A DNA stretch of 42,787 nt from Methanobacteriota archaeon. GTDB taxonomy: Archaea; Thermoplasmatota; Poseidoniia; Poseidoniales; Thalassarchaeaceae. Under the pieces are notes generated by a model. That model was not told the origin of the DNA. It worked only from the letters and a program-made list of their open reading frames with translations, and did no database searches. A program made the position numbers and the translations under genes. The DNA is taken from contig PBBV01000023.1 in NCBI GenBank assembly GCA_002717835.1, positions 1 to 42,787 on the forward strand, in the 5' to 3' direction. Each line of letters opens with the position of its first letter. Position 1 is the first letter of the stretch. This document shows, piece by piece, positions 1-42,787 of this stretch.

Positions 1-1
1 C

Positions 2-3000
2 GATGACGACAACGACGGTGTCAACGACGGCCCAGACCCCCATCCGCTAGACGAGTGCTACTGGTCCGACAACGACCAGGACGGAATCGCCGACTACAAC
101 AACGAGGGTAACTGCGTCGCTCACATGACGTCCTTCGAGTCCGGCGCTGCCGGCGGGATGTACACCGACACCGATACTTCAGGAGTTGCACACGATCTGT
201 CCAACAACGCAGGAGAGGCAGAGGTCAACTACGATGCACCTGCGACCTACACAAGTGCTTCCGCATGCCCTGAGGGATACGGCACACCATGGGTTGTTGG
301 AGCAGGAAGCTGTACCGTGACCGTACCAAGCGGAGGCTATGCTGAGGTCAGTGTCTTCTGGCCTTACTTCTCACCGTATGTTACGCTAGAATCCACCTCG
401 CCATCGAGCGTCGTGACCGATCTAACATCCACGCCATACGGAACAACACTCCAGTTTACAGAAGCTGGTGACTGGACGTTCTCATGGACAGACGACGGCA
501 CGTGGAACGCGATCGCACTGATCGCAACCTCCTATACGCCCGTAACCCCATTCGAGCTGGGCTATCAGGCCTCGTGGGCACCTAGCGCCAACTCAGGAAG
601 CGGCCTCACAGACGGTGACTACGTCGGAGTGACGGATTACACCGGTGAGGTCGGAGCATACTTGGACGGCAGATTAGGCTACCAGATGTCAGACACCGAC
701 GGTGCAATGTCCCTAACGCTGGACGCCATCGATCCAACAGGACTGACGGCTGTAGTGTCCTACTTCCTAGCTGACACGACCTACGAGGACGACGACTCGG
801 TGAGTATCGAATTCGTGGGATCCTTGTCCACAATATCATTGCTATCAGCCAATGGAGTCAGCGCAACCGATGCCGCTGGCGGAGATGGAATGGAAGCACT
901 AGCAGGAGCTTGGACAACGGTCAGCGCGGATATCTCCGCTGCAGGCACTGGAAGCCTTGTCATGACCTTCGATTCCAACGCAGGAACCGAGGCGCTATAC
1001 CTGGACAATGTCTACTTTACGACAAGTTACGTCGCCCTCGACAGCGATGACGACAATGACATGAGACTAGACGGCTACGACTGGTGCCCGCTAGATCCGA
1101 CCGAACAGGACGACAATGACGAGGACGGTATCTGCGACGACACAGACTTGGATGACGACAATGACGGTGTATTCGACTTCAATGACGAGTTCCCGCTTGA
1201 CGGTACCGAGAGTATCGACGATGACGGCGACGGAATCGGCGACAACGCGGACCCAGACGACGACAACGACGGTACTGACGACGCCAATGATGCCTTCCCC
1301 AACGACCCGTCAGAAACTGATGATTACGACGGCGATGGAGTGGGTGACAATGCGGACACCGACGACGACGGTGACGGCGTGAGCGACCTTGAGGACGTAT
1401 GGCCTCTAGACAACACCATGTCCACGGACACAGACGGTGACGGCACGGCAGACTTCTACCTGACTCCAGCACCTTACTCGTTGATGAACTTCGAGTCTGG
1501 CTCTCTCCCAACCGAGGGCACATGGACATCCTACTCGTGCTCCATAGGTGGCGCATCAGCGCCTGTTCACCCATCTGTGAGCTGCACGAACTCGACAATG
1601 TACGGACCATGGGCAGTGACCTCTTCCAATGCAATCGCAGGTACCTACTCTCTCGACTCAGGACAGAACTCTGCACAATACGGTACCACGAGCATCATGG
1701 TACAGTTCGAAACCCTCGGTGGGACAGCTACATGGGATTGGCAGGTAAGCACCTTCTTCAGGGACTACACAAGCGTCTACTTCGACGGACTAGAGGTATG
1801 GGCTGATGGTGTTCGGATACCGGCATCATCGCTCGGATCTCAGTGCGCTAACGACGTATGGTGTGGCGAGGATTCGGGTAGCATGTCATGGGACTTTGGA
1901 CCGGGAATACACGACCTGACCTTCACTTTCAGGTCCGGCACCAGCGGAACTGGTGGCACTAACCAGGCTTGGATAGACAACCTACAATTGCCATTGAATG
2001 GAATTTCCAATCAAATGGATACAGATGACGATAACGATGGGATACTCGATGCAGACGATCTCATGCAGTTCGACCCATGCGTTGGTCTCGACAACGACGG
2101 AGATGGCGCTTACGACGACATGGTCGGAGTAGGCGGAGCAGGCGTGGACTTTGACGGATTGGCTTGCGACCCATCGATGTACGATATCGACTCAAACGAC
2201 GACAATGATGATTGGAGCGACGTGGATGAGGTCAACTGCGGGACAGATCCAATGGACTCTACGGACTTCCCCGCAGACTTTGACGGGGATCTGACGTGCG
2301 ACCCGGTAGATCCAGACGACGATAACGATGGCGTGGAAGATGGAAGCGACGCTTTCCCGAACGACCCATACGAATCGTCCGATCTCGATGGTGACTCGAT
2401 TGGAGATAACGCAGACAACGACGACGACGGCGATGGATATCTAGACGGCGCCGACGCCTTCCCAACGGATGCTTCAGAGTGGATTGACTCTGATGGCGAC
2501 GGAACCGGGGACAACGCCGATACCGACGACGACGGCGATGGCGTTGCTGATGATTTGGATGCTTTCCCTCTGGATGACAGCGAAACTGTTGACTCGGATG
2601 GAGACGGATTCGGTGACAACATAGATCCCGACGACGACGATGACGGGGTCCTTGATGAGGTTGACAGCTTCCCGAATGACGACACAGAAGCAGTTGATAC
2701 AGACGGCGACGGAATCGGCGATGTCCAGGACAACGACGACGACGGCGACGGAGTCGAAGACTCCAGCGATGCGTTCCCTCTGGATGCATCAGAGACATCT
2801 GACTTCGACGGCGACGGCATCGGCGACAATACCGACTCCGACATCGACGGTGATGGATACTCCAATGCCCTCGACGTGTTCGATTACGACTCCTGGGAGT
2901 GGGGCGACGTGGACGGGGACGGAATAGGCGATAACGCTGATAGCGACAACGACAACGATGGCGTCTCCGATGAGTTGGATGCCTTCCCATTCGATGCTTC

Positions 3001-3415
3001 CGAGACTGTCGACATGGATGGCGACGGCGTCGGCGATAATTCAGATGCCGATGACGACGGCGACTCTTACAACGACGACGTTGACGCTTTCCCAGCGGAT
3101 GAGAACGAGTGGCTCGATACCGATGGCGACGGAACCGGTGATAACACCGATTCTGACGACGACGGCGACGGATTCTCGGATGCCAATGAGAACGACTGTG
3201 GAACCGATACGCTGGACGACGGCGATACGCCCCCAGATTACGATGGAGATGGAATCTGCGATGCGCTTGATCCTAATGTCGACATCAATATCGACGAGGC
3301 TCCGGCTGAGGAGGACCTTGGATTCGGCGCAGCCGTACCAGGATTCCCAACAGCTCTCGCCGCACTTGCGCTTGTCGGAGCAGCTTTGGTCGCTGGAAGG
3401 CGAACAGAAGACTGA
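2..3415 (+). CDS. 5'-truncated secreted/surface protein with TSP3-like acidic repeats, two jelly-roll-like segments and C-terminal PGF-CTERM-like sorting signal
   Basis: The frame is open upstream of the listed ATG to the window edge (DDDNDGVNDGPDPHPLDECYW...). It contains many DxDGDGxGDNxDxDDDxDG units and ends EDLGFGAAVPGFPTALAALALVGAALVAGRRTED (PGF motif, hydrophobic stretch, basic tail). Confidence 0.88.
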   Translation, partial: DDDNDGVNDGPDPHPLDECYWSDNDQDGIADYNNEGNCVAHMTSFESGAAGGMYTDTDTSGVAHDLSNNAGEAEVNYDAPATYTSASACPEGYGTPWVVGAGSCTVTVPSGGYAEVSVFWPYFSPYVTLESTSPSSVVTDLTSTPYGTTLQFTEAGDWTFSWTDDGTWNAIALIATSYTPVTPFELGYQASWAPSANSGSGLTDGDYVGVTDYTGEVGAYLDGRLGYQMSDTDGAMSLTLDAIDPTGLTAVVSYFLADTTYEDDDSVSIEFVGSLSTISLLSANGVSATDAAGGDGMEALAGAWTTVSADISAAGTGSLVMTFDSNAGTEALYLDNVYFTTSYVALDSDDDNDMRLDGYDWCPLDPTEQDDNDEDGICDDTDLDDDNDGVFDFNDEFPLDGTESIDDDGDGIGDNADPDDDNDGTDDANDAFPNDPSETDDYDGDGVGDNADTDDDGDGVSDLEDVWPLDNTMSTDTDGDGTADFYLTPAPYSLMNFESGSLPTEGTWTSYSCSIGGASAPVHPSVSCTNSTMYGPWAVTSSNAIAGTYSLDSGQNSAQYGTTSIMVQFETLGGTATWDWQVSTFFRDYTSVYFDGLEVWADGVRIPASSLGSQCANDVWCGEDSGSMSWDFGPGIHDLTFTFRSGTSGTGGTNQAWIDNLQLPLNGISNQMDTDDDNDGILDADDLMQFDPCVGLDNDGDGAYDDMVGVGGAGVDFDGLACDPSMYDIDSNDDNDDWSDVDEVNCGTDPMDSTDFPADFDGDLTCDPVDPDDDNDGVEDGSDAFPNDPYESSDLDGDSIGDNADNDDDGDGYLDGADAFPTDASEWIDSDGDGTGDNADTDDDGDGVADDLDAFPLDDSETVDSDGDGFGDNIDPDDDDDGVLDEVDSFPNDDTEAVDTDGDGIGDVQDNDDDGDGVEDSSDAFPLDASETSDFDGDGIGDNTDSDIDGDGYSNALDVFDYDSWEWGDVDGDGIGDNADSDNDNDGVSDELDAFPFDASETVDMDGDGVGDNSDADDDGDSYNDDVDAFPADENEWLDTDGDGTGDNTDSDDDGDGFSDANENDCGTDTLDDGDTPPDYDGDGICDALDPNVDINIDEAPAEEDLGFGAAVPGFPTALAALALVGAALVAGRRTED
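1112..1426 (+). repeat. Three tandem 105-nt (35-aa) TSP3-like units
   Basis: Units begin at 1112, 1217 and 1322: DNDEDGICDDTDLDDDNDGVFDFNDEFPLDGTESI / DDDGDGIGDNADPDDDNDGTDDANDAFPNDPSETD / DYDGDGVGDNADTDDDGDGVSDLEDVWPLDNTMST. Confidence 0.9.
2276..3220 (+). repeat. Nine tandem 105-nt (35-aa) TSP3-like calcium-binding units
   Basis: Unit starts fall at 2276, 2381, 2486, 2591, 2696, 2801, 2906, 3011 and 3116, with consensus DxDGDGxGDNxDxDDDGDGxxDxxDAFPxDxSExx. Confidence 0.9.
3336..3412 (+). other. PGF-CTERM-like archaeosortase sorting signal (within the CDS)
   Basis: VPGFPTALAALALVGAALVAGRRTED at the extreme C-terminus: PGF, then a TM-like stretch, then an Arg cluster. Confidence 0.82.
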
Positions 3416-3432
3416 ATGCCGAAATGTAACCG

Positions 3433-3459
3433 CCCCCGGGGTCGTCTAGACTCCGGGGG
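3433..3459. terminator. GC-rich hairpin downstream of the TSP3 gene, candidate terminator or 3' stabiliser
   Basis: CCCCCGGGGTC-gtcta-GACTCCGGGGG: 11-bp stem with one G.U wobble and a 5-nt loop, 18 nt after the stop. No strong U-tract follows. Confidence 0.6.
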
Positions 3460-3540
3460 TCGGGACAACATCCCTCTGGGTACATTACAAAGTAAACCAT
3501 GATAAGGCGAAGAATAGACTACAGCACCATAGGTGGAACC

Positions 3541-3927
3541 ATGCCAGGCACAACCAGAGTTGAGATCAGGACCCTCAAAGTGGGACGATACGTCGCCATA
3601 GAGAACGATGCATACAAGATACTCAGCATATCCAAGTCGAAACCTGGGAAACACGGAAGTGCCAAAGCGAGACTCGAACTTGAGGATATCTTCACCGGAC
3701 AGAAGAGAAGCCACGTAGGGACTGTCACCGATAACATACAGGTGCCCGTGATCGAAAAAGGAAGTGCCGTCATTACATTCGTCCAGGGCAATGAGGTAAA
3801 TGCCATGGATAACAAAACCTATGAGACCCTCATATTGCCTTTAGATGCGGAAATGAATCTACAAGCCGGCGGTGAGATCCAGTGGATGGAAGCCATGGGC
3901 CGCTACAGAATCACACGTGACCATTGA
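3541..3927 (+). CDS. Translation initiation factor aIF5A
   Basis: MPGTTRVEIRTLKVGRYV...SISKSKPGKHGSAKARLELEDIFTGQKR carries the deoxyhypusine-site motif PGKHG (Lys codon at 3649-3651). The ORF-track start at 3499 is probably too far upstream. Confidence 0.93.
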   Translation: MPGTTRVEIRTLKVGRYVAIENDAYKILSISKSKPGKHGSAKARLELEDIFTGQKRSHVGTVTDNIQVPVIEKGSAVITFVQGNEVNAMDNKTYETLILPLDAEMNLQAGGEIQWMEAMGRYRITRDH

Positions 3928-3951
3928 TACGGACAGGCTCCGCCACTCCTC

Positions 3952-4902
3952 ATGAGGCAGGAGCACGTGACATACGAACGACCACCTGCCATGGCATGGG
4001 CCATACTTGCAATCGCGCTATTCGGTGTGAGCAGTGGCGGGCCCCTACTAGCATCCATGGATACCCCCCCTGTGCTGCGTGCATCCTGGAGGCTCTGGGC
4101 GACCTGTATTGTCTTGGTACCAGGGTTCATAGTCCAATTAAAAAAATCTGGATATGAGAAATATAATCTTCGGAACCTCTCGCTAATCACACTTTCTGGA
4201 TTTGCACTCGCCATTCATTTCGCCGCGTGGACATGGTCTCTAGATCACACATCCCTAGCACATAGTCTTCTTTTCGTCACTAGCCACCCGATAGTGATTG
4301 TTTCAGCCATGTTCATCATAGAGAGAAAGGCTGACTTCCTGCTAATTACCGGGGCGTGTATTGGATTCATGGGCGCAGGAGTCGCATTACTAGACGCTTC
4401 AGATTCCGGTTCTGTCACATATGTCGGTGATGCTGCAGCATTTATTGGTGCGGTTGCAGGTGCGGCATATTTGGCCGTGGGACGGATTTTGAGATCTGAA
4501 TCAAAGATCCCGCTTTTCATCTACGCTTTCCCAGTAACTACAGTATCCGCTATTATCCTAACAACGTTGTCCGCAACTTTCGAAAAGACTGGCTCGTCAA
4601 TTGCTGCTCATCCCTTTGGATGGATTGGAAGTGAGTATTTCCTCACCATTGCTGCTCTCGCCCTTGGAGCCGGACTCCTCGGACACACAGGTCTGAACGC
4701 AGCACTAAGATGGCTTCCACCCATAATCATCTCAGTCGGCCTTCTATTCGAACCAATTCTCGGCTCGGTCATAGGGTTACTTCTTCTCGGCACTATTGAA
4801 GTAGGATTTTGGACTGTTTTAGGTGGTGTTATGATGATTTTTGGAGCCACAATACTCACATTCTGGCTGGAGTCTAGAACAGAGCCCAGGAGCACGAATT
4901 GA
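3952..4902 (+). CDS. EamA/DMT-superfamily transporter
   Basis: About 10 hydrophobic segments in an EamA-like two-repeat layout (AIHFAAWTWSLDHTSLAHSLLFVTSHPIVIV...). Confidence 0.75.
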   Translation: MRQEHVTYERPPAMAWAILAIALFGVSSGGPLLASMDTPPVLRASWRLWATCIVLVPGFIVQLKKSGYEKYNLRNLSLITLSGFALAIHFAAWTWSLDHTSLAHSLLFVTSHPIVIVSAMFIIERKADFLLITGACIGFMGAGVALLDASDSGSVTYVGDAAAFIGAVAGAAYLAVGRILRSESKIPLFIYAFPVTTVSAIILTTLSATFEKTGSSIAAHPFGWIGSEYFLTIAALALGAGLLGHTGLNAALRWLPPIIISVGLLFEPILGSVIGLLLLGTIEVGFWTVLGGVMMIFGATILTFWLESRTEPRSTN

Positions 4903-4928
4903 ATAAGAGACGCCCGGAGCCGAGATGC

Positions 4929-5858
4929 ATGGGCCGACCCTCCATACTTGTGACAAATGATGATGGTGTGGAGGCTCCTGGACTATTAGCACTGGTCTCA
5001 AGACTGCACACAGAAGGATTCCCTGTTCTCGTTGTTGCTCCTCGTGGAGAGCAATCAGCTTCGGGTATGAGGCTTACACTTGGGAAGCCAATGAGAATCG
5101 AAGTGCACACTGATATAGAGCGATCAATCAGAAATAATCGGGATGTCCCCTTAGTGATATTGTCCGTCGAAGGAACTCCGTGCGATGCTGTAATAGTGGC
5201 TATTGAAGGCGCCCTAGATCAACATAGAATGGGTATCAAGCCATCTTTGTGCGTGTCTGGAATCAATCTCGGACCGAATTTGTCAGTTGATGTCCTCCAT
5301 TCGGGTACGGTGTCTGCTGCAAGAGAAGCTTCGATGTATGGTCTTCCTTCAATTTCTACTAGCCTTGCAGATTACAATGAATCTGAATTTGGTAATGCAG
5401 TAGAAGCGACGATGGCTATAATCGAGAAGGCCATTAAAGTAATCAAAATACCACCCCCCTCGTTCATGCGTCCAGAAGGAGCGGAATCAAAACCAAAAGG
5501 GCCCTACAAAGACTTCCCCATCACGCATTTCTTGCATGGCAACCTGATGCTAAACGTGAATGTCCCTTCAAATTGGAATGGAATTTACAGGACCGGGCCC
5601 CATGGAGCCAGATGGTACAAGGCACCTACCCAGATTTCAGATACAGCTGAAGGGCAACTCGTGGAAGTGGGGGCTGCTACGATCATAAATGAAGGCGAGG
5701 ACGGCTCTGATACAAACACAATCGAAAAAGGCGGATGCTCAATTACGGCCATGCCAGTGTGGCCCCAGCTTCACCCCCTATCGGTTCCTGACCACATTCT
5801 CAAGGAAGCGAATGCCTCCGATCATGATGGCTTCCCAGTTTGGCTGTCTAACCAGTGA
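4929..5858 (+). CDS. surE: 5'/3'-nucleotidase SurE
   Basis: Starts MGRPSILVTNDDGVEAPGLLAL; VVAPRGEQSASGMRLT; VEGTPCDAV; SGINLGPNLSVDVLHSGTVSAAREA. Confidence 0.93.
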   Translation: MGRPSILVTNDDGVEAPGLLALVSRLHTEGFPVLVVAPRGEQSASGMRLTLGKPMRIEVHTDIERSIRNNRDVPLVILSVEGTPCDAVIVAIEGALDQHRMGIKPSLCVSGINLGPNLSVDVLHSGTVSAAREASMYGLPSISTSLADYNESEFGNAVEATMAIIEKAIKVIKIPPPSFMRPEGAESKPKGPYKDFPITHFLHGNLMLNVNVPSNWNGIYRTGPHGARWYKAPTQISDTAEGQLVEVGAATIINEGEDGSDTNTIEKGGCSITAMPVWPQLHPLSVPDHILKEANASDHDGFPVWLSNQ

Positions 5859-6418
5859 TGGACGATAGATATGCAAGCAGACCCGAGTAGCCACTGTTCC
5901 CCCAGAGACAACATGGCGACATCGAAATGCTCCTCTACGCAGTCGATTGCCCTGTCATCCCCCACTATAAAGCCAATATCACCCTGATTTTCGTGTATGT
6001 CGCCCAAAGAATCACCATTTATATCAAGAACACATACTTCAACAGAATTCCTTTGCCATTCCGTAATCGTGGTGCTTAGGTCTCCCCCGGAGTGTGCCAA
6101 ACCATTGGAGATGTGCTTCCATGTTCCGACAGGCGGAAGCGGCTCAACTACGACTTTCCTCATCTTGCCTGCAATGGATCTTTCATCTGCTCTGAGACCT
6201 GTTATGTCTGAACCCAAGAACCTGATCCTTCTTGGCTTCCCCTGACCCCCTAAGAGGTGGACAACCACCTCTACATCCTTTCTGATTCCATGCGATAGGA
6301 GGAGACACGCCCCAATGTTTCTGCACAATACATCTATCCTGCCGGAACCTGGCAAATCATCGAGATTGAATGGAGAAGAGGGTGGGGCCCTCGAGCCGAT
6401 GATAGCGAACCTCCGCAT
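5822..6418 (-). CDS. trmY: tRNA (pseudouridine(54)-N1)-methyltransferase TrmY
   Basis: MRRFAIIGSRAPPSSPFNLDDLPGSGRIDVLCRNIGACLLLSHGIRKDVEVVVHLLGG... and C-terminal FIVGDDRA...; matches the archaeal TrmY (SPOUT) pattern. Confidence 0.85.
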   Translation of the reverse strand: MRRFAIIGSRAPPSSPFNLDDLPGSGRIDVLCRNIGACLLLSHGIRKDVEVVVHLLGGQGKPRRIRFLGSDITGLRADERSIAGKMRKVVVEPLPPVGTWKHISNGLAHSGGDLSTTITEWQRNSVEVCVLDINGDSLGDIHENQGDIGFIVGDDRAIDCVEEHFDVAMLSLGEQWLLGSACISIVHHWLDSQTGKPS

Positions 6419-6421
6419 AAC

Positions 6422-7771
6422 TCATACCAACTCTATGTCGTCCACGTCCATCATGGACTGCATCTGTCTTCTGAATTGACGATTGCCCTTCATACCGCGC
6501 ATCATCTTCTTACTTTTATTCCATTGTGCAAGGAGGCCTTTAACTTCCTTTTCAGAGGATCCAGAGCCTTTTGCGATCCGACGTATCCTCTCGGATTTGA
6601 GAAGATTGGGATCATCTTTTTCTTCCTGAGTCATCGAGTCCATCATTATCCTGTATCGTTCAAGGTTGCCTTGCATAGCCCTCTTTTGAGAAGATGACAT
6701 AGAACCCATGCCAAACATGCCATCAGGAAGATGGGAGAGAATCCTATCCAGCGTACCGATTTTACTCATCATCTCCATTTGTTGATACATATCATTCAGT
6801 GTGAAGCGGCCAGACATCAAACGCTGGGTGAGACGCATCGCTTCCTGTTCATCCAAATCTTCTGGCGCCAGATCAATGAGGCCTTTTATGTCGCCCATTC
6901 CGAGAAGTCTTGAGATAAAACGGTCAGACTCGAAGCGTTCGAGATCTGATACTCTTTCCCCCTCCCCGACGAATACTATGGGGGCATTTGTTATCGACAC
7001 AGCGCTCAGAGCACCGCCACCTCTGGCAGTCCCATCGAGCTTCGTCACAATCGTCCCTGTGACACCTACGAGGTCGTGAAAGGTCTCTGCTATTGGTCCA
7101 GCAGATTGGCCAACTTGTGCATCTATGACTAGAAACCTCTCTGTTGCTTGGGCGATTTCCGCAATGTCAAGAAGCTCGTCCTTTAGGTCTTCATCAAGAC
7201 TGTCACGTCCTGCTGTATCTATGATTACAACATCTGCGGTTCCAACTTTCCGGAGCCCATTTCTTACAATCGAGGCTGCATCTTTTCCATCTATTTCCCC
7301 ATATACCTCTACTCCGCTGCCATCGAGTAATTGTGAAAGTTGAGCGAAGGCACCTGGCCTGTGAACGTCTGCCTCTATGACTGCGACTTTGACCCCGTGC
7401 CTTCTTCGCCACCACTCCGCAACCTTTGCAGTGGTAGTAGTCTTTCCCTGACCATACAGGCCCACCATGAGAACGGTCTGATTGTGTGGCCTGATTTCTC
7501 GTGCAGGCCCGAGAATTCTGACGAGTTCGGAATATACCATATTCATTGCATGGGTCTCAAGCTTTAATCCAGGTCGAGGCTCGTCTTCCATGAGCCTTCT
7601 TTGTATCCTTTCAGTCAGGTCTTTGGTTTGTCTGACATTAAAATCAGCCTCTAAAAGAGACCTCCTCAGCGAGCGTGTAAACTCCTTCACAGCCTCTTCA
7701 TCAAGGGTCTTCTTGCCCCTTAGGAGGCCAACTGAATTGAGTATACGACGCTTGAGCCCCTCCAGTGCCAT
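6422..7771 (-). CDS. srp54: Signal recognition particle 54 kDa protein
   Basis: MALEGLKRRILNSVGLLRG...; VGLYGQGKTTTTAKVAEWW; IIDTAGRD; TKLDGTARGGGALS; Met-rich M domain (MFGMGSMSSSQKRAMQGNLERYRIMMDSMTQEEK). The listed N-terminal extension is probably not translated. Confidence 0.95.
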   Translation of the reverse strand: MALEGLKRRILNSVGLLRGKKTLDEEAVKEFTRSLRRSLLEADFNVRQTKDLTERIQRRLMEDEPRPGLKLETHAMNMVYSELVRILGPAREIRPHNQTVLMVGLYGQGKTTTTAKVAEWWRRRHGVKVAVIEADVHRPGAFAQLSQLLDGSGVEVYGEIDGKDAASIVRNGLRKVGTADVVIIDTAGRDSLDEDLKDELLDIAEIAQATERFLVIDAQVGQSAGPIAETFHDLVGVTGTIVTKLDGTARGGGALSAVSITNAPIVFVGEGERVSDLERFESDRFISRLLGMGDIKGLIDLAPEDLDEQEAMRLTQRLMSGRFTLNDMYQQMEMMSKIGTLDRILSHLPDGMFGMGSMSSSQKRAMQGNLERYRIMMDSMTQEEKDDPNLLKSERIRRIAKGSGSSEKEVKGLLAQWNKSKKMMRGMKGNRQFRRQMQSMMDVDDIELV

Positions 7772-7847
7772 GGTGGTATCCCCGTGAAGACTCGTTTCAA
7801 CGTTCCTCGTGCCGTCCCATCTAAACCCTCGATGCCAACCCGCAGGC

Positions 7848-8594
7848 ATGGCCACCCCGTTGATCGGCATCGTAGAGATGCAAATCGCATTCGCGATAGC
7901 CCTGTTAGGGATATATCTGGGATGGAGTGCCGCCCTTTCCAGAATATCGGGATTTTATGATCTAACTGGGGCAGCAAGACACCTCCTATACGGCATAGTA
8001 ACAGGTATGTTGTTTGCAGTCGCTGTGGACAGGATGGTACTGGCAGAGATAGTACTTGGACGCTCATGGGACGCCATAGCCCCCGCATTACTCCTAATTG
8101 GGGCGTCTCAGTCAATGCTAGTTCTTGTGGTGGTCGGCCGCCCAAGAACCGTCAAAACGTCAAGCAGTATGCCTTACGGCTGGACTTTCGGACTGGGACT
8201 AGGTTCGATGCAAGCCGCCTACATAATAGTCAGAATATTTGATCCTGCGACATGGGACGGCTCTACAGGATTCGGAGTATTTGCAATAATCATGGGTGGA
8301 ATCGTTAGCGCCACGTGCGCACTGGGTTCTGCGACAATATCCGGCTGGCAAGGCGTAAGGCTCCTATTCGGACAAAGAATAGCCGCCACAGTTGCATCCT
8401 CCGTGTTGCGTGCGATGATGATAGCGTCTGTGGTGTTATCTGTATTCCAGCCACTGGCTATTATTTTAGCTACCCCGCCTGCATTCTATTTTGCATTCAA
8501 CAGTGCTCCAAGGTGGGCCATAGAGACTCTTTCTGAACCATCAAGAAAAGAATACAGGAGAGCAATAAGAAGAGACGCTATCAGTAAAAAATGA
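7848..8594 (+). CDS. Multi-pass integral membrane protein, function unknown
   Basis: About 7 hydrophobic segments, divergent from srp54. Start 7848 (MATPLIG) or 7878 is likelier than 7809. Confidence 0.65.
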   Translation: MATPLIGIVEMQIAFAIALLGIYLGWSAALSRISGFYDLTGAARHLLYGIVTGMLFAVAVDRMVLAEIVLGRSWDAIAPALLLIGASQSMLVLVVVGRPRTVKTSSSMPYGWTFGLGLGSMQAAYIIVRIFDPATWDGSTGFGVFAIIMGGIVSATCALGSATISGWQGVRLLFGQRIAATVASSVLRAMMIASVVLSVFQPLAIILATPPAFYFAFNSAPRWAIETLSEPSRKEYRRAIRRDAISKK

Positions 8595-8714
8595 TCTTAT
8601 TCCATATTCTCAATTTTTAGCCAAAAAAGGCCCACTGGGGTAATAAAAGAGTGAAAAAAATAATTTCTCCCTTATGGTGACGGTTATATCGGACCCGTAT
8701 TGCGGTGTGACCAG

Positions 8715-10124
8715 ATGAGAATAATCATCGGAGGGGCCGGCGAGGTCGGCCGCGGAGTGGCTTCTGCCCTAAGGCACGAGGGTAGGGACATCGTCCTTAT
8801 TGACAATGATCTAGATGCCATAAACGAATCACAATCCATTGATTGCCTTGTTATCAGTGGATCCGTTCTCTCAAGAAGAACATTGGTTAAGGCTGGGATA
8901 ACGGATGCTGAGATTGTGATAATGTGCACAAACTCAGATGAACTCAATTTGCTATCATGCGCGTTTGCAAAAAGAGTATTTAGCGAGGAAAACAAATCAT
9001 CTAATCGGAAAATAAGGACTGTAGCCAGGATATCGGATCGAAAACTTTTGGACCCCGAATACGGAGCTGGTCCACTCCCAAAGTGGTCTAAAGCAGATCA
9101 TATCGTTTGTGCCGGAGAAGAAATAGTAAGCAGACTTGCAAGTGGCTTAGTCGCTCCTGCGTTCGAAGAGGCACTCCCCGTCCATGAAGGGTCGTACATA
9201 CTTGTCGCGGAAGCAGGGGAAGGAAGCCCTCTGATTGGTAGTACTGTGAAGGAGGTTAGAGATACATTCTCTTCACTCCCGCCAATAGTCGCAATACAAA
9301 CAAACGGTCACGCTGCCAAACTGGATGTTCTGGATCAGGAGATAGTGCTCAACGATCGAGTTGCTTTTGCCATAACAAATCTCGATCAATTTAGGGTGGT
9401 ATCTTCAGCCCTTGGAATACCTTTGGACCCAATTCCAGAAAACCCAAGGACGCTAGTATTTGGGGCCACTGCATTCGGCTCAGAAGTAGCCTCCCACTAT
9501 CTATCGGAAGGAGCGGATGTTGTAGTTATAGAACCAGACTTAGATCTTGCAAATCAATTGGTCGGATCTAAAGTAGGATCCAGCAAGAGACTTGATGTGA
9601 TACATGGAGACCCTCAAGACGAAGAATTACTCAAGGAGATAGGCATAGAGGGCTTCGATGTTGCTGTGGCAAGCATGGATGATGATAACAGAAACATCGC
9701 TATGGCAATGCAGGCCTCAGACAAAGGAATCCCAAGATCAGGGCTCCTCCTCAAAGACATGGCCTTGATTGAGGCTGTGAAGAGAATCGGCCTTACTCGC
9801 CCGGTAAGTCAGAGGCAAATTACGATCACTTCGATACTAAGGGCTATCCATTTCGGCGATCTCGGAGACTTCAGCGTCCCCACATCCCTCAATGATATCG
9901 TGATTGTTTTGTTCCACATTGTGGAGGAACATCCTTTTGTCGATTCTACAGTTGCCAACGCTAGCAACAGGCTCAAAGGAACGATGCCGCTTATATTTAG
10001 GAAAAGCGAAGAAGGTGTACGAAGCATAGTTACCACTGCCGATACGATGATTGTGGAAGGAGACACTGTCGCTATGATCCTAAAACAAGAGTATCTTTCC
10101 CTCGCAGATGAGATCAACGGGTGA
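8715..10124 (+). CDS. trkA: Trk potassium-uptake NAD-binding protein TrkA (two RCK-like halves)
   Basis: MRIIIGGAGEVGRGVASALRHEGRDIVLIDND; second Rossmann half LVFGATAFGSEVASHYLSEGADVVVIEPD. Confidence 0.9.
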   Translation: MRIIIGGAGEVGRGVASALRHEGRDIVLIDNDLDAINESQSIDCLVISGSVLSRRTLVKAGITDAEIVIMCTNSDELNLLSCAFAKRVFSEENKSSNRKIRTVARISDRKLLDPEYGAGPLPKWSKADHIVCAGEEIVSRLASGLVAPAFEEALPVHEGSYILVAEAGEGSPLIGSTVKEVRDTFSSLPPIVAIQTNGHAAKLDVLDQEIVLNDRVAFAITNLDQFRVVSSALGIPLDPIPENPRTLVFGATAFGSEVASHYLSEGADVVVIEPDLDLANQLVGSKVGSSKRLDVIHGDPQDEELLKEIGIEGFDVAVASMDDDNRNIAMAMQASDKGIPRSGLLLKDMALIEAVKRIGLTRPVSQRQITITSILRAIHFGDLGDFSVPTSLNDIVIVLFHIVEEHPFVDSTVANASNRLKGTMPLIFRKSEEGVRSIVTTADTMIVEGDTVAMILKQEYLSLADEING

Positions 10125-10130
10125 TCGGTA

Positions 10131-11684
10131 ATGCACTATGATGTAGTTCGATACGTAGTCGGACAGACTCTTAGGATAATATCCGTCCCATTCATTCTAG
10201 CGGCTCTTGCATTGTCTTTGATGGGTCAGGAGTCATCATGGTACCTCCCAATCTCTTCATTTGCTGTGCCTGCTTTGATCGCCTTGGTGTTAGGAACACT
10301 CCTCTCCAGAGTGGACAAGGAGGAGATAGAAGAAAGAATCCGTGACAGAGAGGCATTTGCATCAGTGGGCCTTGGCTGGCTGGCCATCGTTCTAATCGGC
10401 ACACTTCCCTACTGGCTCGGGGGAGTATTTACGGGCCCCGGTTCGGACGGCTCGTTTTCGGATATTATTCACGGATTCGTCTACTCACTTTTCGAATCTA
10501 TGGCCGGCTTCACAACCACTGGTGCGACGGTGATCGAATCTTCCTCGAGCCCCCTGTGTGATGAATCCACATCCGATTGCCTTGCAAGCCTACCCAAGAT
10601 GATTCTACTGTACAGGTCTGCTACTCAGTGGCTCGGGGGGATGGGCGTCATAATGCTTGGTTTACTGATATTTTCGCGTACGGTCGGCGGTGGAAAGTCA
10701 CTTGCAAGAGCGGAACTTACCGGGCCTACGGTATCCCCAACGGGAATTACATTTCAATCGACAGCGAGGATTCTTTGGGCGGTTTTCGTCGCAATGACCC
10801 TCATAGAATTCGTCATGCTGATTTACCTCACAGACCTATCTTTGTTCGACTCCCTGAATATATCCATGACTACCATAGCAACTGGCGGCATGACTCCCAC
10901 TGATGCGGGTATCGGGGGTTATGATTCTGGAATGTTGGAGTTGATAATTATCTTCTTCATGTTCGTTTCAGGACTCAATTTTGCCGCTATATATCTCATC
11001 GTCATTAAGGCGCAGTTCTCCGAAATAAAGGATGAGGAGATGAGAAATTATTTCTTCATTTGGGTAACATCCATAGCACTTGCATCTGGATTCATGGCAT
11101 TGGCAGGATCATCATTCAGCGAATCTTTGAGAGATACTGCATTCACCCTCACAAGCATCATTACCAGCACAGGGTACAGTACTGCGGATTGGGGTTCATG
11201 GCAGCTGTTTCCGAAACTGATCCTACTAATTCTCATGGCCATCGGAGCCACTGCTGGATCAACTAGCGGTGGTCTGAAGGTGATGCGTGCGACCATGCTT
11301 CTCAAAATAGCAAGACGTGAGATTATGACGATTGTTCAACCAAAACGCGTGGTTCCAATTAGGGTTAACGGGGAGGTGGTAGACGAACGCAGGGTCAGCC
11401 TTGCTATTGGGATGATATGCGCTTGGATACTTCTGTGCGCCATTTCCATATTGATACTATCTCTGGTAGAGAGAAGCATAGATTTGGAATCAGCCGTTTC
11501 GGTAATATTCTCGATGCTTGGCAACACTGGACCCGCACTTGGTGCGTACGGACCCACTCATACCTACGCCTCAATGTCTGATCTTGGCTTGCTGGGTTCC
11601 TCTATACTCATGTGGCTTGGAAGGCTAGAAATTCTTACAGTCCTGATATTGTTCAACCCTCGCTTGTGGTCCAAGAGCAATTAA
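10131..11684 (+). CDS. trkH: Trk potassium transporter membrane subunit TrkH
   Basis: Selectivity-filter-like repeats AGFTTTGATV, TIATGGMTP, ITSTGYSTADW, MLGNTGPALG; ATQWLGGMGVI; ends LGRLEILTVLILFNPRLW. Confidence 0.94.
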   Translation: MHYDVVRYVVGQTLRIISVPFILAALALSLMGQESSWYLPISSFAVPALIALVLGTLLSRVDKEEIEERIRDREAFASVGLGWLAIVLIGTLPYWLGGVFTGPGSDGSFSDIIHGFVYSLFESMAGFTTTGATVIESSSSPLCDESTSDCLASLPKMILLYRSATQWLGGMGVIMLGLLIFSRTVGGGKSLARAELTGPTVSPTGITFQSTARILWAVFVAMTLIEFVMLIYLTDLSLFDSLNISMTTIATGGMTPTDAGIGGYDSGMLELIIIFFMFVSGLNFAAIYLIVIKAQFSEIKDEEMRNYFFIWVTSIALASGFMALAGSSFSESLRDTAFTLTSIITSTGYSTADWGSWQLFPKLILLILMAIGATAGSTSGGLKVMRATMLLKIARREIMTIVQPKRVVPIRVNGEVVDERRVSLAIGMICAWILLCAISILILSLVERSIDLESAVSVIFSMLGNTGPALGAYGPTHTYASMSDLGLLGSSILMWLGRLEILTVLILFNPRLWSKSN

Positions 11685-11685
11685 T

Positions 11686-13173
11686 CTAGAAATCCATTAA
11701 AGAGGGTTGATCTGGAACTTCTACAGGCGACTCATGATTCTCTTCAAGAGGCATATCTGGAATTTCGAAGCTATCATTTATTCGATTATCAAACGCTTTC
11801 GTCATCCTCTTCCCCTCTTTGCTACTTGGGCGGACCCCATTTAGGGCCAGATGGTCTTCCACGGCCAGTCCCAAACGAATGCTAAGGTCAATTGAAGAGT
11901 CCTCAAAGCCTGACCTATCCTCCATTGCTGCTAGCATCATGGGCAGTAGATCTTCTCTGGATGATGCTTCACTCGTGTTAAATGCAAGTGCTAGCTGAGC
12001 GGCAATGTCGGTTTTCCTCCAAGTCTCCGACCCCCTTCTAAGGAAATCTGGATAATACAGCCTGGGCCGGGATGACCTGGCCCCAGCAGCTGCTACGCTA
12101 TGCGCTGCGAGGGCCATGGACCAGTAATATCCCCTGTGCGCAGTGCTAAGATATGTGGTCGCAAGAGCTCGATCCCCCATCACCATCCCTGCTGAGATAT
12201 GCTTCAACTCTTCTTCAAGTATCGATTGATTGTTCCATGATATCCATGCGAGGCATTCCCTTGGCTCTTTGTCTGAAGTTCTCAATGCTTGATAGACTTC
12301 TGATCCTGACCCTGCCATGTAAGCGTCAGTGAGAGATTGGAACACGTCCAATCCCACGTCTCTTCGCGATGTTGATGATATTCTCCGGACGGTCTGCACA
12401 TCCACATGCGAACCTTTCGATATTTTGGTGCAAGCCTGTAAATCCTTCAGTAGAGCACGCAGGTCCCCGGGATTTCCTCCAATCAATATCTGCAGAGCCT
12501 CAGGATCAATGTCTATGCCTTCTGCTGAAAGCACTCTCAGAGATATGCGCATCATGGATGAGGGGTCTACCCGCTTGAATCGAACGGATTCCGCAACGCG
12601 GTACATCCTGTCCCTGTTTGCCCGCCATGATGTCCTCCCCCATAGACGCATTTCATCGTTACAGGTCATCAACACTGGGTGCTTCGTGGTTTTGAGAAGG
12701 TGCATGACCTCGCCCTTACCCCCTCTGTCTCCGGATATCTTATTCGATCGATCTTCTGATTCTATCGACCGGGTGATCCTGCTCTCGCTCTCCACAGCGA
12801 ATCCCCCACTCAGGTGATCGACTTCGTCCAGGAGAATCAAAGTTCTACCTGACTGCTTATCTTCTCCGAAGGCCCTGAGAGATGTATTCTGGGAGCCTAT
12901 TGTCGCCGCCCTTCGAATCGCAGCAGCATTTCGTTCCTCGGAAGCATTCATTTCTATGACTGACCATCCATGGTCTGATGCAGCAGCCCTAGCGATAGTG
13001 GTTTTACCAGTTCCAGGAGGGCCAATTAGAAGCATTCCTCTCTTATCTGGAATTTGACCGTTAGACCACTTATTCAACCACGATCGAATTTTCGCTATGG
13101 CTTCTGAGTTGCCAACCATATCCTCGGTGGTGGCTGGGCGGTGACCCTCACTCCAGTCCTGCTCGCTCGCCAC
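11686..13173 (-). CDS. rfcL: Replication factor C large subunit
   Basis: GMLLIGPPGTGKTTIARAAA, LILLDEVDHLSGG, conserved archaeal RfcL C-terminal layout. ORF-track start 13206 is a GTG; in-frame GTG at 13173 (M-ASEQDWSEGHRP) is a plausible alternative. Confidence 0.88.
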   Translation of the reverse strand: MASEQDWSEGHRPATTEDMVGNSEAIAKIRSWLNKWSNGQIPDKRGMLLIGPPGTGKTTIARAAASDHGWSVIEMNASEERNAAAIRRAATIGSQNTSLRAFGEDKQSGRTLILLDEVDHLSGGFAVESESRITRSIESEDRSNKISGDRGGKGEVMHLLKTTKHPVLMTCNDEMRLWGRTSWRANRDRMYRVAESVRFKRVDPSSMMRISLRVLSAEGIDIDPEALQILIGGNPGDLRALLKDLQACTKISKGSHVDVQTVRRISSTSRRDVGLDVFQSLTDAYMAGSGSEVYQALRTSDKEPRECLAWISWNNQSILEEELKHISAGMVMGDRALATTYLSTAHRGYYWSMALAAHSVAAAGARSSRPRLYYPDFLRRGSETWRKTDIAAQLALAFNTSEASSREDLLPMMLAAMEDRSGFEDSSIDLSIRLGLAVEDHLALNGVRPSSKEGKRMTKAFDNRINDSFEIPDMPLEENHESPVEVPDQPSLMDF

Positions 13174-13212
13174 GTTAAGCCACAGCAGTAGAGGGGTGAT
13201 GAACACTCCTAA

Positions 13213-14928
13213 TCAAAAGTCAATGTTCGAACCCTGACTGAGCAGTACGGATTGTAGATCATCCTTGTTGCACCTCACTTGCTTACCATCATCCCTTCTT
13301 CTGAGGGTCACGGAGCCATCTTTTAGCGACTGATGGTCCACTGTGATAGCCCACGGTATGCCTGCCTCATCCGCTCTCGCATATCTTCTACCGATTGACT
13401 TCGAATTATCGTATTGTATCTTCAGACCCCGTGCCTTGGAAAGAATATCAGCGATGGTTTTCGCCATATCCCCCATCCCATCTTTGTCAAAGAGCGGCAG
13501 AACGACCGCATCGAATGGAGCAGTACTCTGTGGAAGCCTTAGAACCGAATAACGATTACCATCCTTTTCAATCTCTTCATAGGCATGATCGAGAATATGC
13601 CATATTATCCGGTCTATGCCGAATGCTGGTTCCACAACGTGTGGCGTGTACCATTCGCCGGTTACAACCCGATCTTCCGTTCTCCGCTCTGCCATGCCTT
13701 CTTCGATGGTTGTCTCTGTTCCGTCCTTCAGTCTGATTTTGAATGGCAATGATTCTGGCATCTTGTCTAATTCCCCTATGGCCTCGCTGATTTCTGAAGC
13801 TAGACTCTTGAACGCCGGACCAATCGCTGATTGAACTGGGAACCATTTGTCAACCCTGACTTTCTTTGGTTCGACGAATGCCCTCCAGGCTCTAAAGTCA
13901 CCTTTCCCCGTGTGAGTAGCATGTTGCTCAAGATCGTGACATGTGCGGTTGGCTATGCCAATACACTCTATCCACCCATGTTCACCATGCAATTCACAAT
14001 CCCAGCAGTCTGACGCGTAATGAGCCATCTCGTCCTGTCCGTGCTGTCTGAATCTCAACCGAGAGGGATCAACCCCGAGTGACCTCACCAATTCTAGAGT
14101 TCGGGCCATGAACCAAGCAACGGTGGGGTGGAGTATCAATCCTTTAGAAAGAGCAACCGACACGGACATCCTCGCCATCTGACCTGTCGAACTGGGAATC
14201 ATTTGAACAACTGTCGACCAATCACCGTCATCCCCTACGGGAGGCTCTTCCGGATCGAAGAAATATTCCAATTCAGCCATTGTGAATTCTCTGAGTCTTA
14301 TCATGCCCTGTCTAGGACTGATTTCATTTCTGTAGCCTTTACCTGTCTGAATCCCCCCGAAAGGAAGCTTCTGTCGGAAGTGACGATACAACATGGGGTA
14401 CTGCATGAACATGCCTTGAGCCGTCTCAGGCCTCAGATACGCAGTTCTTCCCCTGCTCATGGCGCCTACCGAGGTTTTGAACATCAGATTCATTGGAACG
14501 CATTCAGACCAGTCGACTCCGCCACAGCCTGGACAGGTAATACCGTCCTTTGCCAGGGATGAAGAAATCTCGACAGCGGATAGACCGTCAATATCGCCGA
14601 CGGAACCTTCCAAGAGGTGATCAGCCCGAAAAACGGACTCGCATGAATTGCAGGTTGTCATCAGATCGTTAAATTCGCCTACGTGACCGCTCGCTACAAG
14701 AACCTCTTCGGGCGTCAAAGTGGGCGATTCGATCTCAAGTATGTCTCCAAAAGAAGACCAATACTCAATCCATGAATCTATCACTCGTCTTCGAATAGAC
14801 GCCCCAAGCGGGCCATAGTCAACAAGCCCCGCGACTCCCCCGTATGTTTCGAAGGCAGGCGCAACGATGCCTCTTCTCCGCATGATGGAAGAAAGCCTCT
14901 CCATCCGACCCGAATCCGCCCTAGCCAT
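13213..14928 (-). CDS. glyS: Glycyl-tRNA synthetase (dimeric, class II)
   Basis: MARADSGRMERLSSIMRRRGIVAPAFETYGGVAGLVDYGPLGASIRRR; LRPETAQGMFMQYP; QTGKGYRNEISPRQGMIRLREFTMAELEYFFDPEE. The upstream ORF extension overlaps the divergent promoter region. Confidence 0.94.
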   Translation of the reverse strand: MARADSGRMERLSSIMRRRGIVAPAFETYGGVAGLVDYGPLGASIRRRVIDSWIEYWSSFGDILEIESPTLTPEEVLVASGHVGEFNDLMTTCNSCESVFRADHLLEGSVGDIDGLSAVEISSSLAKDGITCPGCGGVDWSECVPMNLMFKTSVGAMSRGRTAYLRPETAQGMFMQYPMLYRHFRQKLPFGGIQTGKGYRNEISPRQGMIRLREFTMAELEYFFDPEEPPVGDDGDWSTVVQMIPSSTGQMARMSVSVALSKGLILHPTVAWFMARTLELVRSLGVDPSRLRFRQHGQDEMAHYASDCWDCELHGEHGWIECIGIANRTCHDLEQHATHTGKGDFRAWRAFVEPKKVRVDKWFPVQSAIGPAFKSLASEISEAIGELDKMPESLPFKIRLKDGTETTIEEGMAERRTEDRVVTGEWYTPHVVEPAFGIDRIIWHILDHAYEEIEKDGNRYSVLRLPQSTAPFDAVVLPLFDKDGMGDMAKTIADILSKARGLKIQYDNSKSIGRRYARADEAGIPWAITVDHQSLKDGSVTLRRRDDGKQVRCNKDDLQSVLLSQGSNIDF

Positions 14929-15073
14929 ACAGCCCGCTCGGTCGAGACTAATATGAATCAAACCCGTTCCTTGCCGTCCAACAGAGCATATCATGACCAT
15001 TTGAAGAATACTCGGGAACGAAGTATTCATGTATCGACCGGTTTCGCTGGGACTAGATAGGTGCCGTTCGTAA

Positions 15074-18000
15074 ATGCCTAGTTTGGAATATGTGACTGAA
15101 TCCTCAGAGAGCGAAGAGCTCTTGGAGAGCCTGTGCCAGCCTGTAAGGGAGTGGTTCAAGGATCGCTTCCCTGATTTCACTGAGCCCCAGAAGATGGCCA
15201 TACCTCAGATAATGGGTGGAAACCACCTCTTGCTCTGTTCGCCAACAGGAAGCGGGAAGACCCTCACGGCGTTTCTAACGATAATTGATGATTTAGTCAG
15301 GAGATCTATGAATGGTAAACTCGAGGATGGCGTTTCATGTGTCTACATTTCGCCGATCAAGGCCCTTGCAAATGACATTCAAAAGAACCTCATAGGCCCA
15401 CTAAACGAAATCAGGGAATCATATCTTCCGAAGAGGTCCAAGGAAATCAGAGTGGGCCTTAGAACAGGTGATACTACTCAGAAAGAAAGAGACAAGATCC
15501 TCAGAAGTCCGCCTCACATACTAATCACCACGCCGGAGTCTCTTGCCCTCGGACTTGCATCCAAGAGATTCCGCCCGATATTATCCGGATTGAAGTGGAT
15601 GATAGTCGATGAAATGCACTCCCTCGTACCATCGAAGAGAGGTACGCACCTCGCATTAAGCCTCGCTCTGTTGGACAGGGTTATCCAAACCCCTGTTCAG
15701 AGAATAGGAATATCCGCAACAATGGAGCCTCTAAGCAAGGTCGCTGAGTTCCTAGTTGCGTCCGATGCAAGGGAGACGGAATCTGAGCCACAGACTATCA
15801 AAATAGCCAAAATATCTGGTGCAAGAAGACTCGATTTGGACATACTCCTGCCTACTCCGAGATTCTCATCCGTTCCCGTGAAAGAATTGCTGGATTACAA
15901 TGTCGACGTCATCAAGAATATGGTAGAGGCTCATACTACCACACTCGTATTCGTCAACACTCGTAGCATGACAGAGACTGTCGTCCAGAAGCTAAGACTG
16001 GCGGGACTCCAAGGAGTAGAGGGGCATCATGGGTCAATGGACAAATCGATTCGTTTGGATGTCGAACAGAGACTCAAGAATGGACATCTTCGTGCTGTAG
16101 TATCTTCTTCCAGCTTGGAGATGGGTATCGATATCGGGTCAGTAGACTGCGTTGTGCAGGTCGGATCCCCTGGATCCATTGCAACAGCCCTCCAACGCGT
16201 TGGTAGGGCCGGACATCAGGTTGGCGGGGTACCCAGGGCAAGATTCCTCCCAACATCATCTCATGACCTCCTTGAGATTACCGCGCTCCAGACGGGCATT
16301 CTACGGGGATCTATGGATCTGCTGAAATTCCCTGAGAATGCATTGGATGTTCTGGCCCAGTTCATGATAGGGCTTACGATAGTCTCTGAGTGGGACATAG
16401 ACGATGCCTACGAACTTGTGACTTCTTCTTGGCCATACAGGAATCTACCTTACGATGACTACATCGAGGTGCTGGACTTGCTGGGGGAAGAGCGCCGAAT
16501 GTGGATAGATTGGGAAGAGAACACCATAGGAAAAAGAGGCTACGCCCAGATGATTTACTACACCAACATCGGAACAATAGCTCCCGATAACAATTACCTC
16601 GTATTCTCCTCGGATGGCACGATGGTTGGACAGCTTTCAAGCTCGTTCGTCTCTAGTTTGAGAAGGGGGGATGTTTTTCTCCTAGGAGGCTCGACATATC
16701 GCGTATCGAGTATTATCGGGACACGTGTGAACGTTACCTCTGCCACAGGATACAGACCCACAATACCATCTTGGACCGGCGAAGCCAATAGCAGGTCAAT
16801 CGAACTGTCTCAAGAGGTTCTCGAACTACTTTCCAATGTCTCCGATGTGCAGAAGGTTTCCGGCGACCTGCCAGAATTCCTTCGGGAGAACTATGGCCTA
16901 GGTAAACAAGTTGCGGGAGCTCTAGCACAGTTCTTGGACGAACATGCAGCCACAACATTCCAAGTCCCGTCCAGGCGAACCATACTCATAGAGGAAATTC
17001 AGGGCCCCCTTCCTACATACGTGGTCACAACCTGTCGTGGTAGAGGGTTCAATCTCGCTTTGGGCTACATGTTCGCCGGAATGGCGGACCGTGAAGGAAT
17101 CCTTGTTCATGAGGTTTCATTTGATGAGAATGGATTCATGATAAAGCTAAGTCATGATTTGGAGGTTTCCGCGATAACCGACCTCTTCTCCTCGGATACG
17201 GCAGACGAGGTGCTCAGGAAGTACCTCCTCGACACACAGCTGTTTGCAAAGCGTTTCCGCGAGGTTTCGTCGAGGAGCATGTTAAATCCTCGGAGGATCG
17301 GAGCTGACGAGATCAGCCCAAAACAATTCCAACAGCGTGCAGAGCAGTTGCTGACACAGCACAAGCAGGCGGAGGACTCCGTGCTGATAAGGGAGGCTAT
17401 GAGGGAAATCACCCGTCATGATCTGGAACTTGAAGAGTTGAGGGAACTCATGTCCGGAAAAGGATCAGAGTCACTAAGCATAGTACATCGTCGAGTGAAA
17501 ATACCGTCCCCACTCGGCCTGACCCTATTCATGTCCGCTTTCGAGGACCTCCTATCTTTGAGGACTCGCGCCTATCTAATCAAGGACGTTGACCCAGAGA
17601 TTCTCCGTCGCCTTCTCGGTGCAAGGTCGCTAGCTACCGAACTTGATAGCGAGTCACTCGACACATATTACCAGTCCAAGGTGGAAGTTCCCTCTGACGC
17701 AGAGGGGCTCCTCAGGTTGATGGACATAGGAGGGGGGCTTGAAAGGGAGCTGACTCATCCCTTGTACAGCGAGAAACTATCCGGAATCAGCCTAGACACG
17801 ATCCGATCATGGGTTCACGAACTAGCTGAGGATGGTAGGATAACCAAAATACGATCAACAGGTAACAACCAGATAGACGGCAAGTGGTTCTCCCAGAGGA
17901 TGGCAGGAGTCCATGGCACTTTGGGAGTTCTGTCGGTTTCAGGCGCCTCAGAAATGGACGACCTCAGAGAACTCTACACGGGGGGGCTGTCCTTTGAGAT

Positions 18001-20365
18001 AGCATCGGATTTCACCGGCGGCGCACCAGAAAAGTGGTTGAAAACAGAGCTTTCAGATGCTGTAGACTGCTTACGACTCAAACTCTTGGATATGTTGGGT
18101 TCAGAGGGCCCCAGAACGCTCGACGCAATCTCTGACAGACTTCCATTTCCCAAGGCACAGGTAGATGCGGCGCTTCAAGAACTTGAAATGAGGAACCTAG
18201 TTGCAATCGGCTTCTTCACGCAAACCGATGAGGGGGAGTACATTCTCCGACTGGACGAGTATAGAATAACTGGAGGGAAACTGAATGTAGTGGACTATAG
18301 GACCCTCCAGACACTGATTTACAATAAATCATTCGAGCGCAGGCTTGAACCACTCGACGCTATAAGGGACCTAGTCTTTGTCCAGCGAAGGGATGAACTA
18401 CTCTACAGAGTCAAGGACTACCGATTCAGAGACTGGATCGACATAAAGCACGACAGAGATATCGTAAACGGGCGTTTGCTCCACAATCGTGTCGGATACA
18501 CCCATCGTAACCAGATACCCCTGCTTCTCGGACTCAGAGCAGAGCCATGGCTCGGTCCTATGGAATTGGAACTTTTGGAAAAGATTCCCGAGTCAGGCAT
18601 AACAAGGGCGAAGCTCCTCAAGATGTATCCCTCTGGAAAGGAGAACCAGCATGTTCAGAGGACAGTCAAAAGTGCACTATCGAATCTTGAAAGGCAACTC
18701 GCCACGGTAAAGAGATACGAGAAGGTGCCCAATAGGAAGCGGTCCGTCTCGTACATCGAGAAGGTCCACGGCGCTATAGAGCCGATGAGCTTCGAGGATT
18801 CCATACATCTCCTGATAGAGAGAATCGGACCCATAAAGCCTCAGATACTCAGGTTTTACGTCAGCAGGCCAGTAGAGGAACTAGCAGAGGCTCTTAGGAT
18901 ACTGGAGTCGAGCGGCAGAGTTTCCAAGGTCGTTGCACTTCAGCCAGACCCGACTGATTATTACGCCTCGCCAAAGGACGCAGAAAGGCTCCTAGCACCA
19001 ATGCAGGAAGACAGATCGATGAGGATTCTCTCTCAGTCCGATCCTTTCTGCAGCCGATTTATACAGGAAGTACGTCTGGTGCTCAGGCAGGGATGGTATA
19101 ACCCTGTTTTCAAGGGTGTAGACCCAGTCGGTCGCATACTGATGTTCGTTGTAAATGACTACTTGGAGATAAAGGACGTCCACGTGCCTCTGAGCTACCT
19201 TGAGGAATTCAAAGATGCATTCGGTGAAATGCTCGATAACTATCGGGATCGACTCGTCGACATCTCTGTCCTCCATGCCTTCAATGGGGTTCCAGTCCAC
19301 GACTGTGACGAGAATATTCAATCAGTACTTGCTGACCTTGGATTTTCTTCCATGGGCGACGGAGAGCGCTATCTCCGAGGAGGGGTAGTTCAGCCGAGAC
19401 CTAGGAAAGACGCTTACAGGGCCCTTTTCCACCACCAGAACATGCATCAAAAAACCAGATGGGAAAATGAGACCATTGCACTTGAGAATATCGCTGAATT
19501 GCGGGACGATTTCGCCCTTAGGGGGAGGTGCGAAATGTATCGTGTTGATTTACAGTCGATGGCCTCTGCACACCAGCTACATCAAGGCACAAATCTGAGG
19601 CATCACCTGATATGGGCTAGATACGGGCATTTCCAGCGACTCCTCACAATACGAAACTCGGAGCCTCCAGAGGAGGATATGGATGTGATACAGTTCTTCG
19701 ACGAACATCATGATGCGGAACTCTTCATGGAACGTCATGCCTTGAAACGGTCAGAGTTCAGGAAGATAATTTCCCCCCTCGTCCGATCGGGACACATAGT
19801 TCAGGATTACAGGGGCGGATTCAGGACCGTCCAGCCTCTGAAGAATGTCGACCTGTGGGACGTTAAAAGGAAGTATATTGAAGACCTTGTTGAGAACTTC
19901 CCCATACTGACTTTGAAGCAAACAGAGAGACTCGCAGGATCAGCATTCTCAGCAGAGGAAATATCCGATGTTATGAGGGGGCTCGAGGAAGAAGGCGTGC
20001 TCACCCGAGGTTTCCTGGTAGATGACATGCAAGACGTATGTTGGGGCAGATTGGAACTCCTGGAAAGTGGAAGCAGCGCGGTCAAGACCCGAGATTTGGT
20101 GATACCCCCAAGCGACTCTTTGATCCATTATTTCTCGACCATCCTCCGTAGTCGATTTGGATATGGATCAGCATACCTCGTTTTCCACAAAGAGGAGCCC
20201 ATTGCTGCATTCAAAGCCAATACCAGGGAAGGCCTGTTGGAAATAACAGATTTTGTCGGGGACTCAGACCTTGAGAGGGAGGCCCTTAGAGTCATGAAGG
20301 AATTCGCATGGGAACACGATATGCCACTCTCTGGAAAAATATACGAGAGACTAAGATCCAGGTGA
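15074..20365 (+). CDS. lhr: Lhr-type (large helicase-related) SF2 DNA helicase with very long C-terminal extension
   Basis: [15 protein letters not shown] (Walker A), MIVDEMHSL (motif II), [48 protein letters not shown]; about 900 aa of additional winged-helix-like sequence. Confidence 0.87.
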   Translation: [1763 protein letters not shown]

Positions 20366-21319
20366 ATCTTTCTTCCTGAGTGGCAATTCCAGAATCCTGA
20401 TTACGTGGGCGTGAAGTTCCGGAAGAAGCCCAAAGAGTGCAAGCGCCATCAAGAACATGGCCCCTAGGCTTGCCACCTTTGCCGCATAACTGTGGGCGAA
20501 TTCAAAGATATCCATGCCAAGCCACCTCCAATCCTGGTAATTTACATGCAACCACACTATCCCTGCGTTTCTAAAAGCGTTCAGAATGAATATGGTTGGG
20601 ACCGCTATGAACAATCCACGAGCCTTCCTTTTCCAACTCACGCCAGACAATGCTACTATCGCCCCGACGAAGACAATCATTGATTGCAACGCTGAACAAG
20701 AAAGTATGAATCCGATGCTAACCGGCTGTCCACTCGAATCGACCATGGGCAGGTAGAAACCTCCTTCTCCCAGTGGTTCAGTAAGTATGACTCTGCTGCC
20801 ACCCCACTCAGTAGTCAGTATGTGACCGCCTTGAGCCAGATCGACCATCATAGGTCCCAAGGAGTATGAACCAGCCCCCGACGCCTTTAGCCACCAGACA
20901 GTGATCGAACCCGTCATCTCCACGAAGCCCATGTTAAGCGCGGGTACGGCATACACGACGTAGTATGGAATTACACTCCAAGCAACCGCCCCCCTCAGCC
21001 ATACAAGAGTTGGATCCAGTCGAGAACCGTTCATCTCAACATATGCTAAAACTACACCCGCAGGGAGACACACCGATGTCATGATCACAAGGACAGGATC
21101 TTCAATCTCTACATAATGTTCAGCTAAGAGATATACTGAGATCCCGGATAATAGCCATCCAACTGCTGCATACACGGAACGCCCCTTTGATTTTTTCCTG
21201 TGAAATTCAATCGCCAGGAAGAGGGCACCTGTTATGGTAATGAAGATCCGCATCATCTCTGGATGCACGCCAACGGCCTCTGAGATGTAGCTGACCATGA
21301 GGCCGACGGGCTCCTTCAT
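20351..21319 (-). CDS. artA: Archaeosortase A-like (exosortase/archaeosortase family) membrane transpeptidase/protease
   Basis: Polytopic protein with candidate catalytic motifs in order: LSCSALQSM (Cys), LNAFRNAGIVWL (Arg), FEFAHSYAAKVAS (His). Confidence 0.85.
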   Translation of the reverse strand: MKEPVGLMVSYISEAVGVHPEMMRIFITITGALFLAIEFHRKKSKGRSVYAAVGWLLSGISVYLLAEHYVEIEDPVLVIMTSVCLPAGVVLAYVEMNGSRLDPTLVWLRGAVAWSVIPYYVVYAVPALNMGFVEMTGSITVWWLKASGAGSYSLGPMMVDLAQGGHILTTEWGGSRVILTEPLGEGGFYLPMVDSSGQPVSIGFILSCSALQSMIVFVGAIVALSGVSWKRKARGLFIAVPTIFILNAFRNAGIVWLHVNYQDWRWLGMDIFEFAHSYAAKVASLGAMFLMALALFGLLPELHAHVIRILELPLRKKDSPGS

Positions 21320-21369
21320 GTTGCTCAACTATCCTCAACGCGTATAGAGGATGCCCGAATCCGAGTACT

Positions 21370-22467
21370 GTGCATCACGATGAAGTGGGCGACACTCGCG
21401 CAACGGTTCTGATTCCAACTATCAACAATCCGAATGAACTCAGAGTAGTACTTGAGCGGCTTCTTCAGGATTCGGACGGATCTTATGATATCAAAGTCAT
21501 CGATTCTAGTAGCAATCAGGAAACGTCAGAATTGTGTTCGGAACTTGGAGTTCAACGGATTGCCGACTCCAGCCGAACAAGGGCAGATGCGTGTAACAAT
21601 GGCTTGTCTGAAGTGCAAACCCCGTACACGTTATTCACAGATGATGACGTCATACCACCTTCAAAGTGGGTCAAGAGATTGACTAGATGGTTCGACAATG
21701 AAAATGTAGCAGGCGTGGGCGGCACGAATTTCGCTCCAGACGAAGACCCGTGGCTATCAAAATGCACCGATGTAGCATTTGGAGCACGCATCATGACTGC
21801 TGGGACCAGATACGGCGCGAGACCGGACGCAGAGCTTGTCGAAGTGACACATAATCCTGGCGTCAATGTCGCCTATAGAACAGAAGTACTCAGGGAGGTC
21901 GGGGGATTCGATGAAGGCGCTATTGGCGCTGAGGATGTATTGCTCGACTCAAAGATAGTAAGTGCTGGCCATCGGCTGTTCCTTGACCCCTCCTGCACCA
22001 TGCCTCATCGACGTCGACCGGCCCTCATCCCTATGATGAAACAAATCCGTAATTATGGCTACGTTAGAAGACTTGCAATTGACAGGGAACCCTCGCTGAG
22101 ATCTCCCACACACAGAGCCGTCCAGATGTTCCCTTTGGCCGTTGTTATTGCTTCCCTAGCTCTGGCATACGGTGTAGCCAATGGTGGAGCTCAGTGGGAA
22201 TTTTGGTTCACTCTTGAAGGCGAATGGGACGCCTCCAGAGCGTCATTTCACTTCTCTCTAGGTGCAATCTCTCTCTACCTCTTGGTATGCGTCCTCGGCG
22301 CGGCGCTGGGAACCTCCCCTCATAGATCCGTAAGTACTGTATTGGCTTCTTGTATCACTATACCCGCGGCACACCTGGCCTACGGATGGGGTATGATGAA
22401 AGCCGAGTGGGGCCTTTTGGTGGGCTCTATTTCAATTACGGCAATAGACGACAAGGAGCGATCTTGA
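21370..22467 (+). CDS. Family 2 glycosyltransferase with C-terminal TM segments
   Basis: ATVLIPTINNPNELRVVLERLLQ, LFTDDDVIPPSKWV, GGFDEGAIGAEDVLLDSKI, followed by hydrophobic helices. GTG start. Confidence 0.87.
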   Translation: MHHDEVGDTRATVLIPTINNPNELRVVLERLLQDSDGSYDIKVIDSSSNQETSELCSELGVQRIADSSRTRADACNNGLSEVQTPYTLFTDDDVIPPSKWVKRLTRWFDNENVAGVGGTNFAPDEDPWLSKCTDVAFGARIMTAGTRYGARPDAELVEVTHNPGVNVAYRTEVLREVGGFDEGAIGAEDVLLDSKIVSAGHRLFLDPSCTMPHRRRPALIPMMKQIRNYGYVRRLAIDREPSLRSPTHRAVQMFPLAVVIASLALAYGVANGGAQWEFWFTLEGEWDASRASFHFSLGAISLYLLVCVLGAALGTSPHRSVSTVLASCITIPAAHLAYGWGMMKAEWGLLVGSISITAIDDKERS

Positions 22468-23738
22468 TGTCTGATTCAGAACGAGTCATTGTGAAAATAG
22501 GGCTGGATGACACCGATCATCCGGAAGGCGGATGTACGACATACGATTTGAATGAGCTATCCAGATTGCTCACACACAACATCGATTCCGCAGAAGAGAT
22601 AGAAAGGAGGCTGGTCAGGCTATGGCCTTTCGCTGAACGCAGAACTCGGGGGAATGCCGCATTGTGCCTCTTGATCTCAATCAACCCGAAGGATATCGGG
22701 ACACTCCACGAAATTCTTCAGCATTGGATACCAGAGCCAGATTATTCAGAAATTAGAAATGCATCGAGGCCAGCAATTGTAGTTGGGTTAGGGAATGCCC
22801 CTGCGTCATGGTATTGGGAAACAGTCAGGGGTTATGTGCTCCTTGATGATAGATTATCATCCATTGAAGCATCCGATTATCGGGTAATTTCCCGCAGCAA
22901 CAGCCCTCATGGAGCAATCGGGGCATCAGCAGCCGTTGCATGGCCAGCCTCCGATTTTACTTGGGAACTCGTTGCTTGGAGACATCCAGATCGTGTAGGC
23001 AGTCCAAGAGTTGTTGATGCAGAACTCATAGAATCATTATCTGTCAGACATCCCGGTACATTTGCCAACAGGGACCCTACTACTGGAAGGTGCCTAATAG
23101 CGCCAAGGACGCCTTGTCCAGTACTATATGGCATCAGGGGCCTCAGCCAGTCCTCAATTACCGCTGCACACAATGATCTACAAGCTTCGGATTCCATTGA
23201 ACAGAGTTTTGAATTCGGGATACATAGGACAAATCAATGCAGTGATGATCATCTGGACTATATTTTCGTCGGGACAGTTACCAGTGAGCCCGTCATCGGC
23301 CCCGGCGGACATGTGTCTATGACAGCGATATCAGGCGGGAAGAACGAGTCTTTAGTGGCTTTCAAAGAGGGTGGCCATGTAAATTCAGAGGTTCGAACTA
23401 TGCATGTCGGGGACATCATAAGCTGGGTCGGACTTCGCTCACCCAGCGGCTCAATACACCTTGAGAGAGTGTGTTTGGTCGATCCGGTCCCGATTATCAA
23501 GAATCGACCAATTTGCTGTGGTTCCTCCATGAAAAGCGAGGGTAAGAGATCATTACTCCGATGCCCAAAATGCGAGACGAAACGCGAGAGATCATGGGTA
23601 TCCATGCCCCTACGAAACGCAGGTGTATGGGCCGAGCCACCTCCCAGCCACAGAAGGCACATAGCAAAACCACTTTCTGAAGGGCTGCCGTATGTTGCTC
23701 CCCTAGCAACCGGTTTTGCCCCATCCCCACCAAAGTAA
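22467..23738 (+). CDS. tiaS: tRNA(Ile2) 2-agmatinylcytidine synthetase TiaS
   Basis: MSDSERVIVKIGLDDTDHPEGGCTTYDLNELSRLL; IGASAAVAW; C-terminal zinc-ribbon-like CCGSSMKSEGKRSLLRCPKC. Start overlaps the GT2 stop (TGATG). Confidence 0.9.
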   Translation: MSDSERVIVKIGLDDTDHPEGGCTTYDLNELSRLLTHNIDSAEEIERRLVRLWPFAERRTRGNAALCLLISINPKDIGTLHEILQHWIPEPDYSEIRNASRPAIVVGLGNAPASWYWETVRGYVLLDDRLSSIEASDYRVISRSNSPHGAIGASAAVAWPASDFTWELVAWRHPDRVGSPRVVDAELIESLSVRHPGTFANRDPTTGRCLIAPRTPCPVLYGIRGLSQSSITAAHNDLQASDSIEQSFEFGIHRTNQCSDDHLDYIFVGTVTSEPVIGPGGHVSMTAISGGKNESLVAFKEGGHVNSEVRTMHVGDIISWVGLRSPSGSIHLERVCLVDPVPIIKNRPICCGSSMKSEGKRSLLRCPKCETKRERSWVSMPLRNAGVWAEPPPSHRRHIAKPLSEGLPYVAPLATGFAPSPPK

Positions 23739-23766
23739 TTATCCGGTCGACGCTCATCAAACGTAT

Positions 23767-24003
23767 ATGGCCACTATACTAGGCGAGGGCGTAGCAGCTG
23801 ATGTAGCACTATTAGTCCTCAGCATGGTTGCGATTTTTTTGATCTACAGAATCCTCAAGGGTAGACCGAAATTCGTCGAAGATGAGGATGAGAGGGTCCC
23901 TGAACATCTTAGATCCAAGGAACTCACTGAGCCATCCGATGAGGCACTTGAGGACCTGGACCGGCTGATGGGAGAAAATGCTCTTCCTGATGATGATGAG
24001 TAA
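23767..24003 (+). CDS. Small single-TM protein with acidic cytoplasmic-type tail
   Basis: MATILGEGVAADVALLVLSMVAIFLIYRILKGRPKFVEDEDERVPEHLRSKELTEPSDEALEDLDRLMGENALPDDDE: one TM helix followed by acidic sequence. Confidence 0.6.
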   Translation: MATILGEGVAADVALLVLSMVAIFLIYRILKGRPKFVEDEDERVPEHLRSKELTEPSDEALEDLDRLMGENALPDDDE

Positions 24004-24087
24004 AATCTGGTGGTTTTCGATTAGATTTTCATTACAGATATAGCAATTTGTAGTTGTAGTTATATTCACTGCTTCAGCCGCTCAGAC

Positions 24088-25842
24088 ATGAGTTTTGCAC
24101 CAGAGGGCTACGATTTTGGAAAAGAAGAGAATTATTCATTCGCGATGAATGTTACATGTGCCAATGACGAAGCCCGGAAAATGTTCGTCGAAGGGTTTGG
24201 CCACATGCTGAACTACAACCACGAGCAAGCAATCGCCTGCTTCTCGGAATGCACAGAGGCAGATCCGAACTGCGCAATGGCATGGTGGGGAATTTCTTAC
24301 TGCGTATCCTCGAATTACAACTGGGCCCCAGGTCTAGGTTCAGGTCATGATTCCATTCAGCAGGCCCTCTCTGTTATGGGCCATTGCACAGAGTTGGAGC
24401 AAGATCTGATTCGGGCATTGTCCACACGGCACTCGGCGGAGGCTCGCGATGCAGCAGACCCCTCTGTGCTGAACATGGGCAACGACCCCGAATTGAACGT
24501 AGCCTTTGCCGAGGCTATGGCGCCACTGTACGAGAAATACGAGGGCAATTTGGACGTGACAGCCATCTATGTCGAGGCCTTGATGAACCTGAAGGCATGG
24601 CAACTATGGGATAAAAATACATCAACAGGAGAGATAACTCCCGCCGATGATAACACGCTTTTGCTCGTGAAGATCATGGAAGAGGCTTTCGAAAACAGCG
24701 ATGAAGCGAAAGTACACCCGGCACTGTGTCATTTGTACTGCCATGCTCTCGAACTGTCCCCCTTTCCTGAAAAGGCCCTTCCAGCCGCTGACGTACTTCG
24801 CACCCGCATGCCCGGACTTGGTCATCTAGTTCACATGCCTTCCCATATCGACGCTTGGGTCGGTCAGTGGAAAGAGGCCATAGAATGCAATATCGCTGCT
24901 GTTGAGGCCGATGATCGATATGTGGAGAATACTGGCAATGAATCGCAGTTCTACAAGTTCTATCGCATGCACAACCATCACTTCATCGTCTGGTGCGCAA
25001 TGTTCGATGGCCAATATGAGACAGCCTTGAAGTATGCCAGAAAAGCTGTAGATACTCTCCCTGCTGGGGACGAGAACAGCGGCGTGCAGTTTATGCTCGC
25101 AGGCATCATTCCTATGGGAGCCATTTTCTTGGAATCATACGTAACAATGCCTTGGCACGTGATGGTTAGATTCGGCAAGTGGGACGAAATAATTGCTGAA
25201 CCCATGTACACTGACAAGGATGTCTTTCCAGCCACCATCGCCACTCAACACTATGCCCGTGGCGTGGCCTATGCCTCCAAGGGCATGGTCACGGAGGCAG
25301 AAGCTGAGCAAGCCCTTTTCAAAGAAGCACTCAAGAATCCGGCCCTTGCAGGCCGCCTGATGCATAACAACTTCATGTATCAAGATCCCAATGAGGGTCC
25401 TTCGATCCTCAATGTTAATGACGCTATTCTTGAAGCAGAGATTGAATATCGACGACAGTACATTTCCAAGGAAAACGGATCATCGTACGATTTCACCGCT
25501 GCATTTGAAGAACTTCGTAGAGGGGTCGACCTCTCGTTGAACTTAGCCTACAATGAGCCATGGGGGCAAATGCAGCCTGTCCGCCATATCCTTGGGGCAC
25601 TGCTGCTAGAACAAGGTGAGGTAGCAGAAGCCGAGGAAGTTTACCGAGCTGATATCGAACTATGGAAAGATAACATGTGGGGCTTACTGGGATTGAAGCT
25701 TTGTCTAGAGGCCCGTGGAGACGACACCGGCGAACTACAGAGGGTAACCGAGCTGTTCGAAGAAAGAAGCGTCAGAGCAGACATCAAACCGGCAAAAACC
25801 TGTTTCTGCGCGCAGGAAAGCCTAGATACGTCATGCTGTTAA
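24088..25842 (+). CDS. TPR-repeat protein with Cys-rich C-terminus
   Basis: Helical repeat sequence (NHEQAIACFSECTEADPNCAMAWWGISY; YETALKYARKAVDTLPAG; GEVAEAEEVYRADIELW) ending TCFCAQESLDTSCC. Confidence 0.75.
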   Translation: MSFAPEGYDFGKEENYSFAMNVTCANDEARKMFVEGFGHMLNYNHEQAIACFSECTEADPNCAMAWWGISYCVSSNYNWAPGLGSGHDSIQQALSVMGHCTELEQDLIRALSTRHSAEARDAADPSVLNMGNDPELNVAFAEAMAPLYEKYEGNLDVTAIYVEALMNLKAWQLWDKNTSTGEITPADDNTLLLVKIMEEAFENSDEAKVHPALCHLYCHALELSPFPEKALPAADVLRTRMPGLGHLVHMPSHIDAWVGQWKEAIECNIAAVEADDRYVENTGNESQFYKFYRMHNHHFIVWCAMFDGQYETALKYARKAVDTLPAGDENSGVQFMLAGIIPMGAIFLESYVTMPWHVMVRFGKWDEIIAEPMYTDKDVFPATIATQHYARGVAYASKGMVTEAEAEQALFKEALKNPALAGRLMHNNFMYQDPNEGPSILNVNDAILEAEIEYRRQYISKENGSSYDFTAAFEELRRGVDLSLNLAYNEPWGQMQPVRHILGALLLEQGEVAEAEEVYRADIELWKDNMWGLLGLKLCLEARGDDTGELQRVTELFEERSVRADIKPAKTCFCAQESLDTSCC

Positions 25843-25877
25843 GGGTTGTAACTTCCTTTAGGAGGGAGATGATAATC

Positions 25878-27788
25878 TCAGGACTTACGCATGGTTTGAA
25901 CTAACAATGCCAACAGGATAAAAATTAATATTATCAGGCCATTTTGTAGAGTGATTGAACTCGTCGAGCCGCTTTTTTCATTATCCTGGGGCACACTCCC
26001 GGCATCAAACCCACCAGGCTCTTCTTCTCCGATTGCTTGTGTGTCATCTGGTGCGGAATCATGGCCTAGGATATTGACTGAGAAGGCGGGTATAACGACG
26101 TCATTCCCTCTCAGGGTTGCCTCGCCTAACAGTACTCTGTCATATTCCAAATTGAGGGTCATCGAACCTCCACGATTCAGTACAACAAGCAATTCCTGCT
26201 CTTCAGATATCATTTCATATGCAAGAAGATTGGTATCTGCGTAATAGGTTGAGTAAGTGCCTCTTCGCAAAGCCTCGTTATCGAGTCTAAATTTGCCGAG
26301 TGATGCTGTGAAGTCGTACAGATCCTGTTGCTGCTGAGTCAAATTGAAGTCAAGCATCCTCCGATTATCTGGATCAGCACCCCCGTGCATCCCAAATTCA
26401 TCCCCCATGTAGATCACAGGCGCCCCGGGAGTCGTTAGCAACCACCCAATGGCCTGTTCAATACGGGCATATGCCCAATCCGACGGAATGCCCGGCGTAA
26501 CTTGATCTGCCCATTGATTCCATTGAGTACCATCATTTTCAATCCGGGAGATGAGTCTCGGCGTATCATGGGAGCCAATGTAAGGCGTCATTACCGCTCC
26601 CTGTACATATTGATCCTGGCTTCTGTTGGTCCAGTAGTCGAGATGCATGTAATCCATGTGTTGATTCGAAAATACGTTATCGACAACTGCATGGTATAAT
26701 ACGAAATCGGCCTGCCCATCCAAACCTTCCTGGGACATGTATCTGTTGATTGTAGCATACTGCTCCTGATTATCTTCCAATGAATGACCAGCCCATCCCA
26801 TCGCGGTCTCCCCCTTCAAGTAGAAATCGTTTCCAGTACCCTCGAAGCGTTGTTTTATTGCCGTGGACAATGCAGTTATCGCCTTGTCGTCAACGTGTTT
26901 GACGGCATCGATTCTAAGCCCGTCGAGATCAAACCTCTCTATCCACCAAAGCGCATCTGAAACCATTTGCTCACTGGCTTCCTCGTTGTTCCAATCTATA
27001 TCCGGCATGTAGGTCATGAACAGACAATCAAGCCTCCTTTCTGTCCATTCACACCCACTGGTGCCGCACAAGCAACCCTCATTGAACCATCCAGGATTAT
27101 CCTGGAAGTATACATGATCCTCGTGAACGTGATTGATGATGAAATCTGCCATAACTCGCATTCCTCGCGAATGGGCAGCTTTCACCAATTCATCTAGAGC
27201 CTCCTCCCCTCCGAACCTCGGATCGACTTGCCGTGGTTCGATCGGCCAGTATCCGTGGTATCCAGATACCTGGTGAACTCCGTCCCTAGCCAAGTAGGAA
27301 CCATTGGGATTTGTGTTGAGTGGTGAAAGCCAGATGGCATTTATCCCAAGATTTTCGAAGTAACCAGATTCAATCATCTTGGTTACGCCTTGCAGGTCCC
27401 CTCCAAGCCAGTCGGCCTCATGAGATGATCCACTCGATACTCCGTCATTACTCGTATTTCCATTTACAAACCTATCAACCATAACCATCTGAATAAGTGC
27501 GTCTTCCCAAACGAATTCCGACTGGGCACCTGTCCAGAAAATTGCCAGCTGTTTTTCTCCTTCAGATTGCAAGGTAATTGTGTGTTTACCATCTGGAAGA
27601 GTAGAGAGGTCTAACTCCCATGTTGTACCATTTTGAACGAATTCGTATGATGAATTTGGATTTGTACTGGCAGTTACTATCAATCGCCCATCTTCGATGC
27701 TTTGGGCCATTGGCAAGGTCTCTTCTTCTGCAGAAACTGGCAATATCAATACCAGCATTACTGAGACAATGAACAACGCAGTCCGCAC
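25878..27788 (-). CDS. Secreted, membrane-anchored GH13 alpha-amylase-family glycoside hydrolase
   Basis: N-terminal signal-like MRTALFIVSVMLVLILPVSAEE; GH13 motifs VMADFIINHVHED, GLRIDAVKHVD, KGETAMG, GSHDTPR; C-terminal TM LIILIFILLALLVQTMRKS. Confidence 0.9.
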   Translation of the reverse strand: MRTALFIVSVMLVLILPVSAEEETLPMAQSIEDGRLIVTASTNPNSSYEFVQNGTTWELDLSTLPDGKHTITLQSEGEKQLAIFWTGAQSEFVWEDALIQMVMVDRFVNGNTSNDGVSSGSSHEADWLGGDLQGVTKMIESGYFENLGINAIWLSPLNTNPNGSYLARDGVHQVSGYHGYWPIEPRQVDPRFGGEEALDELVKAAHSRGMRVMADFIINHVHEDHVYFQDNPGWFNEGCLCGTSGCEWTERRLDCLFMTYMPDIDWNNEEASEQMVSDALWWIERFDLDGLRIDAVKHVDDKAITALSTAIKQRFEGTGNDFYLKGETAMGWAGHSLEDNQEQYATINRYMSQEGLDGQADFVLYHAVVDNVFSNQHMDYMHLDYWTNRSQDQYVQGAVMTPYIGSHDTPRLISRIENDGTQWNQWADQVTPGIPSDWAYARIEQAIGWLLTTPGAPVIYMGDEFGMHGGADPDNRRMLDFNLTQQQQDLYDFTASLGKFRLDNEALRRGTYSTYYADTNLLAYEMISEEQELLVVLNRGGSMTLNLEYDRVLLGEATLRGNDVVIPAFSVNILGHDSAPDDTQAIGEEEPGGFDAGSVPQDNEKSGSTSSITLQNGLIILIFILLALLVQTMRKS

Positions 27789-27839
27789 AACAATAACCTC
27801 TGGAATGAATCATGGGGTGCTGTTTAACACGTATACATT

Positions 27840-28373
27840 ATGACTGAAAAGCGAGAGGATTCGACTATGAAAGAATACACAAATAGGTTATCCGTGTCTC
27901 ATTCACTGATTTTTGAGTGTCAACCTGGGGAACTATGGCAATTAATTAGTGAACCGGGCAGCCTGAACAAATCCCACCCTTTTTGCAAATCTAATGACGT
28001 TCTTAAGTGGGAGAAACAAGATCATTCCGACCGCCTCGTGTATCTAAATGGGCTTGACTACACTCGAAAATTTTTGACATGGAATGAAGGGCTCGGATAC
28101 ACGCTATTGATCGGTAGTGCAGGCGGCCCGCAATCTTATGTGGTTTGGGAAATCAACTCCAAAGAGCGGGATAAATCAGAATTAACAATAACGGTTTACC
28201 CATACCTGCTTGCGAATTTACCATTACTCATAGCATACATTCCTCATATATTTTGGGTCAGGCCGCGACTAAAAAAATATCTTAATTCAGTTCTTGCTGG
28301 ATACCAATTCCACTTGGAAAACGGGGAAGAGGTACCCCGCAATCATTTTGGGAAACATCCGTGGTTCTCTTAA
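27840..28373 (+). CDS. SRPBCC/START-like protein, function unknown
   Basis: Fold-like pattern: HSLIFECQPGELWQLISEPGSLNKSHPFCKSNDVLKWE ... LKKYLNSVLAGYQFHLENGE. Confidence 0.55.
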   Translation: MTEKREDSTMKEYTNRLSVSHSLIFECQPGELWQLISEPGSLNKSHPFCKSNDVLKWEKQDHSDRLVYLNGLDYTRKFLTWNEGLGYTLLIGSAGGPQSYVVWEINSKERDKSELTITVYPYLLANLPLLIAYIPHIFWVRPRLKKYLNSVLAGYQFHLENGEEVPRNHFGKHPWFS

Positions 28374-28449
28374 ATTGAAAACCACGCATAGAATCGGGTT
28401 GGAATAAGAGTATACAGAGCATTAAATTTACAATGCCATTCAGTACAAC

Positions 28450-29163
28450 ATGGAAAGGATTGACAGCCTACCCCTCTTTTTACTAGGCCCAGATTTTTTC
28501 CCTGGTTTCGATGGGAGCCTGAGAGTCTTCGAACCAAGATACAAGCAGATGATGAATGATTGCATACTCGACTCAAAACCATTCGGTTACATAGCAGCTG
28601 AACCGAAAGCAGGGGAGTTGAATGGCTGGAGCCAGCCAGCGAAAATGGGTGTGCTGTGCACTGTTTCTGATTACGAGGAATCAGGTTCTAATCTCATAAT
28701 AGAGATAACCTCGGAATCTGTTTTCGAGATTGAAGATGTCATCCAACCCGTATTGCCCAACATCATGGACATGGAGCGATACCCCGGTGTAGAGGAATTA
28801 ATGGAAGAGGCTGGGAATCCGGTTGATGGCAAGTTGTACATCAGGGCGAATGTGGTCACACTCAGTCCCCTCGAGCAGGATAACTCCGAAAAAGAGTATC
28901 GCGAATTCATAGAAACGCTATCTCCTCTCCAAACCATATTGGAGATGAGCTGCATGTACAAGGGGCACATCCTCAATTTTGAGTATGATTCGCAATCCGA
29001 AGACCCCAGGCGACAATCTGATTTGATCTGGAAGATTTGTTCTGCTCTCTGCTATGACGTCGAATTGCAACAAAGAATGTTGTCCCAGAAATCGACATCC
29101 TCATTGATGCAGATTTGCATTGAGTGTGCCAATGAAGTGGCCTCCAAGATGGGCGGAGAATGA
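28450..29163 (+). CDS. Stand-alone LON substrate-binding (Lon N-terminal) domain protein
   Basis: SLPLFLLGPDFFPGFDGSLRVFEPRYKQMMNDCILDSKPFGYIAAEP is typical of the LON domain; no AAA+ or protease domain follows. Confidence 0.75.
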   Translation: MERIDSLPLFLLGPDFFPGFDGSLRVFEPRYKQMMNDCILDSKPFGYIAAEPKAGELNGWSQPAKMGVLCTVSDYEESGSNLIIEITSESVFEIEDVIQPVLPNIMDMERYPGVEELMEEAGNPVDGKLYIRANVVTLSPLEQDNSEKEYREFIETLSPLQTILEMSCMYKGHILNFEYDSQSEDPRRQSDLIWKICSALCYDVELQQRMLSQKSTSSLMQICIECANEVASKMGGE

Positions 29164-29299
29164 TGTGAGATACTACAAAAGCCTCTCCTGCCCCTTTGTC
29201 CAGCGTAAAATTCCTAAATTCAACCTGATTCATGGTGAATCTACATATTCTCCGGCTGATTGATGCTGCGTTATATCATACCCATTATTGATATTGAAT

Positions 29300-31405
29300 A
29301 TGCCCCAGCACCTGTTCATGGATTTAGTGCTGATAGGCTCTTTCATCCTATTCATGTCCGCATTCGCAGGAGTCGGCCTAGCTAGTATGTGGGTAAAAGA
29401 AGACACGACTGATGACTACCTTGTAGCTGGACGCGGAATGAGTCCGGCCTTAGCAGCATTGTCAGCAGTGAGTACCTGGAATTCCGGGTACATGTTCATC
29501 GGTTACATCGGATTTACTTTCACCATGGGCTATTCCATCATATGGATTGGGTTAGGCAGCATGTTGGGACAGGTTGTTGCATGGGCGTGGTTGTACAAAT
29601 TTATCCAACAGTCAGCAAATGAACGGGGGGTACGGTCCCTCTCTTCGTTGGTGTCTGACGTAACAGGCTCGCCTGAAGCAAAACTCGCTGCCATACTTTC
29701 TGTGCTCTTTCTATCCGTCTATGCCGCAGCCCAACTTACAAGCGGAGGAAAGGCCCTCTTTGTGATGCTTGGTTGGTCAGAGGTTTTTGGTATATTGATC
29801 GGTTTTGTCTTGGTCGTAGCATATTGCTACGCAGGTGGAATTAGGGCTTCTATCTGGACGGATGCCGCTCAATCTAGTGTGATGATAGTTGGCTCAAGTT
29901 TGCTCTGTTATGTGGCTCTCCAAGAAGTTGGGGGATTTTCTGGATTACACGGTGGATTGGTTGCTGAAAATGCGAACCTAACAAGCCTCGTCCCCGCGGA
30001 TCTCAAATTTGGCGTAAGTCTGTGGATTTTCGCATTCTTTTTAGGGGGATTAAGCGTAGCCGGCCAACCTCAGGTCGTCAGTCGAGTCATGACGTTGGGT
30101 AGTGACCAAGATAGAAAGACAGCCATGCTCTGGTTCTTTGTTTGGCAGACTCCATTTCTTCTGATAATGACCTTAATCGGATTTGCCAGCAGGGTTGTCT
30201 TTGGTGGTTCTGAATTTGATCCGGAACTAGGTCTGCCCATGCTGGCTATGGAAACTCTAGGGCCCATTTGGGTTGGCCTAATTCTGGCTTCCATATTCGC
30301 CGCCACTATGTCGACAGCGGACAGCCAAGTTCTGGCCTGTACCGCAGCATTTACTGATGATGTGGTCCCTAGCATAAGTCAGGATCACAAGAAGACCAAG
30401 ATTGTGACACTGGTTATCGCTGCGTTCGCGACAACAATTTCGATATTTGGTTTGTACGTACCCGGCGGCGATTCCGTTTTTTTGTTGGTGGTACTCGCAG
30501 TCTACGGCCTAGGATCGATTTTCGTCCCGATATTGGTCATAAGATGGGCGGGATACAAACCAGATACGATACACACTATGGCGATGATGCTAGCTGCACT
30601 ATTCTCAGTTTTGTTGTGGTCAATCAGCGGTTTTGGAGAGGATATTTTCCCCTCTGTTCCGGGTATGGGCGCCGCTTTCATCACTCACATTGTGATGAAT
30701 CAATTACGTAGCTCAGATATCTCCCCCCTTGGCCGATATAAATTACCTGAATCCAGGACCCTTGCCATCATTGGAATGGTGATTCTAGCGCCACTTACCG
30801 CAGTAGAGGCTACATATGTTATCTCTGGGCCAGACTCGTTGGAATCAAACGGGGGCCCATCCAGTGATTGGCTAGTAGACGCCAACTTTGGGAGTGAGCA
30901 ATTATCGGATGGAAACGAGTACGTAAGTGACGGCGATACCATAGCGATAGACATGCATACCGATTCAGTAGCGGGAATCGATACTCTGAATGTGGTAGGG
31001 GTCAGAGTCACCCTGCAATATTCTGAGGATGAGTCCAGCACAGGATTTGGATGCGGACTCCCCGGAGCCTCAGATCCAGATCCAGATACAATAAGCGGGA
31101 CAATTTCTAATTCCGAGATCAACGAAACATCCAGTGGACAAAACTCAGGCGCAGGGGTTTCATCTCATATCGTCGAAGTTGAATGGTTCAACGAATCTCT
31201 AATCGGGAACGTCAGTGGCATGTCAAAGTCAGATATCATCAAAGGGCTTGAGGGGGGCGACACTGGGTTTGGTGCATATGTTTTGGAAATAAGCGTCACG
31301 GCAGAGAGAGGTGGCTCCCCAGGATGCACCCACTCGGATAATGGCGAGGATGTAGGGTATCTCGTCGAACTCGTCACACTGGAATATACTATTGAAAAAG
31401 CATAG
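29300..31405 (+). CDS. Sodium:solute symporter (SSS family) with C-terminal soluble extension
   Basis: DDYLVAGRGMSPALAALSAVSTWNSGYMFIGYIGFTFTMGYSIIW and multiple TM helices. From about 30820 onward, about 190 aa of non-hydrophobic, beta-rich-looking sequence. Confidence 0.85.
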   Translation: MPQHLFMDLVLIGSFILFMSAFAGVGLASMWVKEDTTDDYLVAGRGMSPALAALSAVSTWNSGYMFIGYIGFTFTMGYSIIWIGLGSMLGQVVAWAWLYKFIQQSANERGVRSLSSLVSDVTGSPEAKLAAILSVLFLSVYAAAQLTSGGKALFVMLGWSEVFGILIGFVLVVAYCYAGGIRASIWTDAAQSSVMIVGSSLLCYVALQEVGGFSGLHGGLVAENANLTSLVPADLKFGVSLWIFAFFLGGLSVAGQPQVVSRVMTLGSDQDRKTAMLWFFVWQTPFLLIMTLIGFASRVVFGGSEFDPELGLPMLAMETLGPIWVGLILASIFAATMSTADSQVLACTAAFTDDVVPSISQDHKKTKIVTLVIAAFATTISIFGLYVPGGDSVFLLVVLAVYGLGSIFVPILVIRWAGYKPDTIHTMAMMLAALFSVLLWSISGFGEDIFPSVPGMGAAFITHIVMNQLRSSDISPLGRYKLPESRTLAIIGMVILAPLTAVEATYVISGPDSLESNGGPSSDWLVDANFGSEQLSDGNEYVSDGDTIAIDMHTDSVAGIDTLNVVGVRVTLQYSEDESSTGFGCGLPGASDPDPDTISGTISNSEINETSSGQNSGAGVSSHIVEVEWFNESLIGNVSGMSKSDIIKGLEGGDTGFGAYVLEISVTAERGGSPGCTHSDNGEDVGYLVELVTLEYTIEKA

Positions 31406-31435
31406 ACAAAAGAATATCAATTCAGTAAATCAGAC

Positions 31436-32377
31436 TCAAGGTCTGAGGAATCTGAGCCTAGGCACTAGTGCAGGGGTGGCGGCTCTGTATTGCTGATAAT
31501 CTGGATCGTTCCCCCATTTTTCCGTGGCACGCTCGTCGAGAATTGGTATTCCGCTGATCTTTGTTAGTAGCAGGAACACGAATACAGGTGAGATCCATGC
31601 CACCATCTCCAATCCATCAAAGCAGGATACACCGAAGAATGCAATACCCGTCCAGAGAAGAATCTCCCCCAGGTAGTTGGGGTGACGTACGTGCGCCCAA
31701 AGTCCCTCATTGATCCAACCTCCTTGATTTTCGGAATTGGAATTAAACACGGTCTTCTGTCCATCAGCCACTACCTCGATTACGAATCCAAGAATCCACA
31801 ACATCAATCCTATTCCATCCCAGATGGAAAAATCAGGGGCAGAACCAGATTGGCTATTGATCACTATTACCACGCTCATTGTGATGAAGACCCAGAGGCC
31901 TTGTAGGGTCCACGGAATTATGAATCGTATTGGTGAGGTCTTCAATCGATCAAAACGTCCGTCCTTGCCAGTTCGATGAATCCTCAAAAAAAGGAAAGCT
32001 GAGAGCCGGAAAGCCCAGATTACAACCAGTGCGCTGACAATCCACTCTCTAGTGCCCGGGGGCTCTGACTGGGATCCTGCCCACAGGCTGAATCCGACAA
32101 TGGCTAGATAAGTAGCCCCTCCAGTCAAGTCGAAGAACCTCTCTGTTTGCCCGATCGATGCAGGCACCCAAGCGGACCATTGAATGCCTAGAGCAATTAT
32201 CGCACAGAGAATTACCGCCGAGAAGCCACCGATATCAACCGAATTGATTCCAATGGCACTAGCTACCAGTGAGGTAATGATGACGACGCTAGTCACAACA
32301 ATTAGCCCACGAAGCATATCATTGGAGGATTCCATGGTCATCGGGCCTCTTACCAGTTCATAAGTCACTTTGCTCAT
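31436..32377 (-). CDS. DUF1295 / steroid 5-alpha-reductase-like membrane protein
   Basis: GKDGRFDRLKTSPIRFIIPWTLQGLWVFITM; GLWAHVRHPNYLGEILLWTGIAFFG. Confidence 0.82.
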   Translation of the reverse strand: MSKVTYELVRGPMTMESSNDMLRGLIVVTSVVIITSLVASAIGINSVDIGGFSAVILCAIIALGIQWSAWVPASIGQTERFFDLTGGATYLAIVGFSLWAGSQSEPPGTREWIVSALVVIWAFRLSAFLFLRIHRTGKDGRFDRLKTSPIRFIIPWTLQGLWVFITMSVVIVINSQSGSAPDFSIWDGIGLMLWILGFVIEVVADGQKTVFNSNSENQGGWINEGLWAHVRHPNYLGEILLWTGIAFFGVSCFDGLEMVAWISPVFVFLLLTKISGIPILDERATEKWGNDPDYQQYRAATPALVPRLRFLRP

Positions 32378-32482
32378 CCTTCTTTGTCAATTTGCAAATG
32401 AAGTGCTTTTTTCAAGCACCGTCGTGATTTCAACATTAATCACATGTCCTATTTCATAAAGCAAGGTCTTCAGTATACCATT

Positions 32483-32647
32483 ATGAAGCCCATCGGCGAA
32501 ATAGAAGAACAATTGGCAAATAAGACTGAATCAACCTTAGGATTCAGGCCATCCTCCAAAATTAAGAGAGGGCCAGTTGGAATTTTAATCAGCATAGTTT
32601 GCATCGTGATTGTGTTCGGTGAGTTGAATCGGGCTGGTGTGTTGTAG
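32483..32647 (+). CDS. Small single-TM hypothetical protein
   Basis: MKPIGEIEEQLANKTESTLGFRPSSKIKRGPVGILISIVCIVIVFGELNRAGVL; plausible TM but short. Confidence 0.35.
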   Translation: MKPIGEIEEQLANKTESTLGFRPSSKIKRGPVGILISIVCIVIVFGELNRAGVL

Positions 32648-32876
32648 TAATCTTGCAAGCAAATTATTTTTCTGATATCATATGCCATTGTCTGATTTGC
32701 CACCATTATCGAAGACTCCCCCTATGTGATTAATGGGATTGATTCCAACCAGATTTTCATGCCCCAATCTTCTGTTTGGTTCCCAACGCTTGTCGGAGAA
32801 TTACTCGCCCCATTTTTTGATCTTCGAAGGCAGACGGCCGCAAATATATATCAACTGATAATCCGATAGTTAGAAC

Positions 32877-33740
32877 ATGAACAATGTGCCTGCATACACC
32901 ATTCCCAATTTCAACAACAATCCTGCTAATATCGCGATTTGGGCTCAAGCATCATTTTTCATCTACATGTGCGTCTCTTCTTTTTATGACCTTGACACAT
33001 TGGCACTATCCTCCGATCCTGACTACGCATTTTCAGCCATCACAGGTATCGGGGCCGTAGTGCTTCTTTTTCAAGTCAGATATAATCGATTGATAGCTCT
33101 TCTAATTGTCCCATTGTTGGCTGTATTTGAGGATCCATTCTTCCTTATTTTTGGTCTTGTTTGGTTTGGCCCACTCATATTTTTGCCAGCAATGGCATAT
33201 GATGAGTTCGAACAGCGACCCCTGTTCGGTGTCTGGACTAAAAAGGGATGGGGGACGGTGTTGTTGTCTTTGTTCCTCTTGTTCAATATTGTTAATACAG
33301 ATATCCCAGACATCGCAACCGAAGATAGGATTGTCGAGGATTATGACTCTGATTATGACGGCATAGATGGCGTTGTTGCCGACTGTGAGGCAGCCTCAGA
33401 TTGCTCATTCTTGGAAGCGGAGGGAGATGAAACGGAGGTAACCACCGCTTGGGAAGTAGGTTCAATGGAGAAGAACTTGGCGTACATTGGCCTAGCCATA
33501 TTGCCATTATCCATAATCGCTCTAATTGGGAGAGCATCCGGATCGTTGGAAATAGGGAGTCTAACACCCACTCTTGCAGGAGTAGGGTTGGTCGGATTTT
33601 TCTGGATAGACACCATCCTCTGGAACATGGTTACCCATGCGGGAATCAATCTAGAGGACTTATTCCTTCTGCCGGTGTCGGGTGTGATCTTGATGAGCAT
33701 TCATGGACTCTACACACTTCCTCTGTCGGATAGTCAGTAA
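32877..33740 (+). CDS. Multi-pass membrane protein with acidic DxDxDxDG-containing loop
   Basis: Hydrophobic helices flank an acidic loop VEDYDSDYDGIDGVVADCEAASDCSFLEAEGDETE. TATA-like AAATATATA lies about 33 nt upstream of the ATG. Confidence 0.65.
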   Translation: MNNVPAYTIPNFNNNPANIAIWAQASFFIYMCVSSFYDLDTLALSSDPDYAFSAITGIGAVVLLFQVRYNRLIALLIVPLLAVFEDPFFLIFGLVWFGPLIFLPAMAYDEFEQRPLFGVWTKKGWGTVLLSLFLLFNIVNTDIPDIATEDRIVEDYDSDYDGIDGVVADCEAASDCSFLEAEGDETEVTTAWEVGSMEKNLAYIGLAILPLSIIALIGRASGSLEIGSLTPTLAGVGLVGFFWIDTILWNMVTHAGINLEDLFLLPVSGVILMSIHGLYTLPLSDSQ

Positions 33741-33833
33741 TCAGCACCAATGTATCTTGGCACAAGGTCCCGATGATGACGAATGACTTGGCTCACAGTT
33801 TTCAAGAAGGTTAGTATTAGTTCCTACGGACAT

Positions 33834-33903
33834 GTAGCTTCAATCAAATTATCGATGAACGATTCGATTCTGAAGCTACCCCCCCTTCCAATATGATCGG
33901 GGG
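33834..33903. terminator. Two inverted repeats between convergent genes, possible bidirectional terminator
   Basis: GTAGCTTCA (33834-33842) / TGAAGCTAC (33871-33879), followed by CCCCCC (33879-33884) / GGGGGG (33898-33903). Confidence 0.4.
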
Positions 33904-33924
33904 AATGATAACTCCTCATGTACC

Positions 33925-34464
33925 CTAACCGTACCATAAACCTACAAAATAAGCAATGAAATAAACAAACGAAGAGAACGATATTGCATATAGAACTCCA
34001 CATAATCCCTTCCAATCTTCCTTCATTAACCTACCATAAGCGAACATCAATAGGATAATCTGGAAAATGAAAAACAAAACGCGTGGTGTATCATATCCGG
34101 GAGGATCAGGGGGGCATCCACTCGAACCAGGAAAACCAAAGCTGAGACATCCATTTCGGCTTTGGTTGATATATTCCCATAATGTAATCGGCAGAGAACT
34201 GAAAGAACACAGGAAAAAGAGATTGTAGAATTCTCGACCGAACTTAACAATGGCTACAAATGCACTGATTAAAACGAAGGGAAATAACAACATAAACAGT
34301 GTAAAAAGTGGAGCGTAGATATCATCATTCGACTCTCCCTGGACCAGTATTAGGAAAATAGTTGCTACTGGCAGAAATGAAGATAATCCGCTTAAAATTA
34401 GGTATCTCTTGTATTCAATACGAACGAGAAACGGAGTGCCTTCAGCTATTACCGCCTCATTCAT
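33925..34464 (-). CDS. Hypothetical multi-pass membrane protein
   Basis: ATG-start ORF with several hydrophobic segments and a Cys/Pro-rich loop (NGCLSFGFPGSSGCPPDPPGYD). Confidence 0.5.
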   Translation of the reverse strand: MNEAVIAEGTPFLVRIEYKRYLILSGLSSFLPVATIFLILVQGESNDDIYAPLFTLFMLLFPFVLISAFVAIVKFGREFYNLFFLCSFSSLPITLWEYINQSRNGCLSFGFPGSSGCPPDPPGYDTPRVLFFIFQIILLMFAYGRLMKEDWKGLCGVLYAISFSSFVYFIAYFVGLWYG

Positions 34465-34639
34465 GATAGCACTAGGCCTCCAGCTGTATATACGTATATT
34501 TGGGCAGACAATTTGACCGGTTCGTCATACTCCTTTTCACCACTCGTCATCTGACGTATATTGTCTGCAACGTATCCCGATATTCCTGCTGTTAAATTCA
34601 CCCGTACCATGAAGTGCCCCCCCAAGTTGTCATGTAGAC

Positions 34640-35020
34640 ATGGAACACACTCTGGCCATGCAAATAGTCGGCGGCGTTGCGCTGTTTATAGGATTGAGAA
34701 TGAACATCGATCCCGTGGGATTCAACAAAACCATCTTCGGGGACATTGAAGCTATCGAAAGTGGGGAATCGTCTGCCATGAGGATGGCGATTGGAGGAGG
34801 TTTGTTGGCCCTCGCGATAATCAACATCTACTGCAGTTTCAATATCGAGGATTCATCTGCCGGCGGAGCCGTTCTGACAGGTACTGCCTTGGGTTTGACA
34901 GCCTTGCTTGCCACAGTAGCCATCCCAAAGTTCAGAGGCTACACGGATAGTATCCCGACTCTTCCGATGGTTGTGCTTCCCACAATGATTGCTATTTGTC
35001 TATACTCGGCTATAGTCTAA
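34640..35020 (+). CDS. Small multi-pass membrane protein, function unknown
   Basis: Four hydrophobic segments in 126 aa (MQIVGGVALFIGL; MAIGGGLLALAIINIYC; VLTGTALGLTALLATVAI; MVVLPTMIAICLYSAIV). Confidence 0.6.
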   Translation: MEHTLAMQIVGGVALFIGLRMNIDPVGFNKTIFGDIEAIESGESSAMRMAIGGGLLALAIINIYCSFNIEDSSAGGAVLTGTALGLTALLATVAIPKFRGYTDSIPTLPMVVLPTMIAICLYSAIV

Positions 35021-35090
35021 TCACGCCCTTCAAAAAAATGCACAACTTCAATTGAACGGCTGTCCTGTGGGTATCGTGGCTCTGAAAAAT

Positions 35091-36605
35091 ATGAGTTCGC
35101 TACCATGGAAGGCCCATTTCCTTCACGGGACGCCCGGAGATGATCAGGTAGGAGGATCATCTAGGAATGTGCCCGGTGCATGCTGGTCGAGGGTAAACCC
35201 CGATCACATGCCGAAACCGGTATTGAGGATGTGGTCTGATGAGGTTGCAGTCATGCTAGGATTGGAGGTAGCTGAAGAGGATGTTCTCAGCGGAAACAGA
35301 TTAGTCACTGGCATGGACCCATATTCACAAAGGTATGGGGGGCACCAATTCGGGAGATGGGCCGGTCAGCTTGGGGATGGCAGAGCAATCACACTCGGCG
35401 AAGTTGAAGCGGATAATCTGATTCTAGAAATCCAGCTAAAGGGGGCGGGCAGGACGCCGTATTCCAGATTCGCGGATGGAAGGGCAGTGCTTCGCTCATC
35501 AATCCGGGAGTTCCTTTGCAGCGAAGCGATGCACCATCTCGGAGTGCCCAGCACTAGAGCCCTGTCCCTCGTCACCACTGGCGAAGAGGTCATCCGTGAT
35601 GTGATGTACGATGGGCGACCAGCACCCGAACCTGGGGCTATAGTTTGCAGGGTCGCTAACAGTTTCATCAGATTCGGGAGTTTTGAGATCCATGCTGCTA
35701 CTGGTGATTTGACTACCCTACGCGCATTGGTCGATTACACTATCGAGAAACACTTCCCGAATCACTCCTCGAGCTGTGATGACGAGCTCGTGGAATGGTT
35801 AATAGAAGTCGCAGATCGAACCTCATTGGCCATCGCCCACTGGATGCGGGTAGGGTTCGTTCACGGGGTGATGAACACGGACAACATGTCCATACATGGG
35901 CTCACCATAGACTACGGGCCTTACGGTTGGCTGGAAGGATTCGATCCAACATGGACCCCCAACACAACCGATGCGAGCACCAAGAGATACAGGTATGGTC
36001 AACAAGCAGAGGTTGGAGCATGGAATATCGCGCGCTTACTGGAAGCTGTCGCACATCTGATGGAAGAGCCGATGAAGCTTAATCTAGTTCTCGATTCATA
36101 CTACGCCTCCTATCAAGAGCACAGCCACAAAATGTGGTCTGAAAAACTAGGATTAGGACGTTTCGAGGATAGCGATAATGAGCTGATAAGCGGGCTATCA
36201 TCCACCCTTCAGCTCATCGAGACTGATATGACGATCTTCTTCAGGCTGCTATCGACCATGGATAAACCAGATGCTGAGCATCTTAGGCCTGCAATCTACA
36301 ATGGAGATGGTGATATCCCTGCGGAGTGGGACGCTTGGCTGGCCAGATGGTGGAATAGGGTAAATGGTGCCCCAGAAAGGGCTGTTATGATGAGAGCCAA
36401 TCCCAAATATGTCCTTAGGAACTGGATGGCACAAATGGCAATCGATTCTGCGGAAAATGGGGATTTCTCTGTTGCCGAGGAGCTCCATCAGATGCTCAAA
36501 ACCCCATATGAAGAACATCCTACACATGAGGAGAAGTGGTTCATCAAGCGGCCCGAATGGGCAAGAAACAGAGTAGGCTGCTCTATGCTGTCATGTTCCA
36601 GCTGA
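35091..36605 (+). CDS. selO: SelO/YdiU-family pseudokinase (protein adenylyltransferase)
   Basis: PYSQRYGGHQFGRWAGQLGDGRAITLGE; LQLKGAGRTPYSRFADGRAVLRSSIREFLCSEAM-like (actual IQLKGAGRTPYSR...); GFVHGVMNTDNMSIHGLTIDYGPYGWLEGF; C-terminal LSCSS with Cys at the Sec-equivalent position. ORF-track start 35052 is a TTG; ATG at 35091. Confidence 0.93.
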   Translation: MSSLPWKAHFLHGTPGDDQVGGSSRNVPGACWSRVNPDHMPKPVLRMWSDEVAVMLGLEVAEEDVLSGNRLVTGMDPYSQRYGGHQFGRWAGQLGDGRAITLGEVEADNLILEIQLKGAGRTPYSRFADGRAVLRSSIREFLCSEAMHHLGVPSTRALSLVTTGEEVIRDVMYDGRPAPEPGAIVCRVANSFIRFGSFEIHAATGDLTTLRALVDYTIEKHFPNHSSSCDDELVEWLIEVADRTSLAIAHWMRVGFVHGVMNTDNMSIHGLTIDYGPYGWLEGFDPTWTPNTTDASTKRYRYGQQAEVGAWNIARLLEAVAHLMEEPMKLNLVLDSYYASYQEHSHKMWSEKLGLGRFEDSDNELISGLSSTLQLIETDMTIFFRLLSTMDKPDAEHLRPAIYNGDGDIPAEWDAWLARWWNRVNGAPERAVMMRANPKYVLRNWMAQMAIDSAENGDFSVAEELHQMLKTPYEEHPTHEEKWFIKRPEWARNRVGCSMLSCSS

Positions 36606-36658
36606 TTATTCCCTATTGCAGCCCGTAGGTTGCCCAAACGAACTCCGAATGGCAAAAA

Positions 36659-37270
36659 TCATTTCTCTTCAATTAATTGTTTTTCTAGTCTCTCAGATAA
36701 TCTTGTTGCAAATGTTCTCCATCCTTCACTTTCTAGGCTGAAAAAAGCTAAAGTTTTGTTATTTTTGTCCAACATTTCAACTCTGTAATCCCAATATCCG
36801 TCCCTGTTACTGCTATTGTATCCAATATCATCGTCATCATTTCTAATTTCCACAAAGACTTTTTCCATTATCACGACATCTATTGTTTCTGGTTTGATCT
36901 GTTTATGGGAATAAGAGTTAATTTTGAGCGGGAGGTGTCTCTGGAGGTAAGCCCCATCATCATCCACGGTGATGCTGGTCCATTGCTTGTCTAGCCTGCC
37001 CCAGATACTCGACAGAATGATAAAACATGCTAGGAATAACAACGCGAATAATGAGTAATAAAATACATTTTCCTGCGGAAATAACTCCATCTCCGAAACT
37101 GGATTTGTGATAAATCCGGATGCGAACATAGAGATAACCATGAACATCAGAAAGTTACCTTGGGCTTTATTGGCTTTCAAAATCATTGTTCCTGTGTCTT
37201 TGGGCGGGGTCTTCAGGCCTTTCTGGCTCGAACCATCCGATTGTTCATCTTCCCACCAGGTATCATTCAT
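36659..37270 (-). CDS. Hypothetical membrane protein with N-terminal WWED motif
   Basis: MNDTWWEDEQSDGSSQKG..., two TM segments, then a soluble C-terminal domain. The listed extension upstream to 37498 lacks support. Confidence 0.55.
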   Translation of the reverse strand: MNDTWWEDEQSDGSSQKGLKTPPKDTGTMILKANKAQGNFLMFMVISMFASGFITNPVSEMELFPQENVFYYSLFALLFLACFIILSSIWGRLDKQWTSITVDDDGAYLQRHLPLKINSYSHKQIKPETIDVVIMEKVFVEIRNDDDDIGYNSSNRDGYWDYRVEMLDKNNKTLAFFSLESEGWRTFATRLSERLEKQLIEEK

Positions 37271-37515
37271 AAAAACAACCAAGAGCATCGACTTAACAGA
37301 GTTTTGCAGGTCAGCGGTTGACTGATGCGCTACTGTGATGCTGTCACAATCTGAGTGATTTATACCTCGCAAACTCAAGCTACACCTTGGCGATCGTTGT
37401 AGATTGGGAACCAGATGCGCGCGCGCTCCTAGCGAAGATTGGGATAGATCGCTCAGCTCAGGTGTAACACATACATCATGAGGGTAATTCCTCCGCATCC
37501 AATAGGGGGATAGGC

Positions 37516-37983
37516 GTGGATTCTATTATTTGGTTGAAGGGAATGTTCCGCCAAGAGATGGACCTAAGACCTCCCTCCCTCGCAAAAATCAACAAAGAGA
37601 GTGTAATTATCTGCGATGCAGACAATATTGCTATTGCTCATGCAGCCAAGAAGGATAGAGGGAATGGTTCTGAAATCAATAGTCTCGTAGTAGACCCATC
37701 TTTCAGAGGTAGAGGATTATCACATAAATTGTTGGAAAAATGTGGGGATGGGAGGCTTTTTGCGTATACTCGAGATATCAGACTTCAATCTGCATTGGAA
37801 AAGGCTGGTTTTGTGAGAGCGGCGACTCCAGGTTTGTTTTGTACCGTGAATGTAATCATAAGCAGATTAGGAATATTTTCTTGGATGATATTTTCACTAG
37901 AATTTAGACGAATCATCCACCAGATTAAACATATCATGGATTACAAATTGTATGTGAGGGAGGGCTCAGAACTGGGGGAATGA
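37516..37983 (+). CDS. GNAT-family N-acetyltransferase
   Basis: INSLVVDPSFRGRGLSHKLLEKCG (acetyl-CoA-binding R/GxGxG-like motif) ... LQSALEKAGFVRA; GTG start. Confidence 0.72.
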   Translation: MDSIIWLKGMFRQEMDLRPPSLAKINKESVIICDADNIAIAHAAKKDRGNGSEINSLVVDPSFRGRGLSHKLLEKCGDGRLFAYTRDIRLQSALEKAGFVRAATPGLFCTVNVIISRLGIFSWMIFSLEFRRIIHQIKHIMDYKLYVREGSELGE

Positions 37984-38031
37984 AAATTACTTTGCTTAGA
38001 TAATCAGGACCGTAATATCCGTTCGGGCCCA

Positions 38032-39708
38032 CTAACGTATAAAACTGTGAAATTTCTTCCCCTTCTTCCACTTCCAGTTCATCCTTACCGGGAGATCGAG
38101 ATCAGAGGCCAGTTGTTCTGCAAACTCGCGCTGCTCCTTTTTACTCCTGAATTGGAATCTGATTCGGTATTCTCCGACCCAAGGCCTGACTCCATCGCCC
38201 TCCAGGTCGATTTCTTGGAAGCCAGCCAGCCCGGCTGGAAGACCGGGCATCCGCACGATTTCCCATAACAGAGTGAGCATGTCATTGATGTCCTTGACGG
38301 CTGGGTCCTCGTCCCTTAGCCATATCAGGTGCAGGACGACATTGTACCCCTTCCGGGTTGTCTTTCTGCCTTCCCATTCGCCGGCCTTATTCTGCCTGGT
38401 CCTGGGAAAATCCCATCGGTCTACGACTCGAACACACGAATGCTCGGGTATGTCCCTCTTCCTCATCCTCTTGCCGTACAGCCCGTCAAGGAGGTGGAGG
38501 TGGGTGTCGCTGAGCCTGTACCCGGCGAACGTCGCATTCTTCATGGTGAATCTCGTATGCTTCAGAGCCAGGGTGGCCAACGAGAACAGTCCGGCTAGCA
38601 AGACCAGTAGGAACAGCGGGCCCAACCCTGAATCCGACCCTAACTCCACATCCAGTCTCCCTACTGCGTACACCGAGGCGAACAGAGAAAGGACCGGCAA
38701 TCCGTACCTCGTGGCAACCCTATTGATTGAGCCGTCCATCTCTATCGGAGGGGGGCTGAGCTTGTCTCGAACGGTGGAGTACTTCTCGATGAGGAATTCC
38801 ATCCTCTCCTTTATTTCCTCCATGTCCATGTCTTTCGCAAGGTTCTCCGGGCTCCCCTTCTTGCGTCCCAGCGGGCCCAAAAGGTCTGTGAACACCCATG
38901 CGAGGAGAATGAGCAGTATAGGTTGAGACGCTAATGTAAATAACGAGTCTCGGACACTGTAGGAATCATTGCCATTGAGGGCCAAGAACAGTGAGACTGG
39001 TATGGAAAAAAACAGGTTGGTTATGAGGACAAACCCTAGGAATCCACCCCATACCCTGCGGTCAAACAGGCTGATGTCAATCGGGGATGCATTTGGTCCC
39101 TTTACGTACTCCTCCTTATCCCATTTGTGGTCGTATTTCACCCTGAGGAGATCGTTTGAAAGCTTGTATTGAATCGAGCTCTTTGGCGCTATCGCGCCAT
39201 CACGCTGCTCGCCTGATTCCTTTGTGATAGTGATATAGCCGAAGACCTCGAGAGGGCGGTGCTTCCACATGATGGCGTCCATCCAGCCGTAGCGGCGGAT
39301 ATCGCTGTGGTGTGGGTGCTCAGGGTCTCGGAGAGCCTCCCAGTAATGAGCGATTATCGGCTTGAGTCGTATGGCCTCATGCAGCCGCTGGAATTCGTAC
39401 CACTCCTTCCGCTTCTTCAGGAAGTTGATGCGCCCGTCCCCGAATATGGATGCTAAAAGGAGGTATGGCCCCCCTATTAGGAATAGTAGCACCCCAATCA
39501 GGAAGATGGCGGATCCGGCGTCTATTGCTAGAGGAGCGCTCTCTTCTCCCTGCAGAGGGATGTTGAACATAACCAACCCGGTGAGTGAGGTTAGAATCCC
39601 ACATGGAAAATATAGGATCCTCTTCAACTTCGCGCGGGGAATCGGGTGGCTTTTCACCTGATCTTCTTCAAGACTTCCGAAATCTGGGTCCTCCCACCAA
39701 TTCTCCAT
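38032..39708 (-). CDS. Large hypothetical membrane protein with N-terminal WWED motif
   Basis: MENWWEDPDFGSLEEDQVKSHPIPRAKLKRILYFPCGILTSLTGLVMF...; several TM pairs and a basic soluble C-terminal domain. Confidence 0.65.
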   Translation of the reverse strand: MENWWEDPDFGSLEEDQVKSHPIPRAKLKRILYFPCGILTSLTGLVMFNIPLQGEESAPLAIDAGSAIFLIGVLLFLIGGPYLLLASIFGDGRINFLKKRKEWYEFQRLHEAIRLKPIIAHYWEALRDPEHPHHSDIRRYGWMDAIMWKHRPLEVFGYITITKESGEQRDGAIAPKSSIQYKLSNDLLRVKYDHKWDKEEYVKGPNASPIDISLFDRRVWGGFLGFVLITNLFFSIPVSLFLALNGNDSYSVRDSLFTLASQPILLILLAWVFTDLLGPLGRKKGSPENLAKDMDMEEIKERMEFLIEKYSTVRDKLSPPPIEMDGSINRVATRYGLPVLSLFASVYAVGRLDVELGSDSGLGPLFLLVLLAGLFSLATLALKHTRFTMKNATFAGYRLSDTHLHLLDGLYGKRMRKRDIPEHSCVRVVDRWDFPRTRQNKAGEWEGRKTTRKGYNVVLHLIWLRDEDPAVKDINDMLTLLWEIVRMPGLPAGLAGFQEIDLEGDGVRPWVGEYRIRFQFRSKKEQREFAEQLASDLDLPVRMNWKWKKGKKFHSFIR

Positions 39709-39788
39709 TACAACTCACCAAAAGTGATCATGTATAATAAAAAAACGACCTGACGAGTGCTTGTTTCTCCATAACCCACGATATCCAA

Positions 39789-40193
39789 TCACGTCGAATC
39801 AGTTTTGGGATTATACGACTCGACCATAGCGGTGGGCAGAAGTCCAATCGTCACAATAAGTGCCAGTATAACAGACGCGTGAACCATCCAGATATTTTCC
39901 GCTGTGAATTCCCCAAGCAGGAGTGATACTCCCATCGCCGCGGCTTCCAGGCCAGCGGTAGTCGTCTGAACTCGACCCATGTCGAGACCGGGATTTTTCA
40001 GCCATAGCCAACTGCCTAGAACATTAGTTCCAAGCAAAGCAGCACCTATGGTCCTCAACCATGCAGTGTTCACTGCTTCGGCCTGCAGTATGTCGCAGAA
40101 CAGGTCCGGTGCCAGGATCAAAACTAGCCCATAAGCAAGGGACGCCCAAAGATTCACCATCATCGAGGGTCTCCCAATCGACTCAACTAGCAT
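39789..40193 (-). CDS. Small multi-pass membrane protein, function unknown
   Basis: 134 aa with four hydrophobic segments; ATG start. Confidence 0.55.
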   Translation of the reverse strand: MLVESIGRPSMMVNLWASLAYGLVLILAPDLFCDILQAEAVNTAWLRTIGAALLGTNVLGSWLWLKNPGLDMGRVQTTTAGLEAAAMGVSLLLGEFTAENIWMVHASVILALIVTIGLLPTAMVESYNPKTDST

Positions 40194-40416
40194 TAATTAA
40201 GAACAAACAAAGTGAATATATCATAGTGTCGAATATCGGCGGTTGATTCCTATTTCTTGAGTCATGTATGACTTGAATGGTATGGGATAATGTAACCGTT
40301 TATGCCAGGTACATCACACATACTAACGCCGCAACAAATTTACACATGTGAATGGGAAAAAATCCACATTACCTACATTTTTACAATCCGAAAAAAAGAA
40401 GTTGTCAATCATCAAA

Positions 40417-40466
40417 ATTATATCATTAATTTCCTTAACTTAAACAAGATTATATCATTAATTTCC
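40417..40466. repeat. Pair of perfect 18-bp direct repeats (32-bp period) upstream of the flavoprotein gene
   Basis: ATTATATCATTAATTTCC at 40417-40434 and 40449-40466. Confidence 0.9.
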
Positions 40467-40491
40467 ATGACCAAAAGTAGAGGAAAACGCG

Positions 40492-42249
40492 ATGAATAGA
40501 GGGTATAGGACCGAGATTTGCAATGTTTTAGTGATAGGCTCAGGAGGTGCAGGTTTACGAGCTGCTATCGAGGCTCATGAGAAAGGCTGCGAAGTAATGG
40601 TAATAGGCAAGAGAGTCAGAAATGACGCCCATACTACATTGGCTGCAGGAGGTGTAAATGCAGCCTTGGGTAACGTCGATCCCCAGGATGACTGGGTCCA
40701 GCATTTCGTAGACACATATCAAGACGGGTACTTTATTGCGGATCCTGAAATTGTAGAAACCCTCGTAAAAGAGTCTCCCGATAGGGTCAATGAATTGGTT
40801 GACTGGGGTGCATCTTTTGCGGTAAATGATGAAGGTAAACTGGACCAACGGTTTTTTGGAGCGCACACATACAGAAGAACGTGTTACGCCGGCGATTATA
40901 CGGGGAGGGTAATTCTTACCACACTGCTGGACAAGGTCTCCGAACTTGGTGTAAAAATTAAGGATATGATGTATGTTTCAAAGTTATTAGTAAGCGAAAA
41001 AAACGGACAAAAACAATGCTTTGGTGCACTTGCATTTGACATTGTCACGGGAGAAAGGTGTGTTTATCTTGCGGATTCGATTATCTTAGCTGCCGGGGGC
41101 CACACCAGAATATGGAGAAGGAGTTCATCAAGACGTGATGAAAATACTGGAGATGCTATGAGGCTAGCTTTGAATGCAGGCTGCCAATTATCAGATATGG
41201 AAATGGTACAGTTCCATCCAACTGGAATGGTTCACCCTGAATCACTAGCGGGAACACTGGTAACAGAAGCAGTAAGGGGGGAAGGCGGAATCCTAACGAA
41301 TTCAAATGGTGAGAGATTCATGGAAAATTACGATAAGACCAGAATGGAGCTTTCTACCCGGGACAGGGTCGCTTTGGCGAATTATACTGAAATCATTGAG
41401 GGCCGTGGTACAGACAATGAGGGCGTATTGTTGAACATTAGCCATTTAGGCAAGGAAAAAATAATGGAAAAACTCCCAAGGATGTATAGGCAGTTCATGG
41501 AGTCGCAAATGTTGGACATATCCAAATCCCCCATGGAAGTCGCACCAACAGCACATTACAGCATGGGTGGAGTTGTAGTAGATCCGAAGACCCAGTCTAC
41601 ACGCGTGTCGGGCCTATATGCTGCTGGTGAATGTACTGCAGGATTGCACGGGGCCAACAGACTCGGTGGTAATTCATTAGCCGAGATACTTGTGTTTGGA
41701 AAAATAGCAGGGGAGGAAGCAGCCGTTTTTTCGAATAGCCTTGAGTTACAGATCAGAGATAAAAATGCCATATTAGAAGCAAATAACGAACTTGATTTAC
41801 TGACCTCCGAGGGGGAAAATCTAGCAAGGCCACTCCAAAGGAAAGTCAGAGATATTATGTGGAAATATTGTGGTGTAGTGAGATCAGGTGATGGATTAAT
41901 TATCGGTCTCAAAGAACTCGAAAAGGTAAGAAAAGCTTCTAATGAAGTTGACGTAAGACCATCCGCCGAAGGATACATTGATTTGGCCCTGGCTCTGGAT
42001 TTACTCGGTTCAATCGAAAGTGCTGAGGCAACTATGAAATCCGCTTTACTAAGAAAAGAAAGCCGAGGTGCACACCAAAGGACCGATTATCCAGATTTAT
42101 CTGATGAAGAAATAGTGAATTATCTTGTTGAGTTAGAAAAAGGAGAGCAGAAGACCAGCACAAGGAAAGTTAAACCCGTGCGTGATGATCTGATGGAACC
42201 ATTATCAAAATTTTCTGATTTAGGTGTAGATGGTAGGCTTTTAGAGTGA
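40492..42249 (+). CDS. Succinate dehydrogenase/fumarate reductase-type FAD flavoprotein
   Basis: VLVIGSGGAGLRAAIEAHEKG; HTTLAAGGVNAALGN; RTCYAGDYTGRVI; QFHPTGMVHPESLAGTLVTEAVRGEGG; APTAHYSMGGVVV; GLYAAGECTAGLHGANRLGGNSLAE. Confidence 0.88.
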   Translation: MNRGYRTEICNVLVIGSGGAGLRAAIEAHEKGCEVMVIGKRVRNDAHTTLAAGGVNAALGNVDPQDDWVQHFVDTYQDGYFIADPEIVETLVKESPDRVNELVDWGASFAVNDEGKLDQRFFGAHTYRRTCYAGDYTGRVILTTLLDKVSELGVKIKDMMYVSKLLVSEKNGQKQCFGALAFDIVTGERCVYLADSIILAAGGHTRIWRRSSSRRDENTGDAMRLALNAGCQLSDMEMVQFHPTGMVHPESLAGTLVTEAVRGEGGILTNSNGERFMENYDKTRMELSTRDRVALANYTEIIEGRGTDNEGVLLNISHLGKEKIMEKLPRMYRQFMESQMLDISKSPMEVAPTAHYSMGGVVVDPKTQSTRVSGLYAAGECTAGLHGANRLGGNSLAEILVFGKIAGEEAAVFSNSLELQIRDKNAILEANNELDLLTSEGENLARPLQRKVRDIMWKYCGVVRSGDGLIIGLKELEKVRKASNEVDVRPSAEGYIDLALALDLLGSIESAEATMKSALLRKESRGAHQRTDYPDLSDEEIVNYLVELEKGEQKTSTRKVKPVRDDLMEPLSKFSDLGVDGRLLE

Positions 42250-42324
42250 TTTTCAAAAAAAATTATTGAGTCCGCCCCCATTTACCAATCCATCATCCCA
42301 TGTGGTTATGATGAAGAATTTCAT

Positions 42325-42787
42325 ATGATGGATGAGGAATCAATAAAGAAGGCCCCCCTATTCGCCAACATGGACGTAGATTCTCAGAGGGATGGCGGCT
42401 GGTGGCTCCCTGAGTCAAGACTGGATTCAGAGAAGATAGACTTGGATATTTCCCTCGGATGGCTTTCGGAGAAAATGACCAAATTCGCGCATTTCATTAT
42501 GGGTAAGGTGACTGGAAAATCTTTCAGATATGCTAAAAGAGTACTAGTAAGCAAGGAAGATGGCGTGGAAATCCACTACAAAGACCCCCAAAGCGGGCTT
42601 GAGGAGATTGTCTATTTCCAGTCAAACCATATCTCCGCAGTCCACCGCTGGACTTCAAAGAGCAAAACCTCGGAGGGCAATGAAAGCACCTCGACAGAAT
42701 ACGCTGTTGTGGCAAATTCAGTGATACACAAGATACCGGGGAGCGTGAAGCAGGTTAGACGACTTTGTGAAATTCTTGAGCTAGACC
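42325..42787 (+). CDS. 3'-truncated hypothetical protein (runs off window)
   Basis: Frame open from ATG 42325 to the end: MMDEESIKKAPLFANMDVDSQRDGGWWLPESRLDSEKIDLDISLGWLSEKMTKFAHFIMGKVTGKSFRYAKRVLVSKEDGVEIHYKDPQSGLEEIVYFQSNHISAVHRW... Absent from the supplied ORF track. Confidence 0.6.
   Translation, partial: MMDEESIKKAPLFANMDVDSQRDGGWWLPESRLDSEKIDLDISLGWLSEKMTKFAHFIMGKVTGKSFRYAKRVLVSKEDGVEIHYKDPQSGLEEIVYFQSNHISAVHRWTSKSKTSEGNESTSTEYAVVANSVIHKIPGSVKQVRRLCEILELD

Follow-up and report, generated by a model that had tools for sequence, protein, structure and literature searches.

Archaeosortase A and PGF-tailed proteins in Thalassarchaeaceae, a family with few detectable PssD genes

The chemistry by which archaeosortases anchor proteins is known from a single cultured haloarchaeon, in which both PssA and PssD are necessary and the acceptor lipid is unsettled. 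In Haloferax volcanii the proteins concerned are ArtA (HVO_0915), PssA (HVO_1143) and PssD (HVO_0146). According to published work (PMC7157517), PssA and PssD are required for ArtA-dependent maturation in Haloferax, and artA, pssA and pssD are clustered in Methanosarcina. Here we compare with these systems an archaeosortase gene carried on a contig of 42,787 nucleotides (PBBV01000023.1, hereafter the window) from an uncultured marine member of the Thalassarchaeaceae (Marine Group IIb), whose assembly is 79% complete and consists of 31 contigs. The window resembles Haloferax volcanii in that its ArtA belongs to TIGR04125 with a conserved Cys and Arg, and in that exported proteins carry tripartite tails of PGF motif, hydrophobic stretch and basic residues. 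In contrast, the window ArtA scores only about 86 bits, no PssA or PssD was detected in the genus, and the clients are mainly TSP3 and RCC1-type proteins instead of the S-layer glycoprotein of Haloferax. Methanosarcina has the same enzyme family, and clusters like its artA-pssD-pssA cluster are frequent elsewhere in the phylum of the window, whereas the artA of the window lies between a helicase and a glycosyltransferase gene, with no lipid genes.

An earlier note on this DNA placed the novelty of the system in its occurrence outside haloarchaea. This view could not be maintained, as Methanosarcina acetivorans is matched by the same ArtA and PGF models, and artA in Methanosarcina is already published (PMC7157517). 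The archaeosortase system of the window is therefore ordinary in kind and of an already known type. ArtA was found in 183 of 293 genomes across the phylum, in 135 of the 146 genomes of the class and in 49 of the 55 genomes of the family of the window, and thus belongs to the core genes of the class and is no oddity. Two further lineages enter the comparison: a sister family, which we take to be Poseidoniaceae, and a sister order, presumably Marine Group III, both assignments combining published taxonomy (PMC6461757) with the structure of GTDB. A literature search for archaeosortase in Marine Group II or Poseidoni-, or for sortase in Marine Group III, found none; it covered open-licence papers only, so priority is unproven.

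The artA gene, its product and its neighbours

The artA gene occupies positions 20351 to 21319 of the minus strand and encodes 322 aa from a conserved ATG. A longer frame on the same strand (20351-21328, 325 aa) begins at an upstream TTG. Residue 4 of this longer frame is a Met that is invariant in an alignment of 42 family members, suggesting that the ATG at 21319, the boundary also given in the earlier note, is the likely start. In hmmscan searches of NCBIfam, the protein scored 86.3 bits (E 2e-24) against the archaeosortase A model TIGR04125, whose curated cut-off is 75 bits; for the superfamily model TIGR04178 the score was 56 bits. The assignment as archaeosortase A-like, made at first from the letters of the DNA, is borne out by this search, and the window gene is a genuine archaeosortase A.

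The three presumed catalytic residues lie in motifs that were all found where they had been reported: Cys211, the presumed nucleophile, in SCSALQSM (codon at 20696-20698, minus strand), Arg253 in the FRN of LNAFRNAGIVW (20570-20572, minus strand) and His279 in FAHSYAAK (20492-20494, minus strand). All three are invariant in both alignments (A1 and A2, of 15 class members and 42 family members), and the proposed Cys/Arg/His order is right for the lineage of the window. The Cys and the Arg align exactly with those of three haloarchaeal proteins annotated as ArtA, which come from plasmid records. The third column reads His, His and Asp (Asp then Arg) in the three haloarchaeal rows, and His in every row from Thermoplasmatota that reaches it. 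In Haloferax ArtA, Cys173, Arg214 and Arg253 have been named as critical (PMC9263693); the third residue is thus His279 in the window and Arg253 in Haloferax, a difference in which the match of positions is not settled, one haloarchaeal row being Asp-Arg. The exosortase/PEP-CTERM systems and the other archaeosortases of TIGR04178 have the same Cys-Arg-His membrane transpeptidase core, the His standing third as in bacterial exosortases; however, the other subfamily models are nowhere near a match, and those for XrtH, XrtX, heimosortase, ArtB and ArtH all stayed far below their own cut-offs with the window protein (hmmscan, NCBIfam).

An AlphaFold model of the window ArtA (mean pLDDT 82) sets Cys211 just ahead of helix 214-225, which is followed by the basic loop WKRKAR, Arg253 within helix 232-263, and His279 at the start of helix 274-297. 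When the positive-inside rule is applied to the topology of the model, all three residues are predicted to be close to the external side of the membrane. Searches by sequence and by fold found no solved structure related to ArtA.

A block of genes around artA is conserved. The convergent neighbour, an Lhr-type helicase gene (15074-20365, plus strand), overlaps the 3' end of artA with its own 3' end by 15 bases and adjoins artA in all 80 family loci. A divergent gene for a TiaS-like tRNA(Ile2) agmatidine synthetase (22350-23738, plus strand) is near artA in 75 of the 80, and such a gene also stands beside an artA-pssD fusion in L265. The order kept in the 80 named family loci is TrkH, AAA ATPase, class II tRNA synthetase, Lhr helicase, artA and TiaS, the first three being found past Lhr in most of them. 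The divergent glycosyltransferase gene (21370-22467, plus strand) was considered as part of the sorting system and rejected, since it is present in only seven of the 80 loci.

PGF-tailed proteins

The candidate substrate in the window is a TSP3-repeat acidic surface protein, of which the open reading frame at 2-3415 (plus strand) gives the C-terminal 1137 aa, with 28 DxDxDG motifs and 26% Asp+Glu. The edge of the window cuts the gene and leaves its 5' end outside, so that 1137 aa is a minimum. A homologue in one relative (G365) has a frame of 3211 codons with 60 DxDxDG motifs and a hydrophobic, signal-peptide-like segment at the N-terminus. A Pfam scan of the window protein matched TSP_3 alone. 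Its reading frame ends, as had been noticed earlier, in a PGF-type tail, VPGFPTALAALALVGAALVAGRRTED, in which VPGF is followed by about 17 hydrophobic residues and RRTED (3335-3412, plus strand). This is the PGF-CTERM architecture of PGF, hydrophobic stretch and basic residues at the extreme C-terminus. In the search of its own genome with the public PGF-CTERM model (TIGR04126 / PF18204), the TSP3 tail fell below the cut-off, and the sole hit was the C3 protein.

We therefore rejected the public model, with one match against four, as too insensitive a census tool for this lineage, and used a lineage profile built from 11 tails of the own genome and of relatives. The TSP3 tail matches this profile with an E-value of 1e-12, although the scores of the four own tails are not independent, as these tails are among its rows. 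Tails were found in all 11 genus genomes, three to eight in each, four of them with good E-values in the own genome. The giant TSP3 protein is thus one candidate client of several; where the earlier note had proposed it as the one client, at least four tailed proteins occur in its own genome, namely TSP3, an RCC1/ephrin-receptor-like protein, and proteins of 965 aa and 282 aa. Within the tails, no block other than PGF is invariant. A blind scan of 436 kb of the own genome including the window, a sample too small for statistics, gave 12 C-terminal hydrophobic tails, two of them with PGF. In 60 family genomes, the PGF-plus-hydrophobic pattern occurred 193 times, as compared with 76 times for the reversed control.

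Across the phylum, the tails go together with the enzyme. Among 293 genomes, 109 have both ArtA and PGF-CTERM, 74 ArtA only, 12 PGF only and 98 neither, an odds ratio of 12 with a p-value of 1e-17 that overstates independence, since the genomes share kinship. Two checks proposed beforehand, for further tails in the source genome and for co-occurrence with artA in related genomes, thus turned out as expected, the former throughout the genus. PGF tails without a detected artA were seen in G059 and G055, which probably reflects genome incompleteness.

The TSP3 gene lies about 17 kb from artA, and the genes between are mostly housekeeping genes. The pairing of the two, on which the earlier note had drawn, recurs: a TSP3-type tail is found 17-20 kb from artA, in equal relative orientation, in 13 relatives besides the window (G010, G054, G062, G064, G065, G078, G081, G085, G087, G093, G094, G116 and G121). 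However, 17 kb does not make an operon, and an operon-type linkage was rejected, as artA has Lhr and TiaS on its two sides throughout the family. The linkage does exist, but as part of a chromosomal block that is conserved and made up mostly of housekeeping genes. Kept gene order thus explains the linkage, and together with the score below the TIGR04126 cut-off it might be taken to mean that the TSP3 tail does no more than anchor the protein in the membrane by its C-terminus, its gene lying close to artA by chance, while ArtA acts on other proteins. We regard this as improbable, because every TSP3 tail from seven other family genomes has PGF, as have the tails of the three other candidates of the own genome, and because the motif is common to otherwise unrelated proteins with dissimilar tails. 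We infer that the TSP3 protein is a substrate of ArtA. Thrombospondin-type adhesion proteins have long been noted in Marine Group II (PMC6461757), and the archaeosortase would be a concrete route for their display.

Lipid partner genes and the fusion of pssD to artA

Outside the class of the window, PssD (PF02666) is present in 97 of 101 genomes with artA and in 18 of 104 without it. Many of these genomes carry artA and pssD within a few hundred bases of each other, and the clusters in L261 and L278 also include pssA. Within the closer relatives, PssD was found in 63 of 70 genomes of the sister family and in 18 of 21 of the sister order, as against four of 55 in the family of the window, being absent from 51. 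No PssD (PF02666) and no PssA (TIGR00473) was found in the own genome, 79% complete, or in four further members of the genus, an absence that the earlier note had overlooked. A single CDP-alcohol transferase (PF01066) was found in each of nine of the 11 genus genomes, and none in the own genome at its 79% completeness. The one copy examined (L282) has archaetidylinositol phosphate synthase as its best match, below the cut-off of that model. In view of the 51 family genomes without PssD and the five genus genomes without a PssA-type match, the lipidation route published for Haloferax cannot be assumed here. The family appears, from its gene content, to have kept the sortase and the tagged proteins and to have lost the lipid-making partner genes that are usual elsewhere in the phylum.

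Enzymes too divergent to be caught by PF02666, TIGR00473 and PF01066 might instead have taken the place of the partners, the route remaining as in Haloferax. The search for partners used sequence models only, and PssA and PssD of Haloferax have themselves only distant homology to the characterised enzymes (PMC7157517). However, the same models do recover PssD in the great majority of the sister-family, sister-order and other artA genomes counted above, and only the one generic CDP-alcohol transferase per genome was found in the genus; such a replacement is therefore unlikely.

The scarcity of PssD in the family contrasts with its fusion to ArtA in relatives. The sister order, probably Marine Group III, has 18 genomes with PssD, and 17 of these encode it in frame with ArtA, as an ArtA-PssD protein of 477-587 codons, and a pssA gene lies 3' of the fusion in the cases examined (G001 and G025). 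Such fusions also occur in two other Thermoplasmatota families (L265; L330/L331), three lineages in all, and on the ArtA tree the fused label has to change three times, with well-supported branches forcing at least two of the changes. The ArtA domain of the fusions is homologous to the window ArtA, with the same invariant residues, whereas the window protein lacks a PssD domain and no PssD is detectable in its genome. In the PssD part of the fusions, the PADG, HVNR and GSR motifs are retained. If the fused PssD cleaves itself like other PssDs, its larger chain would remain attached to the sortase.

Readings of the enzyme and their meaning

We consider it highly probable that the window gene encodes a housekeeping ArtA, a multi-pass membrane cysteine transpeptidase that processes several PGF clients, TSP3 among them, and joins them to a membrane lipid. 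PGF proteins would be exported until the C-terminal helix is arrested in the membrane, where ArtA would recognise the PGF motif of the several proteins so held. Cys211, aided by Arg253 and His279, would attack at PGF, so that the tail is cut, and the new C-terminus would then be transferred to a membrane lipid. Cleavage and transpeptidation are conjectured, as is an acceptor lipid here that differs from archaetidylethanolamine and may be archaetidylinositol.

For the family, either the anchor lipid differs, or the PGF tails are cut without that lipid. Accordingly worded as a single proposal, the ArtA of Thalassarchaeaceae may be uncoupled from the archaetidylserine/archaetidylethanolamine pathway, with another acceptor such as archaetidylinositol or with cutting only, while relatives joined ArtA and PssD into one protein, an arrangement that would bring the anchor lipid straight to the sortase. 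We put this forward tentatively, at slightly less than even chances. In a narrower form, the sortase would have turned protease, cutting PGF tails without lipid attachment in the family and so releasing proteins, or trimming them for retention in the surface coat by other means. The scarcity of PssD in the family and its absence from the genus genomes searched are in keeping with such a change, as are the resemblance of the sole type of CDP-alcohol transferase in the genus (one copy, L282) to archaetidylinositol phosphate synthase and the long ArtA branch, of 1.66 changes per site, that leads to Marine Group II (the window's family and the sister family). However, all the presumed catalytic residues are kept, and another lipid could be the acceptor. 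In addition, loss of PssA in Haloferax harms both processing and lipidation (PMC7157517), so that this requirement must have changed if cutting goes on here without lipid. We thus think it doubtful that the enzyme only cuts.

The most noteworthy part of these results is the family-wide absence of PssD set against the ArtA-PssD fusions in relatives, ArtA and PGF tails outside haloarchaea being already known, for example from methanogens. The fusions are strong independent genomic support for PssD working with ArtA. As for the Thalassarchaeaceae, they provide a natural experiment: a sortase and clients that have endured in the absence of PssA and PssD genes. Together, the fusions and this family make the question of the lipid acceptor directly testable.

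Fusions and borders of the artA gene

In three separate lineages, ArtA and a phosphatidylserine decarboxylase domain are encoded in one reading frame (L003:1357-3117, L019:835-2406 and L265:1399-2685, together with loci L330 and L331), and in the cases examined they are followed by a gene for pssA, the archaetidylserine synthase homologue. No description of this fusion was found in the open-licence papers searched. In the window, artA and the convergent Lhr helicase gene overlap at their 3' ends by 15 bases (20351-20365). One record that bears the name of a bacterium, Pedosphaera sp. (L163, NYYT01000023.1), also carries an archaeal ArtA locus with 88% identity; this record is probably mislabelled or a mixed bin.

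PGF-tailed proteins

In most of the assemblies that were examined (tail loci L153, L154 and L291-L297), the TSP3 gene, which encodes the giant candidate substrate (window 2-3415), runs past the end of its contig or comes close to it. The gene's repeats have probably disrupted assembly at these breaks, and public records are likely to show it shorter than it really is. Another PGF-tailed protein of the window's genome, of 965 aa (L050:16985-19879, contig 3), has a lipobox-like N-terminus (...SSMAGC) besides its tail, and may therefore be anchored at both ends.

Sortase-like proteins and tails in the sister lineages

Many genomes of the sister family, taken as Poseidoniaceae, encode a distant exosortase/archaeosortase family protein additional to ArtA (L150:2903-4267, L151:2771-3904 and L152:3258-4337). 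Its motif order is SDECAGVHEM...R...H; the two proteins tested scored 31-34 bits against the superfamily model TIGR04178, and no named subfamily fits. In the sister order, taken as Marine Group III, many C-terminal sorting-like tails were found (L088-L107), wherein a varied motif (LPGF, LPGP, LPAP, SPGL or TPSF) is followed by a hydrophobic stretch and then RRR. This order may have either one ArtA reading a broader motif or additional sortases.
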